From Lachnospiraceae bacterium MD329 (GTDB taxonomy: Bacteria; Bacillota; Clostridia; UBA1381): a stretch of 64,000 bases of DNA. The notes below the pieces were generated by a model that worked only from the letters and a program-made list of their open reading frames with translations, searched no databases and was not told the DNA's origin. Position 1 is the first letter of the stretch; each line of letters opens with the position of its first letter. The stretch covers positions 124,167 through 188,166 of the forward strand of contig VIQV01000022.1 of the NCBI GenBank assembly GCA_010206265.1, written 5' to 3'. Below are positions 1-64,000 of the stretch, in pieces. A program made the translations under genes and the position numbers.

Positions 1-785
1 ACAGCGTCAGCACCGAGCGCAACCTCTACAACTTCGTCAAAGCCAAGCTCTTTTAATGCTGTAATCATACGTCCGATAGTAGCCTCAGCGCCAAACTGTC
101 CTTCGACAGCAGGGGCAGGGATAGCGACGGTTGTGGTATTCTTATCGTTTATTTTGTTTATTACCTCAGTTATCTGTGACATATCTGAAATTGCGCCAAA
201 CGGACAAGCCGCCGCGCAGTGACCGCAGCTGACGCATTTGCTTTCGTCAATTGTAGCAAGCTTGTCGCCGCCTATTGTAATAGCGCCGACGTCGCAGCTG
301 CGTTTGCAGGGACGCATTAAATCTGCTATTGCGTGATAAGGACAAGCCTCGGCGCACTTTCCGCATTCACGGCATTTTGTCTGGTCAATATATGCGCCTC
401 TGCCTGTAATTGTTATCGCGCCGAACGCGCACGCGCTCTGACACGATTTTGCCATACATTTCTGACAGTTTTCAGTTACCTGAAAACGGTTAATGGGACA
501 GCCCTCGCAGGCAGCAGGGATAACCTGTATTGTATTGCTCTTTACCTCAATGTTTTCTACGTTATGTATGGGAAGCGGCGGTTTGCCCATTGCAAGGCGT
601 ACGCGCTGTCTTATAATTTCTCTTTCTTTATATACGCAGCAGCGAAATCTCGGTGTTGCCGTAGGTATAATTTTGAAAGGGATATTGTCAATATTTTCTT
701 CGTTGAGCCCGTCGTTAAACGCAAGCTCCGCAACAGCTCTGAGAGCCTCGTATTTCATTTGTCTTGTATCTGTGTTACGTTCCAT
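1..785 (-). CDS. [FeFe] hydrogenase, group B-like, N-terminal part (partial)
   Basis: This leftward reading frame runs off the window edge with no stop, so only the first 261 residues are visible. The protein starts MERNTDTRQMKYEAL. An early stretch IPFKIIPTATPRFRCCVYKE is typical of group B monomeric [FeFe] hydrogenases, which reduce protons or oxidise H2 using ferredoxin. Cysteine clusters follow: CEGCPINRF, a CxxC/CxxxC segment, CRECGKCAEACP and CVSCGHCAAACP, which would hold several [4Fe-4S] clusters. The H-cluster domain should lie beyond base 1. The start has a GAGGGTGG ribosome binding site. Seen: ferredoxin-like clusters and the family-type N terminus. Inferred: hydrogenase activity. 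A non-hydrogenase 4Fe-4S protein with the same N terminus is the main alternative. Confidence 0.8.
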   Translation of the reverse strand, partial: MERNTDTRQMKYEALRAVAELAFNDGLNEENIDNIPFKIIPTATPRFRCCVYKEREIIRQRVRLAMGKPPLPIHNVENIEVKSNTIQVIPAACEGCPINRFQVTENCQKCMAKSCQSACAFGAITITGRGAYIDQTKCRECGKCAEACPYHAIADLMRPCKRSCDVGAITIGGDKLATIDESKCVSCGHCAAACPFGAISDMSQITEVINKINDKNTTTVAIPAPAVEGQFGAEATIGRMITALKELGFDEVVEVALGADA

Positions 786-821
786 TTTAAATCCACCCTC
801 TTTATAAATATTCCTATTTTT

Positions 822-850
822 AATATACACTATTTTCGTCAAAAAGTCAA
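822..850 (-). promoter_or_regulatory. Sigma-A promoter of the hydrogenase gene
   Basis: On the minus strand, TTGACT (850-845) and TATATT (827-822) are separated by 17 bases. The -10 lies about 36 bases before the ATG at 785. It is divergent from the cca promoter. Confidence 0.6.
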
Positions 851-888
851 TTGGAAACTGCATTACTTCTCAATTCCTTAAATCGCTA

Positions 889-918
889 TTGACATAGTGT
901 GCCGATTGGATTTATAAT
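889..918 (+). promoter_or_regulatory. Sigma-A promoter of cca
   Basis: TTGACA at 889-894 and TATAAT at 913-918 have an 18-base spacer. The ATG of cca lies 23 bases downstream. Confidence 0.7.
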
Positions 919-941
919 ATTTAATAGGAGTGTGTGTAGAA

Positions 942-2282
942 ATGAATATCAGACTGCCAGACAGCGTTATAAATATTTTAAACCGGCTTAATGAGGGCGG
1001 TTTTTCTGCATTTGTTGCGGGAGGGGCTGTGCGTGATATTCTGATGGGAAGAACACCCAGCGATTATGATATAGCTACAAGCGCAGGTCCCAAGACTATA
1101 AAATCTCTGTTTTCACGTACAATTGATACGGGAATAAAGCACGGGACTGTGACTGTTGTGGAAAATAAAACAGGTTATGAGGTAACAACTTTCAGGCGTG
1201 ACGGAGAGTATTCGGACGGACGTCACCCGAACAGTGTACAGTTTGTGGACGAACCGCGTGAGGACTGCGCGCGCCGTGATTTTACAATAAATGCAATGAT
1301 GTATAGTCCCAAAGATGGTTTTTTAGACTTCTTCGGCGGACAGCAGGATATTGAAAACAGGCTTGTGAGGTGTGTCGGAGTAAGCGAGGAACGCTTTAAG
1401 GAGGACGCGCTGCGTATGCTGCGTGCTGTGCGTTTTGGTGCGGTTTTATCCTTTAAGGTTGATGACGACGCTTACCGCGCAATAAAAAAATGCGCTGTGC
1501 TTATAAAAAAAGTGAGCAGCGAGCGTATTTTAGAAGAGCTTAATAAGATTTTATTGTCGGAAAATCCTGATTCTATTAAGGATTTACATAACTGCGGATT
1601 ATTAAAATATATTATGCCTGAGGTTGACAGGTGCTTTGGCGAGCCGCAGAAAAATAAGTATCATATTTATGATGTGGGTGACCATATTATGCATACGGTA
1701 AAATATACGCCTGCAGACCTTGTACTTCGCTGGGCGGCGCTTATGCACGATATCGGCAAGCCTGCCTGCGCGAGCCGTGATACAAACGGAATAATACATT
1801 TTTACGGTCATCACCGTGAAAGCTGCCGTCTGGCGGTAGACCTGCTTCACCGTCTGCGTATGGATAACGATACAATACGCGACGTGTCCGTACTTGTGGA
1901 AAACCACGATGTTCGAATTGAACCGTCTATGCCTGCGGTAAAGAGAATGATATCGCGTACAGGTGAGGCGCTGTTTGAAAAGCTTTTGCAGCTTCAGTTA
2001 GCGGACAACAGAGCGAAAAATCCTGTACATTTTCCTGATAAAAAAGCGCGTATCGACAGTGTGTATCAGATATATAAAGAAATCCTCGCGGAGCGTCAGC
2101 CGTATCTTGTTTCACATCTTGCCGTAAACGGTAAGGATTTAATACGAATCGGCTACAGACCGGGCAGGGAAATAGGCGATACGCTGAAACGGCTGATTGA
2201 TGAAGTTATTATCAATCCGTCGCTGAATAACCGCGATTATCTTTTAAAAGCGGCAAAGGAATACAGAATAAACAGAAGATAA
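942..2282 (+). CDS. cca: CCA-adding tRNA nucleotidyltransferase
   Basis: This enzyme adds or repairs the 3'-CCA end of tRNAs from CTP and ATP, without a template, in the cytoplasm. Near the N terminus are the class II nucleotidyltransferase signature GGAVRD and the metal-binding pair in DYDIATSA. RRDFTINAM follows in the second conserved block. An HD-type domain is visible at MHDIGKP with HHRESC after it, as in many Firmicute Cca proteins. I chose the ATG at 942 (446 residues). A GTG at 930 is in frame but overlaps the AGGAG ribosome binding site (926-930), so it is unlikely to be used. The gene is monocistronic and ends in a bidirectional terminator facing the DUF2161 gene. Confidence 0.93.
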   Translation: MNIRLPDSVINILNRLNEGGFSAFVAGGAVRDILMGRTPSDYDIATSAGPKTIKSLFSRTIDTGIKHGTVTVVENKTGYEVTTFRRDGEYSDGRHPNSVQFVDEPREDCARRDFTINAMMYSPKDGFLDFFGGQQDIENRLVRCVGVSEERFKEDALRMLRAVRFGAVLSFKVDDDAYRAIKKCAVLIKKVSSERILEELNKILLSENPDSIKDLHNCGLLKYIMPEVDRCFGEPQKNKYHIYDVGDHIMHTVKYTPADLVLRWAALMHDIGKPACASRDTNGIIHFYGHHRESCRLAVDLLHRLRMDNDTIRDVSVLVENHDVRIEPSMPAVKRMISRTGEALFEKLLQLQLADNRAKNPVHFPDKKARIDSVYQIYKEILAERQPYLVSHLAVNGKDLIRIGYRPGREIGDTLKRLIDEVIINPSLNNRDYLLKAAKEYRINRR

Positions 2283-2309
2283 AAAAACGGCTTTAAGCCG
2301 TTTTTTTAA
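2283..2309. terminator. Bidirectional intrinsic terminator
   Basis: An A-run, the short stem CGGCTT/AAGCCG and a run of seven Ts follow the cca stop. The reverse strand has the same shape and serves the convergent gene that ends at 2306. Confidence 0.85.
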
Positions 2310-3007
2310 TCCTGCTGTTTCTGTAAAAGCTCGGTATAATATTTTTCAAGTTCCGGATACTCCATAAGCCCCAGTCTGCCTTCCTTAGTAATTGCATAAA
2401 TACCGCGTCCGACTTTTTCAAACCAGCCGTAAACATTCATTGACAGTATGTTATACGCGTTATCGGCACCGCCGAGTTCACGTACCTTTTTTGCGCTCAT
2501 TTCGCCGTACATATCAAGAATGCAGGCTATATGTATACATTTTTCCGTGTATGCGGTGATAATTTTTGTGCCTGTAACGCCTCCTGTGTTTGTTTCGATT
2601 GTTCTGCCGTTTATTTCTTCCATAATTTCTTTGCGCTTTGCGTTATCCTTACGGGTAAAGTTAAACGGCTTTGGTTCAAACACTATTTCTGCAAACGAAT
2701 GTTCGCCTCTGAGTGATACAAAAATCAGACCGAGTTCCAGTTTTTTAATGACTGAAAAGGTGGAGCGGAACTTTTTTAATGAATACTGTTTCGGCTTGGG
2801 TACGGCAATAAACACGTCCGCGCCTGTCCTCTGTCGTTTAAGTCCCTGCGCGAGCAGTGCGACAGACAGATTTTTTTTCAGCTCGACAATTATAAATTCG
2901 TCGTCCTTAACCGCTGTCATATCGCAGTCCTTAACCTCGGCATTTACCTTGTAGCCGCGTTTTACAAACAGATTGCGTACAGGCGGATAGAGCTCCTGTT
3001 CCGTCAT
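2306..3007 (-). CDS. DUF2161 family PD-(D/E)XK-type phosphodiesterase-like protein
   Basis: A 233-residue soluble protein beginning MTEQELYPPVRNLFVKRGY. The N-terminal half matches the DUF2161 pattern, with an acidic CDMTAV strand followed by EFIIVELKK. This is the D...ExK core of a restriction-endonuclease-like fold. The C-terminal part (about 150-233) looks like a winged-helix region (LDMYGEMSAKKVRELGG). The biological role of the family is not established; nuclease activity is inferred from the fold. It overlaps the upstream deacetylase gene by four bases (ATGA), so the two are translationally coupled. Its stop lies in the bidirectional terminator. Confidence 0.7.
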   Translation of the reverse strand: MTEQELYPPVRNLFVKRGYKVNAEVKDCDMTAVKDDEFIIVELKKNLSVALLAQGLKRQRTGADVFIAVPKPKQYSLKKFRSTFSVIKKLELGLIFVSLRGEHSFAEIVFEPKPFNFTRKDNAKRKEIMEEINGRTIETNTGGVTGTKIITAYTEKCIHIACILDMYGEMSAKKVRELGGADNAYNILSMNVYGWFEKVGRGIYAITKEGRLGLMEYPELEKYYTELLQKQQD

Positions 3008-3822
3008 ATTTGTTTCAGTTCTCCTGCGTTTATTTTATGATGTACGCCGTCAACCGAAATCCATACAGGGATTGCTGAGGGGTTATACACGGCGTCGCCC
3101 TTTGCCGTGAATTTAAGATTTTTTGCGGCGTTCATATAATCTACGATTTCAATATTTGTCGCATACCATATATCGTCCCTGTTTCCTATAAATTCGCAGA
3201 AACCTTCGATTAAATCCCAGCTGTCGTCGCGGTCGAACTCATAGCTGTGTCCCCACACATACATCATATAAAGATACTGGGTTTTGTTCAAATCGGCAAA
3301 ACGACGGGCATTTTCCATAAGGTTGTGACCGTGATGACAGGTAGATGTCCATTCGAGATAGTTGTCGGGGAATGCAAAGTCGTCTGTATTTCCGACAACA
3401 CGGCAGTATTCAATGCCGCACGCAGGCAGAAGATTTATTATATCTTTACTGTAGGAACCGTTTGGATAGCTCATTCCGCGTACAGGATAGCCTGCCGCGT
3501 CTTCAAGCGCCTTTTTGTCCTCGATTACCTGCTGAACCACCTGTTCGAGCGGACAGCGTTCAATTGTAGGGTGGGTGGACGTATGGCAGGAAATCTCGTG
3601 TCCCTTATACAGTTCTTTTATTTCATCAATCTGTATGCGTCTTTCGTCAGAGTTCATAAGTCCTGAGTTTAGGTGGAATGTTCCTTTAATTCCGTTTTGG
3701 TTGAAAATTTCTATCAGACGGCGGTCAAATTCCTGACCGTCGTCATAGCTCATAGTGAGTACCTTGTGTTTTCCGTCGGGGAAACAGGTGTAAATTGTTT
3801 TTAGTGGTCTTTTGTTTTCCAT
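3004..3822 (-). CDS. Polysaccharide deacetylase (NodB-like) family protein
   Basis: A 272-residue protein with a NodB homology domain. The first metal-binding motif is LTMSYDDGQEFD (catalytic Asp-Asp), and the His pair is in HEISCHTSTHP (HxxxxH type). GTFHLNSG and the later MSYPNGSY segment also fit the family. Such enzymes remove N- or O-acetyl groups from carbohydrates. There is no signal peptide, so it may act in the cytoplasm, or it may be a deacetylase-like protein of other function. The start has an AAAGGAAGG ribosome binding site. The gene is coupled to the DUF2161 gene by an ATGA overlap and lies 16 bases after the metallophosphoesterase gene, suggesting a three-gene leftward operon. 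Confidence 0.8.
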   Translation of the reverse strand: MENKRPLKTIYTCFPDGKHKVLTMSYDDGQEFDRRLIEIFNQNGIKGTFHLNSGLMNSDERRIQIDEIKELYKGHEISCHTSTHPTIERCPLEQVVQQVIEDKKALEDAAGYPVRGMSYPNGSYSKDIINLLPACGIEYCRVVGNTDDFAFPDNYLEWTSTCHHGHNLMENARRFADLNKTQYLYMMYVWGHSYEFDRDDSWDLIEGFCEFIGNRDDIWYATNIEIVDYMNAAKNLKFTAKGDAVYNPSAIPVWISVDGVHHKINAGELKQI

Positions 3823-3838
3823 TTTTATTATCCTTCCT

Positions 3839-4678
3839 TTATTTAATATCTTCTGAATGAAGTGTTATAACTGTAAGTTCGGGTCTGTTAAACAGACGCG
3901 GTATCAGCATTGGATTTCCTATTCCGCGGCTTACAATCATATCTGAATGAGGTGCGTGGTAATGTCCTCCGACGTATTTCGGGAACATAATAGAGGATTG
4001 TCCAACCCAGCTTGAACGCGGTGAAACAAGTCCCTGTCCCGTGGGAAGACGTACTTGTCCGCCGTGCATATGACCTGCGATAACCAAATCAAACGCATAG
4101 TTTTTGATATAATCAAAAAGATTGGCACGGTGGAAAAGCAGTATTTCGTAGCTGTCACACCGTTCGAGCTTTGAAATTGCCGTTTTAATGTTTGCCGAGG
4201 CGCGTACTGATTTTCGTGAAAACGGGTCGTCAATCCCGTAAAGCACAATTTCGCTGCTGCCGCGGTTTAATGTAACACGTTCGGAGCGAAGTGTTTTTAC
4301 GCCGATATTGGTTGTTATTCGTTCAAACTCTTCGTAGTCGCCGCGCCATAAGTCGTGGTTACCTGTTACGGCATATACGGGCGCAATATCAACCAGATGT
4401 TCGCAAAGACGTACCGAAGGCAGAAAACTTCCCTTGTCGTCCGCAAGGTCGCCTGTGGATACTATTATATCGGGCATTTCGTTTTTGATTTCTGTTACAA
4501 GCCCCGGTACGTTGTCAGCGTGAAAATCCGAAACCTGTAAAATTTTAAAGTTGTTAAAATCAGAGGGGATTTTCTCTGAGGAAATATTGTAATGTGTAAC
4601 TTCAAGTCTGTTGTCAAGTCCTTTTAACAAACATAATGCACCGCCTGCCAGTGCGGCGGCTTTTAAGAATTTTTTCAC
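3839..4678 (-). CDS. Membrane-anchored metallophosphoesterase (YkuE-like)
   Basis: A calcineurin-like phosphoesterase with the full metal-binding set: SDFHAD (DxH), STGDLAD (GDxxD), VTGNHDLW (GNHD) and AGHMHGGQ (GHxH). A short hydrophobic N-terminal segment (KFLKAAALAGGALCLL) is likely a membrane anchor or signal. The start chosen is GTG 4678, which has AAAGGACAG six bases upstream. The frame is open to an upstream ATG at 4696 and a further start at 4738, but the promoter -10 lies at 4724-4719 and neither has a good ribosome binding site. Related proteins cleave phosphodiesters or UDP-sugar lipids; the substrate here is unknown. It is first gene of the leftward operon. Confidence 0.82.
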   Translation of the reverse strand: MKKFLKAAALAGGALCLLKGLDNRLEVTHYNISSEKIPSDFNNFKILQVSDFHADNVPGLVTEIKNEMPDIIVSTGDLADDKGSFLPSVRLCEHLVDIAPVYAVTGNHDLWRGDYEEFERITTNIGVKTLRSERVTLNRGSSEIVLYGIDDPFSRKSVRASANIKTAISKLERCDSYEILLFHRANLFDYIKNYAFDLVIAGHMHGGQVRLPTGQGLVSPRSSWVGQSSIMFPKYVGGHYHAPHSDMIVSRGIGNPMLIPRLFNRPELTVITLHSEDIK

Positions 4679-4718
4679 GTTAATCTGTCCTTTCATTGCT
4701 GATGGTTGTATATTTACT

Positions 4719-4727
4719 ATTATACCA
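4719..4727 (-). promoter_or_regulatory. Extended -10 promoter of the leftward operon
   Basis: The minus strand reads TGGTATAAT, an extended -10 element. No good -35 is visible. It sits about 40 bases before the GTG start at 4678 and decides against the longer reading frame. Confidence 0.5.
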
Positions 4728-4809
4728 CTATTTTTCAATAAAAGCCACTCATTTTATTGAAATTTTAAAAATAAAGTGTTAAAATAGGCATATGAAAGGA
4801 GAAATGAAA

Positions 4810-5106
4810 ATGATAAGACATATAGTAATGTGGCGATTGGCGCCTTGTGAGGATAAAAAAGAGAAGGCAATGCTTATAAAGGAAAATCTGGAGGCATTAA
4901 AAAATAAAATAGATGTTCTGGTTGATATTGAAGTAGGAATAAACTTTGAAGGTTCGGATTCCGCTTCAGATGTTGTGCTTGTATCAACGTTTAAAACAGC
5001 GGAGGATTTAAACGCGTATCAGAATCACCCTGCGCATAAGGCGGTCGGTACTGCTTTTGTACGTCCCAATGTGGCAGAAAGACGTGTTTGCGATTATGAA
5101 TTTTGA
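4810..5106 (+). CDS. Dabb (stress-responsive A/B barrel) domain protein
   Basis: A 98-residue protein starting MIRHIVMWRL, the usual opening of single-domain Dabb proteins, with the family pattern IEVGINFEGSDSASDVVLVS and YQNHPAHKAV. These form small dimeric ferredoxin-like barrels. Most have no proven function; some are stress-induced and some are cyclases or oxygenases in other organisms. The start at 4810 is preferred over upstream in-frame ATGs (4792, 4804) because AAGGAG at 4796-4801 lies eight bases before it. The gene is monocistronic, between the divergent metallophosphoesterase gene and the miaB promoter. Confidence 0.8.
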   Translation: MIRHIVMWRLAPCEDKKEKAMLIKENLEALKNKIDVLVDIEVGINFEGSDSASDVVLVSTFKTAEDLNAYQNHPAHKAVGTAFVRPNVAERRVCDYEF

Positions 5107-5108
5107 TG

Positions 5109-5137
5109 TTGTATTATGTAGGATTTTGTGATATAAT
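5109..5137 (+). promoter_or_regulatory. Promoter of the miaB-ylbF-mutS-mutL-miaA cluster
   Basis: TTGTAT at 5109-5114 and TATAAT at 5132-5137 have a 17-base spacer. The miaB ATG lies 36 bases downstream with an AGGAGA ribosome binding site. Confidence 0.7.
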
Positions 5138-5173
5138 CAAACGATAAGCAATTTTGAATTAGGAGAAATATAA

Positions 5174-6589
5174 ATGGCAAAACTAATTACAGAGGAACAG
5201 CTTGCCGCAGAGCGTGGCTTTATAATAAAGCTTAAAGAGGAAAATATGCGTTATGCTGCGCAAAACGGCAGACCGCGTCTTGCGCTCACGGAAACATACG
5301 GCTGTCAGCAGAATGAAAACGATACCGAACGTATTCGCGGTATGCTTTTCGAGGCGGGATTTGAATTTACCGACGACGCAAAAATTGCCGACGTTGTTAT
5401 TTACAATACCTGCGCTGTACGTGAAAATGCCGAACAGAAGGTTTTTGGCAGGCTAGGAATTCTAAAACATATAAAAGAAGAACGGCGCGATATGATAATA
5501 GCTGTTTGCGGCTGTATGGTTCAGCAGGAGCATATTACCGAAAAAATAAAGAGTGTGCACGAGCACGTTGACCTCGTTTTCGGTACGCACGCGCTTTATA
5601 AAATGCCTGAGCTTTTATATAAAGCAATGCACCAGAAAAAGACAGTTGTTGATATTGAGCCGAGTGACGGAGCGATTGCTGAGGATATACCGATTCTGCG
5701 TGACGACAGTAAAAAAGCGTGGGTAAGCGTTATGTACGGCTGTAACAATTTCTGCTCGTACTGTATTGTGCCGTATGTGCGCGGACGCGAACGCAGCCGT
5801 ACACCGGAGGCGGTGCTTAATGAAGTGAAAGAGCTTGTAAAAAACGGCTGTACAGAAATTGCCCTGCTGGGACAGAATGTAAATTCTTACGGTAAGGATT
5901 TGGATATTGATATAGATTTTGCCGACCTTATGCGAATGGTAAACGAGATTGAGGGAGTGGAGCGTATACGTTTTATGACCTCGCACCCAAAGGATTTAAG
6001 CGATAAGCTTATACAGACAATTGCCGAGTGTGACAAGGTATGCAAGCAGCTGCATTTACCGTTTCAAGCCGGTTCAGATAATATTTTAAAGCAGATGAAC
6101 AGAAAATATACAAAGGCGGAATATCTTGAAAAAATTGAAAAGGCAAAGAAAGCTATACCGAATCTTTCTCTTTCAACCGATGTTATAGTAGGATTTCCTA
6201 CCGAAACAAATGAGGATTTTGAGGAAACGCTTGATGTTTTAAGACAGGTTGAATTTGATAATATATTTTCTTTTATCTATTCGAGGCGTGAGGGCACTCC
6301 TGCCGCAAAACTGGATTTTGTATTGTCGGAGGAAGAAATTCACTCTAACTTTAACAGGCTTTTGGAGGTTCAGAATGAAATTTCAAAGCGAAAAAATGAA
6401 GAGTATGTCGGAAGAATTGAAAGAGTTCTGGTTGACGGCGTAAGTAAAAATGACGAGAGTACTCTGTCAGGTAGGTGCGACAGTTCAAAGATAGTAAATT
6501 TTAAGGGCGATAAGTCGCTTATAGGAAAATATATAGACGTTAAAATAACAGAGGCTCATACTTGGAGCCTTAATGGTGAAACAGTTTAA
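5174..6589 (+). CDS. miaB: tRNA-2-methylthio-N6-dimethylallyladenosine synthase MiaB
   Basis: A radical SAM methylthiotransferase that converts i6A37 to ms2i6A37 in tRNAs, working after MiaA (also in this cluster). The N-terminal UPF0004 domain carries three cluster cysteines in TYGCQQNEND, NTCAVRENA and CGCMVQQ. The radical SAM motif is YGCNNFCSYC (CxxxCxxC) near residue 190. A C-terminal TRAM-like segment covers roughly 400-471. Length (471) is normal for the family. The MtaB and RimO paralogues are less likely because the first motif reads GCQQNEND as in MiaB. The gene is followed 18 bases later by ylbF. Confidence 0.93.
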   Translation: MAKLITEEQLAAERGFIIKLKEENMRYAAQNGRPRLALTETYGCQQNENDTERIRGMLFEAGFEFTDDAKIADVVIYNTCAVRENAEQKVFGRLGILKHIKEERRDMIIAVCGCMVQQEHITEKIKSVHEHVDLVFGTHALYKMPELLYKAMHQKKTVVDIEPSDGAIAEDIPILRDDSKKAWVSVMYGCNNFCSYCIVPYVRGRERSRTPEAVLNEVKELVKNGCTEIALLGQNVNSYGKDLDIDIDFADLMRMVNEIEGVERIRFMTSHPKDLSDKLIQTIAECDKVCKQLHLPFQAGSDNILKQMNRKYTKAEYLEKIEKAKKAIPNLSLSTDVIVGFPTETNEDFEETLDVLRQVEFDNIFSFIYSRREGTPAAKLDFVLSEEEIHSNFNRLLEVQNEISKRKNEEYVGRIERVLVDGVSKNDESTLSGRCDSSKIVNFKGDKSLIGKYIDVKITEAHTWSLNGETV

Positions 6590-6607
6590 GAAAGGAAGTA
6601 AACATCA

Positions 6608-6988
6608 ATGAATGAAATTATGGAAAAAACAAGAGAGCTTGGAGAGCTTATTCAAAACAGCGAAGAAATGAAAAATGTAAAGAATGCCGAGATTTTGCAG
6701 GAGAATGACGACAAGGCTCAGGAGCTTTTAAAGGAATTTAATATGCAGAGAATGAACCTTGCAAGAGATATGCAGAACAACAAGATTTCTCAGGAAGAGG
6801 CGATAAAGCAGAATAACGAGGCTTTTGAAAAAATGCTTGAAGAAAGCGAGTCAATCAAAAAGTATATTGACGCGAAACACGAGTTTGATTCTCTTGTAAA
6901 TCAGGTAAATCAGGTGCTGAACTTCTATATTACAGGACAAGACCCGAACTGTACACATAACTGTTCAACCTGCGGCGGCTGCCACTAA
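6608..6988 (+). CDS. YlbF/YmcA family protein with a C-terminal cysteine cluster
   Basis: A 126-residue, mainly helical and highly charged protein with the YlbF/YmcA domain in residues 1-110. In Bacillus, YmcA, YlbF and YaaT form an Fe-S complex that affects RNase Y-dependent mRNA maturation, sporulation, competence and biofilm formation. The last residues hold four cysteines at 115, 119, 122 and 125 (CTHNCSTCGGCH), a likely metal or Fe-S site. Gene order miaB-ylbF-mutS-mutL matches ymcB(miaB)-ymcA-(cotE)-mutS-mutL of Bacillus, which favours a YmcA-like role. The gene has an AAAGGAAG ribosome binding site. Confidence 0.78.
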   Translation: MNEIMEKTRELGELIQNSEEMKNVKNAEILQENDDKAQELLKEFNMQRMNLARDMQNNKISQEEAIKQNNEAFEKMLEESESIKKYIDAKHEFDSLVNQVNQVLNFYITGQDPNCTHNCSTCGGCH

Positions 6989-7050
6989 AAAGTTCTATGT
7001 ACGCGGCGGCAAACGAGAAAAAACGATAAGTATCAAATTCTGAACTTTTT
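6987..7050 (+). terminator. Inverted repeat after ylbF, possible weak terminator
   Basis: AAAAAGTTC (6987-6995) and GAACTTTTT (7042-7050) are perfect 9-base arms with a long 46-base loop. The right arm ends in five Ts. It may only attenuate transcription into mutS. Confidence 0.35.
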
Positions 7051-7101
7051 ACTCGGTATTTCAGCAAATAAACAAAAAACAACAGATAAGGAGAAAAAAC
7101 T

Positions 7102-9699
7102 ATGCCAAAAGAGCAGATAACTCCGATGATGGCACAATATTTAAAAACAAAGGAGGAATACCCCGACAGTATACTTTTTTATCGTCTGGGCGATTTCTAT
7201 GAGATGTTTTTTGACGACGCGCTTACTGCGTCGCGTGAGCTTGAAATAACGCTTACGGGGAAGGACTGCGGACTTGCGGAACGCGCGCCTATGTGCGGCG
7301 TTCCTTTTCATAGCGCCTCGGTATATATTGCAAAGCTGATTGCGAAGGGTTACAAGGTGGCTATATGCGAGCAGGTCGAGGACCCGAAACAGGCTAAAGG
7401 AATAGTAAAGCGTGAGGTTATCCGAATTGTAACGCCGGGAACGGTGGTTGACGAGGAGCTTCTTGACGAAAAAACAAACAACTACCTTGCGGTAATTTAT
7501 GCAAAAGACGGTGTATACGGTTTTGCTGTTTCCGATATTTCAACAGGAGAGGTATATACAACCGAGGTCAGAGGCGCGGACGAGGCGCTGAGTGAAACGG
7601 CTCGCTATGAACCAAAGGAAATTCTTGCAAATTCAGCAGCGGCAAAAGAGCTGGCAGGGCAGGTTGAATTAAGATTCCATATTGACATAGACGAATGTAC
7701 AGACGAATTTTTTGAAAATACTTCGTTTGAAGATAAAATCCTGTCGCAGTTTTCAAAGAGCTCTCTTGCGGATTTGAGCCTTAACAATAAGCCGTGCGCT
7801 GTAAAGTCGGTGGGAGCGATGATTGCGTATTTGGAGCATACGCAAAAGACAAGCCTTACATATCTCAATACGCTGAATACATATGAGGCTAACCAGTATA
7901 TGGAGCTTGACGTGAATACGCGCCGTAACCTTGAGATTACTGAGTCAATGCGTGATAAGGTCAAAAAAGGTTCTCTTTTATGGGTACTTGATAACACTAA
8001 AACATCAATGGGGGCAAGAATGTTAAAGCAGTGGGTGGAAAAACCGCTGATAAACCCTATTGAAATAAACAGACGTCTTTCGTCTGTAAAGGAGCTTGCG
8101 GAGAATATAATGCTCCGTGACGAGCTTGCGGAAGTGCTTGCAGGCACATATGATATATCGCGTATTATAAGCCGTGTATCTTTAGGTACTGTTACACCGA
8201 GGGATTTGCTTGCGCTTAAAATGACGCTGTTAAAGCTCCCCGAACTGGAATATGCGCTAAGCCGTGTAAAGGCTCCTATGCTTTGCGATATGCGTAAGAA
8301 TTTTGACCTTTTGGAAGATGTTGCGGATTTTCTGGAACGTGCAATATCAGATGACGCACCTGCGCTTTTGCGTGACGGAAAGGTTATAAAGGAAGGCTTT
8401 AACGAGGAAATAGACAAGCTAAGGCTTGCAATGCGCGACGGTAAAAAATGGCTGGCAGACCTTGAACAGGAGGAAAAAGCGGCTACGGGAATTTCCAAAA
8501 TGAAGGTTGGTTACAACAAGGTTTTCGGTTATTATATTGAAGTTACAAAGTCAAATGTTAAGGACGTTCCCGACTATTATATAAGACGTCAGACGCTTGC
8601 AAACTGCGAGAGGTATATTACACCTAAATTAAAGGAAATAGAAAATGCGATTCTCGGTGCAACTGAAAAAATAGGTGCACTGGAAAGTCATTTATTTGAG
8701 GAAATACGCGGACACGTTAACGAACAGACGGAGCGGTTAAAACGCACGGCTGAAATTATAGCGCAGACAGATGTTCTGCTGTCACTTGCAGTGACGGCGG
8801 CGAAAAATAATTTCACAATGCCTGAAATTTCGGACAGCGGCAAAATAGAGATTAAGGACGGCAGACACCCCGTTGTTGAGAAGATGGCGCGCGGAGCAAT
8901 GTTCGTACCTAACGATACCTATTTAAACAAGGACGAGGACAGAATGTTAATTATAACGGGTCCGAATATGGCAGGTAAGTCCACATATATGCGTCAGGTG
9001 GCGCTGATAACGCTTATGGCGCAGATAGGCAGTTTTGTGCCTGCGTCGTCGGCAAAAATCGGAATTGTCGATAAGATATTTACGCGTGTGGGCGCATCTG
9101 ACGATATTTCGTCGGGTCAGAGTACGTTTATGCTTGAAATGAATGAGGTCAGCCATATTCTTAAAAATGCGACCTCAGATTCGCTTATTATTCTTGACGA
9201 GATAGGCAGGGGCACGAGTACGTTCGACGGACTTTCAATTGCCTGGGCTGTAGTTGAATATATACATAACAAGAAAAAAATCGGAGCCAAAACACTTTTT
9301 GCGACACATTATCACGAGCTTACAGAGCTTGAAGGCGAACTTGAGGGAGTTAAAAATTATCGGATTGCGGTAAAAAAACGCGGCGACGATATTACTTTTT
9401 TGCGTAAAATCGTACGCGGCGGAGCGGACGACAGCTACGGTATTGAGGTTGCCGCGCTTGCAGGAGTTCCGAAAGAAGTCATAAACGGTGCAAAACAGAT
9501 TTTGAAGAAAATTGAAAATGATGAAATTGTAATTGAGCATACGCAGAAAACGAATGAGCCGGCGGCTCAGATAGGCTTTGCCGACAACACTGCCGCTGAA
9601 ATTGCCGAGGAGTTAAAAACGATGGATATTACCACGCTTACTCCGATTGAGGCGATGAACAAGCTGTTTGAGTTATCTAAAAAGGCGCAGAGTATTTAA
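7102..9699 (+). CDS. mutS: DNA mismatch repair protein MutS
   Basis: Mismatch recognition ATPase of 865 residues. The N-terminal mismatch-binding domain has the Phe-x-Glu motif in RLGDFYEMF (about 29-37). Connector, lever and clamp regions follow. The ABC-type ATPase has Walker A GPNMAGKST (about 619), Walker B ILDEIGRGTS and the ATHYHEL segment. Together with MutL it directs strand-specific repair. The start has AAGGAG nine bases upstream. It lies between ylbF and mutL in the same orientation; mutL starts 25 bases after its stop. Confidence 0.97.
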   Translation: MPKEQITPMMAQYLKTKEEYPDSILFYRLGDFYEMFFDDALTASRELEITLTGKDCGLAERAPMCGVPFHSASVYIAKLIAKGYKVAICEQVEDPKQAKGIVKREVIRIVTPGTVVDEELLDEKTNNYLAVIYAKDGVYGFAVSDISTGEVYTTEVRGADEALSETARYEPKEILANSAAAKELAGQVELRFHIDIDECTDEFFENTSFEDKILSQFSKSSLADLSLNNKPCAVKSVGAMIAYLEHTQKTSLTYLNTLNTYEANQYMELDVNTRRNLEITESMRDKVKKGSLLWVLDNTKTSMGARMLKQWVEKPLINPIEINRRLSSVKELAENIMLRDELAEVLAGTYDISRIISRVSLGTVTPRDLLALKMTLLKLPELEYALSRVKAPMLCDMRKNFDLLEDVADFLERAISDDAPALLRDGKVIKEGFNEEIDKLRLAMRDGKKWLADLEQEEKAATGISKMKVGYNKVFGYYIEVTKSNVKDVPDYYIRRQTLANCERYITPKLKEIENAILGATEKIGALESHLFEEIRGHVNEQTERLKRTAEIIAQTDVLLSLAVTAAKNNFTMPEISDSGKIEIKDGRHPVVEKMARGAMFVPNDTYLNKDEDRMLIITGPNMAGKSTYMRQVALITLMAQIGSFVPASSAKIGIVDKIFTRVGASDDISSGQSTFMLEMNEVSHILKNATSDSLIILDEIGRGTSTFDGLSIAWAVVEYIHNKKKIGAKTLFATHYHELTELEGELEGVKNYRIAVKKRGDDITFLRKIVRGGADDSYGIEVAALAGVPKEVINGAKQILKKIENDEIVIEHTQKTNEPAAQIGFADNTAAEIAEELKTMDITTLTPIEAMNKLFELSKKAQSI

Positions 9700-9724
9700 A
9701 AGATTGAAGGGAGCGATGACGTAA

Positions 9725-11644
9725 ATGGGCAAAATCCATATTCTGGATACCGAAGTATCCGAGAAAATAGCCGCAGGCGAGGTTGTTGAACGTCCTGCAA
9801 GCGTAATAAAAGAACTGATTGAAAACAGTATTGACGCAGGCGCGACCTTGATTACCGTTGAAATAAAAAAGGGCGGTATTACTTATATGCGCGTTAGTGA
9901 CAACGGTAGCGGTATGAGCTCGGAGGACGCGAAAATATGTTTTCTTCGTCACGCTACAAGTAAAATTCAGAAAAGCAGTGATCTTGACGCTATTTATACT
10001 CTCGGCTTTCGCGGAGAGGCGCTGGCGAGTATAGGAGCGGTATCGAATGTATCGCTTTATACAAAACGTATTGAAGATAAGAGCGGTGTATGTGTAACGT
10101 GCCGCGGCGGTGAGATTCTTTCGTCAGATGAGGCGGGTGTTCCTGACGGAACTTCAATTTGTGTTGAAAATCTGTTTTTCAATACGCCTGCAAGACTTAA
10201 ATTCCTGAAAAAAGACGCTACAGAATCGGGATATATAACCGATATTATCACACGCTGTATTTTTGCTCACCCTGAAATCTCGTTTAAACTGATTATAGAC
10301 GGCAAGGAAAAGTTATTTTCGGCAGGCGATAACTCATTAAAAAATGCTATTTATTCCGTGTATGGCAAGGACTATGCAAACGGCACGATTGAGGTTGATT
10401 ATGAGGCGGACGGAATACGCGTTACAGGTTTGGTGGGTAAAGGAAACATATCGCGTCCGAAACGCAATTACCAGAGCTTTTTTGTAAACAGACGCTATAT
10501 TACAAGTAAAACGCTTATCGGCGCGCTTGAAAACGCATACAAAAATCAGATTATGATAGGCAAATTCCCTATGGCTGTACTTAATATTGAAATAAACCCA
10601 TCACTGATAGATATAAATGTTCACCCGACAAAGCTTGAGGTGAAATTTTCGGACGAGAAAATGATATACAACGCTGTATACTATGGTACGAAAAATGCTT
10701 TGTATGCAATTCCGAATGTACCGAAAATTGAGCGTATGGGCGGAGAATTTAAACGTGATACGCCAAAGGAGCAGTTAAATCTGTCGGATTTGGCGGACGC
10801 ACTGCCCAAGAATATGACTAAACGTCCCGAAACTCCCGAATATAACCCAAGGGTTAACCATTTTCTAAAAAATGACGCGGACAAACTCAAAAAAGAAACG
10901 GCGGTTAAATATACGACGCCTAAGATAAAGCCTGATTTTATTAAGCCGAAACCTCCTAAGAATACTGAAATTCCAAATACAGTACGGGTTGCCTCACCAG
11001 AGGCGGAAAAAAAGGAACTTATACCGCGTGATACTGAGATACAGCAGGACGAAACGGTATTTGTAGACGAATATTTTGAAATTGTCGGTCAGGTGTTCAA
11101 CAGCTACATTATAGCTGAAAAAGGCAATGAAATGATGATTATTGACCAGCACGCGGCGCACGAACGCTTAAAATATGAGGAATTAAAACGTGAAATTGCC
11201 GAAAAACAGCCTATGTCACAGCTTTTGATTGAGCCTGTAATCGTAAACGTAACAGGCGGAGAAATAAGCGCTTACCGTGATAATAAAACTTTGTTTGAAA
11301 AAATGGGTTTTGAAAGTGAGGAATTCGGTGACGACGCAATTATTATAAGAAGTGTGCCAGGTGAGGTTGAAATGGGCGAGGTTGAACCTCTGGTTTTAGA
11401 ACTGGTAGCGCAGGGCGAGGAATTCCGCGGCGAGCTAATGACTGAAAAATACGAGCGGCTGCTGTATACTGTTGCCTGCAAAGGGGCGGTAAAAGCGAAT
11501 ATGGCAATGGGTATGCAGGAAATGGAGGCGCTTGTCAGGAACGTGCTGCGTTTAAAGAATATTAACACTTGTCCTCACGGTCGTCCTATTGTTGTTACAA
11601 TGAGTAAAAAGGAAATGGAAAAGGAGTTTAAGAGAATTGTCTAA
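9725..11644 (+). CDS. mutL: DNA mismatch repair endonuclease MutL
   Basis: A GHKL-ATPase of 639 residues that links MutS to downstream repair. N-terminal ATP motifs are ENSIDAGA, DNGSGM and GFRGEALASIG. A poorly conserved charged linker covers about 330-440. The C-terminal domain has the endonuclease motif DQHAAHERLKYE (about 472), ACKGAVKA and CPHGRPI. It is therefore an incision-competent MutL, as in bacteria lacking MutH. The gene overlaps miaA by eight bases. Confidence 0.96.
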   Translation: MGKIHILDTEVSEKIAAGEVVERPASVIKELIENSIDAGATLITVEIKKGGITYMRVSDNGSGMSSEDAKICFLRHATSKIQKSSDLDAIYTLGFRGEALASIGAVSNVSLYTKRIEDKSGVCVTCRGGEILSSDEAGVPDGTSICVENLFFNTPARLKFLKKDATESGYITDIITRCIFAHPEISFKLIIDGKEKLFSAGDNSLKNAIYSVYGKDYANGTIEVDYEADGIRVTGLVGKGNISRPKRNYQSFFVNRRYITSKTLIGALENAYKNQIMIGKFPMAVLNIEINPSLIDINVHPTKLEVKFSDEKMIYNAVYYGTKNALYAIPNVPKIERMGGEFKRDTPKEQLNLSDLADALPKNMTKRPETPEYNPRVNHFLKNDADKLKKETAVKYTTPKIKPDFIKPKPPKNTEIPNTVRVASPEAEKKELIPRDTEIQQDETVFVDEYFEIVGQVFNSYIIAEKGNEMMIIDQHAAHERLKYEELKREIAEKQPMSQLLIEPVIVNVTGGEISAYRDNKTLFEKMGFESEEFGDDAIIIRSVPGEVEMGEVEPLVLELVAQGEEFRGELMTEKYERLLYTVACKGAVKANMAMGMQEMEALVRNVLRLKNINTCPHGRPIVVTMSKKEMEKEFKRIV

Positions 11645-12623
11645 AATACCTGTTATAGCGGTGGTCGGACCGACTGCGTCGGGTAAAACGGGACTGGCGA
11701 TAGATGCGGCGAAGTACGTCGGCGGTGAAATTGTGAGCGCCGACAGTATGCAAATTTATAAATATATGAATATTGGTTCGGCAAAGCCTACGCCGTCCGA
11801 ACGCGCCGAGGCGGTTCATCATATGATTGATTTTCTTGAACCATACGATAATTTCAGCGTCGCGGACTATACTGAAATGGCGCACGGAATAATAGCCGAT
11901 ATATACTCACGCGGAAAAATACCTGTTATTGCAGGAGGAACGGGGCTTTATGTCAATTCAGTAATAAATGATGTGAGTTTCGGTGAGATTGATACCGATT
12001 ATGCTGTACGTGAAGAGCTGAACAAAACCGCGTCTGAAAAGGGCAATGAATATTTGCTTGAAATGCTTAAAAGCATTGATCCTGAGGCGGCAGAAAATAT
12101 GCACCCCAATAATTTAAGACGTATTGTGCGCGCGATTGAGTTTTATCGTGTTACAGGGAAAAAAATCTCGTTACATCAGGCGGAAACAAAAAAGACGGTA
12201 AGCCGTTATGAGCCGCTTATGATGTGCATTGACTGGGACAGAGAGATTTTGTACGAGCGCATAAACAAGCGTGTCGATATAATGATAAGAGAAGGTCTTG
12301 AAGAAGAGGTTAAACATCTTGTTGAAATGGGCTGTACGCGTGATATGACTTCAATGCAGGGGATAGGTTATAAGGAAGTGATGGATTATCTTGACGGTAA
12401 ATTCACACTTGAAGAAACTTCTGAAATAATAAAACAGTCATCGCGGCGTTATGCGAAAAGACAGCTTACCTGGTTTCGGCGTGATGAAAGGATACATTAT
12501 CTCAATCCGGCAAATCCGTTTGAAGAGGCAAAAACGCTTATAGACGATTTTTTGAAAAAACAGATAAAAAGGCTTGACAAGCATATTTTACTGTGTTATA
12601 ATACAATGGTTGAAAATCCGTAG
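11637..12623 (+). CDS. miaA: tRNA dimethylallyltransferase MiaA
   Basis: Transfers a dimethylallyl group to N6 of A37 in tRNAs reading UNN codons, making the substrate of MiaB. Walker A GPTASGKT, the substrate segment SADSMQIY and the later QSSRRYAKRQLTWFRRD helix are all present. The start is a TTG at 11637, inside the last codons of mutL, with AAGGAG about ten bases upstream; this gives the expected SKIPVIAVVGPTASGKT opening. Its last 17 codons overlap a strong promoter for the ribosomal genes that follow. The C-terminal residues after about 310 (KRLDKHILLCYNTM) may be dictated by that promoter rather than by enzyme function. Confidence 0.94.
   Translation: MSKIPVIAVVGPTASGKTGLAIDAAKYVGGEIVSADSMQIYKYMNIGSAKPTPSERAEAVHHMIDFLEPYDNFSVADYTEMAHGIIADIYSRGKIPVIAGGTGLYVNSVINDVSFGEIDTDYAVREELNKTASEKGNEYLLEMLKSIDPEAAENMHPNNLRRIVRAIEFYRVTGKKISLHQAETKKTVSRYEPLMMCIDWDREILYERINKRVDIMIREGLEEEVKHLVEMGCTRDMTSMQGIGYKEVMDYLDGKFTLEETSEIIKQSSRRYAKRQLTWFRRDERIHYLNPANPFEEAKTLIDDFLKKQIKRLDKHILLCYNTMVENP
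12574..12602 (+). promoter_or_regulatory. Consensus sigma-A promoter of the rplJ operon
   Basis: TTGACA (12574-12579) and TATAAT (12597-12602) have a 17-base spacer, a perfect consensus. The promoter lies wholly inside the 3' end of miaA. Confidence 0.9.
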
Positions 12624-12727
12624 ACAGTCGGCGGTTCGCGGCAGATATGCCGCAGACGTAAGTCCTACCGAGGGTGTTTGGTAATGATTATTACAAGCTC
12701 TTGGTCTACGACTGAGAGCTTTTTTAT
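12616..12727 (+). ncRNA. Ribosomal protein L10 leader with attenuator
   Basis: The leader has the L10-leader pattern: CGTAGAC (12619-12625) can pair with GTCTACG (12704-12710), enclosing a GCGGCA-GATA-TGCCGC hairpin (12638-12653) and the conserved CCTACCGAGGG segment. A terminator hairpin AAGCTCT/AGAGCTT (12695-12721) followed by a T-run comes last. GTCTACG lies in the terminator loop, so L10(L12)4 binding could alter terminator formation. In Bacillus this leader represses rplJ-rplL when free L10-L12 is in excess. Confidence 0.85.
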
Positions 12728-12792
12728 TGAGTAAGAAAGCATTACTTTTGGATTTTCAAAGGTAATATTCTTACAGGAGGTGAAAAGAAAAT

Positions 12793-13479
12793 ATGCCAAG
12801 TGAAAAAGTTTTAGAGGCAAAGAAAGCGCAGGTCGCAGAGGTTATTGAGGTTCTTAAAGGTGCTCAGACAGGTGTTCTTGTTGACTACCGTGGATTGACG
12901 GTTGAGGAGGATACAGCTCTTAGAACAAAGCTCAGAGAGGCAAATGTAAAGTATTTCGTCATGAAAAATACACTTCTTCTCCGTGCTGCAAAAGAGGTTG
13001 GTCTTGAGGCTCTTGAAGAGGCACTTCACGGACCTACTGCTATAGCTGTTTCAACAGAAGACGCTGTAGCGCCTGCAAAGGTACTTTCAGATTTTGCGAA
13101 GGAAAATGAAAAGCTTGAAATTAAGTCAGGATTTATGGAAGGCGCAGTTATGTCGCTTGACGAAATCAAGACACTTGCAGCAACTCCGAATATGGAGACA
13201 TTGATTGCAAAGATGATGGGCAGTCTAAACTCGTCTATATCTGCTCTTGCAAGAACTCTTGCAGCTATCGCAGACGGCGGTGTTGAAATTGCTGACCTAA
13301 TCGCAAAGAAACAGGGCGAGGAGGCTCCTGCAGAGGAGGCAAAGGCAGAAGAAGCCGCTCCCGCAGAAGAGGCAGCTCCTGCTGCTGAAGAAACACCGGC
13401 AGAGGCTTCTGCAGAGGAAGCAGCTCCGGCTGAGGAGGAAGCTCCCGCAGAAGAGGCATCAGCAGAGGCTGACGCTTAA
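12793..13479 (+). CDS. rplJ: 50S ribosomal protein L10 with long Ala/Glu/Pro tail
   Basis: Forms the base of the ribosomal stalk and binds L12 dimers. Residues 1 to about 165 match L10 (MPSEKVLEAKKAQV, VDYRGLTVEE, VKNTLL-type segments), including a C-terminal L12-binding helix. An unusual low-complexity tail of about 55-60 residues follows, built from Ala-Pro-Ala-Glu-Glu units. L10 is usually about 165-175 residues; this one has 228. The start has AGGAGGTG upstream. The tail's biological role is unknown; similar acidic tails occur in some Clostridia. Confidence 0.95.
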   Translation: MPSEKVLEAKKAQVAEVIEVLKGAQTGVLVDYRGLTVEEDTALRTKLREANVKYFVMKNTLLLRAAKEVGLEALEEALHGPTAIAVSTEDAVAPAKVLSDFAKENEKLEIKSGFMEGAVMSLDEIKTLAATPNMETLIAKMMGSLNSSISALARTLAAIADGGVEIADLIAKKQGEEAPAEEAKAEEAAPAEEAAPAAEETPAEASAEEAAPAEEEAPAEEASAEADA

Positions 13480-13522
13480 AAATCAACAGAAAATTAGTTA
13501 TAATTAATAGGAGGAAATTAAA

Positions 13523-13897
13523 ATGGCAGATTTGAATGCAATTCTTGATTCAATTAAGGAATTAAAGCTACTTGAAGTTGCTGAATTGGTAAAAATGATG
13601 GAAGAAGAGTTCGGCGTAAGCGCGGCTGCTCCTGTAATGGTTGCAGGCGGTGCTGCTGACGGTGCTGCAGCAGGCGGCGCAGAGAAGTCAGAGTTTGACG
13701 TTATACTTGCAGACGCAGGTGCGTCAAAGCTTGGCGTAATTAAGGTTGTAAGAGAAATTACAGGTCTTGGTCTTAAAGAGGCAAAGGCTCTTGTTGACGG
13801 TGCTCCGGGTACAGTTAAAGAGGCTGTTGCTAAGGAAGAGGCTGAAGGTATGAAGGCTAAGCTTGAAGAAGCAGGCGCTAAGGTTGAATTGAAGTAA
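13523..13897 (+). CDS. rplL: 50S ribosomal protein L7/L12
   Basis: A 124-residue stalk protein that recruits translation GTPases. The N-terminal dimerisation helices ([31 protein letters not shown], given here only as landmarks at residues 1-31) precede an Ala/Gly-rich hinge at about 35-52. The C-terminal domain contains [20 protein letters not shown] and the [11 protein letters not shown] helix. It follows rplJ by 43 bases with a GGAGG ribosome binding site and shares the L10-leader control. Confidence 0.97.
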
Positions 13898-13963
13898 TTT
13901 AGCTCTGATTTGTTTATCGGCGGCAAAAGTACATTTTATCCTTAAAGTGAAAGGATAGTTATT

Positions 13964-14473
13964 ATGACAATAGATGTATCGGCAATACTTAAGGAATTAG
14001 GCGGTAAAGTTACGTTAAATGGCACGGTTTGCCTTAACGATATCGGTTTTCTGGGAGGAACATACAGCTTTAAAGAGCCTGTAAATGTTCTGGGAGATAT
14101 TTCAAATAACGGTAAATCACTTATACTGCGTGCAAAGTGTACAGGCACTATGCTTACGCAGTGCGCGAGATGTATGAAGGAAATAACTGTTCCGATTGCG
14201 TTTAAGCTTGATGAAAACCTTGTTCAGGGTGACGACGGCAATTCCTATGATGAAGACGTTATAGTATTTGACGGAACTGCAATAGAAATTGACGGTATAG
14301 TGGCTGACGGCTTTCTTATGAATGTCGGCGGCAAATACTTGTGCAGGGAAGATTGCAGAGGACTTTGTCCGCACTGCGGCGCTGACCTTAACGAAGGTGA
14401 GTGCGGCTGTGACAGTGATACGATTGACCCAAGATGGGCGGCGCTCGTCGATATTATGAAAAACAATGAGTAA
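13964..14473 (+). CDS. DUF177 (YceD) family protein
   Basis: A 169-residue protein of the YceD/DUF177 family, whose genes sit next to rpmF in most bacteria. In some organisms it is linked to 23S rRNA accumulation, but the mechanism is unknown. Cysteine pairs CARC (about 65-68) and CREDCRGLCPHCG (about 130-142) suggest a zinc site, as in many Firmicute members. It precedes rpmF by 33 bases. plsX, often found next in this block, is absent. Confidence 0.88.
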   Translation: MTIDVSAILKELGGKVTLNGTVCLNDIGFLGGTYSFKEPVNVLGDISNNGKSLILRAKCTGTMLTQCARCMKEITVPIAFKLDENLVQGDDGNSYDEDVIVFDGTAIEIDGIVADGFLMNVGGKYLCREDCRGLCPHCGADLNEGECGCDSDTIDPRWAALVDIMKNNE

Positions 14474-14506
14474 CAAACAGTCAGAGAGAATTATGGAGGT
14501 GTAATT

Positions 14507-14689
14507 ATGGCAGTACCTAAGGGTAAAGTTTCAAAAGCCAGAAGAAATAAAAGACGTGCCAACTGGAAACTATCTGTGCCAAATATGGTAGAGTGTCCTC
14601 AGTGTCACGAATTTAAAATGCCTCATAAGGTTTGTAAGTCCTGCGGATATTACAACGGCAAGGAAGTTATAAAAAAAGTTGAGGATTAA
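14507..14689 (+). CDS. rpmF: 50S ribosomal protein L32
   Basis: A 60-residue basic protein beginning [17 protein letters not shown]. It has the zinc-ribbon cysteines CPQC and CKSCG, so it is the zinc-binding form. It is last gene of the rplJ-rplL-DUF177-rpmF unit and is followed by a strong bidirectional terminator. Confidence 0.97.
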
Positions 14690-14700
14690 TTCGGCTTGTT

Positions 14701-14738
14701 AAAAAAGACTGCATATTTAATATGCAGTCCTTTTTTTT
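14701..14738. terminator. Bidirectional terminator after rpmF
   Basis: A-run, 10-bp perfect stem GACTGCATAT/ATATGCAGTC with a 3-base loop, then eight Ts. The convergent XRE gene has its stop codon (14719-14717) in the loop. Confidence 0.92.
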
Positions 14739-15049
14739 ATTATTTCAGCGATTTCCAAAAGCATTTTTCTCTGTGAAGAGTTCATATCGTTAAATATTTT
14801 CGCAAGCTCGTCATTTAAAAAGTTTTTATCATTAATTGTAACGTCTGTGAGAAAATAAATTATATCACAATCAAGTTCAGATGAAATATTAGAAAGAGTA
14901 TCTAAATTTACCCGCGTTATTCCGCGTTCAAGCTGACTGATATATCCGACGGAAACGCTGAGCTTTTCGGCAAGCCGTTCCTGAGTCAGACCGCATTTTT
15001 TTCTTATTTCTTGTATTCGTTTTCCTATAACACTATAATCAATACTCAT
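14717..15049 (-). CDS. XRE family helix-turn-helix regulator
   Basis: A 110-residue protein. Residues 8-65 form a Cro/CI-type helix-turn-helix: IGKRIQEIRKKCGLTQERLA, then LSVSVGYISQLERGIT. The remaining 45 residues are a short helical tail and not a recognised sensor domain. An AGGTAAAAAT segment precedes the ATG. It is divergent from two small membrane-protein genes, and a 32-bp perfect palindrome lies between them, so it probably controls that pair and possibly itself (inference). The signal is unknown. Confidence 0.85.
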   Translation of the reverse strand: MSIDYSVIGKRIQEIRKKCGLTQERLAEKLSVSVGYISQLERGITRVNLDTLSNISSELDCDIIYFLTDVTINDKNFLNDELAKIFNDMNSSQRKMLLEIAEIIKKRTAY

Positions 15050-15124
15050 ATTTTTACCTCGTATTTCGGTTATCTCGCTTTTTTTAGTATTTTCATTCTA
15101 TAAGTAATATATGAAACGTTCCAG

Positions 15125-15156
15125 ATAGTAATAACTAAATATTTAGTTATTACTAT
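15125..15156. promoter_or_regulatory. 32-bp perfect palindrome, candidate operator
   Basis: The left half ATAGTAATAACTAAAT (15125-15140) is the exact reverse complement of the right half (15141-15156). The right end touches the -35 of the rightward promoter. It lies between the XRE regulator and the genes at 15218 and 15493. Binding by the neighbouring XRE protein is inference. Confidence 0.75.
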
Positions 15157-15184
15157 TGACAAATAAATAATCACGATGTATAAT
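15156..15184 (+). promoter_or_regulatory. Consensus sigma-A promoter of the membrane-protein pair
   Basis: TTGACA (15156-15161) and TATAAT (15179-15184) have a 17-base spacer. The ATG at 15218 has a GGGGGTGG ribosome binding site. Confidence 0.9.
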
Positions 15185-15217
15185 TTACTATATAAAATAT
15201 AAATAGGGGGTGGAAAA

Positions 15218-15496
15218 ATGAAGAAAAAATCAATTTTTTATCTTTTGATAGCTATGCTGGCGATAGGATTTATAGGTTTGACAGTTACTATGATAATGGC
15301 GCTTATACTTGGCGAATCGCAAACTTCAATAATTGACTTTTCAAATATGAATTTTGTAAATGTGGGCATAGTTATGGTTATCGGTCTTATATTTCTTTGT
15401 TTTATATTTACCGTATTGTTATTAATTATTGCAAAAATTGGTTTTGATAATATTGCCGATTTTATAAAAAATAAAAAGTGGGAGGATAAAAAATGA
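15218..15496 (+). CDS. Small two-helix membrane protein, unknown function
   Basis: A 92-residue protein that I do not recognise. Two hydrophobic helices are clear, at about 6-30 (FYLLIAMLAIGFIGLTVTMI) and 48-75 (VGIVMVIGLIFLCFIFTVLL). The tail is lysine-rich (IKNKKWEDKK). It overlaps the next gene by four bases (ATGA), so both are probably translated together. The promoter with the palindrome lies directly upstream. Confidence 0.7.
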   Translation: MKKKSIFYLLIAMLAIGFIGLTVTMIMALILGESQTSIIDFSNMNFVNVGIVMVIGLIFLCFIFTVLLLIIAKIGFDNIADFIKNKKWEDKK

Positions 15497-15930
15497 ACTG
15501 TAAAAATCACGAAAATGTTGAGGCTGTAGGAATGTGTACATATTGCGGAAAACCTTTCTGCAAGGAGTGTCTTGTTGAAGTTAAAGGAAAGATGTACTGT
15601 AAGGAAGATTTGGATAAAGTATTTGATGAAAATAAAGGAGCGGCTGCCGCGGCGGTGCCTCAAATTAATATTACAAATACAAGTTCTAACGTGAATACTA
15701 ACCAGAATACAAACGGCGGATTTCATACGGCGCAAAAGAAGAAAGTTACGGCAATTTTACTGTGCATATTTCTTGGGTGGCTTGGCGGACATAGATTTTA
15801 TGTTGGAAAAGTCGGAACAGGTATATTGTATTTGCTGACGTGCGGATTTTGGGGAATAGGGGTTCTTCTTGACCTGATTCTAATTATAGTTGGAAGTTTC
15901 AGAGATAAATGGGGTCAGCCGCTTATTTAA
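15493..15930 (+). CDS. Zinc-finger plus TM2 domain membrane protein
   Basis: 145 residues. The N terminus has a B-box-like zinc finger (CKNHENVEAVGMCTYCGKPF, then CKECL). A low-complexity Asn/Thr linker covers about 55-78. The C-terminal TM2 domain has two membrane helices with the typical FLGWLGGHRFYVGK loop and ends FRDKWGQPLI. TM2 proteins are widespread, and their function is mostly unknown. It is coupled to the 15218 gene by an ATGA overlap and followed by a terminator. Confidence 0.85.
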   Translation: MNCKNHENVEAVGMCTYCGKPFCKECLVEVKGKMYCKEDLDKVFDENKGAAAAAVPQINITNTSSNVNTNQNTNGGFHTAQKKKVTAILLCIFLGWLGGHRFYVGKVGTGILYLLTCGFWGIGVLLDLILIIVGSFRDKWGQPLI

Positions 15931-15942
15931 TCTAAATATCAG

Positions 15943-15977
15943 AAAAAAGCAAACCGTTCAAAATGGTTTGCTTTTTT
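15943..15977. terminator. Bidirectional terminator
   Basis: Perfect 13-base arms AAAAAAGCAAACC/GGTTTGCTTTTTT with a 9-base loop. It lies between the TM2 gene and the convergent secreted-protein gene. Confidence 0.92.
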
Positions 15978-15991
15978 GTTATACATATCAT

Positions 15992-16879
15992 TTAATATCT
16001 GGAAATATCAAAATTTTTGATATAAAATATGGATTTAGCAGGCTGTGGATTAAGAGTGCCTGTAAATGCAATGCCGAAATCAAGACGGTTTATCGGGTGC
16101 TCCTCAGTACCCACGCCGTTTATAATAGGCACTTCCTGTCTGTCAACATAAACGGTATTGGTGTCAGGGTCCGAGTAGGTGGCCATTACATTGCCGCCGT
16201 TAAATTCAAGTTCAATATGTATCCATTTGTTGTAGAAATCTGCGGAAGTATACTCAAAAGGTGTATCAACGGCGGTGGTATAAGGAATAAGACGCGAGTC
16301 ACCTTCGTCACGGCAGAATCCAACACCGCGTCCGCGTACATTGTTACTGAAAGGAATCATTCCGACAATTGCACCGTCTGCAGTAATGCTTTCGATTTTT
16401 ATATCAAAAGCAAATGTTATATCGGATATTGTGTTATTAAAAAACAGCGTCATAGGAGTATTTTCATTATCCGTAACGCTGTAAATTATTGATTTATCAT
16501 TTGTTAATTCAGTATAGCTGCCGGTGAATTTTACATTCAGGGCATTGTGTGTGTTTGCAGTTGTCAAAGGTGTCATTTCATTGTCCCATAGAAACAGGCG
16601 AAGAGTGTAATCATTTATTTTTCTGTTAAATTCTATGCTTGTCCTGCCTTGGGATTCAAGCGGAACTGTTTTTATTTCAACAGGTATTTGTTTATCGTTC
16701 AAAAGTACGCCGATTAGTCCCGTATTTGTATAAGTTCCGCTGTCATAAGAAATGCTTGCAGTCTGTCCGCTTAAGTGTTCCGTTTTTAAAAAAGGAATGT
16801 TTTCGGCGTGAGCTATGACAGTCATTTCCGCTGAGGCAAAGATGATAATTGCCAGTGATATGAATTTTTTTAAAATCAT
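15992..16879 (-). CDS. Secreted protein with F-x-W module and LamG-like domain
   Basis: 295 residues. A signal peptide covers 1 to about 25 (FISLAIIIFASAEMTVIAHA). Residues 30-105 form a beta-rich module ending LRLFLWDNEMTPLTT. The same signature closes the proteins encoded at 28848-30977 and 53317-58173. Residues 110-295 resemble a concanavalin-like (LamG type) domain, with FAFDIKIESI, FYNKWIHIELEFNGG and IFYIKNFDIS near the end. I do not recognise a catalytic domain, so a carbohydrate-binding or surface role is only an inference. The start has GGAGAGGA upstream. Monocistronic. Confidence 0.65.
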   Translation of the reverse strand: MILKKFISLAIIIFASAEMTVIAHAENIPFLKTEHLSGQTASISYDSGTYTNTGLIGVLLNDKQIPVEIKTVPLESQGRTSIEFNRKINDYTLRLFLWDNEMTPLTTANTHNALNVKFTGSYTELTNDKSIIYSVTDNENTPMTLFFNNTISDITFAFDIKIESITADGAIVGMIPFSNNVRGRGVGFCRDEGDSRLIPYTTAVDTPFEYTSADFYNKWIHIELEFNGGNVMATYSDPDTNTVYVDRQEVPIINGVGTEEHPINRLDFGIAFTGTLNPQPAKSIFYIKNFDISRY

Positions 16880-17056
16880 ATAATCCTCTCCATTTTCATA
16901 TTATTTCCAATTTATCACAAAATACGACATTTTTCAAGTTAAAAACATAACAAATTAAAAATTCTGAATTAGGCAGATTATACAATCTATGGACTTTTTG
17001 CAGAAAATGTGATAAAATATACCAAATATTATGTTTTGGGAATGAGGGTGGAAGAT

Positions 17057-17743
17057 GTGGCAAATGATAATGTGCACAAGGGGCATAGAGCAAGAATGAA
17101 AGATAAATTCGGGAAAAGTAACTTTAAAGGCTGGGAACCGCATCAGGTACTTGAATATATACTGCACTTGTGTATACCGCGCGTTGACACCAATGAAACG
17201 GCTCATAACCTGATTAATCAGTTCGGAGGTTTTGCAAACGTTTTCAAGGTTTCAAAAGAGCAGCTCTGTAAGGTTGAGGGCGTTGGTAAGGTTACTGCTG
17301 ATTTTATATACACGCTCGGTCATTTTGTGCGTTATTATAACGAAGTGCGATTTAAAATGAAACGTTTTGTGCTTGACAGCGAAAGCTGTGAACAATATAT
17401 GATAAATTTATTTGACGGTCTTGAAAGAGAACATTTTTTTATTATATGTCTTAACGCAAGAAATGAAGTGATTTTTCAGGAGGATATTTTTGAGGGGAGT
17501 TTTGACAGCATAGATATTGATTTACCGCGTATATTGAGGATAGCTGTTAAAAACGACGCGTCGTATGTAGTTATGGCGCATAATCATCCAAGCGGCATTG
17601 CAATTGCCTCTGACGCAGATATTGTATCGACCTCCACAATAATGAAGGCTTTAAATATGTGTAATATAAAGCTTCTGGACCATATAATAGTTGCAGACGG
17701 AAAATGCGTAAGCGTGAGGAATGAAATGCTTGAACGTGGGTGA
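17057..17743 (+). CDS. radC: RadC family JAB-domain protein
   Basis: A member of the RadC/DUF2466 family, with an N-terminal helix-hairpin-helix region (KVEGVGKVTADFI) and a C-terminal JAB1/MPN metalloprotease-like domain (HNHPSGIAIASDAD). Despite the name, a DNA repair role is not supported for the family and the substrate is unknown. The frame is open to a GTG at 17009, but a TGTGATAAAAT promoter element overlaps it. I prefer GTG 17057, which has AGGG eight bases upstream and opens VANDNVHKGHRARMK, where family members normally start. ATG 17042 is the alternative. Confidence 0.85.
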   Translation: MANDNVHKGHRARMKDKFGKSNFKGWEPHQVLEYILHLCIPRVDTNETAHNLINQFGGFANVFKVSKEQLCKVEGVGKVTADFIYTLGHFVRYYNEVRFKMKRFVLDSESCEQYMINLFDGLEREHFFIICLNARNEVIFQEDIFEGSFDSIDIDLPRILRIAVKNDASYVVMAHNHPSGIAIASDADIVSTSTIMKALNMCNIKLLDHIIVADGKCVSVRNEMLERG

Positions 17744-17795
17744 ATTTATACAAAAGAAATTTGATAAACAAAGGCATATTTGGCGTTTCAAAATA

Positions 17796-17824
17796 TTGAC
17801 TTTAGCGAGCTGATGTGATAATAT
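17796..17824 (+). promoter_or_regulatory. Promoter of hom-thrB(-lysC)
   Basis: TTGACT (17796-17801) and TAATAT (17819-17824) have a 17-base spacer, with hom starting 37 bases downstream. Confidence 0.55.
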
Positions 17825-17861
17825 TATTCATTATAGTACAAAAAGATAGGGAGGCAGAAGA

Positions 17862-19073
17862 ATGGCAAAGGTTGCAATAATGGGATACGGTACTGTCGGC
17901 AGCGGTGTTTACGACATAATAAAGACCAACGCAGACAAGCTTAGCCAAAATGCAAACGGTGAATCGGTGGAATTGAAGTACATTCTTGATATTCGTGATT
18001 TTGACGACCACCCCGAAAAGGAACTTTTCACAAAAGATGTAAACGATATTATAAATGACGGTGAGGTTAGTGTTGTCGCAGAAGTGATGGGCGGACTTCA
18101 TCCGGCATATGAGTTTACAAAGAGCCTTTTGGAATCGGGAAAAAGTGTTGTAACATCAAATAAGGAGCTTGTTGCGACATATGGTACGGAGCTGTTGGAA
18201 ATTGCGCGCGCAAAGAATGTAAATTATTTCTTTGAGGCAAGCGTGGGAGGCGGTATTCCGATTATCAGACCTATGCATCAGTGTCTTACTGCCAATAATA
18301 TAAAAAAGATTGCAGGAATACTGAACGGTACGACAAACTATATTCTTAATCAGATGATTAAAAACGGAAAGACGTTTGAAACGGCATTGAAGGACGCTCA
18401 GCAAAAGGGTTTTGCCGAGAGAAATCCTGCGGCAGATATTGAAGGTCACGACGCCTGCAGAAAGATTGCTATTCTTGCGTCGCTTGCGTCTGCAAAAATG
18501 GTTGATTACAACGATATAGATACAGAAGGCATTACAAATATTACACTTGACGATGTAAAATACGCTGCGGCTATGGACGCGGTGATAAAGCTTATCGGTT
18601 ATGCTGAGTTTGACGATAACGGAAAGATTTATTCAATAGTATCACCGATGGTTATTAAAAATGACAGTCCGCTTTCAGGTGTAGACGGTGTATTTAATGC
18701 AATTATGGTAACGGGCGACTGCGTAGGCGACGTTATGTTCTACGGCAAGGGCGCAGGCAAGCTGCCTACGGCAAGCGCGGTTGTTGCTGATGTTGTTGAC
18801 GCTGTAAAGCATAATGAAAGAAGTAAAAAGATATTCTGGGAAAAACCGCAGACTGATATTATGGCGGATAAAGATTCAAAGAAATTCTCTTATTTTGTAA
18901 GAACAAACGATTCAGCTGAAAAGGTTCGCAGTGTATTCGGAAAATGCGAATTTGTTGATAATATTGTAGACAGTGAGTCGGCGTTTGTAACCGAGCCGCT
19001 TTCAAGCTCGGAGATAGACGAAAAGCTTGCGGCTCTCGGTACGGTTGTTACAAATATACGAGTATTGAACTGA
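17862..19073 (+). CDS. hom: Homoserine dehydrogenase
   Basis: Reduces aspartate semialdehyde to homoserine, the branch point towards threonine and methionine. The NAD(P)-binding motif is GYGTVGSGVY, followed by NGTTNYI and AADIEGHDACRKIAILA with catalytic Asp/Lys residues. At 403 residues it is slightly short for an ACT-containing enzyme. The last 65 residues (FSYFVRTNDSAEKVRSVFGK onward) look like a reduced ACT domain, so feedback control by threonine is possible but unsure. It shares one base with thrB (TGATG). Confidence 0.95.
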   Translation: MAKVAIMGYGTVGSGVYDIIKTNADKLSQNANGESVELKYILDIRDFDDHPEKELFTKDVNDIINDGEVSVVAEVMGGLHPAYEFTKSLLESGKSVVTSNKELVATYGTELLEIARAKNVNYFFEASVGGGIPIIRPMHQCLTANNIKKIAGILNGTTNYILNQMIKNGKTFETALKDAQQKGFAERNPAADIEGHDACRKIAILASLASAKMVDYNDIDTEGITNITLDDVKYAAAMDAVIKLIGYAEFDDNGKIYSIVSPMVIKNDSPLSGVDGVFNAIMVTGDCVGDVMFYGKGAGKLPTASAVVADVVDAVKHNERSKKIFWEKPQTDIMADKDSKKFSYFVRTNDSAEKVRSVFGKCEFVDNIVDSESAFVTEPLSSSEIDEKLAALGTVVTNIRVLN

Positions 19074-19969
19074 TGATTAAACTTAGAGTACCTGCGTCAA
19101 GCGCGAATATGGGCGCGGGGTTTGATACGCTTGGTGTAGCGTTGGGATTGTATAACAGAATAACGGTTGAAGAAATTCCTGAGGGTCTTGAGGTAATAAA
19201 CAGAAATACGCAGAGTTTTATACCAAAGGATACAAATAATCTTATTTACCGCGCTATGATTCATCTGTTTGAAAGCATAGGATATAAACCAAAGGGATAC
19301 CGCATTGAACAGAACAGTCAGATACCTATGACGCGCGGACTTGGAAGTTCAAGCGCGTGCATAGTAGGCGGTATGCTGGCGGCGAATATTATTTCAGGCA
19401 GAACGCTTTCGTATAATGAGATTATCCATCTCGCCTCAAAAATGGAGGGACACCCTGATAATGTAGGTCCGGCGCTTTACGGAGGATTTTGCGTTTCGCT
19501 TACTGACGGCGATAAAACGATAATCAAGAGTACAAAAATAAACAGTGATATAAAATTTGCGGTGATAATTCCTGACTTCTTTGTAGCGACAAAAAAGTCG
19601 CGCGGAGTACTTCCTGCAAAGGTGGATTTTCGTGACGCGGTTTATAACATTTCTCACGCGTCAATGATGCAGGCGGCTATGATTTCGGGTGATATGGACG
19701 CTCTCAGAATAGCGGTAAAGGATAAAATGCACCAGCAATACCGTAAAAGTTATATTGACGGTATGGAGGATATATTTAATCAGACATATTCTCTGGGCTC
19801 ATATGCGACGTATTTAAGCGGTTCGGGTCCGACGGTGCTGTCGGTTATAAGCGGTGACAGCCGCGGTTTTGTACGCGGAATGAGAGAGTATTTTGAAAGA
19901 AATTCTCTGAGGTGGAAATGTATGGTGCTGCCTGTCGATAATGTCGGCACGGTAGTTTCAGAAATTTAA
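19073..19969 (+). CDS. thrB: Homoserine kinase
   Basis: A GHMP-family kinase that phosphorylates homoserine for threonine synthesis. It starts MIKLRVPASSANMGAGFDTLG, with the family's substrate loop. The ATP-binding motif is TRGLGSSSACIVGG, and the C-terminal GxGPT-like segment is LSGSGPTVLS. It starts in the hom stop codon, so translation is coupled. thrC is not in the window. Confidence 0.95.
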   Translation: MIKLRVPASSANMGAGFDTLGVALGLYNRITVEEIPEGLEVINRNTQSFIPKDTNNLIYRAMIHLFESIGYKPKGYRIEQNSQIPMTRGLGSSSACIVGGMLAANIISGRTLSYNEIIHLASKMEGHPDNVGPALYGGFCVSLTDGDKTIIKSTKINSDIKFAVIIPDFFVATKKSRGVLPAKVDFRDAVYNISHASMMQAAMISGDMDALRIAVKDKMHQQYRKSYIDGMEDIFNQTYSLGSYATYLSGSGPTVLSVISGDSRGFVRGMREYFERNSLRWKCMVLPVDNVGTVVSEI

Positions 19970-20009
19970 AATTGTCCATCTTATGAATTGTGAAAGGGGT
20001 TAAATATAA

Positions 20010-21218
20010 ATGGGACTTATAGTTCAGAAATATGGCGGAACATCAGTAAGGGACGCGGAAAGAGTAATGAATGTCGCAAGACGTATTACTGACGCATACA
20101 AAGCCGGAAACGGTGTTGTGGTTGCAGTTTCGGCACAGGGCGACACGACTGACGACCTTATTGAAAAGGCTAAGGAAATAAATCCTGACGCGTCAAAACG
20201 TGAAATGGATATGTTGCTTGCAACAGGTGAACAGATTTCAATTTCACTGCTTGCAATGGCTATCGAAAAAATTGGCTGTCCGGTAGTTTCACTTACAGGC
20301 TGGCAGGCAGGTGTGAAAACCGATTCAAAGTACGGCGCTGCAAGAATAAAGACAATAGATACAGAGAGAATACAAAATGAGCTGGACAGAAAGCAGATTG
20401 TAATTGTAGCTGGTTTTCAGGGCATTAATAAGTATGACGATATAACAACTCTGGGACGCGGCGGTTCCGATACGTCGGCTGTTGCACTTGCGGCGGCTCT
20501 TCACGCGGACGTGTGCGAAATATATACAGATGTTGACGGCGTTTTCACGGCAGACCCGCGATTCGTTAAAAATGCATATAAATTAGACGATATTTCATAT
20601 GATGAAATGCTGGAGCTTGCTTCGCTCGGCGCGAACGTGCTTCATAACAGAAGTGTTGAAATGGCGAAAAAATACAATGTAAAGCTGTCAGTAAGGTCAA
20701 GTCTTAATAATAATGACGGCACATATGTTAAGGAGGTAGAACAAGTGGAAAAGATGCTTGTAAGAGGTGTAACAAGAGATAATGACGTTGCGAGAATTGC
20801 GCTTTGCGGAGTGGAGGATACTCCGGGTAAGGCATTTAGTGTATTCAGAATGCTTGCAAAGCACGGTATCAGCGTTGACCTTATTATCCAGTCAATCGGT
20901 AACGGTAATAAAAAGGACATAAGCTTCACAACTACAGAAGAGGATTTACAGCCTGTTCTTGACCTTCTTGAAGAAAACAAGGATATAATTAAGGCAGATG
21001 AGGTTAAGTGGACTAAAGAGGTTTCAAAGGTTTCAATTGTCGGCGCTGGTATGGTTAACAACTCGGGCGTTGCGGCTACAATGTTTGAGGCTCTTTATGA
21101 CGCGCATATCAATATAAGTATGATTGCAACTTCTGAAATTAAAATTTCAGTTCTGGTTGACAGAAAAGACGCTGAGGCGGCTGTTGTTGCAATTCACGAT
21201 AAGTTTATGCTTAAATAA
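20010..21218 (+). CDS. lysC: Aspartate kinase
   Basis: First enzyme of the aspartate family pathway. The N-terminal kinase has KYGGTSV and later the GRGGSDTSAVALAAAL segment. Two ACT domains follow at about 260-335 and 340-402, consistent with a lysine- or threonine-inhibited enzyme. Length (402) matches class II single-function kinases. An internal start for a beta subunit is possible in this class: ATG at 20754 after AGGAGGTAGAACAAG. It follows thrB by 40 bases with a GAAAGGGG ribosome binding site and ends before a hairpin. Confidence 0.95.
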   Translation: MGLIVQKYGGTSVRDAERVMNVARRITDAYKAGNGVVVAVSAQGDTTDDLIEKAKEINPDASKREMDMLLATGEQISISLLAMAIEKIGCPVVSLTGWQAGVKTDSKYGAARIKTIDTERIQNELDRKQIVIVAGFQGINKYDDITTLGRGGSDTSAVALAAALHADVCEIYTDVDGVFTADPRFVKNAYKLDDISYDEMLELASLGANVLHNRSVEMAKKYNVKLSVRSSLNNNDGTYVKEVEQVEKMLVRGVTRDNDVARIALCGVEDTPGKAFSVFRMLAKHGISVDLIIQSIGNGNKKDISFTTTEEDLQPVLDLLEENKDIIKADEVKWTKEVSKVSIVGAGMVNNSGVAATMFEALYDAHINISMIATSEIKISVLVDRKDAEAAVVAIHDKFMLK

Positions 21219-21237
21219 TCAGGCTTGAAATTAAATA

Positions 21238-21267
21238 AAACCACAAGGGTTATTTCTCTTGTGGTTT
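21238..21267 (+). terminator. Hairpin after lysC, probable terminator
   Basis: Ten-base arms AAACCACAAG/CTTGTGGTTT with a 10-base loop. The tail TCGTATTATAC is only partly T-rich, so termination may be incomplete. Confidence 0.6.
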
Positions 21268-21295
21268 CGTATTATACAGGAAGGAGGGCAGTCAG

Positions 21296-22030
21296 ATGGA
21301 GGACAAAATAATGGGCAGAAATCCTGTCCTTGAGGCTATACGTTCGGGCAGAAGTATTGATAAAATCCTCATAAAAAAAGGCAAATATGAAGGCTCTATA
21401 GTGCCTATTATAAAAAAAGCAAAAGAGGTCGGAATTGTTTTGCAGGAGGTTGACAAAGCCAAGCTTGACGTGGCGGCAGAAGGTGGCAGTCATCAGGGTG
21501 TTATAGCATATGTAAGCGCTTATGAGTATTCAACAGTCAGAGATATTCTTAATGCTGCCCGTGAAAAAGATGAGCCGCCGTTTGTAATTATTTGCGACAG
21601 GATAACCGACCCTCATAATCTCGGCGCAATTATAAGAACGGCAAACTGCGTAGGCGCGCACGGCGTTGTTATCCCGAAAAGAAATTCGGTAGGGCTTAAC
21701 AGTACGGTTGCCAAGGCGTCGGCAGGCGCAGTCGAATATACGCGTGTTGCCAAGGTTACGAATATAGCGTCTGTAATTGACGATTTGAAGGAAGAGGGCT
21801 TGTGGATAACAGCCGCCGATATGGACGGTGAAGAAATGTATAGTATAGACCTCAAAGGTGCAGTCGGGCTTGTAATCGGTAGTGAGGGCGAAGGAGTCAG
21901 CAGGCTTGTAAGGGAAAAATGTGATTTTATCGCGACAATACCAATGTCAGGAGATATAAATTCACTTAATGCATCGGTAGCCGCGGGGATATTGATGTAT
22001 GAGGCATTAAGACAACGGCGCGCAGTATGA
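21296..22030 (+). CDS. rlmB: 23S rRNA 2'-O-methyltransferase, RlmB/TrmH type
   Basis: A SPOUT-class methyltransferase of 244 residues. An N-terminal substrate-binding domain (1-75) precedes the knotted domain with DRITDPHNLGAIIRTA, VIGSEGEGVS and SLNASVAAGILMYEA, the three SPOUT motifs. Members methylate G2251 of 23S rRNA, or another site in Firmicute paralogues. A GAAGGAGGG ribosome binding site precedes the start. It lies between lysC and the ACT/UPF0210 pair. Confidence 0.92.
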   Translation: MEDKIMGRNPVLEAIRSGRSIDKILIKKGKYEGSIVPIIKKAKEVGIVLQEVDKAKLDVAAEGGSHQGVIAYVSAYEYSTVRDILNAAREKDEPPFVIICDRITDPHNLGAIIRTANCVGAHGVVIPKRNSVGLNSTVAKASAGAVEYTRVAKVTNIASVIDDLKEEGLWITAADMDGEEMYSIDLKGAVGLVIGSEGEGVSRLVREKCDFIATIPMSGDINSLNASVAAGILMYEALRQRRAV

Positions 22031-22083
22031 CAATCGGAGGATTTATGAGATTACGAGATAAAAAGGAATAGGAGAAAATTTAT

Positions 22084-22353
22084 ATGAAGGCAGTAGTTAC
22101 CGTAATAGGAAAAGACCAGAAAGGCATTATTGCAAAGGTGAGCAATATTCTGTTTAAAAACGAGGTTAATATTCTTGATATTTCGCAGACAATAATGCAG
22201 GACGTATTTACAATGATAATGCTTGTAAAATTTGAAAGCAAGTCGGTTACATTAAAGCAGGTTGCCGATGAGCTTGACGCGGCTGAAAAAGAGATGGGGT
22301 TGTCAATCCATATACAGCGTGAGGAAATTTTCACCTCTATGCATAGAGTATAG
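22084..22353 (+). CDS. ACT domain protein (UPF0237 type)
   Basis: An 89-residue single ACT domain opening [23 protein letters not shown] domains bind amino acids or similar small ligands. The protein is paired with the UPF0210 gene, 11 bases downstream, in many Firmicutes and Archaea. A role as the partner or sensor of the UPF0210 protein is inferred from this pairing only. A start with AGGAGAAAATTTAT lies upstream. Confidence 0.88.
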
Positions 22354-22364
22354 GAGGTATATCA

Positions 22365-23732
22365 ATGTTAAATCCATTTGAAATAATTGAAACGATAAAA
22401 ATGATAGACGAGGAAAATCTCGATATCAGAACAATAACAATGGGAATTTCACTGAAAAGCTGCGCCGGACCTGATATTGACGCGGTATGTGAAAAGATTT
22501 ACGATAAAATAACAACATATGCGCGTGACCTTGTGAAAACAGGTGAGGATATAGAGGCGCAGTTTGGTATACCAATTATAAATAAACGTATTTCAGTAAC
22601 ACCGATAGCAACACTTGTAGACGCGCTTGATAATCCTGATATTGAAAAATGTGTAAAAATCGCAAAAACGCTTGACAGAGCCGCAAAAACAACAGGAGTA
22701 AACTTTATAGGCGGTTATACAGCACTTGTACACAAGGATTATACAAACGGTGAACGTGTACTTATCAAATCTATACCGCAGGCTCTTGCGTCAACAGAGC
22801 TTGTATGCTCAAGCGTAAATGTGGGTTCAACAAGAGCAGGTATCAATATGGACGCTGTCGCTGAGATGGGCGTAATAATTAAAGAGGCGGCAGAGCTTAC
22901 GGCTGATACGCAGGGCTTTGCCTGCGCCAAGCTTGTGGTATTCTGCAACGCTGTCGAGGACAACCCGTTTATGGCAGGCGCTTTTTTAGGCGAAGGCGAG
23001 GGCGAATGTGTAATAAACGTAGGTGTTTCAGGACCGGGTGTTGTAAAATGCGCGCTTGAAAAGGTAAAGGGCGAAGATTTCGGAGTAGTTGCCGAAACGA
23101 TTAAGAAAACCGCGTTTAAAATTACGCGTATGGGTCAGCTTGTGGCACAGGAGGCGTCAAAGCGTCTTGGCGTACCGTTTGGAATTGTTGACCTGTCGCT
23201 TGCCCCGACTCCTGCCGTGGGTGACAGCGTGGCATATATACTGGAGGAAATGGGACTTGAAATGTGCGGTACTCACGGTACGACAGCCGCTCTTGCCCTG
23301 CTTAACGACGCGGTTAAAAAGGGCGGAATTATGGCGTCGGGTTATGTCGGCGGACTGTCGGGCGCGTTTATTCCCGTGAGTGAGGACGCAGGTATGATAG
23401 CCGCGGCGAAAGACGGCGTGCTGACGCTTGAAAAGCTTGAGGCTATGACGTGCGTGTGCTCGGTGGGACTTGATATGATAGTAATTCCGGGAGATACGTC
23501 AGCAGAAACTATTTCGGCGATTATAGCCGATGAGGCGGCAATCGGAATGATTAATACAAAGACTACGGCAGTCAGAGTTATTCCTGCTCCGAATAAAAAA
23601 GAGGGAGATATTGTGGAATTCGGCGGTCTTTTGGGAACAGGACCGGTAATGCCTGTGAAGAAATATTCCAGCGCGGAATTTATAAAACGTGGCGGACGTA
23701 TTCCTGCGCCTCTGCAAAGTCTTAAAAACTAA
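22365..23732 (+). CDS. UPF0210 (PFL) family protein
   Basis: A 455-residue protein of the UPF0210/DUF711 family, related in fold to anaerobic glycyl-radical enzymes but lacking a visible radical motif. It opens [20 protein letters not shown] and has glycine-rich conserved parts ([20 protein letters not shown]). Biochemical function is not established. It is co-transcribed with the ACT protein and followed by a strong hairpin. Confidence 0.88.
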
Positions 23733-23740
23733 ATATGAGC

Positions 23741-23769
23741 TGTTCGGGAGGATAAATTCCTCCCGAACA
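23741..23769 (+). terminator. 12-bp hairpin after UPF0210 gene
   Basis: TGTTCGGGAGGA/TCCTCCCGAACA with a 5-base loop. The following bases (TAATTATAAC) are AT-rich without a T-run, so intrinsic termination is uncertain. Confidence 0.55.
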
Positions 23770-23818
23770 TAATTATAACAAAAAGTTGAAAAATATTGGC
23801 GAAAAATTAAAAAAATGC

Positions 23819-23847
23819 TTGACTTATTATGCTGACAGTGTTATAAT
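23819..23847 (+). promoter_or_regulatory. Promoter of rpmG-secE-nusG
   Basis: TTGACT (23819-23824) and TATAAT (23842-23847) have a 17-base spacer, followed by rpmG at 23926. Confidence 0.85.
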
Positions 23848-23925
23848 ATTACTGCTCGAATAAAAGCTCTTTTTTTTATGTTTGAAACAAAGAGCCTATA
23901 TATATTAGATGCGGAGGTGTTAAGA

Positions 23926-24075
23926 ATGAGAGTAAAAATCACATTGGCGTGTTCTGAATGCAAGCAGAGAAACTATAATACAATGAAGAATAAGAAGAAT
24001 GATCCTGACAGACTTGAGATGAACAAGTACTGCAAGTTCTGCAGAAAGCACACTCTTCACAAGGAAACCAAATAA
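23926..24075 (+). CDS. rpmG: 50S ribosomal protein L33
   Basis: A 49-residue protein beginning [17 protein letters not shown], with the zinc pairs CSEC and CKFC. The frame is open upstream to 23878, but GGAGGTG at 23912-23918 and homology fix the start at 23926. First gene of the classical rpmG-secE-nusG block. Confidence 0.97.
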
Positions 24076-24102
24076 TTTTGATTGAGTAAGGACGTGTAAA
24101 AA

Positions 24103-24327
24103 ATGGCTGATACAAATGCAACAAAAAAGGTAAGCTTTCCGGAAAGGGTAAAGAGATTTTTCAAAGATACCAAGGCGGAGCTTAAAAAAGTTACTTGGCC
24201 TACAAAGGAACAGTTGATTCACAATACAGGCGTAATTATTGTATTTATAATCTTGATTGCTGTTGTTTTGTCAGTTCTTGATTTGGCATTCGGAAAATTA
24301 TTTGCTTTGCTTACAAGCATACTGTAA
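24103..24327 (+). CDS. secE: Preprotein translocase subunit SecE
   Basis: A 74-residue single-helix SecE, typical for Firmicutes. The amphipathic stretch RFFKDTKAELKKVTWPTKEQ precedes the membrane helix IVFIILIAVVLSVLDLAFG. It clamps SecY in the translocon. Position between rpmG and nusG confirms identity. Confidence 0.96.
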   Translation: MADTNATKKVSFPERVKRFFKDTKAELKKVTWPTKEQLIHNTGVIIVFIILIAVVLSVLDLAFGKLFALLTSIL

Positions 24328-24360
24328 TTTTCAGATAGAATGTCGGGAAGGAGAACGGTT

Positions 24361-24885
24361 ATGGCAGAAGACGCAAAATGGTATGTGGCTCACACATATT
24401 CCGGTTATGAAAATAAAGTTAAGGACAATATAGAAAAAACTGTTGAAAACCGCGGTATGCAGGATTTAATTCTTGATGTACGTGTACCGACGGAGGACGT
24501 CATAGAGGAAAAGGGCGACGAAAAGAAAGTTGTCAAGCGTAAAATTTTCCCGGGCTATGTTGTCATTAAAATGGTTCTGACGGACGAAAGTTGGTATGTC
24601 GTAAGAAATACCCGCGGCGTTACGGGCTTTGTCGGACCAGGCTCCAAGGCTGTTCCGCTGTCTGACGCGGAGGTTGAGCGTATGGGTGTCGAGATAATTC
24701 GTATGAAAGATATTGACTTTGATATAGGCGATAACGTATCTATTAAATCCGGTCCTATGGAAGGCTTTTCGGGTAAGGTTACGAGCATTAATAATGAAAC
24801 GCGTAAAATTAACGTTGCCGTTTCTATGTTCGGACGCGAAACCCCTGTTGAAATTGATTATACTCAGGTTGAACATATGGAATAG
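24361..24885 (+). CDS. nusG: Transcription termination/antitermination factor NusG
   Basis: 174 residues. The NGN domain starts WYVAHTYSGYENKVK, and the C-terminal KOW domain has GDNVSIKSGPMEGFSGKV. It binds RNA polymerase and promotes pausing or antitermination. ATG 24361 is the start because GGAAGGAG lies nine bases upstream; the in-frame ATG at 24340 has no ribosome binding site. Confidence 0.96.
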   Translation: MAEDAKWYVAHTYSGYENKVKDNIEKTVENRGMQDLILDVRVPTEDVIEEKGDEKKVVKRKIFPGYVVIKMVLTDESWYVVRNTRGVTGFVGPGSKAVPLSDAEVERMGVEIIRMKDIDFDIGDNVSIKSGPMEGFSGKVTSINNETRKINVAVSMFGRETPVEIDYTQVEHME

Positions 24886-24933
24886 AGAGTATAGTTACTT
24901 AATTATGTTATGAACGGACAAGTTTCCGTTTAT

Positions 24934-25092
24934 GCTGTTACACTGATTAAATATTGCCGATAAAAGCGCAGTCAGAAATTCGGAATATCAAGGCGAAAAC
25001 CGTAGGTATACTTCTGTATACCGAGGATTTTTAACGCTGAAATTATGGATTTATGACAAGGTTTTGCGGCAAGGATTAGTCAGCGGAACAGC
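24934..25092. repeat. 159-bp nested inverted-repeat (long hairpin) element
   Basis: The 26-base arms GCTGTT...TGCCG (24934-24959) and CGGCA...AACAGC (25067-25092) pair at 20 Watson-Crick positions plus two G-U. Nested inside are GTCAGAAATTC/GGATTTATGAC (24971-24981/25047-25057), GCGAAAA with TTTTTAACGC, and a perfect 7-bp stem GGTATAC/GTATACC with a TTCT loop (25005-25022). It separates nusG from the rplK leader. A MITE-like insertion or a structured RNA are both possible; I see no coding sequence in it. Confidence 0.7.
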
Positions 25093-25102
25093 TTTATCCC
25101 TC

Positions 25103-25138
25103 TGGTAACAGTGGGAGGGCGTTTGCCCGCAATTACCA
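25103..25138 (+). promoter_or_regulatory. Probable L1/L11 autoregulatory leader hairpin
   Basis: TGGTAA...TTACCA closes a hairpin with the inner stem GGGC-GTTT-GCCC and an unpaired AGTGGGAG strand. A GTGGGAG-bearing hairpin just before rplK is common in Firmicutes and is thought to be the L1 binding site. Identification is by pattern only. Confidence 0.5.
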
Positions 25139-25180
25139 CATATAGCTTTATGCTATGATTTAACTAAGGAGGTGGCCATT

Positions 25181-25606
25181 ATGGCACAAAAGGTTGCAGG
25201 TTATATTAAATTACAGATTCCTGCCGGTAAAGCAACCCCGGCTCCCCCTGTTGGTCCTGCATTGGGTCAGCACGGTGTAAACATTATGCAGTTTGCAAAG
25301 GAATTTAACGAAAAAACAGCAAAGGACGCAGGTCTTATCATTCCTGTAGTTATTACAGTATATGCAGACCGTTCGTTCTCATTCGTAACAAAGACGCCGC
25401 CGGCTGCGGTTCTTATCAAGAAAGCTTGTAAGATTCAAAGCGGCTCAGGTGTTCCAAACAAGACAAAGGTAGCTACAATTTCAAAGGCTGATTTGCAGGC
25501 TATCGCGGAGCAGAAAATGCCCGACCTTAACGCGGCAAGTTTAGAAGCTGCTATGAGTATGATTGCAGGAACTTGCAGAAGTATGGGCGTTCTTATCGGT
25601 GACTAA
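25181..25606 (+). CDS. rplK: 50S ribosomal protein L11
   Basis: 141 residues, starting [20 protein letters not shown], with the conserved [15 protein letters not shown]. It forms the GTPase-associated centre with 23S rRNA. AAGGAGGTGGCC before ATG 25181 fixes the start; an in-frame GTG at 25172 is part of that site. Followed by rplA. Confidence 0.97.
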
Positions 25607-25665
25607 TTTGTTAAGATAGGTGGGAGAGAGAATAAATCTCGTTTGACCACGAAGGAGGAGACGAA

Positions 25666-26358
25666 ATGTTTAGAGGAAAGAAATATCAGGATAGCGTAAA
25701 GCTTGTAGAGAAGTCAAAGCTTTATGAAACAAATGAGGCTATGGATCTTGTAACAAAGACATCTAAGGCTAAGTTTGACGAAACAGTCGAGGCTCATATC
25801 AGACTGGGTGTTGACTCAAGACACGCTGACCAGCAGGTCAGAGGTGCTATTGTACTTCCTAACGGTACAGGTAAGACTTCAAAAGTATTGGTTTTCGCAA
25901 AAGGTCCGAAGGCTGACGAGGCACAGGCTGCAGGCGCTGATTATGTCGGCGAGGCAGAGCTTGTTCAGAAAATTCAGGGTGAAAACTGGTTTGATTTTGA
26001 CGTTGTTGTTGCAACTCCAGATATGATGGGTGTTGTAGGACGTCTTGGTAAGGTGCTTGGTCCTAAAGGACTTATGCCGTCACCAAAGGCAGGTACTGTA
26101 ACAATGGACGTTACAAAAGCTGTTAATGAAATCAAAGCAGGTAAAATTGAATATAAGCTTGATAAGACTAATATTATTCATTGCCCGATTGGTAAAGCTT
26201 CATTTGGCGCACAGAAGCTGCAGGAGAACTTTGAGGCTCTTATGAGTGCAATAGTTAAGGCTAAGCCGGCTGCTGCTAAGGGTCAGTACCTGAAGAGCGT
26301 TGTTGTTGCTTCAACAATGGGACCGGGTATAAAGGTTAACACAGCGAAATTAGGCTAA
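25666..26358 (+). CDS. rplA: 50S ribosomal protein L1
   Basis: 230 residues, binding 23S rRNA at the L1 stalk and repressing its own operon. Opens [20 protein letters not shown]; conserved [30 protein letters not shown] and TMGPGIKVN are all present. The usual rplJ-rplL-rpoBC do not follow; instead there is a strong terminator. Confidence 0.97.
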
Positions 26359-26420
26359 AAATTCATATATTTGTTCATAGCGCTATTTAAAAGGTAATGT
26401 TATGGAACAAACGGATAATT

Positions 26421-26450
26421 AAAAACGGACTGCGTACAGTCCGTTTTTTT
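26421..26450 (+). terminator. Terminator after rplA
   Basis: AAAAACGGACTG/CAGTCCGTTTTT with a 4-base loop, then more Ts. Confidence 0.92.
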
Positions 26451-26466
26451 GTACGTTGCTAATTGG

Positions 26467-26512
26467 AAATTACAAGAAAAACATTGTAATTTTTCGTGAT
26501 TTATGTTAAAAT
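26467..26512 (+). promoter_or_regulatory. ddh promoter with overlapping inverted repeat
   Basis: TTGTAA (26484-26489) and TAAAAT (26507-26512) have a 17-base spacer. The repeat AAATTACAA (26467-26475)/TTGTAATTT (26484-26492) covers the -35, so it could be an operator. Confidence 0.55.
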
Positions 26513-26550
26513 ATTAAAGAAATGAACTAAAAACAGAAAGGGTAATAATT

Positions 26551-27537
26551 ATGAAAATACGAATTGGAATTTTAGGATACGGTAATCTTGGACGAGGCAT
26601 TGAATGTGCTGTAAAACAAAATGATGATTTAGAGCTTGTAGCGGTATTTACACGCCGTAACCCTGATACAGTTAAAATATTGACGGAGGGTGTGAAGGTT
26701 TGTGCAGTAAGTGACGCGCCTAAATTTAAGGACGATATTGACGTTATGATTTTATGCGGCGGCAGTGCCACAGATTTACCTGAACAAACACCCGAATATG
26801 TAAAATACTTTAATGTAATAGACAGTTTTGATACTCACGCAAATATTCCAAAGCATTTTGACTTGGTTGACACTGCTGCAAAGGCAAGCGGTAATGTAGG
26901 AATTATTTCAGTTGGCTGGGACCCCGGAATGTTCTCGCTTAACCGTCTTTATGCAAACGCAATCTTAAGCGACGGCGAAGATTATACTTTTTGGGGCAAG
27001 GGCGTAAGTCAGGGGCATTCGGACGCTATCAGAAGAATTGACGGCGTTAAGGACGCAAGACAGTATACTGTTCCTGTTGAGGCGGCGTTGGAGGCTGTAA
27101 GAAACGGAGAGAATCCTGAGCTTGGAACACGCGACAAGCACACACGTGAATGTTATGTTGTAGCTGAGGAAGGCGCTGATTTGGCGCGTATTGAAAATGA
27201 AATCAAGACAATGCCGAATTATTTTGCCGATTATAATACGACTGTACATTTTATATCAGAGGAAGAGCTTAATAAAAATCACAGCGGAATCCCTCACGGC
27301 GGCTTTGTTATACGCTGCGGAAACACAGGCGTAAACGGCGAAAATAAGCATATTATAGAATACAGCCTGAAACTTGACTCAAATCCGGAGTTTACATCGT
27401 CGGTGCTCGTTGCATATGCGAGAGCGGCATATAGAATGAGCAAAGAAGGTCAGAGCGGCTGTAAAACAGTGTTTGACGTTGCTCCTGCATATTTGTGTCG
27501 TCAGAGCGGTGAGGAATTAAGAGCTCACCTGCTGTAA
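26551..27537 (+). CDS. ddh: meso-diaminopimelate D-dehydrogenase
   Basis: A 328-residue NADPH-dependent enzyme that makes meso-diaminopimelate directly from tetrahydrodipicolinate and ammonia, for lysine and peptidoglycan. Rossmann motif GYGNLGRGIE at the N terminus; family segments CGGSATDLPEQTP, SVGWDPGMFSLNRLY and ISEEELNKNHSGIPHGG. Length is typical. It gives the organism the short DAP pathway and complements lysC upstream. Monocistronic or read through into cysE. Confidence 0.95.
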   Translation: MKIRIGILGYGNLGRGIECAVKQNDDLELVAVFTRRNPDTVKILTEGVKVCAVSDAPKFKDDIDVMILCGGSATDLPEQTPEYVKYFNVIDSFDTHANIPKHFDLVDTAAKASGNVGIISVGWDPGMFSLNRLYANAILSDGEDYTFWGKGVSQGHSDAIRRIDGVKDARQYTVPVEAALEAVRNGENPELGTRDKHTRECYVVAEEGADLARIENEIKTMPNYFADYNTTVHFISEEELNKNHSGIPHGGFVIRCGNTGVNGENKHIIEYSLKLDSNPEFTSSVLVAYARAAYRMSKEGQSGCKTVFDVAPAYLCRQSGEELRAHLL

Positions 27538-27609
27538 TGTCCCTTTTTTGAATATAATGTCAAGTATTTATATGTGATTGAATAAACTTTAATGGAAAGG
27601 AGCTGTATA

Positions 27610-28515
27610 ATGGAAGATAGAACAGAATTATTGGTAAATAAATTACTGCATAGCTATGAAAAATATGACAATACCTGCCGTATTGACGCGGAGAGTATGT
27701 TAAGCAAGCAGGCGTTGATTGATATTGTTGAAGAGATACGCAAAATCCTATTTCCCGGATTTTTTGATAACAGTCAGGGACGGAGTGAATATATAAAGTT
27801 TTTAGTCGGTGAAAGGCTGGAATTTATACAGTATAATCTGCAAAAACAGATTGCTAAAACATTCGGAAGTCAGGATATGTGCAGTGGTTGTCATAAATCT
27901 GAAATTAATGCGAAAGCAGAGGATATTGTCTATCGTTTTTTGGATAGGCTTGATGTTATCCGCGAATATCTTCATACTGATATTGAGGCTGCGTATGATG
28001 GCGACCCTGCGGCATACAGTACCGACGAAATTATTTTTTCATACCCAGGAGTATTTGCGATTACGGTTTACAGAATCGCACACGAATTATGGCTTTTGGG
28101 TGTGCCTATGATACCTCGTATTATGACTGAATATGCACATAGTTCGACAGGCATAGACATTCATCCCGGAGCATCTATCGGTAAATACTTTTTTATTGAC
28201 CACGGAACAGGTATTGTTATTGGAGAAACAACGCAAATTGGCGATAACGTAAAGATTTATCAGGGTGTAACGCTTGGAGCGCTGTCAACGCGGAAAGGAC
28301 AGGAGTTAAAGGGAGTGAAACGCCACCCGACTATTGGCGACAATGTGACGATTTATTCAGGTACGACCATTCTCGGCGGAGATACGGTAATTGGAAATGA
28401 TGCGACAATAGGCGGTAATGCGTTTATTATAAGTTCTGTTTCCGACGGAATGAAGGTAAGTGTTAAAAATCCTGAACTCCAGTTTACAAAAGGCGGAGAA
28501 CAGGAAATTAAATAG
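27610..28515 (+). CDS. cysE: Serine O-acetyltransferase (CysE/EpsC type)
   Basis: 301 residues. Transfers acetyl from acetyl-CoA to serine, the first step to cysteine. An N-terminal helical domain of about 170 residues precedes a left-handed beta-helix of hexapeptide repeats with [17 protein letters not shown] and [20 protein letters not shown], including the catalytic His. The start at 27610 has AAAGGAG eight bases upstream; an in-frame ATG at 27592 lies before it and is rejected. Ends before a terminator. Confidence 0.92.
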
Positions 28516-28517
28516 TG

Positions 28518-28549
28518 AAAAAAGGGATTGGATAACCAATCCCCTTTTT
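28518..28549 (+). terminator. Terminator after cysE
   Basis: A-run, GGGATTGG/CCAATCCC stem with an ATAA loop, then a T-run. Confidence 0.9.
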
Positions 28550-28576
28550 GTTGTATTATAGGTATTTATTCGACTC

Positions 28577-28605
28577 TTTACATATTTCTGAAAGTGTGAT
28601 ATAAT
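28577..28605 (+). promoter_or_regulatory. Promoter of the structured RNA
   Basis: TTTACA (28577-28582) and TATAAT (28600-28605) have a 17-base spacer. The predicted start falls at about 28612-28613, exactly where the outer RNA stem begins. Confidence 0.75.
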
Positions 28606-28612
28606 CATTATT

Positions 28613-28792
28613 GCAACAACTCCAATTTAATAAAGTTACTCAAATTAGCATACGATATGTAAAAACGTGTATGCTTTGATTGTCATTGTCTATTTTGAGT
28701 AACATTATGATGGCATTGGAGTGTGTTGCAGCATTAAGTCAAGGCGGCGTTTTTAGTGCGTTGTCTGATCAAAAGCAGCGACGCACTTTTTT
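28613..28792 (+). ncRNA. Unidentified structured RNA, about 180 nt, with terminator
   Basis: Between cysE and the LRR gene there is no reading frame. The RNA opens with GCAACAACTCCAAT (28613-28626), which pairs with ATTGGAGTGTGTTGC (28715-28729). Inside, GTTACTCAAA (28635-28644) pairs with TTTGAGTAAC (28694-28703), and GCATAC (28648-28653) pairs with GTATGC (28669-28674). A terminator follows: AGTGCGTTGT/GCGACGCACT and six Ts (28755-28792). The 5' end at the promoter's start point matches a discrete RNA such as a 6S-like fold. No other promoter is seen before the gene at 28848, so a leader/attenuator role is equally possible. Confidence 0.65.
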
Positions 28793-28847
28793 ATGATTTT
28801 TTGGGGCGTCACAAAAAAATGTTGGAGAAGAAACAGGAGGAGAGAGA

Positions 28848-30977
28848 ATGAAAAAGAGGATTTTAGGATTGTTGCTTGCGGTTGTTATGCTTACGGGATT
28901 TGTACCGTGCTCGTATGCGGCGGAGATAGCCGAGGAGGGAACGTGCGGAGCAAATGCGGTGTATAAGCTTTATGATGACGGTACTCTTATAATAAGCGGC
29001 GAGGGTGAAATTAGTAGTAGATTTAGCTGGGCAGACGAGATAAGCAGTGTTGTTATTGAAGAGGGTATAACAGGTATTGGAAGGCGTGCTTTCTTTGTAT
29101 GTAGTAGTATCCAGTCTGTAATAATGCCTAACAGCCTTGTAACTATCGGAGAAGAAGCATTTGATAGTTGTGAAGGATTGACAGAGATAAGTATACCTGA
29201 AGGTGTCAGGAACATAGAAAGAGAGGCTTTTAGTTATTGTAAAAACCTTGCTCAGATAAATATGCCGGACAGTGTGAGAAGTATAGAACAGGGGGCTTTT
29301 GAAGTCACTGAATATTGTATGAATCAGGATAACTGGGAAAACGGTGTGCTATACTGCGGGAATAGTATTCTTGATTCAGATAGTTCGTTAAGAGGAGAGT
29401 ATAGTATAAGGGACAGTGTAGTATGTATTGCGGACGCTGCATTCAAGCGTTGTTCTCATTTAACATCAATAAAAATACCGAAGGGAATAACAGCTATAGG
29501 TCAGGCAGTATTTAGCGAATGCTCAAGTCTGGAATCTGTGGAAATTCCTGATACGGTAGAAAGTATTGGTGATAGTGCGTTTTTTGACTGCAGAAGTCTT
29601 GCTGAGATAACTATTCCATATAGTGTAAAAACTATAGAAGCAGGTGCGTTCAGCTTATGCGAATCTCTATCTAAAATACATATTCCTTACGGGGTGGCAA
29701 GCATAGGAGAACAGGCATTTGGATATTGTTCAAATCTTGCAGAAATAGACATTCCAAAAAGCGTAACTGAACTGGGCAGATGGGTGTTTGACGGTACGGC
29801 TTATTATTACAATCGTGATAATTGGGAAAATGGTTTGTTATATACAGGCGAACATCTTGTTGCTGCGGACAGAGATATATCTGGCAGTGTCGTAATAAAA
29901 GATGGCACTTTAAATATTGCTGATTATGCAATGAACGACTGTTATGATATAACTTCAATAACTCTGCCGCAAAGCCTGAGAACCATTGGCAACCGTTCTA
30001 TTGTGTCCAGCAATAAACTGAAGAGCATATTTGTGCCGCCGAACGTTACAAGGATAGGAGAAAGAGCTTTACCTAACAGTCTTGCGGATATAACTGTTTC
30101 AGAGGATAATAAGGAATACAGTTCTGTTAATGGGAATTTATATAATAAGGCTAAAACAGTTCTTATAAAATATGCTGGAGGAAAAACAGATAAGATATTT
30201 GAACTGCCGGACAGCGTGACAGAAATTGATGAATACGGACTTATAAATTGTTATAAATTGACGGGTGTATCAGTATCTGAAAATAATACAGCTTTTAGTT
30301 CTCAGGACGGTGTTTTGTTTAACAAGGATAAATCAGAACTGGTTCTTTATCCCTCAAGAAAAACAGACAGAAGCTATACTGTTCCTTTAACTACGGAAAG
30401 TATCAGAGCATATGCATTTTATGACTGCAGGGAACTGAAGACCCTTATAGTGTCAGAAAGTGTGAACGATATTGGAACATCCGCATTTTATGGGGCTATC
30501 GGTCTTAATGCGATATTTATACCGAGCGCTACTATATGGGATATGAATATAGGCACCAGAGCGTTTCCTAATGATGAGGATAATATAGTAGAAGTATATT
30601 TTGGAGGAGATAGCGATGATTGGGATGATTTGGTGTATACATATCGGGAGAATGATCTTTGCGGAATTTCTGTGCATTACAACGCGAATGGGATTCCTAC
30701 TCCTCTTATAGGCGAGTTTAACGCGCCGACGGATAATGGCGACGGTACATATAAAATCACCGTGCCTGTTGAGAATATTCCTTACAATTGTACAGCAATT
30801 GCGGTATTTTATGCTGACGGCGATGTATCGGAGGTAAAACAAAGGGCGGTAACGCTGACAGATACTTCGGTTGAATTTACCGCGCAAAGCAGTGCGGACA
30901 GCGCGAAGGTGTTTATCTGGGACAATCTTAAAGGAATGTATCCGTTGTGCGAGTCTAAAGCAAACAGGACTGTTTAA
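28848..30977 (+). CDS. Secreted BspA-type leucine-rich repeat protein
   Basis: 709 residues. Signal peptide at 1-25 (ILGLLLAVVMLTGFVPCSYA). Most of the protein is a run of LRR_5 (BspA/Treponema type) repeats of about 23 residues, such as IPEGVRNIEREAFSYCKNL and IPYSVKTIEAGAFSLCESL. The last 95 residues form a beta-rich module ending AKVFIWDNLKGMYPLCES, shared with two other secreted proteins here. BspA repeats often mediate surface adhesion; the target is unknown. There is no cell-wall anchor motif. The start has GGAGGAGAG upstream. Confidence 0.85.
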   Translation: MKKRILGLLLAVVMLTGFVPCSYAAEIAEEGTCGANAVYKLYDDGTLIISGEGEISSRFSWADEISSVVIEEGITGIGRRAFFVCSSIQSVIMPNSLVTIGEEAFDSCEGLTEISIPEGVRNIEREAFSYCKNLAQINMPDSVRSIEQGAFEVTEYCMNQDNWENGVLYCGNSILDSDSSLRGEYSIRDSVVCIADAAFKRCSHLTSIKIPKGITAIGQAVFSECSSLESVEIPDTVESIGDSAFFDCRSLAEITIPYSVKTIEAGAFSLCESLSKIHIPYGVASIGEQAFGYCSNLAEIDIPKSVTELGRWVFDGTAYYYNRDNWENGLLYTGEHLVAADRDISGSVVIKDGTLNIADYAMNDCYDITSITLPQSLRTIGNRSIVSSNKLKSIFVPPNVTRIGERALPNSLADITVSEDNKEYSSVNGNLYNKAKTVLIKYAGGKTDKIFELPDSVTEIDEYGLINCYKLTGVSVSENNTAFSSQDGVLFNKDKSELVLYPSRKTDRSYTVPLTTESIRAYAFYDCRELKTLIVSESVNDIGTSAFYGAIGLNAIFIPSATIWDMNIGTRAFPNDEDNIVEVYFGGDSDDWDDLVYTYRENDLCGISVHYNANGIPTPLIGEFNAPTDNGDGTYKITVPVENIPYNCTAIAVFYADGDVSEVKQRAVTLTDTSVEFTAQSSADSAKVFIWDNLKGMYPLCESKANRTV

Positions 30978-30985
30978 TGATACTT

Positions 30986-31017
30986 AAGAGCAGATTGCCG
31001 TCAGGCAGTCTGCTTTT
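30986..31017 (+). terminator. Terminator after the LRR gene
   Basis: AGCAGATTGCC/GGCAGTCTGCT stem followed by TTTTACGTTTTTTT. Confidence 0.8.
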
Positions 31018-31132
31018 ACGTTTTTTTGAACATTTTTATCTGCTTTTTGTATTTATTTTTTGTGCATAATACGATAAAATGTATGTAATATGATATATTA
31101 GCTATAGAGTTAGGAAAGGAAGAGAAAGGACT

Positions 31133-31939
31133 ATGAAAAAGAAGATTATTTCACTTATAGCCGCAGGTGTGCTCGGGGTACAGGCATTTGGTGTTCCGAT
31201 GGTTGCAAATGCGGAGGAGGGTGTAGCATATGTAAATAAATCTGACTTTAATGACGTTGCAATCGGCGGTGCCAATGGTACGGGTTATCACGGTCTTGGT
31301 ATTATTATGGACGGCAGCCCTTGGCTTTCAAAGGGTAGCGCAAGCGTACATTACCAGACTTTCAGTTATGACGACCAGAGAAAGGTAAACTACTGTAATT
31401 TTTATTCGAACAGTGATAAATCAGGTTCGGGTGACGGCGCAGGTTCAATGTATATTTATAACAGAAATCTTACATCTGCAAATCAGATGGGTCCGTACGG
31501 TTATGTTGAATTTGACATTCGTTTAAAACCGGACACGCAGAACTTCAATTTTATGATGGGTTGGTTTGAAGACCCGACAAGCGGCGGATTTAACGCCTCG
31601 ACTGATGTTGCTTTGAGTATTCGTATGGGACTTGACGGCTTTGTTGCAAGCAACGGACCGAGAACAACAACTCTTATTAAGCCTGCTGCGGAGAAATGGT
31701 ATAAGGTACGTGTTGCGCTTGATATGAATCTTGAGGAATATAATGTGACAGTAACCGATATAGAAGAAAACAGAGTTATAGGTTCGCTTGCCGAACCGGC
31801 GGCATTTACCGCTCCGAAACCTGCCGGCTTAAAAGGTATAAAAACAACCTGCTGGGGATATATCAGAGGCAATACCTACAATTATGATATGACGAATGTT
31901 ACAATTGCCAGAGCTGATAAAAAATATTCTTTAGACTAA
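31133..31939 (+). CDS. Secreted LamG-like protein, unknown function
   Basis: 268 residues with a signal peptide (1-27, ending VANA). The mature part looks like a single concanavalin-type beta-sandwich: YVEFDIRLKPDTQNFNFMMG, then KWYKVRVALDMNLEEYNVTV. These features also appear in the two LamG-like segments of the PL11 lyase at 53317. No catalytic residues recognised. It could be a carbohydrate-binding or extracellular scaffold protein. It lies alone between two terminators, before an AraC-type regulator. Confidence 0.65.
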   Translation: MKKKIISLIAAGVLGVQAFGVPMVANAEEGVAYVNKSDFNDVAIGGANGTGYHGLGIIMDGSPWLSKGSASVHYQTFSYDDQRKVNYCNFYSNSDKSGSGDGAGSMYIYNRNLTSANQMGPYGYVEFDIRLKPDTQNFNFMMGWFEDPTSGGFNASTDVALSIRMGLDGFVASNGPRTTTLIKPAAEKWYKVRVALDMNLEEYNVTVTDIEENRVIGSLAEPAAFTAPKPAGLKGIKTTCWGYIRGNTYNYDMTNVTIARADKKYSLD

Positions 31940-31960
31940 TTTTTGACATTGAAAAGCAGG

Positions 31961-32000
31961 ACGCTGTTATTTGTTTTTGCAAATTAACGGCGTTTTGTTT
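31961..32000 (+). terminator. Terminator after the 31133 gene
   Basis: CGCTGTTA-TTTG pairs with CAAA-TTAACGGCG, with one bulged base, then TTTTGTTTTT. Confidence 0.75.
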
Positions 32001-32123
32001 TTATTTTTAAATTATACGTTAAACCGCATTAAAAAGCCGAATCGGAAGTGTCAGCACATAGATTTTGGTATATGCTGGTATGTACAATAAGAAAAAAATA
32101 TTACGTTTAACATAATTTTTTAC

Positions 32124-32152
32124 TTGAAATTATCAAAAAAAACGTATATAAT
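32124..32152 (+). promoter_or_regulatory. Promoter of the AraC-type gene
   Basis: TTGAAA (32124-32129) and TATAAT (32147-32152) have a 17-base spacer. Confidence 0.8.
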
Positions 32153-32159
32153 GTACTAT

Positions 32160-32180
32160 GTAGTAGACATATGTTACTAC
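32160..32180. promoter_or_regulatory. Inverted repeat at the AraC-gene start point
   Basis: GTAGTA (32160-32165) and TACTAC (32175-32180) flank a GACATATGT spacer that itself contains ACATATGT. The position at about +1 suggests an autoregulatory operator (inference). Confidence 0.4.
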
Positions 32181-32198
32181 TGAGGGAGAGAGAGTGCT

Positions 32199-33452
32199 AT
32201 GTATAAATCGGACACTATACATAGTCAGGAGGATAACCGCTGTGCAGGATTCGAGGAGCTCGTAATCACACAGTCGGAAAGAGTGCGGCCTATCATAAAG
32301 GAGCAATTCCTTAGGGAATATATTCTGGGGATAGGGGATACATACGAAGTATTCAGAATATACTGTAAAACATTTGACGTTGATGCTATGCTGGAAACCA
32401 GAATGATTTTGGTTCGGGCGTCGGGTATGAGTGATTTTGAGGACTTGTTTTTCATTAAAAATACCGTTGAGCAGTATCTCGGCAGAGAAAGCATATTGTT
32501 AAGTACAACTATTAATGACCATCTGCTTATTATTACAACATTGACCGACAGAGCTGAGATTACGAGGGCGCTGGATAAAGCGCGTCAAACAGTTAAAAAA
32601 TGTTACGACTACAATATAATGGTCGTATACAGTAAAACAACGTCTGTATCGGACGTGCCGTCAGTGTACGAGCGTCTGAAAAAATGTATGGGATATTCAT
32701 TTTACTCTGATAATGACCTGACTTTATATGAAAATGAAATACGGATAAATGAGGGTGAACTTGGTATGCACCCTGATTACTGTGCCTTGGAACACGCAGT
32801 TTCGGGCGGTGACTGCAGCAAATTTAAAACATTGCTTCGCAGCTTTTTTAGTGCATTGGAAAGTAAACTTCCGGTTCCGGCGGTCGCAAAAACATATTGT
32901 CTGGAAATGTATGTTTGTATAATACGCTGCTGCAGTGTGGATAAAATTGAGCGGTATATGAAAGGACTTGCCTCTATACAGGAGGCGCGTACTTTTACAC
33001 AAATCAAGGAATTTATTGAAGAAAAAGGAATTGAGATTGCAGAGCTCAATGCTCCTGCGTCACATAAAATCTACAGTTCTCTGATTCGTGATACTATTAA
33101 AATTATTGATGAAAACATTGAAAACGAGAATTTATCATTGCGTTGGCTTGCAGGTGCGATTTTATATACTAACGTAGATTATCTGGGAAAACTGTTTAAA
33201 AAGGAAACAGGTAAAAACTTCTCGCACTATGTTATGGAAAAACGTATGGAAATGGCAAAAGCGCTCATTGTAGAAGGTAAAAAGGACAGAATTTATGAGG
33301 TTGCCGAAAAAGTTGGTTACGGTTCAAATTCCCAGTATTTCAGTCAGGTGTTCAAGAAATATACAGGCGTTTCACCTCTTGAATATAAGGAATTTGCGCG
33401 TCTTGCCAGAGAAAATGGCAAGAAAACCGTCAAATTAGACAATTATAACTGA
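32199..33452 (+). CDS. AraC-family transcriptional regulator
   Basis: 417 residues. The C-terminal AraC DNA-binding domain (about 305-405) has two helix-turn-helix units: LRWLAGAILYTNVDYLGKLF and IYEVAEKVGYGSNSQYFSQVF, with KKYTGVSPLEYK closing the second. The N-terminal 300 residues resemble the long helical region of two-component YesN-type regulators but carry no receiver domain with a phospho-acceptor Asp. In Clostridia such proteins often control carbohydrate or surface genes; the nearby SLH, LRR and lyase genes are candidate targets (inference). Confidence 0.88.
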   Translation: MYKSDTIHSQEDNRCAGFEELVITQSERVRPIIKEQFLREYILGIGDTYEVFRIYCKTFDVDAMLETRMILVRASGMSDFEDLFFIKNTVEQYLGRESILLSTTINDHLLIITTLTDRAEITRALDKARQTVKKCYDYNIMVVYSKTTSVSDVPSVYERLKKCMGYSFYSDNDLTLYENEIRINEGELGMHPDYCALEHAVSGGDCSKFKTLLRSFFSALESKLPVPAVAKTYCLEMYVCIIRCCSVDKIERYMKGLASIQEARTFTQIKEFIEEKGIEIAELNAPASHKIYSSLIRDTIKIIDENIENENLSLRWLAGAILYTNVDYLGKLFKKETGKNFSHYVMEKRMEMAKALIVEGKKDRIYEVAEKVGYGSNSQYFSQVFKKYTGVSPLEYKEFARLARENGKKTVKLDNYN

Positions 33453-33460
33453 TTTTTATC

Positions 33461-33489
33461 TTTTCATAAACAGTGTATTACTATATAAT
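33461..33489 (+). promoter_or_regulatory. Promoter of the SLH protein gene
   Basis: TTTTCA (33461-33466) and TATAAT (33484-33489) have a 17-base spacer. A roughly 100-base leader precedes the ATG, with a GGAGGT ribosome binding site. Confidence 0.6.
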
Positions 33490-33594
33490 TACTGTTGCAC
33501 CGAATTTTGGTAAGCAGCAGAGTATTTCAAAGGTGGTAATAAAATCGGAGGAAGAGCCGATTATATTATATATAAAAAATATGGAGGTATTCAA

Positions 33595-36500
33595 ATGGGT
33601 AACAAGATTAAGAAGTTAGTCTGCGCGCTTTTAACATCGGCTATGATTGTAAGCTCGGTGGGTGTAATAAGCTTTGCCGATGCCGATAAAGATGAGGCTA
33701 CTGCCGATCAGGATACTGTCACAACGACAGTGACTCCGGAGGCAACAGAAGCGCCGACAGATAAACCGGAAACTACTCCGGAGGCAACAGCAACACCTGT
33801 TGCTACAGAGGCACCTGCCGAAACACAGGAGCCTGAAGAGTCAAGTACATATGACAAGGACAACTACTATAAAAAGTCGCTTGCTCTTTGTAGTGCGCTT
33901 GGTATTATTTCGGGTTACGAAGACGGAAGTGTTAAGCCGGATTCAAATGTAACAAGAGCAGAAATGGCGTCAATTGTATTGAGAATGCTGGCAATTACAA
34001 CACATACTCCGTATCAGAATTCATTTACTGACGTTGATTCTTCACACTGGGCTGCTGACCAGATTCAGACAGCAATGCAGCAGAAGATTATAAGCGGTAT
34101 GGGTGACGGTACATTTGCTCCTGACGGCGACGTTACATATGCTCAGGTACTTGTAATGCTTGTAAATGCGCTTAACTATACATATGAGGCAGAAATGCAG
34201 GGTGGCTGGAACGGTAACGGCTATCTTGCTCAGGCTGATATACTTGGACTTACAAAGAGTGTTACAGGAGTTTCAGAGGTTCCTTCAACACGCGGTGAAG
34301 TGATTAAGATGGTTTATAATTCACTTCTTGCTGATTATAAGGATATTAAGAGCTATGTAAACGGTGCGCCGACATACGCTGCGGAAGAAACTCTTGCAGA
34401 GGCTAAGTTTGAAGTAATTGAAGGTAAGGGAACTCTTATGGCAACATCAAAGACAACTCTTACTGATACAAAAATGCAGGAAAACCAAATCCAGATAAAG
34501 GATTCAAAAGAGGTTAAGGACGAAGACCAGATTAAGACATATGATTGTACTTTGACAGGTCTTGAAGAATACCTTGCTCAGAAGATTACGTTCTATTACA
34601 GAGAGAATAGCGGACGTACTCCTGAGGTTCTTGCAGTAGCAAACGATACCACTAAGTCGGATACGTTTGTAATTGAAGATATAAAAGACATTGAAAGTGT
34701 TACGGGCTTTGAATCAAATAAGGGTTCAATAAAGCTTTCAGGTGTAGGCAGAGCAAAGGATTGTACAAAGGCGAGCATTATTTATAACGGTAAGCTAATT
34801 ACAAATAAGATTTATGAAGATTTAAAGGCTAAGGCTGCAAGTTCTATTCGTGATTGGAAATTTGGTGAGGATATAAATGATTTATTCCAGCCTGAGATTG
34901 GAAAAATAAAACTTGTAGACAGCGACAGAGATGGTGTTTTTGATGTCGTATTCCTTGATTCATATGTTACTATGGTAATATCTTCTGCAAGTTCTGACAA
35001 GCTTAACGGTATCGTTGCAGATACAACGTCAGGCGAGGTTGGAAACACAATGTCTATCGGATATAATTTTGACGACAGTGAAGACAGAACTATTACTGTA
35101 AAGAAGGGTGAATCTGAGGCAAGAATCAGAAACCTTAAAAAAGATGATGTTGCGTCTATAAAGATAAGTCTTGACAATACTGTAGCAGATATTGTTGTAA
35201 CAGGTGAGGTTATAACGGGTGCAGCGTCTAACGTTTCAAAGAAAGTCGGCGAAAGCAAGGCTACTGTAAACGGTACAAAATATGATGTGGCAGACGTTGC
35301 TGCAGGTGATTTAAAAGCAGGAGTACAGGCTACGTTTGCTCTTGACCAATTCGGACGTATTGCAAACGTTATTTCAGCGTCAGGCGGACAGCTTGAAACA
35401 GGCGAGAAGTATGGTTGGATTATGAATGCATACGAGAGTGAAAACGGTGAAGATTACGTTATCAAGATGATGACAACCGACGGCAAAGAGGCTGAATTTA
35501 CTACGGGTGCAAAGTCAATTGATTGCTGGACTCAGGACGACGGTCATCAGACTTTATCTTCTAATGAGCTTAAAACAAAGCTTACTAAGATGATGAATGA
35601 CCAAACCTTGGTAACAGGTCCTGATACATTCCTTAAAGTGACATTGGCGACCAAAAAAGAGAATGACGGCTCATTGACAGTAACAGAAGCAACACAAGTA
35701 AGACTTGTAAAATATAAGGCAAACAGTTCAGGAAATCTGACAAGACTTTATTTTGCAATTGACGAGAAGTCAAATAAGACCGCAGAAGGCGCATTGAAAA
35801 TGAATCCGCAGAACCTTAAAGGAGTTTCATTAACGTCAGGTCTGGTAAGCGGATATAAGATTGAAGACGGCGGTATTGAAATATCTGCTCCGAAGAATGT
35901 GGCTGATATGAAAACTGCTGGCAATTATAAGGTTGGCACTGTAACAGCGTCATCATATGCTGTAAGAGAGAACGGTTCAAGCCGTATATTTATCGTAGGT
36001 GAATGTGGTGATTCAAGCACACCGACTGTTATTATCAATTATACTGCAAGTTTAGATGCAGAGGCAAATCTTAATGATATAGATACAACTGCAAATAACC
36101 CGACAATGGTTATTACAAGCATTGATTCTGACATAGACGAAAATGACGAGCCTGTATATCTGATTAACGGTTATGCAGGAACGGAGGAAAAATCTGTAAA
36201 AACTACAGGAAATACTGTTTTAGGTAAGCTGAACAATAAAGGCGATAAAGGCGGTATCATTACAGGTAGCAGAGCTTATTCTACAGAAGAACTTTGGAGT
36301 GCTCAGAAATCAAAAGAGGATTTGACAGAATATCTTGATGAAGGTGACGTTATCCTGTATGACTGCGGCGAAAGAATCATCAGAGTATTTGACGCTGACG
36401 AAGTTTATCAGCAGGTTCAGAACGGCGCTACAATAGACGGCTCGTTGCCGATGGGAGCATTTGATAACTTCAATACGCGTAATATGATGGTATATGCTCC

Positions 36501-36771
36501 ATTGCTTGATTGTGATATAACAAGTGATGTTGTTATTGAGCTTGACGCGCCAAGACTGAACAGTCATAAGTTTGATGTTTCAAAGCTGATGGCTACAGTT
36601 GATATCACCGTTAAGGACGACGGAGATTATAACGTTAAGGTTGATAAAGAAGGAAGCGAGGCATATGACCTTGAAGTATATGACCCCACAACCAAGAAGG
36701 GCGATGTAATATTTGCAAGACTTGCAAACAAGGGCGACCTTCAGGAAATTGTTATTTACAGATTTAAATAA
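33595..36771 (+). CDS. Large S-layer homology (SLH) domain surface protein
   Basis: 1058 residues. Signal peptide about 1-29 (VSSVGVISFADADK). A Thr/Pro/Glu/Ala-rich linker covers about 35-82. SLH repeats follow at about 91-250, e.g. SALGIISGYEDGSVKPDSNV and GDGTFAPDGDVTYAQ; these bind wall polysaccharides. The remaining 800 residues are beta-rich and I do not recognise them; one DSDRDGVFDVV segment looks like a calcium-binding repeat. It could be the S-layer protein itself or a wall-bound structural protein. Lys- and Ser-rich, well-ordered codon use suggests high expression. Single gene with its own promoter and terminator. Confidence 0.85.
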   Translation: MGNKIKKLVCALLTSAMIVSSVGVISFADADKDEATADQDTVTTTVTPEATEAPTDKPETTPEATATPVATEAPAETQEPEESSTYDKDNYYKKSLALCSALGIISGYEDGSVKPDSNVTRAEMASIVLRMLAITTHTPYQNSFTDVDSSHWAADQIQTAMQQKIISGMGDGTFAPDGDVTYAQVLVMLVNALNYTYEAEMQGGWNGNGYLAQADILGLTKSVTGVSEVPSTRGEVIKMVYNSLLADYKDIKSYVNGAPTYAAEETLAEAKFEVIEGKGTLMATSKTTLTDTKMQENQIQIKDSKEVKDEDQIKTYDCTLTGLEEYLAQKITFYYRENSGRTPEVLAVANDTTKSDTFVIEDIKDIESVTGFESNKGSIKLSGVGRAKDCTKASIIYNGKLITNKIYEDLKAKAASSIRDWKFGEDINDLFQPEIGKIKLVDSDRDGVFDVVFLDSYVTMVISSASSDKLNGIVADTTSGEVGNTMSIGYNFDDSEDRTITVKKGESEARIRNLKKDDVASIKISLDNTVADIVVTGEVITGAASNVSKKVGESKATVNGTKYDVADVAAGDLKAGVQATFALDQFGRIANVISASGGQLETGEKYGWIMNAYESENGEDYVIKMMTTDGKEAEFTTGAKSIDCWTQDDGHQTLSSNELKTKLTKMMNDQTLVTGPDTFLKVTLATKKENDGSLTVTEATQVRLVKYKANSSGNLTRLYFAIDEKSNKTAEGALKMNPQNLKGVSLTSGLVSGYKIEDGGIEISAPKNVADMKTAGNYKVGTVTASSYAVRENGSSRIFIVGECGDSSTPTVIINYTASLDAEANLNDIDTTANNPTMVITSIDSDIDENDEPVYLINGYAGTEEKSVKTTGNTVLGKLNNKGDKGGIITGSRAYSTEELWSAQKSKEDLTEYLDEGDVILYDCGERIIRVFDADEVYQQVQNGATIDGSLPMGAFDNFNTRNMMVYAPLLDCDITSDVVIELDAPRLNSHKFDVSKLMATVDITVKDDGDYNVKVDKEGSEAYDLEVYDPTTKKGDVIFARLANKGDLQEIVIYRFK

Positions 36772-36785
36772 TTTGTAGTATATAA

Positions 36786-36816
36786 AATAGCGGACACATT
36801 TGTGTCCGTTATTTTT
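36786..36816 (+). terminator. Terminator after the SLH gene
   Basis: AATAGCGGACACA/TGTGTCCGTTATT with a 2-base loop, then Ts. Confidence 0.9.
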
Positions 36817-36844
36817 GTTTTGTAAGATAAACAGACACATATTC

Positions 36845-36873
36845 TTGACGAGTGAATTTTTAAGTGATATAAT
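36845..36873 (+). promoter_or_regulatory. Promoter of the PLP-enzyme operon
   Basis: TTGACG (36845-36850) and TATAAT (36868-36873) have a 17-base spacer. Confidence 0.8.
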
Positions 36874-36915
36874 TTATTTTGCATAATAAGTTTAATCCAA
36901 AAGAAAGGGAAAAGA

Positions 36916-38196
36916 ATGGACAAGCATAAATTTATACAGGACAATTTCGGAATATCCGCCAATACTCTTCAAATCGTAGATGAGGCTGAAAAGACAATAA
37001 AAGAACAGTTTAATTACATAGATAACATCTGTGAAATAAATCAGTTAAAAGTAATGAAGGCATTTGCGGATAACCGTGTATCTGACAGCCATTTTGTGCC
37101 TACAACGGGTTACGGTTATGATGATATAGGACGTGACACTCTTGATAGGGTATATGCTGACATTATGGGTGCAGAGGACGCGCTTGTACGTCATAATTTT
37201 ATATCAGGTACACATACGATTTCAACGGCACTGTTTGCCGTGCTCAGACCGAATGATATACTTATCTCAATAACCGGAAAACCGTATGACACACTTGAAG
37301 AAGTGATAGGAATTGAAGGCGAGGCGGGGAACGGTTCGTTAAAGGATTTTGGCGTTAAATATAAAGAAATACCTTTAACAGAGAACGGTCAGCCGAATCT
37401 TGAACTGATAAAATCGGAGCTTACATTGTCAAAAGTTAAGGCGGTTACAATTCAGCGTTCTAAGGGCTATGGTTGGCGGCCGACCTACAGTGCAAAGGAA
37501 ATAGGAGATTTAATTAAGTTTGTAAAGGAAATATCACCCGAAACAATCTGTATTGTTGACAATTGTTACGGTGAGTTTGTTGAAACCGAGGAGCCTGCAA
37601 TATACGGTGCGGATTTGATTGCAGGTTCGCTTATCAAAAATCCCGGCGGCGGTCTTGCACCTACAGGCGGTTATATAGCCGGCAGAAAAAAGTATGTTGA
37701 ACTGTGTGCATACCGTCTTACGTCCGTCGGAATAGGCAAGGAGGCAGGCGCGTCGCTCGGATTTAACCGTCAGCTTTATCAGGGCTTGTTTATGGCTCCG
37801 CATACTGTGGCGCAGGCGTTAAAAGCGGCAGCGCTTTGCAGTGCGGTATTTGAAAAGCTTGGTTTTGAAGTTGACCCGAAACCTGATGAAATACGTCACG
37901 ACATAATTCAGTCCATTAAATTTGGCAGCGCTGAAAAAGTGATTGCCTTTTGTGAGGGAATACAGAAAGGCGCGCCGGTGGACAGCTTTGTAACTCCTGA
38001 ACCTTGGGATATGCCGGGCTACAGTTCGCAGGTTATAATGGCGGCAGGCGCATTTAATCAGGGCGCGTCAATTGAGTTGTCGGCGGACGCTCCGATAAAA
38101 CCGCCGTATATAGCATATATGCAAGGCGGACTTACTTATGAGAGCGCAAAACTGGGTATAATGGTTGCGGCAGAAAAACTGCTTGGAGGTATATAA
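36916..38196 (+). CDS. PLP-dependent enzyme, methionine gamma-lyase-like (YnbB)
   Basis: 426 residues of the YnbB / aluminium-resistance group of fold-type I PLP enzymes. The family opening (LQIVDEAEKTIKEQFNYID), VPTTGYGYDDIGRDTLDRVY and the PLP-lysine segment AGSLIKNPGGGLAPTGGYIAG are clear. Proposed activities include sulfur amino acid lyase, but the true reaction is uncertain. Its stop overlaps the next gene's start (TAATG), so translation is coupled. Confidence 0.85.
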   Translation: MDKHKFIQDNFGISANTLQIVDEAEKTIKEQFNYIDNICEINQLKVMKAFADNRVSDSHFVPTTGYGYDDIGRDTLDRVYADIMGAEDALVRHNFISGTHTISTALFAVLRPNDILISITGKPYDTLEEVIGIEGEAGNGSLKDFGVKYKEIPLTENGQPNLELIKSELTLSKVKAVTIQRSKGYGWRPTYSAKEIGDLIKFVKEISPETICIVDNCYGEFVETEEPAIYGADLIAGSLIKNPGGGLAPTGGYIAGRKKYVELCAYRLTSVGIGKEAGASLGFNRQLYQGLFMAPHTVAQALKAAALCSAVFEKLGFEVDPKPDEIRHDIIQSIKFGSAEKVIAFCEGIQKGAPVDSFVTPEPWDMPGYSSQVIMAAGAFNQGASIELSADAPIKPPYIAYMQGGLTYESAKLGIMVAAEKLLGGI

Positions 38197-38861
38197 TGAG
38201 TTTAAATTCAAAACAAAATGTACGCTGTCCGCAGTGCGGACAAATGAGTGATGTAACTGTATGGGATATGATTACCGTAAAGGACAGTGCTGATTTAAAG
38301 CAGGATTTACTGCGCGGCCGCATTAATATGTTTCAGTGCCCGTCGTGTGCGCATACAGCGCTTATGCCGACACCTATGCTGTATCAGGACGATGAAAAAC
38401 GTTTGCTGATATCATTTTCTCCGTGTAATGACCCTCTTGTAAAGGGACAGCTTTATGACAACGTCTGCAAAGCCTCAAAGGATTCGGGGGAGTTAAAGCA
38501 GTTTGAGGGATATAATTTGCGGTTTGTAACTGACTACAATGAGATTCTTGAAAAAATTCTGATATTCGATAATAATTTAAACGATAAAACAATTGAGGTT
38601 TTAAAGCTTATGATTCTGTCGCAGGATTTGGAGAAATCAGGTGACCGTATATGTCGTTTCGGAAAGATAGAAAATGATATTATTGAATTTATGATATATG
38701 ATGAAAAAGAAAAGCAAACATATACGTCGAATGTGCCTAAGGAAACATATGATGTTATAAATAAAAATCTGCGCGAATCGGGAGTAAAGCCATACAGCTT
38801 TGGTTGGGAAATTGTAGATACGGCATATGCAACTAAGCTTTTAAACGGTGTAAATAACTGA
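38196..38861 (+). CDS. CpXC domain protein
   Basis: 221 residues. The N terminus carries CPQC and CPSC pairs (NVRCPQCGQM and MFQCPSCAHT), the zinc-ribbon-like CpXC motif that names the family. No function is established. It lies between a PLP enzyme and an RluA-type synthase, overlapping both by one base. Confidence 0.82.
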   Translation: MSLNSKQNVRCPQCGQMSDVTVWDMITVKDSADLKQDLLRGRINMFQCPSCAHTALMPTPMLYQDDEKRLLISFSPCNDPLVKGQLYDNVCKASKDSGELKQFEGYNLRFVTDYNEILEKILIFDNNLNDKTIEVLKLMILSQDLEKSGDRICRFGKIENDIIEFMIYDEKEKQTYTSNVPKETYDVINKNLRESGVKPYSFGWEIVDTAYATKLLNGVNN

Positions 38862-39766
38862 TGGACAGAATACTTGAATATAAAGTCATATCACAATATG
38901 ACGGAGAAAATGTAAAAACTGTGCTGAAACAGCATTTTAAAATGTCAACGGCGTTAATAAAAGAATTGAAAAAATATAAGAACGGCATACAGCTTAACGG
39001 AGAACATATACGAGTAGTAGACACTGTAACAACAGGGGATATGCTGAGAGTAACTATTCGTGACACTGCTTCAGAAAATATTATACCTAAAAATATTCCC
39101 ATTGACATAGTATATGAGGACGAGGATATTCTGGTTATAGATAAACCGCCGTATATGCCGACTCACCCGTCAATGGGTAATTATGAAAATTCGGTTGCAA
39201 ACGGTGTTATGTATTATTTTAAAACACGAGGTGAGAACAGGGTTTTCCGAGCGGTAAACCGTCTTGATAAAGACACGTCGGGACTTATGACCATTGCAAA
39301 AAATGCGTATATTCACGCGCGGCTGGGTGAGGAAATCGGAACAGGTGAGCTAAGACGTAAATATGATTGTATTGTATGCGGTGATATAGATGGTGACGGT
39401 ACGGTTGACGCGCCTATAAAGAGAGCTGACTGCAGTGTTATAAACAGGATTGTATCAGAGGACGGTCAGAGAGCGGTTACGCACTATAAGGTGCTGGAAC
39501 GGTATGGAAAATATACTCTGCTTTCGATGGAGCTTGAAACAGGACGTACACATCAGATTCGTGTGCATATGGCGCATATAGGACACCCTCTGGCAGGCGA
39601 TTGGCTTTATGGTACGGAAGATAAACAAAAAGTACCGCGTCAAATGCTCCATTCGTGTTATCTGAGGTTTATACACCCTATAACAAATAGGGAAATGGTA
39701 TTTGACAGCAAATACGCGCAGGATATGTCGGAATTTATTCAAAAAATTCTTGAAAAAAACGCTTAA
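38861..39766 (+). CDS. RluA family pseudouridine synthase
   Basis: 301 residues. An S4-like N-terminal segment (KMSTALIKELKKYKNGIQLNGE) is followed by the catalytic domain with AVNRLDKDTSGLMTIAKN, where the Asp of the RLDxxTSGL motif is the catalytic residue, and by LETGRTHQIRVHMAHIGHPL. It modifies uridine in rRNA or tRNA; the target site cannot be read from sequence. Its ATG begins in the CpXC stop codon (TGATG). The promoter of the next gene lies in its last bases. Confidence 0.9.
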   Translation: MDRILEYKVISQYDGENVKTVLKQHFKMSTALIKELKKYKNGIQLNGEHIRVVDTVTTGDMLRVTIRDTASENIIPKNIPIDIVYEDEDILVIDKPPYMPTHPSMGNYENSVANGVMYYFKTRGENRVFRAVNRLDKDTSGLMTIAKNAYIHARLGEEIGTGELRRKYDCIVCGDIDGDGTVDAPIKRADCSVINRIVSEDGQRAVTHYKVLERYGKYTLLSMELETGRTHQIRVHMAHIGHPLAGDWLYGTEDKQKVPRQMLHSCYLRFIHPITNREMVFDSKYAQDMSEFIQKILEKNA

Positions 39767-39778
39767 TTATGGTATGAT
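39750..39778 (+). promoter_or_regulatory. Promoter of the Nfn-like pair
   Basis: TTGAAA (39750-39755) and TATGAT (39773-39778) have a 17-base spacer, with TGG before the -10. The -35 lies inside the rluA 3' end. Confidence 0.65.
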
Positions 39779-39843
39779 AAAAGGTAGAGAAAAATATATG
39801 TTAATCAGATTTGATTTTATGAAAGGAGTTAGTGGTAGTAACA

Positions 39844-40692
39844 ATGGCATACAAAATTGTTAAAAAAGAAGTGCTTAATCCGCAGATTTTTCTAATGGAG
39901 GTAGAGGCTCCGTTAATTGCGAAAAAAGCCGAGCCGGGTCAGTTTATTATTTTGAGAATTGACGAATACGGTGAAAGAGTTCCGTTTACAATCGCGGACT
40001 TTGACAGAAAAAAGGGAACTGTAACTATCATTGTTCAGATTGTCGGTAAGACAACAAAAGACCTTGCACAAGTGAGCGAGGGAGAGAGTATTCTGGACTT
40101 TGCGGGTCCTCTGGGAGTGCCTACGCCGCTTGAGGGATTAAAGAAGGTTGCTGTAATCGGAGGCGGTCTTGGTACTGCGATTGCATATCCGCAGGCAAAG
40201 AAATTACATAGTCTTGGCGCAGACGTTACTGTAATAACAGGTTTCAGAAACAAAGACCTGGTTATTCTTGAGGACGAGCTTAAAAAGGTTTCAAATAAAC
40301 TTATCGTTGCAACAGACGACGGTTCAAACGGAAATCAGGGATTTGTTACCGATATGCTTAAAAAGGAAATTGAGTCAGGTGAAAAGTTTGACGAGGTTAT
40401 AGCAATCGGTCCGCTTGTAATGATGAAGTTTGTTTGTCAGCTTACAAAGCAGTACGATATTCCGACAACAGTTTCAATGAATCCCGTTATGATTGACGGT
40501 ACAGGAATGTGCGGCGGCTGCAGAATTACCGTTGGCGGTGAAACAAAGTTTGCTTGTGTTGACGGTCCTGATTTTGACGGTCACAAGGTAGACTGGGACA
40601 GCGCTTTAAAACGCGGTAAGATGTTTAAGGATTATGAGGAAAAGTCGTGCGAAGATGGTCATTGCCGTATTGGCAGAACAAACAGAGCGTAG
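39844..40692 (+). CDS. nfnA: Sulfide/dihydroorotate dehydrogenase-like FAD/NAD-binding subunit (NfnA-like)
   Basis: 282 residues. Opening AYKIVKKEVLNPQIFLMEVE, then the FAD-binding RVPFTIADFD and NAD-binding GGGLGTAIAYPQAK segments. A C-terminal GMCGGCRITVGGETKFACVDGP holds the cysteines of a [2Fe-2S] cluster. With the next gene it forms the NADH-dependent ferredoxin:NADP+ oxidoreductase (Nfn), a flavin-based electron-bifurcating transhydrogenase common in Clostridia. The start is ATG 39844 by family length; a GTG at 39832 close to the AGGAG is possible. Confidence 0.85.
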   Translation: MAYKIVKKEVLNPQIFLMEVEAPLIAKKAEPGQFIILRIDEYGERVPFTIADFDRKKGTVTIIVQIVGKTTKDLAQVSEGESILDFAGPLGVPTPLEGLKKVAVIGGGLGTAIAYPQAKKLHSLGADVTVITGFRNKDLVILEDELKKVSNKLIVATDDGSNGNQGFVTDMLKKEIESGEKFDEVIAIGPLVMMKFVCQLTKQYDIPTTVSMNPVMIDGTGMCGGCRITVGGETKFACVDGPDFDGHKVDWDSALKRGKMFKDYEEKSCEDGHCRIGRTNRA

Positions 40693-40707
40693 GAATGGAG
40701 GATGAAT

Positions 40708-42099
40708 ATGCCTAATATGAGATTGGACAAAAATCCGATGCCGGAGCAATGTCCTAATGTAAGAAATAAGAATTTTCTTGAGGTAACTACCGGTTACACT
40801 GAAGAAATGGCTATAGATGAGGCTCAGAGATGTCTTAACTGTAAGCATAAGCCTTGTATGCAGGGTTGTCCCGTAAGTGTAAAAATCCCTGAATTTATTG
40901 CTTTTATTGCAGAGGGTGAATTTGAAAAGGCTTACCAGAAGATTAAGGAAACAAATGCTCTTCCGGCTGTCTGCGGCAGAGTTTGCCCGCAGGAAAAACA
41001 GTGCGAGTCAAAGTGCGTAAGAGGTATAAAGGGCGAAAGCGTAGGTATCGGCAGACTTGAACGTTTTGTTGCTGACTGGCATATGAAAAATGTTGAGGAA
41101 AAAATTGAAAAACCTGTACATAACGGTAAAAAGGTTGCTGTAGTCGGTTCAGGTCCGTCAGGACTTACTGTTGCCGGTGATTTGGCAAAGCGCGGTTATG
41201 AGGTTACAGTCTATGAGGCATTCCATACAGCAGGCGGCGTGCTTATGTATGGTATTCCGGAATTCAGACTTCCTAAAGATATTGTTCAAAAGGAAATTGC
41301 CAATTTAAAAGATATGGGAGTTGATATTCAGACAAACGTTATTATCGGTAAAACGATTATGGTTGACGAGTTGTTTGACGAAATGGGATATGACGCAGTA
41401 TATATTGGCTCAGGCGCAGGACTTCCATCGTTTATGGGTCTTGAGGGCGAAAGTCTTAACGGTGTATACAGCGCTAATGAATTCCTGACAAGAATAAACC
41501 TTATGAAGGGCTATAAGTTCCCCGAATACGATACACCTGTATATGTAGGAAAGAATGTAGCTGTTCTGGGCGGCGGCAATGTTGCTATGGATGCGGCAAG
41601 GTCGGCAAAACGTCTTGGCGCGGATAATGTATATATTGTTTACAGACGCGGTAAGGAGGAACTTCCTGCAAGAGCTGAGGAAGTTATGCACGCTGAGGAA
41701 GAAGGTATTATCTTTAAACTTCTCCAGAACCCGACTAAGTTCGTCGGAAACGAGGACGGCTGGGTTACAGGTATGGAAGTAATCAAGATGGAACTTGGCG
41801 AGCCTGACGCAAGCGGCAGACGACGTCCTGTACCGATTGAGGGAAGTGAAGAACTTCTGGATATCGATACTGTTGTTGTAGCTATCGGTCAGACACCTAA
41901 TCCGCTTATCAGAAAGACTACAAAAGGTCTTGACACAAATCAGCGCGGCTGTATTATAGCAAACGAGGAAACAGGCAAAACATCAAAAGACCACGTTTAT
42001 GCAGGCGGTGACGTTGTAACAGGTGCCGCTACGGTAATACTTGCAATGGGTGCAGGTAAAGCGGCTGCAGAGGCGATTGATAAAGAATTAAACAGATAA
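40708..42099 (+). CDS. nfnB: Glutamate synthase small subunit-like NAD(P)H oxidoreductase (NfnB/GltA)
   Basis: 463 residues. Fe-S cysteines are in CLNCKHKPCMQGCPVSVKIP and CGRVCPQEKQCESKC. FAD-binding GSGPSGLTVAGDLAKRG and NADPH-binding GGGNVAMDAARSAKRLGAD follow. In Clostridia the pair with an NfnA-like subunit forms Nfn. The alternative, a GltA-type NADPH:glutamate synthase, is less likely because no large GOGAT subunit lies here. ATG 40708 is the start, as GGAGG overlaps the upstream ATG at 40702. Confidence 0.87.
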   Translation: MPNMRLDKNPMPEQCPNVRNKNFLEVTTGYTEEMAIDEAQRCLNCKHKPCMQGCPVSVKIPEFIAFIAEGEFEKAYQKIKETNALPAVCGRVCPQEKQCESKCVRGIKGESVGIGRLERFVADWHMKNVEEKIEKPVHNGKKVAVVGSGPSGLTVAGDLAKRGYEVTVYEAFHTAGGVLMYGIPEFRLPKDIVQKEIANLKDMGVDIQTNVIIGKTIMVDELFDEMGYDAVYIGSGAGLPSFMGLEGESLNGVYSANEFLTRINLMKGYKFPEYDTPVYVGKNVAVLGGGNVAMDAARSAKRLGADNVYIVYRRGKEELPARAEEVMHAEEEGIIFKLLQNPTKFVGNEDGWVTGMEVIKMELGEPDASGRRRPVPIEGSEELLDIDTVVVAIGQTPNPLIRKTTKGLDTNQRGCIIANEETGKTSKDHVYAGGDVVTGAATVILAMGAGKAAAEAIDKELNR

Positions 42100-42100
42100 G

Positions 42101-42128
42101 AAAAAACGGCTCATTGAGCCGTTTTTTT
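42101..42128. terminator. Bidirectional terminator
   Basis: AAAAAACGGCTCATTGAGCCGTTTTTTT forms a stem CGGCTCA/TGAGCCG with A- and T-runs, serving both the Nfn-like pair and the convergent PBP gene. Confidence 0.92.
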
Positions 42129-42134
42129 GTTCCG

Positions 42135-44717
42135 TTATTCTTCGACACTGCCTGCATGAATGTCAGTTATATCGTCGTCACCGCCGCCTGACGGTTCATC
42201 ATCAGGAGTTGTATCGCTGCCACCGCCTATTGGTTCGCTGACAATAGGAAGGTCGTTGCCACCACCGCTGCCCGAAGGTGGCTGATGGTTTGGTGTGTCG
42301 TTACCGCCTGTTGTACCGTGAACGTCACCGCCTGTTGTACCTCCTGTAGAAGGGGTAGCTGTCGCCGCCGCGGTCGGTATGACTGACGGTGGAACTGACG
42401 GTGTCGGTGAAGGACTTGGAGTAGCTTTGCTTGCGTGAGTAGAATCACAGAATGACTTCGGCTGTGTGCCTTCTACAAAATATCCTCTTGTTGAATTACA
42501 AGTAGAAGTTGCAAGCATACCCGAAAATTCACAAACAGTAGCCTCTACAACATTACTCGGCTTTGTAAGTTCCTTGGGGTTCAGTGATGAATGGATTTTA
42601 TCCATTACAAGTTTCCACGCTGTAACGGTTGGGTTTCCGGAAACGCCTGCAGCAGAAATTGACGCAGGTGTATCAAAACCGTACCAGCACGCTCCGACAT
42701 AATATGGAGTGAAACCTACAAACCATTTATCGCAGTCATCGTCGGTCGTACCTGTTTTACCGTAGGTAGATATGCCCGAATTTAATGCCGCGCCACGTCC
42801 TGTGCCGTATTGACCGTTGTTTACAACACCGTAAAGCAGGTCTGCCATAATATAAGCCGACGCCGCGCTTATAGCCTGTGTGGAGTTTGCTGAATTTGAA
42901 AGCAGCACTTGTCCTGACGAATCAAGCACCTGCGAATAGGTATACGGTTTAATATATTTTCCGCTGTTTACAAACGTTGCGTAAGCCGCAGCCATTTCTT
43001 CAACAGAAACCCCCTGCGTCAAACCGCCGAGAGCAAGCGAACTATAGTTCTTATCGCCGTCTACAAGCGTTGATATATGGAACTTATTCTGCATATATCC
43101 GAAGGAGGTTGATACGCCTACAGTGTCAAGCACTTTAACGGCAGGTATATTTGCACTTCGCGCTACAGCTTCTTTTACGGTCATATCTCCCAAAAATCCG
43201 TCATATGCGTTTTTGGGACTCCATTTATCATCGCCGATTGTAATTTTTTCGTCTTTGAATACGGTAACCTCTGTAATTTTTCCTGTATCCACAGCAGGAG
43301 CGTAAACTGACAGCGGTTTAATTGACGAACCGGGCTGACGTTTTGCTTGTGTGGCTCTGTTCCAGCCGCGTATGTCGGTTTTTTCGCCAAGACCGCCTAT
43401 CAGTCCCTTTACCTTGCCTGTGTACGGGTCCATAACAACCATTGCTGATTGAGCACCCTTGCCTGTTCTGGGGAAGTTTGAGGTGTCTGTGAACACATCT
43501 TCCATAATACGCTGTATGTCGGGGTCAAGTGTGGCGTAAATTTTAAGACCGCCATTATATACCTGCTGTGTCGCAAAATCTGAGGAATATCCTTTTTGCT
43601 CCACAAGGTCATTTACTACGTCGTTTACAACCTGATCTACAAAATATGAAGTAATACGTCCGCCTGTATGCTTATGCGCGTTGCTTACAACAAGATCGCT
43701 TGCCGCCGCCTGCGTATATTCCGATTCCGAAATATATCCAAGCTCGCGCATTTTGCCGAGCACAAGATTTCTTTTTTCGATGTTTTTATCGGGGTGTACA
43801 AACGGGTCAAATTGTGACGGGAACTGCGTTATACCTGCAATTGACGCCGCCTCTTCGAGAGTTAAATCCATTGCGGATTTATTAAAGTATACATTGGACG
43901 CCGCTTCGACACCGTTGCAGTTATTTGCGAAAAATACAATGTTAAGATACATTGTCAGTATTTCGTCTTTGGACAACTGTTTTTCAAGAGCAACTGCGCG
44001 CATCATTTCTTTGATTTTTCGCGAAGGCTTGTTTTCTTTTTCGTTGGTTATATTTTTAATAACCTGCTGAGTAATCGTACTTCCGCCGTAGCTTGCGTTA
44101 CCTATACCCATTTTTGCGAGGATATATTTACCCGTTGCGCCGACTGTACGCTTGATATCCACGCCGTGGTGTTTATAGAAACGCTCGTCCTCAATTGCTA
44201 CCATCGCGTCTTTCATAATTTGCGGTATCTGTGAAGAGTCAATCCATATACGATTATCTTCGCCCTGCAGTTGTTCAAGTTCCTGCGGATTGCCGCTTTC
44301 GTCCTCATAGTATATAAAAGAGGAGTAGTTCAGCGCAAGATTCTGAATATTCATATCTTTTATTTCACGTGATACGGCGGCATACATTCCCATAGTAATG
44401 CCTGACGTTACAATAATAAATATGAAAAGCGTCACAAAAAATACAAGCCTTACGCGTTTTCTGGTACGGAGCTGTTTTTCTGTGAGCTGTTTTTTCTTTC
44501 GTTTACGAGAACCGCCGGAACCGCGTCTGCGAGACGGCGTATTATAAGACGCGTCCTGCGCCTGACTTTGACGCGCGGGGTGAGAGGAGGCATTTTGTCT
44601 GCGTCTTCTCGGAACGGGTTCACGTCCGGAGGAAACCATATCAAATTCCTCCCAATTGAAATTATCATTTGGCGTATAGCCCGAATTGCGTCTGTTATTT
44701 CCGTTGTTGTTTGCCAT
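42135..44717 (-). CDS. Class A penicillin-binding protein (PBP1)
   Basis: 860 residues. A long basic cytoplasmic N terminus (about 1-85, RKRKKKQLTEKQLRTRKR) precedes one membrane helix (FFVTLFIFIIVTSGITMGMY). The GT51 transglycosylase has AIEDERFYKHHGVD and GGSTITQQVIKN. The transpeptidase has the SxxK motif in RQPGSSIKPLSVY and the KTG motif in TYGKTGTTDD. The C-terminal 90 residues are Pro/Thr/Ser then Gly/Asp-rich and probably extend into the wall. Polymerises glycan strands and cross-links peptidoglycan. RBS AAGGAGGA before the ATG. Confidence 0.93.
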   Translation of the reverse strand: MANNNGNNRRNSGYTPNDNFNWEEFDMVSSGREPVPRRRRQNASSHPARQSQAQDASYNTPSRRRGSGGSRKRKKKQLTEKQLRTRKRVRLVFFVTLFIFIIVTSGITMGMYAAVSREIKDMNIQNLALNYSSFIYYEDESGNPQELEQLQGEDNRIWIDSSQIPQIMKDAMVAIEDERFYKHHGVDIKRTVGATGKYILAKMGIGNASYGGSTITQQVIKNITNEKENKPSRKIKEMMRAVALEKQLSKDEILTMYLNIVFFANNCNGVEAASNVYFNKSAMDLTLEEAASIAGITQFPSQFDPFVHPDKNIEKRNLVLGKMRELGYISESEYTQAAASDLVVSNAHKHTGGRITSYFVDQVVNDVVNDLVEQKGYSSDFATQQVYNGGLKIYATLDPDIQRIMEDVFTDTSNFPRTGKGAQSAMVVMDPYTGKVKGLIGGLGEKTDIRGWNRATQAKRQPGSSIKPLSVYAPAVDTGKITEVTVFKDEKITIGDDKWSPKNAYDGFLGDMTVKEAVARSANIPAVKVLDTVGVSTSFGYMQNKFHISTLVDGDKNYSSLALGGLTQGVSVEEMAAAYATFVNSGKYIKPYTYSQVLDSSGQVLLSNSANSTQAISAASAYIMADLLYGVVNNGQYGTGRGAALNSGISTYGKTGTTDDDCDKWFVGFTPYYVGACWYGFDTPASISAAGVSGNPTVTAWKLVMDKIHSSLNPKELTKPSNVVEATVCEFSGMLATSTCNSTRGYFVEGTQPKSFCDSTHASKATPSPSPTPSVPPSVIPTAAATATPSTGGTTGGDVHGTTGGNDTPNHQPPSGSGGGNDLPIVSEPIGGGSDTTPDDEPSGGGDDDITDIHAGSVEE

Positions 44718-44872
44718 AATATATCCTCCTTATCTGATGTTAGATATAATTATACATACTAATTATACCATAAATTTACCAAAAATGCAACTAATATTTT
44801 TTTGCATAAGATAATGTATAAAAACAATGTTCAAAGGAAATAATTAGGAAAAATATTATAAAGGAGAATATT

Positions 44873-45232
44873 ATGAAAAAAATAAAGAATACACTAATTA
44901 TCACATCATATGTATTACTTGTAGCATTGTTTTTCGCTACGGGCTATGCGCTCGGAAAAAGAAATACAGAACCGGCTTCGGAACCGACTGTTGAAGACAG
45001 TTCTGTGATTGTAACAGGTGATTCTGTGGTTGAGGCGCCGACATATGAGGTTATATATGAGGACGGAGAAATAAAGATAAACAAGTGTATAGGTGATATG
45101 CGTGAAACAATAACAAGTGAGAAAATCAGTGAAAAGGTATTTCCGCCAGACGATATTTCGGAGTTGAAAAAAGGAGTGAATTTTGAACGGCTTGAGGCGG
45201 CACAGCAAATGTTTGAAAACTTTGTAAGTTAG
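44873..45232 (+). CDS. Small membrane-anchored protein, possibly BofC C-terminal domain
   Basis: 119 residues with an N-terminal membrane helix (IITSYVLLVALFFATGYALG) and an acidic Glu/Ser/Thr stretch. The C-terminal part (IYEDGEIKINKCIGDMRETI, then FPPDDISELKKGVNFERLEA) resembles the small C-terminal domain of BofC, a sporulation protein, but the match is judged by eye. If real, it would act outside the cell membrane. It has a GGAGA ribosome binding site; the gene lies between the divergent PBP1 gene and the CIRCE-groES region. Confidence 0.45.
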   Translation: MKKIKNTLIITSYVLLVALFFATGYALGKRNTEPASEPTVEDSSVIVTGDSVVEAPTYEVIYEDGEIKINKCIGDMRETITSEKISEKVFPPDDISELKKGVNFERLEAAQQMFENFVS

Positions 45233-45350
45233 GAAAAATATTAAGTTTATGAACAATTTGTTAAAACATTAAAAGTGAGATATTCGCAGGATATATAAGA
45301 AAAATTAAGAAATATTGAGAAAATAAGGTAAAATATCAAAAAAACCGACT

Positions 45351-45379
45351 TTGCAGAATAGTATAAAAAAGAAGATAAT
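45351..45379 (+). promoter_or_regulatory. Promoter of groES-groEL
   Basis: TTTGCA (45351-45356) and GATAAT (45374-45379) have a 17-base spacer. The CIRCE repeat starts at about +1. Confidence 0.55.
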
Positions 45380-45383
45380 ACAA

Positions 45384-45736
<353 letters not shown>

Positions 45737-45757
45737 AGAAAGAGGTTTAGGAGGTAA

Positions 45758-47389
<1,632 letters not shown>

Positions 47390-47398
47390 TAGAAGATT

Positions 47399-47432
47399 AA
47401 AAAAGAATTGCCTTCAAGGCAATTCTTTTTTT
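47399..47432. terminator. Terminator after groEL, bidirectional
   Basis: AAAAAGAATTGCCTT/AAGGCAATTCTTTTT stem with a T-run. The ptsI stop follows at 47441 on the other strand. Confidence 0.9.
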
Positions 47433-47440
47433 ATGAGCGG

Positions 47441-49111
47441 TTATTGACGCTCCAAATATTTGTTTAAGACTACACCCCTAATTTCAGAAACATTGGTTTC
47501 AAGAATTTTCTTTCTTGCCGATAATATTGCCGAAGGAGTAAGAGAAAGTTCATCAACCCCCATTGCAAGGAACAATTCAATAAGATTTTCATCAGCGGCA
47601 AGCTCACCGCAGATACCGACCCATATACCGTTTTTATGCGCATTTTTTACGACTGTGTCGATAAGACGCAGTACAGAAATATGATACATATTGCAGAATT
47701 CTCCGACTTCGGAGTTCTGTCGGTCAGCAGCAAGAGTGTATTGTGTCAGGTCGTTTGTGCCGATTGAGAAGAAGTCGAGGTGCTTTGCGAGTATATCGCT
47801 TATGACAGCAGCTGCAGGCGTTTCTATCATACAGCCGAGTTCTACGTCGTTTGAAAAGGCAATTCCCTCTGAACTAAGTTCTTCTTTAACTTCATCTATA
47901 ATTTCAAGTGTTTTTAAAATTTCCCATTCCGAAGTAATCATAGGGAACATAATCGAAAGCTTTCCGAATACTGACGCACGATAAAGCGCGCGCAACTGAG
48001 TTTTAAATATCTCCGGTCGCTGCAGGCAAAGACGTATTGCCCGAACCCCGAGCGCAGGATTTTCTTCTTTAGGCATATGAAAATACGCGGCGTTTTTATC
48101 TGCTCCGATATCGAGAGTTCTTATAACCACCCGCTTACCTTCCATTTTTAATAGCGTTTCTTTATATACACCGAATTGAACGTCCTCTGAGGGATAATCA
48201 ATATTTTCGAGATATAAAAATTCACTTCTGAAAAGACCAATACCCTCGGCGTCGTTATTCAATACGCTTGCAATGTCAAGCACGTTTGCAATATTCGCAT
48301 ACAGCTCAATTTTCTGACCGTCCTTTGTAACGCTCTTACAGCCTTTAAGACGCTGCAATGCTTTGGTCTGACATTCAAGTTCTTTTTTCTTTTCGGTCAT
48401 TTTTGCAATAGTCGTATCATCGGGGTCAATGTACAGGGTTCCCTCCGAACCGTCAATAATTGCCTGTTTGCCGTGAAAGTCTTTATTCAAAACGCCTTTT
48501 GCGCCGATTACTGCAGGAATATTCATTGTTCTTGCCAGAATTGAGGTATGGGAATTTGTCGCGCCGTCCTCTGTTACGAAGGCAAGTATTTTCGATTTGT
48601 CAAATTGAACAGTTTCGCTTGGCGCAAGGTCGTCCGTCACCACGATAATCGGCTTGTCGGAAATAATTCCTCCGTCGTCCCTGCCTGAAAGTATTTTTAT
48701 AAGACGTTCAGAAACATCTTTGACGTCGGCACTCCTTTCACGCATATAAGCGTCGTCCATAGCGCGGAACATCTGTACAAAATTATCACACGTCTGTCCG
48801 ACGGCGGTTTCTGCATTAATAAACTGGTCGGTAATTATGTTTTTTATTGATTCGATATAGTCGAGGTCTTCAAGCATCATTTGATGTATCTGGAAAATCA
48901 TAGCATTAGCTTCACCGACTTCGCTGATAGCTTTGTCATAGAGCATACCAAGTTCACTGATAGCCTGTTTACGCGCTGATTCAAAACGGGCTATTTCATC
49001 ATCGCTGCTTTCTATATGGCGGCGTTTTATGGTGCTTTCCTCACGGCTGAATACAAATACGGGACCAAAAGAAACACCCGCGCATACAGACCGTCCGGAA
49101 ACAGTAATCAT
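47441..49111 (-). CDS. ptsI: PTS enzyme I (phosphoenolpyruvate-protein phosphotransferase)
   Basis: 556 residues. Phosphorylates HPr from PEP, supplying the sugar phosphotransferase system. The active-site histidine is in EDGATNSHTSILARTMNIPA; C-terminal PEP-binding residues include LGVRAIRLCL, SIGTNDLTQYTLAADR and GICGELAAD. The region after DLTQYTLA reads MYHISVLRLI rather than the usual HPAVL. No HPr or permease gene is near, which is common. RBS GAGGAGGAG before ATG. Confidence 0.93.
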   Translation of the reverse strand: MITVSGRSVCAGVSFGPVFVFSREESTIKRRHIESSDDEIARFESARKQAISELGMLYDKAISEVGEANAMIFQIHQMMLEDLDYIESIKNIITDQFINAETAVGQTCDNFVQMFRAMDDAYMRERSADVKDVSERLIKILSGRDDGGIISDKPIIVVTDDLAPSETVQFDKSKILAFVTEDGATNSHTSILARTMNIPAVIGAKGVLNKDFHGKQAIIDGSEGTLYIDPDDTTIAKMTEKKKELECQTKALQRLKGCKSVTKDGQKIELYANIANVLDIASVLNNDAEGIGLFRSEFLYLENIDYPSEDVQFGVYKETLLKMEGKRVVIRTLDIGADKNAAYFHMPKEENPALGVRAIRLCLQRPEIFKTQLRALYRASVFGKLSIMFPMITSEWEILKTLEIIDEVKEELSSEGIAFSNDVELGCMIETPAAAVISDILAKHLDFFSIGTNDLTQYTLAADRQNSEVGEFCNMYHISVLRLIDTVVKNAHKNGIWVGICGELAADENLIELFLAMGVDELSLTPSAILSARKKILETNVSEIRGVVLNKYLERQ

Positions 49112-49294
49112 CGGTAAACTCCTCCTCTCAAATTTAAAAAATCTATATTTGTAATTTTAATATTCTCATAGGTATCTCTATATATTATACAATATTTTTG
49201 GCAAAAAGAAAAGACTTTTTTCTAAAAAATACCGTCGTATTTTTGTTGAAAATGCATAAAATTTAAAATTAGAGTGCAAAGTCAGATTGAGATA

Positions 49295-49323
49295 TTGAAT
49301 AAAAGAAAAAAATGTGATAAAAT
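49295..49323 (+). promoter_or_regulatory. Promoter of the malic enzyme gene
   Basis: TTGAAT (49295-49300) and TAAAAT (49318-49323) have a 17-base spacer. Confidence 0.55.
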
Positions 49324-49365
49324 TTAGATGATTATGTAATTTGATAAACAGGGGAGTTTTAAGTT

Positions 49366-50544
49366 ATGGATAAAAAAGAATTTGCGCTTTTACAGCACGA
49401 AAAATGGAACGGAAAAATAGAGGTAGTATCGCGTGCGAGTGTTACAAACAGAGATGAGCTTTCTGTTGCATATACACCTGGTGTTGCAGAGCCGTGCGTG
49501 GAGATTTCTAAGGATGTAGATTTATCATATAAATATACGCGCCGAGGTAATCTTGTTGCAGTAATAACAGACGGAACGGCAGTTCTTGGCTTGGGAGATA
49601 TAGGTCCTGAGGCGGGTATGCCGGTAATGGAGGGAAAGTGCGCCTTATTTAAGACATTTGCAGACGTTGACGCGTTTCCGCTGTGTGTGCGTTCAAAGAA
49701 TGTTGACGAGATTGTCAATTGTGTAAAGCTTATTGCCGGTTCGTTCGGAGGTATTAATCTTGAGGATATTTCAGCTCCGCGCTGTATTGAGATAGAACGC
49801 AGACTGAAAGAGGAATGTGACATTCCCGTATTTCACGACGACCAGCACGGAACAGCTGTGGTAGTTCTTGCGTCGGTGCTTAATGCACTGAAAGTTGTCG
49901 GTAAGGATATAACTGAAATTAAAGCGGTGGTGAACGGTGCCGGTTCGGCAGGTATGGCGATAACAAGACTTCTTGTTTCAAGAGGCTTGAAGAATGTTAT
50001 AATGTGTGATAAATACGGTTCGCTGTACCGAGGCAATGAACAGATGAACGATGAACAGGCAAAGCTTGCCGAACTGACAAATCCCGATAATCTGAATGTA
50101 AGTCTTAATGAGGCTATCGAAGGCGCGGATTTGTTTATTGGGGTGTCGGCTCCGAACATTCTTACAGAAGAAATGGTTTCAAAAATGGCGGAAAATCCGA
50201 TAGTATTTGCTATGGCGAATCCTGTACCTGAGATAATGCCCGATATTGCGAAGAAAGCAGGAGTAAAAGTAATCGGTACGGGAAGAAGTGATTTTCCAAA
50301 TCAGATTAACAATGTACTTGCGTTCCCTGGTATATTCAGAGGCGCGCTTGACGTAAGAGCGAGCGATATTAATGACGAAATGAAAATAGCCGCGGCAGAG
50401 GCTATTGCTGATATTATAAAAGATGACGAGCTTAACGAGGAGTACATAATACCTGACGCATTTGACAAGCGCGTTGCAGAAAATGTGGCAAAGGCAGTGG
50501 CAAACGCGGCAAAAGCTACAGGCGTTGCAAGAAAGACTGAATGA
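49366..50544 (+). CDS. NAD(P)-dependent malic enzyme
   Basis: 392 residues. Oxidative decarboxylation of malate to pyruvate. Opening SRASVTNRDELSVAYTPGVA, catalytic/metal segments EDISAPRCIEIERRL and FHDDQHGTAVV, and the Rossmann GAGSAGMAITRLLVSRG. Short bacterial type without a phosphotransacetylase domain. It lies 31 bases before the PL26-like gene with no promoter or terminator in between, so they may be co-transcribed. Confidence 0.92.
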   Translation: MDKKEFALLQHEKWNGKIEVVSRASVTNRDELSVAYTPGVAEPCVEISKDVDLSYKYTRRGNLVAVITDGTAVLGLGDIGPEAGMPVMEGKCALFKTFADVDAFPLCVRSKNVDEIVNCVKLIAGSFGGINLEDISAPRCIEIERRLKEECDIPVFHDDQHGTAVVVLASVLNALKVVGKDITEIKAVVNGAGSAGMAITRLLVSRGLKNVIMCDKYGSLYRGNEQMNDEQAKLAELTNPDNLNVSLNEAIEGADLFIGVSAPNILTEEMVSKMAENPIVFAMANPVPEIMPDIAKKAGVKVIGTGRSDFPNQINNVLAFPGIFRGALDVRASDINDEMKIAAAEAIADIIKDDELNEEYIIPDAFDKRVAENVAKAVANAAKATGVARKTE

Positions 50545-50575
50545 GGGCAGTACGTAAGGAGAGAGGGAGAGAAAA

Positions 50576-53191
50576 ATGAAAAAAGTAAAATTACATTGGC
50601 TTGACGGACGTACAAAAGGCGGTTATGTGACCTTTGGCGTGCCGTGGGAAAAGGGCGAATGTGCAGATAAATACACGCTTTGCAGCCAAGACGGAGATAG
50701 CATAGCGTTTGAGGAAAAGCCTATTGCATTTTATCCCGACGGAAGTACAAAATGGAGTTCGTATACAGCTAAAATTGACGATATGGATACAGTAGAATTG
50801 CGTAATGAGGATGTTATCAGTGATAAAAGCTGTGCATTAAACAGTAATTCCGTAACTGACGGCGGCAGTGAATTTATTGTGGATAACGGTGCGTTTAAGA
50901 CAGTATTCCCGAAAACTGGCAGAATACTTATGAAAACTCCGTATGCCGACGCGTCGCTCAAAGCAGTAAAAGAACTGCGCGGCAGTGAAAACGATATTGA
51001 AATAACAAAGACAATACCGTATTACGGTGAGGTCGGAGAAGTGACTGTCGAGGAAAACGGCAGTCTGAAAACTACGGTTAAGATAACGGGTACGCATAAG
51101 AATGATTCAGGAGATACATTTTTACGGTATATAGTAAGATTTACAATTTACAACGGCGATAAGAATGTAAAAATAATGCACACGTTTTTATATGACGGAA
51201 ACGATAATACTGACTTCATTAAAGGCGTTGGAATTGAATTTACGCGTAAAATGGAGGGTGAGCTTTATAACCGCCATATTAAAATTACGGGCGACTGCGG
51301 CGTTATGCACGAGGAGGTACAAATTCTTAATCTGTGGCGTCCGCGTCTGGGACCGTCAATAGGTATACAGCCTGCACATTCAAAACAGCTTGCGGGTGAA
51401 ATGATTGATATTTCTTCACTTACAGACCTGAGAAACGGAAATCCTGTAACAAAAGAAGAAATAGACAATGTTACAAAATGGGACTGCTATCGCTTACAGC
51501 AGATAAGTTCCGATAGCTTTGAGGTGAAAAAACGTACACAAAGCAGTGAGTGTACGTTTATAAAATCGAACTGGGGCAGGCGTTCAAAGGGTCTTATGTA
51601 TATAGCCGACGAAAAGAACGGTATTTCAGTTTGTATACGTGATTTCTGGCAGAAGTATCCCACTTCAATTTATGCTGAGGGACTGAGCGGTGACCGAGCA
51701 AAGCTGACGGCGTGGATAGTGCCGCCCGACGCGCCTGCTCAGGATATGCGTCATTATGATACTGTAGCGCACGACCAGACCTATTACGAGGGTTTCCCTG
51801 AAATCGGTTCTTCCGCTTACGGAATTGCGAATACAAACGAAATTACGTTTGCTATGTATGAAGGGATACCAACTGATAAAGAATTGATGGACGAGGCGGC
51901 AAAGGTGCAGAATCCACCTGTACTGGTGGCAGCTCCCGAATATTATTATGAAACCAAGGCGCTTGGTGAATGGAGCCTGCCAAAGCGTGATACGCCTCTT
52001 AAAAAATGGCTTGAAGAAGAGCTTGACAAGGCATTTGATTTCTACAAAAATGAAATTGAACAGCGTCATTGGTACGGTTTGTGGGATTATGGTGATATTA
52101 TGCACACATATGACGCTCAGCGTCATTGCTGGAAGTATGACCTCGGCGGTTATGCGTGGCAGAATACTGAGCTTGTGCCTACGCTGTGGCTGTGGTATGC
52201 TTTTCTGCGGTCAGGACGCGGTGACATATTCAATGTTGCGGAGGCTATGAGCCGTCATAGTTCGGAGGTGGATATTTACCACTTTGGCGAGTTAAAGGGA
52301 CTTGGCAGCCGTCATAATGTTGTGCATTGGGGTGATTCCTGTAAGGAACCGCGTATTGCAATGGCAGGTCATCATAGAACGCTGTATTTCCTTCTGGGCG
52401 GTGACTGCAGGCTAAAAGATGTATTTGATGATGTTAAGGACGCGGATTTTGCGACGGTAAAAACAGACCCACTGCGTTACTCTTATAAAGAAAAACCAGT
52501 AATGCCTACTCACGCGAGGAGCGGTCCGGATTGGTCAACATATTGTTCAAACTGGTATATGCAGTGGGAATTAAATAAGTCTGAACATTATAAAGAAAAA
52601 ATACTGACAGGCTTGGAGGACTTGAAGAAAGCGCCTCTCAGATTGGTTTCGGGAACGAATTTTGAATATGACCCTGAAAGCGGTCATTTAGGGTATATAG
52701 GCGAAAATGCCGCAGGAGGGTCACATCTGGCGATTTGTATGGGCGGTCCGCAGACGTGGATTGAGCTGGCAGACCTGTTTGATGATGCGGAATTTAAGGA
52801 TATGCTTGTGGACTATGGAAAATTCTATTTTCTTCCGCCGGAAGAAAAAAGAAAAAAGGCAAATAATTTAATTAACGGCGAAGGCTTTGATTATCCGTAT
52901 ATGGCGTCTGCGCTGTGCGCGTATGCGGCGCGTGAAACAGGTGATGAAAAACTTGCGTATCAAGTGTGGCAGGTACTTGTACATTCACTTGCAGGCAAGG
53001 ATAAAAAGGATAATTTTGACATCAATATTGTTAAAAATTATTTTAATACCGAAACACTGAAAGAAATGTTCTGGATTTCCACTAACTTCACGGCGCAGTG
53101 GTGCTTAAATACTATTGCAGCGCTTGAACTTACAAAGGATTATATTCCTGAAACAATTGAAGAAATTGAATGGGCAGACTGGGTAAAATAA
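50576..53191 (+). CDS. Exo-rhamnogalacturonan lyase-like protein (PL26 / YetA type)
   Basis: 871 residues, no signal peptide, so probably cytoplasmic. The N-terminal part (KLHWLDGRTKGGYVTFGVPW, FYPDGSTKWSSYTAK) matches the RIFT-barrel domain of PcRGLX/YetA-type proteins; a beta-sandwich middle part and an alpha/alpha-toroid C-terminal part (from about 480) follow. PL26 enzymes release unsaturated disaccharides from rhamnogalacturonan ends by beta-elimination. It would finish what the secreted PL11 lyase next door starts. Assignment rests on motif recognition, not a search; a related heparinase-like fold is the alternative. Confidence 0.72.
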   Translation: MKKVKLHWLDGRTKGGYVTFGVPWEKGECADKYTLCSQDGDSIAFEEKPIAFYPDGSTKWSSYTAKIDDMDTVELRNEDVISDKSCALNSNSVTDGGSEFIVDNGAFKTVFPKTGRILMKTPYADASLKAVKELRGSENDIEITKTIPYYGEVGEVTVEENGSLKTTVKITGTHKNDSGDTFLRYIVRFTIYNGDKNVKIMHTFLYDGNDNTDFIKGVGIEFTRKMEGELYNRHIKITGDCGVMHEEVQILNLWRPRLGPSIGIQPAHSKQLAGEMIDISSLTDLRNGNPVTKEEIDNVTKWDCYRLQQISSDSFEVKKRTQSSECTFIKSNWGRRSKGLMYIADEKNGISVCIRDFWQKYPTSIYAEGLSGDRAKLTAWIVPPDAPAQDMRHYDTVAHDQTYYEGFPEIGSSAYGIANTNEITFAMYEGIPTDKELMDEAAKVQNPPVLVAAPEYYYETKALGEWSLPKRDTPLKKWLEEELDKAFDFYKNEIEQRHWYGLWDYGDIMHTYDAQRHCWKYDLGGYAWQNTELVPTLWLWYAFLRSGRGDIFNVAEAMSRHSSEVDIYHFGELKGLGSRHNVVHWGDSCKEPRIAMAGHHRTLYFLLGGDCRLKDVFDDVKDADFATVKTDPLRYSYKEKPVMPTHARSGPDWSTYCSNWYMQWELNKSEHYKEKILTGLEDLKKAPLRLVSGTNFEYDPESGHLGYIGENAAGGSHLAICMGGPQTWIELADLFDDAEFKDMLVDYGKFYFLPPEEKRKKANNLINGEGFDYPYMASALCAYAARETGDEKLAYQVWQVLVHSLAGKDKKDNFDINIVKNYFNTETLKEMFWISTNFTAQWCLNTIAALELTKDYIPETIEEIEWADWVK

Positions 53192-53193
53192 TT

Positions 53194-53227
53194 AAAACGG
53201 ACAGGAAGAAAATCCTGTCCGTTTTTT
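53194..53227 (+). terminator. Terminator after the PL26-like gene
   Basis: AAAACGGACAGGA/TCCTGTCCGTTTT with a 6-base loop, then Ts. Confidence 0.92.
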
Positions 53228-53252
53228 ATATATTTATAGCCAGAAAATCAAA

Positions 53253-53281
53253 TTGACATAGGAATTTGTCTATGTTATAAT
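53253..53281 (+). promoter_or_regulatory. Promoter of the PL11 lyase, with inverted repeat in the spacer
   Basis: TTGACA (53253-53258) and TATAAT (53276-53281) have a 17-base spacer, a perfect consensus. ACATAG (53256-53261) and CTATGT (53270-53275) form an inverted repeat between the two hexamers, a possible repressor site. Confidence 0.85.
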
Positions 53282-53316
53282 ACACGCTGATTACATATTT
53301 TAAGGGAGAGAAGAAT

Positions 53317-56300
53317 ATGAAAAAAATAATCGCGTCTTTATTGGCGGTAACAGCGTTGAGTTCCGGTATATCAGCGGTTTTTGCGTTTGAGCCACAGGGC
53401 ATACCGAATCAGAACGGATTTCTGTATGGGATTGACGCGTCTGAGCGTCAAATGGAGGAGCTTGACAGAGGTTTGTCTGTGGTACATACATCAGAGGGCA
53501 ACTATTTGTCGTGGAGATTGTTAGTAAATGAAGATACGGTATACGGTACGGCACAGAACAACGTAGTATTTGACATTTATAAAAACGGTCAGAAAATAGC
53601 ATCGGAAAGCTATTCAACCAACTATACAGACATTGGAGGAACCGTATCTGATAAGTACAGCGTTGCTGTATCAGGCGGAGAAAGGTGCGCGGAGGCTGCG
53701 CCGTATTCAAGCGGAAGCAATTACTTTGATATACAGCTTGACAGACCTGCCGCGCTTACGCTTGAAGATGGTACTGCATACGAATACAGCATTGGCGATA
53801 CCTCCTGCGGTGACTTGGACGGCGACGGTCAGTATGAGCTTGTCGTTAAATGGGACTGCAATCCTAAGGACAATTCGCAGGCAGGCTATACAGGCAACGT
53901 ATTGCTTGACGCCTACGATATGTATACAGGTAAGAAATTATGGCGTATAGACCTCGGTAAAAACATAAGAGCAGGCGCGCATTATACACAGTTCCTTGTA
54001 TATGATTTTGATATGGACGGAAAAGCGGAGGTTGCCTGTAAAACGGCTCCCGGTTCGAAGGACGGCAGGGGAGAATATGTTACAAAGGCAAGCTCGGTAA
54101 GCGAAATAAAAAACAAGACGAATGCCGACAATGAAGTAAGCTATGTAAACACGAGCGGTTATATAATTACAGGCGACGAGTATTTTACCGCCTTTAACGG
54201 TGAAACGGGAGCGGCTGTGGATACGATATATTTTCCCGTACAGCGTGTAAGCGCAGATGTGTGGGGTGACAGTCACGGTAACCGCTGTGACAGATATACG
54301 TCGAGCGTGGCATGGCTTGACGGCGAAAGACCGTATGCCGTATACTGGCGAGGATACTACCACGGCAGAAACGGCAGGCAAAGGCTCGGAACCTGCGGTA
54401 TCAGTTTGGAAAATGGCAAACTTAATGCAAAATATATTTTTGATACTGAAAAAGGACAGCCGGGTTACACAGCAGGGAATGAGAAATATGTCGGACAGGG
54501 TAATCATAATATGACAGTTGCTGACGTTGACAATGACGGTAAGGACGAGTACATAAGCGCAACATTATGTTTTGAGGTTGATGAAACAGGTACGCTTGTG
54601 CCGAAGTGGTTTAATAATCGTCAGCACGGCGACGCTCTTCATATAGGAAATTACGACCCGACAAACAGCGGATATGAATATTTTACGGTTCACGAGGATT
54701 ATCCGCATTTTGGAATGACCGTTATAAATCCCGAAACGGGAAACGAAGAGTTACACGTCCCTGCCGACAGGGATACGGGCAGAGGTATGATGGCTAATGT
54801 CGGTATGGGCGGTTATTATCAGATACGCTCTCTTGCAGGAACATATATTGCATACGGCAACGGAAGATTTGAAGAAGTCAATATCGGAATGGGTGAAAAT
54901 TTCCGTATATTCTGGGACGGGGATTTATATGACGAGTTGTTGAGCGGAACGAGTGTTTCGTCCTGGAACGGCGCGGGAATGAGTACAATTTTTAACGCGG
55001 ACGGCTGTTTAAGTGTAAACAGTACAAAAGCAAACCCTGCATTGCAGGCAGACTTGTTCGGCGACTGGCGTGAGGAGCTTGTTTATCCGCTGGAAGGCAA
55101 TAACGCTTTGCGCGTATTTACCACTGATATACCGACTGAATATAAAATGAAAACCCTTATGTCAGACAGTATGTACAGAAGCGGTGTGGCCTCGGAACAG
55201 ACGGCTTATAATCAGCCGCCGCATATCAGTATGTATCTTGACGACACTCTTATTAAAGGTGAACTGCAAAGCATTGAAATTACACATCTGCCTTTAAAAA
55301 CAGAATATATTGAGGGACAAATGCTTGACAGAACAGGTCTTGTTCTGATGGGTACATATGATAACGGACTTGTAAGCCGTATTCAAAGCTATGATGTAAG
55401 CGGATACGACCCTAAAAAGATTGGTGAGCAGACAATAACCGTAACGGCAGGCGGTCAGAGCACAGAATATACGGTTACAGTTAAAGAGGGAACTACGTAT
55501 TATACAGAGGATTTTGAAAATTACAACTTTGCACATATAACAATGGGCAGACAGGGACGTGAAAGTCAGTCACAGTCGCTCGGCAATCTTAAACTGGAAA
55601 TAGGAGCGCGTGGAAGCGGCGGCGACGGTACAAGCGGATATGTTATGGGTAAGGCGAATAATAATGTATTTTTGAGCGCGATAAGCGGCGGTGTGTCTAC
55701 TGTAAGACGCGGAGCGTCGTTTACATTCAGCCCTGAATGTTATCTTCCGCAGATTGACAATCTGGCGGACGGAAAAGAATTTGTGATTGATTTTGCCGCA
55801 AGATATAACAGTGTAAATTCAAGTATGCAGATATACGGAATAACCAATTCGGCTGAGGGAACATCGTCAAGATTTCCGTATGACCCGTATTTATCTGTTA
55901 ATCAGAATCCTGCTATACCGTTAAATGAGTGGGTGCATATAAAGATAAAGGTAAATAATAAGCTTAACGCAAATATAAGCATAACCAACTATGCGGGAGA
56001 AGAAGTATATAATAAGGATTTTAAAGCTGAGAAAAATATTGTTGAGAGATTTGCGTTTTACGCGCCAAATCAGCAGCTTGATATAGGTTATCTGTCGCTG
56101 TCGTCAACAGCGGAGCTTAAATCAATGGAGATAAAAACACTCCCGTCAAAATTAACGTATAACCCGGGTGACAAACTGGATTTATCGGGAATGGTTGTAA
56201 ACGGTATAAATACGGACGGTTCGGTAAGAACGATTGAAAATTATACTGTAAGCGGCTATAGTGAAACTAAAACAGGTACGCAGACCATAACAGTTAAATA

Positions 56301-58173
56301 TCTTGACAAGACTGCAAAATTCGATATTACAATGAATGACGTTGCAGTATCGGAGCTGTCTGCAAGCGGTTATAAATCTGAGTATATTGTCGGCGAAGAG
56401 CTTGACCTTACGAATATGATACTGACAGCGTCATACGGAAACGGCAATACAGCCGAGGTGACGGAATATGAAGTAAGCGGATTTGACGGAAGTAAGGAAG
56501 GAAAACAGACGGTTACAATATCTGCGCTGGGAAAAACAACGGATATAACAGTCAGCGTAAACAGCGCGCGTGTTTATTACGACGATAATTTTGACAGCTA
56601 TTCCGACGCTGATATAATAATGGGCAGACAGGGCACTGAGGCTAAGTCGCAGAGCTTAGGGCAGTTAAACCTAAGTATAACAGGAAACAAAAATGACAGA
56701 ACGAGCGGTTTTAGCGTAACAAATGACAGCAATAACGGATACCTGAACATACATTCGGGAAGATATGCAACTTCGGGCAGAGGCGCGTCATTTACGTTCA
56801 GCGAAAACTGCGCTGTTCCTGCATATGCGGATATAGAGGACGGCAGATACCTTGTTATGACATTTAATGCCTATTATGCTGACGATAATTCCAACATACA
56901 AATGTTCGGACTTACAACAAATGATACGTCAGGCGGCGGAAGTCCTATATATGACGAATATCTGTCTATTTCGAGGAATGATAAAATTCCTAAGGAACAG
57001 TGGCTTAAAATTACGGCGGCAATTGACAATAATAAAGAGGTAACGCTTATAATACGCGACGTGGACGGTAACCGTATCGACCAGAGGACTTTTACGGCGG
57101 CAAGCGATATGTTTGAAAAGTTCGGTTTTTACGGTGGTGTATCGACCGTAAGTATTGACAATTTAAAGGTATATGAGTCTACAAAACTTGAATCGCTGCA
57201 GGTAACACCACCGTTTAAAACAGAGTATTCTCTCGGAGAAGAGTTTAACCCTGCAGGAATGATTGTTACCGCAAACTATGCAACGGGCACAAGTGAAACG
57301 ATTACGATTGATAAGTATACAATATCAGGTTATAATCCTGACAAGTCAGGTACTCAGACGATTACAGTGCGTTACGGGGGAAGAACAGCGACATTTACAG
57401 TGAATGTCAGCAACGAGCGTAAATTTGAGGGTATAACAGTAACACCGCCTAAAAAACTTGAATATATAGAAGGACAGGAGCTTAATCTTGACGGTATAGA
57501 GGTTATTGCGTTTTACAGCGGCGGTGAGCAGATTACTGTTGATAATTATTCAGTGACAGGCTATGACAGGAATAAAATAGGAAAACAGACTATATATGTT
57601 ACATATAACGGACAGACAAAGTCCTTTGAAGTGACAGTAGTGCCTAAAACTCTTGTCAGAATTAAAGCGGAGCCGGTAAAAGAAACTTATAATATAGGTG
57701 AAGAGCTTGACATTGTAATAAAGGCATTTTATGACAACAATACAACAGAGGTTGTAACAGAATATACCGTGACAGGCTATGACCCGAATATGACGGGAGT
57801 TCAGACTGTTACTGTGACATATCAGAATAAGACGTGTACGTTTGAGGTTATTGTAAAACAGCAGGATATTGAAAATGATGAACCATATATTGAAGTTCTT
57901 TCAGAGCCTGAATTTAACGGCGGCAGTCTTTCGGGTACGGTTTCTGTGAGAACTCATAATATTAATGAAAGTTCAAAACTGATTTTGGCAGTGTATGACG
58001 ATAAGAATATTTTAAAAACAGTACAGGTAAAAGAGAATGATTTGTCAGGCGGTCAGGTTGATTTTGATGAATTGAATATAACGGATATGACTGATTATTC
58101 ATATGCGGTATTCGTATGGAATGATATGATAAGCTGTAAACCGCTTTGCGACGCATATAAGAGTGAAGATTAA
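53317..58173 (+). CDS. Secreted modular rhamnogalacturonan lyase (PL11)
   Basis: 1618 residues. Signal peptide 1-23 (LLAVTALSSGISAVFA). PL11 catalytic eight-bladed propeller at about 25-650 (SCGDLDGDGQYELVVKWDCN, YDFDMDGKAEVACKTAPGSK, DLFGDWREELVYP), with Asp-rich calcium loops. Then, in order: Big_3-like Ig domain (652-724), LamG-like domain (726-930), two Ig domains (931-1082), second LamG-like domain (1083-1290), three Ig domains (1291-1515), and a terminal F-x-W module (YAVFVWNDMISCKPL). The LamG pair share IxMGRQGxExxSQSLG and are clearly duplicated. It should cleave the rhamnogalacturonan I backbone outside the cell. No anchor motif is visible. Confidence 0.9.
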   Translation: MKKIIASLLAVTALSSGISAVFAFEPQGIPNQNGFLYGIDASERQMEELDRGLSVVHTSEGNYLSWRLLVNEDTVYGTAQNNVVFDIYKNGQKIASESYSTNYTDIGGTVSDKYSVAVSGGERCAEAAPYSSGSNYFDIQLDRPAALTLEDGTAYEYSIGDTSCGDLDGDGQYELVVKWDCNPKDNSQAGYTGNVLLDAYDMYTGKKLWRIDLGKNIRAGAHYTQFLVYDFDMDGKAEVACKTAPGSKDGRGEYVTKASSVSEIKNKTNADNEVSYVNTSGYIITGDEYFTAFNGETGAAVDTIYFPVQRVSADVWGDSHGNRCDRYTSSVAWLDGERPYAVYWRGYYHGRNGRQRLGTCGISLENGKLNAKYIFDTEKGQPGYTAGNEKYVGQGNHNMTVADVDNDGKDEYISATLCFEVDETGTLVPKWFNNRQHGDALHIGNYDPTNSGYEYFTVHEDYPHFGMTVINPETGNEELHVPADRDTGRGMMANVGMGGYYQIRSLAGTYIAYGNGRFEEVNIGMGENFRIFWDGDLYDELLSGTSVSSWNGAGMSTIFNADGCLSVNSTKANPALQADLFGDWREELVYPLEGNNALRVFTTDIPTEYKMKTLMSDSMYRSGVASEQTAYNQPPHISMYLDDTLIKGELQSIEITHLPLKTEYIEGQMLDRTGLVLMGTYDNGLVSRIQSYDVSGYDPKKIGEQTITVTAGGQSTEYTVTVKEGTTYYTEDFENYNFAHITMGRQGRESQSQSLGNLKLEIGARGSGGDGTSGYVMGKANNNVFLSAISGGVSTVRRGASFTFSPECYLPQIDNLADGKEFVIDFAARYNSVNSSMQIYGITNSAEGTSSRFPYDPYLSVNQNPAIPLNEWVHIKIKVNNKLNANISITNYAGEEVYNKDFKAEKNIVERFAFYAPNQQLDIGYLSLSSTAELKSMEIKTLPSKLTYNPGDKLDLSGMVVNGINTDGSVRTIENYTVSGYSETKTGTQTITVKYLDKTAKFDITMNDVAVSELSASGYKSEYIVGEELDLTNMILTASYGNGNTAEVTEYEVSGFDGSKEGKQTVTISALGKTTDITVSVNSARVYYDDNFDSYSDADIIMGRQGTEAKSQSLGQLNLSITGNKNDRTSGFSVTNDSNNGYLNIHSGRYATSGRGASFTFSENCAVPAYADIEDGRYLVMTFNAYYADDNSNIQMFGLTTNDTSGGGSPIYDEYLSISRNDKIPKEQWLKITAAIDNNKEVTLIIRDVDGNRIDQRTFTAASDMFEKFGFYGGVSTVSIDNLKVYESTKLESLQVTPPFKTEYSLGEEFNPAGMIVTANYATGTSETITIDKYTISGYNPDKSGTQTITVRYGGRTATFTVNVSNERKFEGITVTPPKKLEYIEGQELNLDGIEVIAFYSGGEQITVDNYSVTGYDRNKIGKQTIYVTYNGQTKSFEVTVVPKTLVRIKAEPVKETYNIGEELDIVIKAFYDNNTTEVVTEYTVTGYDPNMTGVQTVTVTYQNKTCTFEVIVKQQDIENDEPYIEVLSEPEFNGGSLSGTVSVRTHNINESSKLILAVYDDKNILKTVQVKENDLSGGQVDFDELNITDMTDYSYAVFVWNDMISCKPLCDAYKSED

Positions 58174-58174
58174 C

Positions 58175-58212
58175 AAAAAACATCAGGTTCATAAGTGAAC
58201 CTGATGTTTTTT
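58175..58212 (+). terminator. Terminator after the PL11 gene
   Basis: AAAAAACATCAGGTTCA/TGAACCTGATGTTTTTT, a 17-base perfect stem with a short loop. Confidence 0.95.
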
Positions 58213-58505
58213 ATTTGCCGAAATGTTTCAACAATGTAACAAATATAACATTTACATTTCGTTTCTGTGATTATTTGTATTGGTTTTGTAAAACAATATA
58301 TATTGTTTTGAAATATCAATTATGCTATAATAGGCTACAAGATGTAGAGATTGGAAATGATTACAAACACAACATATAGTATCAATACAGAGAATGTTTG
58401 CACGGAAAATGCGTCAAAACGGGAAAAATGCGTAAAGAAGTGCAGATTTTTTTCGGTCAATTATAGGGTATATATCGTAAAGAAAGAAAAGGGGATTTTG
58501 GAAAA
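58213..58505 (+). promoter_or_regulatory. nrdD upstream region with palindromic operator and long leader
   Basis: A 20-bp perfect palindrome AAAACAATAT/ATATTGTTTT lies at 58290-58309. The promoter is TTGTTT (58303-58308) and TATAAT (58326-58331), 17 bases apart, so the palindrome covers the -35. CTACA-AGA-TGTAG (58335-58347) lies at the start point. CGAAATGT/ACATTTCG (58219-58226/58254-58261) is a further repeat. A leader of about 165 bases follows with no recognised structure; the ribosome binding site is AAAGGGGA. Confidence 0.6.
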
Positions 58506-60632
58506 ATGAAGGTACAAAAGCGTGACGGACGTATTGTTAGCTACGAGGCGGATAAGATTACAGCCGCAATTAAAAAAGCTAACGTTGAGGTGACTGCATC
58601 GCAGAAAGCAAATGAGGAAATTATCATTGAGGCAATCGAAAATGTAGAAAAAACTACGGGCGACGTTATTCCCGTTGAAATGATACAGGATATTATAGAA
58701 AAAACGCTTGTAAGCAACAATAAATATGTTCTTGCAAAGAAGTATATGATTTACCGCTATCAGCGCAGTCTTTTGAGAAAGTCCAACACGACTGATGAAT
58801 CAATTCTAAAGCTTATCAGAAATGAAAATAAAGAGCTTGCGGAGGAAAACTCAAATAAGAATACGGCTCACGCGTCAACTCAGCGTGACTATATTGCCGG
58901 TGAGGTTTCGCGCGACGTTACAAAGCGTCTGCTACTGCCGGAGCATATTACAATGGCTCACGAAAACGGTGTGCTGCATTTCCACGACGCTGACTACTTC
59001 ATACAGCCTATATTCAACTGCTGTCTTATAAATATTCAGGATATGCTGGACAATGGTACTGTTATGAACGGTAAGCTGATTGAATCTCCGAAGAGCTTTC
59101 AGGTTGCCTGTACCGTTACGACTCAGATTATAGCCGCAGTTGCAAGTAATCAGTACGGCGGACAGTCTGTAAATGTGGCGCATTTGGGTAAGTATCTGAG
59201 AAAAAGCCGTGATAAGTTTATGAAAGAGGCTCAGGCTCGTTTTGGCGATACATTGAGTGACGAAGCTATACAGAATATTGTTAATATGCGCGTAGATGAC
59301 GAGCTGAAGTCCGGTGTGCAGACAATACAGTATCAGATTAACACGCTTATGACAACAAACGGTCAGTCGCCGTTTGTAACCCTGTTCCTTTACATAGAAG
59401 AGAATGACGAGTATATTGAAGAAAATGTAAGAATTATAGAAGAAATTTTACGCCAGCGTCTTGAGGGTATTAAGAATGAGCAGGGCGTATATGTAACTCC
59501 TGCATTTCCGAAACTTGTGTATGTTCTTGATGAAAATAACTGTTTAAAGGGCGGTAAGTACGATTATGTTACAAAGCTTGCTGTACAGTGCAGTGCAAAG
59601 AGAATGTATCCTGACTATATTTCGGCGAAGAAAATGCGTGAAAATTATGAGGGGAATGTGTTCGGACCTATGGGCTGCCGTTCGTTCCTTGCGCCGTGGA
59701 AGGACGAAAACGGCAATTATAAATGGGAAGGTCGTTTTAATCAGGGTGTTGTCAGCATAAACCTTCCGCAAATCGGAATTGTTGCGTCAGGTGATGAAGA
59801 AAAGTTCTGGACATTGTTTGATGAAAGACTTGATATTTGTTATGAGGCGCTTATGTGCCGACATAAGGCGCTTGAGGGCACGCTTTCGGACGTAAGCCCG
59901 ATACACTGGCAGTACGGAGCGATTGCGAGATTGAAGAAAGGTGAAACGATTGATAAATATCTGCACGGCGGTTATTCGTCAATATCGCTTGGTTACATAG
60001 GTCTTTATGAACTTACATATCTTATGACAGGGGAAAGCCAGACAGACGGCAAAGGCAAGGAATTTGCATTTAAGGTTATGAATCACCTTCGTGATAAGGT
60101 TCAGGAGTGGAAGGAAAAGACGGGGATAGGTTTTGCGCTTTACGGAACACCTGCTGAAACCCTGTGCTACCGCTTTGCGCGTATTGACCGCGAGAAATAC
60201 GGTGAAATAAAGAATGTAACGGATAAGGGTTACTATACAAACTCATATCATATAGACGTAAGAGAAAAAATCAACGCATTTAATAAATTTGATATTGAAA
60301 GCGAATTTCAAAATCTTTCGCTTGGCGGAGCTATTTCATATGTTGAAATACCGAATATGCAGAATAATCTGCCTGCGCTTGAAATGCTTGTAAAATATAT
60401 TTATGATAATATTCAGTACGGTGAATTTAACACAAAATCAGATTATTGTCAGGAATGTGGTTTTGACGGTGAAATAATGCTTAACGGTGATATGGAGTGG
60501 GAATGTCCGCAGTGTCATAATAAAGACCATAATAAATTAAACGTAACGCGCCGTACCTGCGGTTATCTCGGAGAAAATTTCTGGAACACGGGTAAGACGA
60601 AAGAAATAAAGAGCAGGGTTCTGCACTTATAA
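58506..60632 (+). CDS. nrdD: Anaerobic ribonucleoside-triphosphate reductase
   Basis: 708 residues. Makes dNTPs from NTPs with a glycyl radical, in the absence of oxygen. The N-terminal ATP-cone (KVQKRDGRIVSYEADKITAA) gives allosteric control. The C-terminal zinc pairs CQEC and CPQC precede the glycyl-radical loop RRTCGYLGENFW. Paired with the activase nrdG downstream; a hairpin (60640-60680) lies between them. Confidence 0.97.
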   Translation: MKVQKRDGRIVSYEADKITAAIKKANVEVTASQKANEEIIIEAIENVEKTTGDVIPVEMIQDIIEKTLVSNNKYVLAKKYMIYRYQRSLLRKSNTTDESILKLIRNENKELAEENSNKNTAHASTQRDYIAGEVSRDVTKRLLLPEHITMAHENGVLHFHDADYFIQPIFNCCLINIQDMLDNGTVMNGKLIESPKSFQVACTVTTQIIAAVASNQYGGQSVNVAHLGKYLRKSRDKFMKEAQARFGDTLSDEAIQNIVNMRVDDELKSGVQTIQYQINTLMTTNGQSPFVTLFLYIEENDEYIEENVRIIEEILRQRLEGIKNEQGVYVTPAFPKLVYVLDENNCLKGGKYDYVTKLAVQCSAKRMYPDYISAKKMRENYEGNVFGPMGCRSFLAPWKDENGNYKWEGRFNQGVVSINLPQIGIVASGDEEKFWTLFDERLDICYEALMCRHKALEGTLSDVSPIHWQYGAIARLKKGETIDKYLHGGYSSISLGYIGLYELTYLMTGESQTDGKGKEFAFKVMNHLRDKVQEWKEKTGIGFALYGTPAETLCYRFARIDREKYGEIKNVTDKGYYTNSYHIDVREKINAFNKFDIESEFQNLSLGGAISYVEIPNMQNNLPALEMLVKYIYDNIQYGEFNTKSDYCQECGFDGEIMLNGDMEWECPQCHNKDHNKLNVTRRTCGYLGENFWNTGKTKEIKSRVLHL

Positions 60633-60639
60633 GGAATAA

Positions 60640-60680
60640 AGGCTGAATAAGTTCTAATAATGGGATTTCGTTCAGCCTTA
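60640..60680 (+). terminator. Hairpin between nrdD and nrdG
   Basis: AAGGCTGAA (60640-60648)/TTCAGCCTT (60672-60680) with a 23-base loop, followed by AATTTTATG. It may attenuate or stabilise mRNA rather than terminate fully. Confidence 0.45.
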
Positions 60681-60710
60681 ATTTTATGAAAGGATATTCA
60701 GATTAGATAT

Positions 60711-61205
60711 ATGAATTATGCAGCAATAAAAACAACAGATGTGGCAAACGGTACGGGAGTTAGAGTATCGCTGTTTGTAAGCGGCTGCCGCAGACATTGC
60801 AAGGGTTGTTTCAACAGTGAAACGTGGGATTTTAATTTCGGTAATCTTTTTGATGATAAAGCAATGCAGGAAATTCTGACAGCGCTTGACCACGATTATA
60901 TTGAGGGTTTCAGTTTGCTTGGCGGCGAACCGTTCGAGCCTGAAAACAGGGAAGAAGTTAAACGTATATTAAATGAGGTGCGCGGCAGATTTCCGAATAA
61001 AACAATATGGTGTTATACGGGAAACCGATATGAAAACCTGATTGACGATGCAAGAGATATAATAGAATTGCTTGATGTTATGATAGACGGTGAATTTGTT
61101 GAAGAAAAGAAAAACCTTCGGCTTAAATTCCGCGGTTCGGAGAATCAGCGTATTATAGACGTAAAAAAATCACTTGAAAGCGGCTGCGTGATTGAAATGG
61201 AATAA
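60711..61205 (+). CDS. nrdG: Anaerobic ribonucleotide reductase activating protein
   Basis: 164 residues, a radical SAM enzyme that puts the glycyl radical on NrdD. The CxxxCxxC cluster motif is in SGCRRHCKGCFNSETW, followed by GFSLLGGEPFEPENR. An AAAGGATA ribosome binding site lies upstream. Ends before a bidirectional terminator. Confidence 0.95.
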   Translation: MNYAAIKTTDVANGTGVRVSLFVSGCRRHCKGCFNSETWDFNFGNLFDDKAMQEILTALDHDYIEGFSLLGGEPFEPENREEVKRILNEVRGRFPNKTIWCYTGNRYENLIDDARDIIELLDVMIDGEFVEEKKNLRLKFRGSENQRIIDVKKSLESGCVIEME

Positions 61206-61230
61206 AAAAGAGCCTTGCGGCTCTTTTTTT
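61204..61230. terminator. Bidirectional terminator
   Basis: AAAAAAGAGCC/GGCTCTTTTTT with a TTGC loop between the convergent nrdG and L,D-transpeptidase genes. Confidence 0.93.
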
Positions 61231-62567
61231 TATTCAGTAATATAAATTCTCGTTTTAAATGGAATCGTATTTGCAATCCAGTTTATATCCTGTGGGTGCA
61301 GACGTACACAGCCGTGTGAAATATTCACGCCTACGCGTCCGTCGTATTCGCCTCCGCCGTAGTAAAGCAGTGTGGAATGGAGTGCGTAACCATTGTGGAA
61401 ACGCAATACAGGCCCGACATAATAACCGTCGTAGTTCCACTGTGTGCGTTCTATGTACTCAAACTGTCCCGTGATTGTCGGGGTATTCCAAGCGCCGAGC
61501 GCACAGGGGAATTCTTTAAGCAGATTCCAGCGGTGTTGTGCGCCTTCATATACGCGAACTTTATATTCGTGCTTTGATACCCATACAAGATAATCAGTAC
61601 GGCTGCTTATACCGTCGCGGTTTACAGGGGTGCGGTTACGGTATTCCTGTATAATCGGTGATTCCCCTATAAGAATATCCATATAAGAACCATAGTCGGC
61701 AACCTCGACGAGCGAGTCAAAAGCTTCGGCAAGCGTTCTCATAGGCACAAATAATGCGCCTTCCATATATACTGTTTCGTGCGGAGCGTTAATGCCTTCT
61801 CCGAATATTGTAGTGTATATGTTGTTGGCATAAAATACTACTTCGTCTGTACCTACTGCACAGGCTACACTGTCATTTTCAGCATTGTAACGGACATCAA
61901 GCCCCATAGCCTCTCCGATAGCGCGGACAGGTATCATTGCTGTGCCTTCAACGATTCTGGCGTGAGGTGTTAAGTCTGTCAGCCACTTGCTGCCTGCATA
62001 TACGCGAATATCTTTATCGTAATGCGGATTTCCGTCAAGTACGGCGCCGTTGCACTGTGTGTATTCTCCGTTTTCGTTTATGTAACCGTATGTAGTGACT
62101 TCAAGCTCTCCGCCCTCTTCAACATATATGCCTGTTTCTTTATTTTTTAATGAACGGAGTCCTGAAACAAGTTTAATCTTAAATTTTTCGCCCATACGGT
62201 ATTCCGGAACATCAAATGTCATAGTAACGTACGGCGTATCCCAGCCGACATATCTGTGACCCTTTGCTAAAAGCTCACCGTCATCGCTGTAAAGCTCAAC
62301 GTCAGCATTTTTAGGTATTATATGTTTTTGCGGTATAACATCAATTGTCAGCACAAATTGTTTTGATAGTTCGTGCGGTGACGGTGTGGCTGTAGGTAAT
62401 GCTGTCGGTGATGGTGTGCTCTCAGGAAACGGCGAAACCTCGGGCGAGGCTGTCGCTTCCACTGTAGGAGTCGGTGAAACGTCAGGTGACGCAGTTGGCG
62501 CGGCAAAGGCGCTTATGCCGTTTGTTAATAAAAAAGCCGTAAGCAGTACGGCGGATAATTTTTTCAT
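61230..62567 (-). CDS. Secreted L,D-transpeptidase (YkuD) with copper-amine-oxidase-like domain
   Basis: 445 residues. Signal peptide 1-23 (LLTAFLLTNGISAFA). A Pro/Thr/Ser/Ala linker at about 25-70. A copper amine oxidase N-terminal-like (stalk) domain at about 190-290 (MIPVRAIGEAMGLDVRY, FVPMRTLAEAFDSL). The YkuD catalytic domain at 320-445 ends in HSTLLYYGG and the catalytic SHGCVRLHPQDINW. It should make 3-3 cross-links in peptidoglycan or attach proteins to the wall. RBS AAGGAGGA before the ATG. Confidence 0.92.
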   Translation of the reverse strand: MKKLSAVLLTAFLLTNGISAFAAPTASPDVSPTPTVEATASPEVSPFPESTPSPTALPTATPSPHELSKQFVLTIDVIPQKHIIPKNADVELYSDDGELLAKGHRYVGWDTPYVTMTFDVPEYRMGEKFKIKLVSGLRSLKNKETGIYVEEGGELEVTTYGYINENGEYTQCNGAVLDGNPHYDKDIRVYAGSKWLTDLTPHARIVEGTAMIPVRAIGEAMGLDVRYNAENDSVACAVGTDEVVFYANNIYTTIFGEGINAPHETVYMEGALFVPMRTLAEAFDSLVEVADYGSYMDILIGESPIIQEYRNRTPVNRDGISSRTDYLVWVSKHEYKVRVYEGAQHRWNLLKEFPCALGAWNTPTITGQFEYIERTQWNYDGYYVGPVLRFHNGYALHSTLLYYGGGEYDGRVGVNISHGCVRLHPQDINWIANTIPFKTRIYITE

Positions 62568-62600
62568 ATATAGTCCTCCTTAGGTGTAATTACTATAATA

Positions 62601-62629
62601 ATCATACCATATCAGGATATCAAAGTCAA
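62601..62629 (-). promoter_or_regulatory. Promoter of the L,D-transpeptidase gene
   Basis: Minus strand TTGACT (62629-62624) and TATGAT (62606-62601), 17 bases apart, with TGG before the -10. Confidence 0.8.
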
Positions 62630-62638
62630 TAAATCAAT

Positions 62639-62667
62639 TTGACTACATCATTATTTTATTATATAAT
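62639..62667 (+). promoter_or_regulatory. Promoter of the TauE-type gene
   Basis: TTGACT (62639-62644) and TATAAT (62662-62667), 17 bases apart. Divergent from the L,D-transpeptidase promoter. Confidence 0.8.
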
Positions 62668-62690
62668 TTAAAGGAAAGGTTGGGAGAAAT

Positions 62691-63422
62691 ATGAAATTCG
62701 GAATAATTGCATTTTTATCTACTGTCATAGGCGCAATTGTTGGTGTAGGCGGAGGGTTGGTAATACGTCCTATGCTTGGTTTTTTTGACGTTGCAAAAGG
62801 GCTTGCCTCTTTTTCTTCGGCAGCGTGCGTTTTCTGTATGGGGGTTGTAAGTCTGATAACTACTGTAAAAAAAGGCGCAAGAATACAGTTTCGTGAAACC
62901 GTGGTGCTTGCCGCAGGAAGTATATGCGGCGCGTTTGCAGGAGGGTATCTTATAAAATTTGTAAGCGGTGATTTTATAAAAATAGGCTATATATTTGCTA
63001 TGGTGTTTGTGCTCGTGTGTATGGCGGCGCGAAAGTATATGCCGAGGATAAAATTAAAAAATCCTCTTTTACAGTTTCTTGCAGGGACTGTAACGGGAGG
63101 ATTGTCGGGATTTTTCGGTATAGGAGGCGGTCCTTTTCAGATGACCGCGCTATTGCTGCTGTTTGACCTTGAGCCAAAGGAGGCGGCAGTGCAGAGTATA
63201 TTTATTACACTGCTTACAACCGTAAGCTCTCTTATACAGTATGCTGTCAGCGGTTATTGGGATTTCTCGCTTGCGGTATATATGATACCTATGGCTGTAC
63301 TCGGTGGCTTTGTGGGAGGACTGCTAAACAGACGATTCAATAATAAATATGTATCGGTGCTGTTTAATGCCACTGTGGTGTTTATAATTTTAATGCAGAT
63401 TTATTCGGTATTTTTACGGTAA
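62691..63422 (+). CDS. TauE/SafE family (sulfite/organosulfonate exporter-like) membrane protein
   Basis: 243 residues, about eight hydrophobic segments. Two similar halves each begin with a glycine-rich pattern: AIVGVGGGLVIRPML and GLSGFFGIGGGPFQMTALLL, the TauE/SafE signature. Proposed to export sulfite, sulfoacetate or related anions. Single gene; the substrate cannot be inferred from context. RBS AAAGGTTGGGAG. Confidence 0.87.
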   Translation: MKFGIIAFLSTVIGAIVGVGGGLVIRPMLGFFDVAKGLASFSSAACVFCMGVVSLITTVKKGARIQFRETVVLAAGSICGAFAGGYLIKFVSGDFIKIGYIFAMVFVLVCMAARKYMPRIKLKNPLLQFLAGTVTGGLSGFFGIGGGPFQMTALLLLFDLEPKEAAVQSIFITLLTTVSSLIQYAVSGYWDFSLAVYMIPMAVLGGFVGGLLNRRFNNKYVSVLFNATVVFIILMQIYSVFLR

Positions 63423-63443
63423 AAAAGCATACTGCCTCAGGTG

Positions 63444-63479
63444 AATGGTAATGAGGAAGTATTGAAAGCCATTACCATT
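63444..63479. repeat. Short inverted repeat
   Basis: Perfect 10-base arms AATGGTAATG (63444-63453) and CATTACCATT (63470-63479) with a 16-base spacer, just before the terminator that follows. Function unknown. Confidence 0.6.
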
Positions 63480-63501
63480 TACCGACAGATAGGGTGAAAA
63501 G

Positions 63502-63540
63502 AAAGAGATACAAGCTATAAATTAAGTCTGTATCTCTTTT
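63502..63540. terminator. Bidirectional terminator
   Basis: AAAGAGATACA (63502-63512)/TGTATCTCTTT (63529-63539) between the convergent TauE and MBL-fold genes. A-rich and T-rich flanks on both sides. Confidence 0.75.
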
Positions 63541-63594
63541 GCTATATTTGAGCATTTAGAGCAATTTTAACTCTTGTTTTATGTAGCTTTATAA

Positions 63595-64000
63595 TTACTT
63601 TTTATAGCTCATTGTTCGGAACACTTGACAATACTTTTGAAATCCGTCTTGTCCAACAACATAAATATTCGGCATATAACTCATTCTTGCTTTTGAATAT
63701 ACAATTCTCTCTAAACCATTATCAACAGCGGTATGATTGCTTAAAGCTACATCAACTTGTTTTTCATTAGCTTTTTCAATGAAATATTCTAATGATTTGA
63801 GATATTGAATTATTCCGTCATAAGTTTTTGGTGGTGTTGTTCCGCCCCAAAGCGCAGCCATATATGTTTTGCCATTTTCCGTAACAGGAAATATATAGCT
63901 CAATCCGCCGGGAGTATGTCCCGGTGTGCTGTAAACATATATTGTTTTATCGCCTGATTTTATGGTATCACCGTCTTTTATATAAACAGTTATGTCATAA
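63595..64000 (-). CDS. MBL-fold metallo-hydrolase, C-terminal part (partial)
   Basis: The leftward frame is open to the window edge, so only the last 134 residues are seen. The visible part contains VYSTPGHTPGGLSYIF, which has the third metal-binding His of the metallo-beta-lactamase fold, then ALWGGTTPPKT and a later LSNHTAVDNG His segment. Members hydrolyse esters, lactones or thioesters, and some are beta-lactamases of the B3 type; the substrate is unknown. The N-terminal HxHxDH motif lies beyond base 64000. Confidence 0.75.
   Translation of the reverse strand, partial: YDITVYIKDGDTIKSGDKTIYVYSTPGHTPGGLSYIFPVTENGKTYMAALWGGTTPPKTYDGIIQYLKSLEYFIEKANEKQVDVALSNHTAVDNGLERIVYSKARMSYMPNIYVVGQDGFQKYCQVFRTMSYKK

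Follow-up and report, generated by a model that had tools for sequence, protein, structure and literature searches.

A 180-nt RNA ahead of the gene for a secreted leucine-rich-repeat (LRR) protein in Lachnospiraceae bacterium MD329 belongs to a large RNA family that is uncatalogued in Rfam, with about 20 copies in the host and many in related gut Clostridia. Judging from its sequence and that of its relatives, the RNA is probably a cis-acting leader and transcription attenuator of the surface-protein gene, one of ~20 in the genome. This layout is suggested because segment B and the 3' strand of helix P1 each have two mutually exclusive partners. The RNA lies in the window, the whole 64,000-nt stretch of DNA that was analyzed. 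The original prediction was of an unidentified structured RNA that resembled 6S RNA and might be a ligand- or protein-controlled leader. The structured RNA is real and a controlled leader is its likeliest role, while the likeness to 6S RNA was not sustained; the prediction overlooked the multicopy family across the class, as well as the exclusive pairings in the 3' half beyond the terminator.

Promoter, RNA and terminator ahead of the LRR gene

The features of the locus and the helices of the RNA are as follows.

28524-28550, + strand: terminator of the upstream gene, separating the serine acetyltransferase-like gene (27592-28515) from the RNA unit
28577-28605, + strand: sigma-70-type promoter TTTACA-17-TATAAT with extended -10, 11/12 consensus matches, same spacing in sister copies
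28612-28792, + strand: whole element, a probable structured leader/attenuator RNA, from fold energy, family model and pair conservation
28613-28626, + strand: P1 5' strand GCAACAACTCCAAT, partner 28715-28729
28629-28632, + strand: conserved AATA in the P1/P2 internal loop
28635-28644, + strand: P2 5' strand, partner 28694-28703
28647-28675, + strand: P3 hairpin, stem 28647-28653/28669-28675, AAAAACG in the loop
28660-28681, + strand: 5' partner in helix K, formed by the P3 loop/3' arm and segment A (UAAAAACG...GCUUUGAUU)
28715-28729, + strand: P1 3' strand, of which 28720-28729 alternatively pairs with the terminator 3' arm at 28778-28787 (X1)
28737-28755, + strand: segment B and U-run AGTCAAGGCGGCGUUUUUA, pairing alternatively with 28660-28681 (K) or with the terminator 5' arm
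28738-28769, + strand: antiterminator hairpin AT, 28738-28750 with 28758-28769, U-run in the loop
28755-28792, + strand: intrinsic terminator, stem 28755-28767/28776-28787, U6 to 28792
28848-30977, + strand: downstream gene for a 709-aa secreted BspA-type LRR protein (LRR_5, E 1.7e-88)

The -35 box TTTACA occupies 28577-28582 and, after a 17-nt spacer, the -10 box TATAAT occupies 28600-28605. The RNA (28612-28792, ~180 nt) folds with an energy of -56.7 kcal/mol, compared with -39.7 +/- 3.5 for shuffled sequences (z -4.9), none of 200 shuffles being as good; it scores 140 bits against the family model, which was built with this copy included. A simple scanner did not pick up the terminator; the apparent reasons are a bulged stem and a loop close to what the scanner allows. 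Promoter, stems and terminator had all been called from the sequence beforehand and were found in place, and both the proposed start at ~28612 and the terminator end at 28792 agree with the scan and the fold. Likewise, no second promoter had been seen ahead of the LRR gene, and a + strand scan from 28792 to the gene start at 28848 gave no match. The LRR protein carries a signal peptide (MKKRILGLLLAVVMLTGFVPCSYA) and its gene the ribosome-binding site (RBS) GGAGGAG; a Pfam scan of the full-length protein found no SLH domain.

Furthermore, the promoter is a family-wide feature: a strict -35/-10 pair was present in 57 of 86 sister copies, compared with 4.0 +/- 1.8 in shuffled upstream sequence. 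TTTACA and TATAAT are the commonest boxes, and most of these promoters end 4 nt ahead of the first position of the model. Promoter, 5' leader and intrinsic terminator are arranged ahead of a gene without its own promoter, both in the window and in the family. A coding function of the RNA was considered and rejected, as the 28-codon frame that begins within the window copy (ATGGCATTGG...) is, by eye, 13 codons long or closed in other copies.

A multicopy family and its downstream genes

BLASTN of 28570-28800 against relatives returned many partial matches, two of them, with ~75% identity, in another family of the class. We built a first covariance model from 15 copies and a second one with P1, P3 and the terminator only. 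The first model found 18-23 copies in the 2.7-Mb host genome and matched 53 of 70 genomes of the taxonomic family; of 391 genomes sampled across the class, 73 had at least one match to the second, these copy and genome counts being lower bounds under strict filters, from genomes that are mostly metagenome-assembled. The richest relatives hold 23 (G015) and 21 (G143) copies, and a single-contig genome of a Monoglobus-like genus holds one. In a phylum-wide sample, the model search matched two genomes, the host's and one of the same class, and found no member outside the class. A pattern scan of named genomes pointed mainly to uncultured Clostridia, Monoglobus sp. and Oscillospiraceae metagenome-assembled genomes; a few pattern matches in unrelated phyla gave no match in the model search. 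The copies share a common layout: promoter, TGCGACA-type start, P1, P2, P3, conserved GCUUUGAUU, the 3' strands of P2 and P1, GCAGCAUUAAAUCAAAGC, GCGUUUUU and terminator.

Some copies are arranged in tandem, two or three together, and each of these has a promoter and terminator of its own (G000:C67:15198/15439, C6:860/1091 and C56:66334/66112 in the host; G015:C59:10240-10884; L054). A ~115-nt dispersed element, with inverted ends GGAGGGCAGA...TCTGCCCTCC around GAACCCCCG...CGGGGGTTC, lies just past the terminator of three copies (L097, L099 and L102). A mobile element residing on phages, viruses or plasmids was considered and rejected, viral contigs giving no match in the pattern scan and phages and plasmids no blastn match with the window copy. 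It is also very unlikely that the family is a dispersed, MITE-like repeat whose palindromes mimic RNA structure. The number of copies, some of them tandem and some outside gene leaders, is what such a repeat would give; however, diverged copies show compensatory changes, the promoter is conserved exactly at the 5' end, the copies are mostly oriented towards genes for secreted proteins, and blastn with the window copy gave no match in the plasmid and phage collections.

An RBS and a long same-strand ORF begin within 170 nt after 87 of the 139 distinct copies with enough flank, and a crude rule called a signal peptide in 63 of these 87 products versus 12 of 51 window ORFs, a baseline that is itself small and crude and comes from a window holding several surface genes. 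Pfam domains in the N-terminal parts (~first 190 aa) of 82 downstream proteins comprised 28 BspA LRR_5, 8 Cu_amine_oxidN1, 5 DUF6273, 4 SLH, 3 CHAP, 3 DUF6809, 2 YpsA and 1 YAcAr. In a distant single-copy genome, the RNA precedes a secreted-protein gene with an RBS.

Copies L121, L042 and L045 precede genes for SLOG-domain proteins (YAcAr/DprA-like, YpsA), whose products are possibly sensors of nucleotide ligands. An RBS and a tiny ORF come after each of four host-genome copies, L239-L242 (G000:C1:161744, C1:172623, C18:9821 and C56:66058, all on the - strand), with no long gene next: MRLKIP (twice), MQLKIP and MKRLKIP. These ORFs differ in their Leu and Arg codons, and the pattern was found nowhere else among the 16 genomes of the genus that were searched.

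The remaining 52 of the 139 copies have no long ORF directly after the RNA; what follows them is a short ORF, a further RNA copy or a convergent gene. This counts against the leader reading, and tandem copies that each have their own promoter and terminator are odd for a pure leader. A family of trans-acting small RNAs would account for both, the terminated 180-nt RNA being the product, its two folds making segment A (GCUUUGAUU) available as a seed or concealing it, and the closeness to surface genes being secondary. We regard such a family as unlikely. The own promoter, the strong terminator, the tandem arrays, the copies before convergent genes or no gene and the ~20 copies per genome would fit it, but most copies lie directly ahead of an RBS and a gene, these genes belonging to a single functional class; an RNA that need only end would have no evident use for a conserved antiterminator/terminator pair; and covariation links segment A to the B of the same copy, as a cis pairing predicts.

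Covariation and the proposed attenuation mechanism

Compensatory changes among relatives, whose absence had been named beforehand as speaking against the structure, proved extensive. In an alignment of 117 distinct copies, P1, P3 and the terminator were paired in 97.2% of cells, and 17 of their 19 pairs showed changes on both sides; one P1 pair occurs as GC, UA, AU and CG, all four Watson-Crick types. As this alignment was fitted to P1, P3 and the terminator, leaving K, AT and X1 outside its model, partner swapping between copies was added, in which the energy of each cognate duplex was compared with 5000 random partner assignments over 93 non-redundant copies. Cognate partners were strongly preferred, with z values of -27 for P1, -40 for P2, -18 for the terminator, -17.5 for AT, -12 for K and -9 for X1, while control segment pairs gave +2.5, +1.6 and -2.0. 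Pair counts for K, AT and X1 agree with this result. K covaries less strongly than the other helices because it is mostly conserved sequence; 36 of 500 shuffles reached its count of pairs changed on both sides, a count also weakened by an A/B alignment that is ~2 columns off in some subgroups. Kinship among the copies inflates all counts, and the swapped-partner controls are the chief safeguard.

These helices cannot all form together. K and AT share B, AT and the terminator share the terminator 5' arm, and X1 competes with both P1 and the terminator. Owing to these shared strands, the six segments (P1 5', A, P1 3', B, terminator 5' and terminator 3') can form either P1, K and the terminator, or X1 and AT. 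K, a duplex of 28660-28681 with 28737-28755 (-19.5 kcal/mol), is a pseudoknot relative to P1. The antiterminator excludes the terminator, and both are conserved. AT was present in the minimum-energy fold of 91 of the 93 copies when these were cut before the terminator 3' arm, whereas full-length folds, which cannot include K, were split between the terminator (35) and AT (58), as would be expected of a poised attenuator. In RNAalifold's first consensus, the P1 3' strand formed a long hairpin with the terminator 3' arm; this was set aside as the main fold and turned out to be an alternative fold, since it covaries too.

We infer that the two folds are regulatory states, set by a ligand or a protein. 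RNA polymerase would start at ~28612 and make the long P1-P2-P3 hairpin, after which segment B would emerge. Should B fold back onto the P3 loop and segment A to give K, leaving the terminator 5' arm free, the terminator would form and transcription would stop at 28792; should B pair forward, forming AT with that arm, the terminator would be blocked and polymerase would read through into the surface-protein gene. The P1 3' strand could meanwhile exchange the P1 5' strand for the terminator 3' arm. The choice between K and AT would fall to a signal that acts at the P1-P2-P3 domain. Because A is transcribed before B, K may be the first to form, giving termination by default, with the signal freeing B for AT; the opposite sign is equally possible.

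As to where a signal might bind, P2 is free to vary in sequence and length among copies, while AAAAACG is conserved in or near the P3 loop and, in the internal loop between P1 and P2, AATA (76% of 93 copies versus 31% in shuffles). These two conserved unpaired motifs are candidates for recognition, but pairing accounts for much of the core. The P2 3' strand lies between TCAT(AC), which follows segment A, and (GT)ATGA, which precedes the P1 3' strand; the two motifs are complementary to each other in many copies, and this D/D' pairing (TCAT/ATGA) across P2 shows weak covariation (z -5).

Two kinds of signal were weighed within the attenuator reading, each of which we hold as possible but rather doubtful. 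In the first, a small signalling molecule or a cell-surface metabolite would act on a new riboswitch class and so set the surface proteome in many gut Clostridia, by way of as many as twenty leaders or more in a genome, in which six segments exchange partners between three helices (P1, K and terminator) and two (X1 and AT). In the second, the leader would respond to an RNA-binding protein or to an elongation factor rather than to a small molecule, for example as a processive antiterminator, a ribosomal-protein-like leader or a PyrR-like one. The few strictly conserved unpaired bases outside the pairings, the variable length of P2 and the many, regulon-like target genes agree with a protein, but no candidate protein was identified, and the conservation of AAAAACG in the loop and of AATA in the internal loop is aptamer-like.

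RNA regulators of large surface-protein regulons are few, and known riboswitches cover gut Clostridia poorly. If ~20 leaders per genome act in this way in many families of one class, they would reveal a signal controlling adhesins and other surface proteins, and the family offers a sequence set ready for ligand hunting.

Comparison with known RNAs

The RNA had originally been matched to no named riboswitch, and the Rfam searches bear this out. Rfam 15 at gathering scores (6S, riboswitches, T-box, raiA, HEARO and others), a check proposed with the original prediction, gave no match to the RNA in the window or at 13 further loci. At relaxed E-values, the window element and 14 loci gave only sub-threshold, unrelated matches on the RNA, and no 6S or riboswitch match occurred among the sister copies tested. 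We found no description of this RNA in the open-access literature, nor in the passages searched of papers on structured RNAs in microbiomes and in 26 and 50 genomes.

The RNA resembles 6S RNA (RF00013) in its ~180 nt, its paired ends and its own promoter. However, the 6S covariance model does not match it, even at relaxed thresholds, and the host genome has a separate, genuine 6S RNA elsewhere (G000:C1:142843-143036, 69 bits). In addition, the variable P2 pairs the interior and the conserved central bubble of 6S RNA is absent. A 6S paralogue binding RNA polymerase, which length and paired ends might suggest, is therefore a negligible prospect.

Riboswitches of the fluoride, ZTP and preQ1 types are pseudoknot-gated and act on transcription. 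The present RNA appears similar in that a segment after P1 would pair back into the sensor domain (K) and compete with the antiterminator, but it differs in size, helix order and sequence, and no Rfam riboswitch family matches it. PyrR and ribosomal-protein leaders are protein-dependent attenuators and share the logic of anti-antiterminator, antiterminator and terminator, but no such Rfam leader matches the element. The window's only Rfam leader is the ribosomal protein L10 leader (RF00557) at 12600-12734, with 44.3 bits, slightly over the cut-off.

Among published proposals, the nearest is the 'SLH' candidate for a riboswitch, described from Thermovirga lienii (Stav et al., 2019, PMC6429828), which we compared by its published description, identity being neither shown nor excluded. 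According to that description, it has 80 examples in Synergistaceae, Clostridia and Negativicutes, ~60% of them before SLH genes (PMC6429828). In our family, LRR genes dominate, SLH domains occur in 4 of 82 proteins (N-terminal parts only), and hundreds of copies fall in one class. What the two have in common is that each is an orphan RNA motif ahead of surface-protein genes, with examples in Clostridia (PMC6429828).
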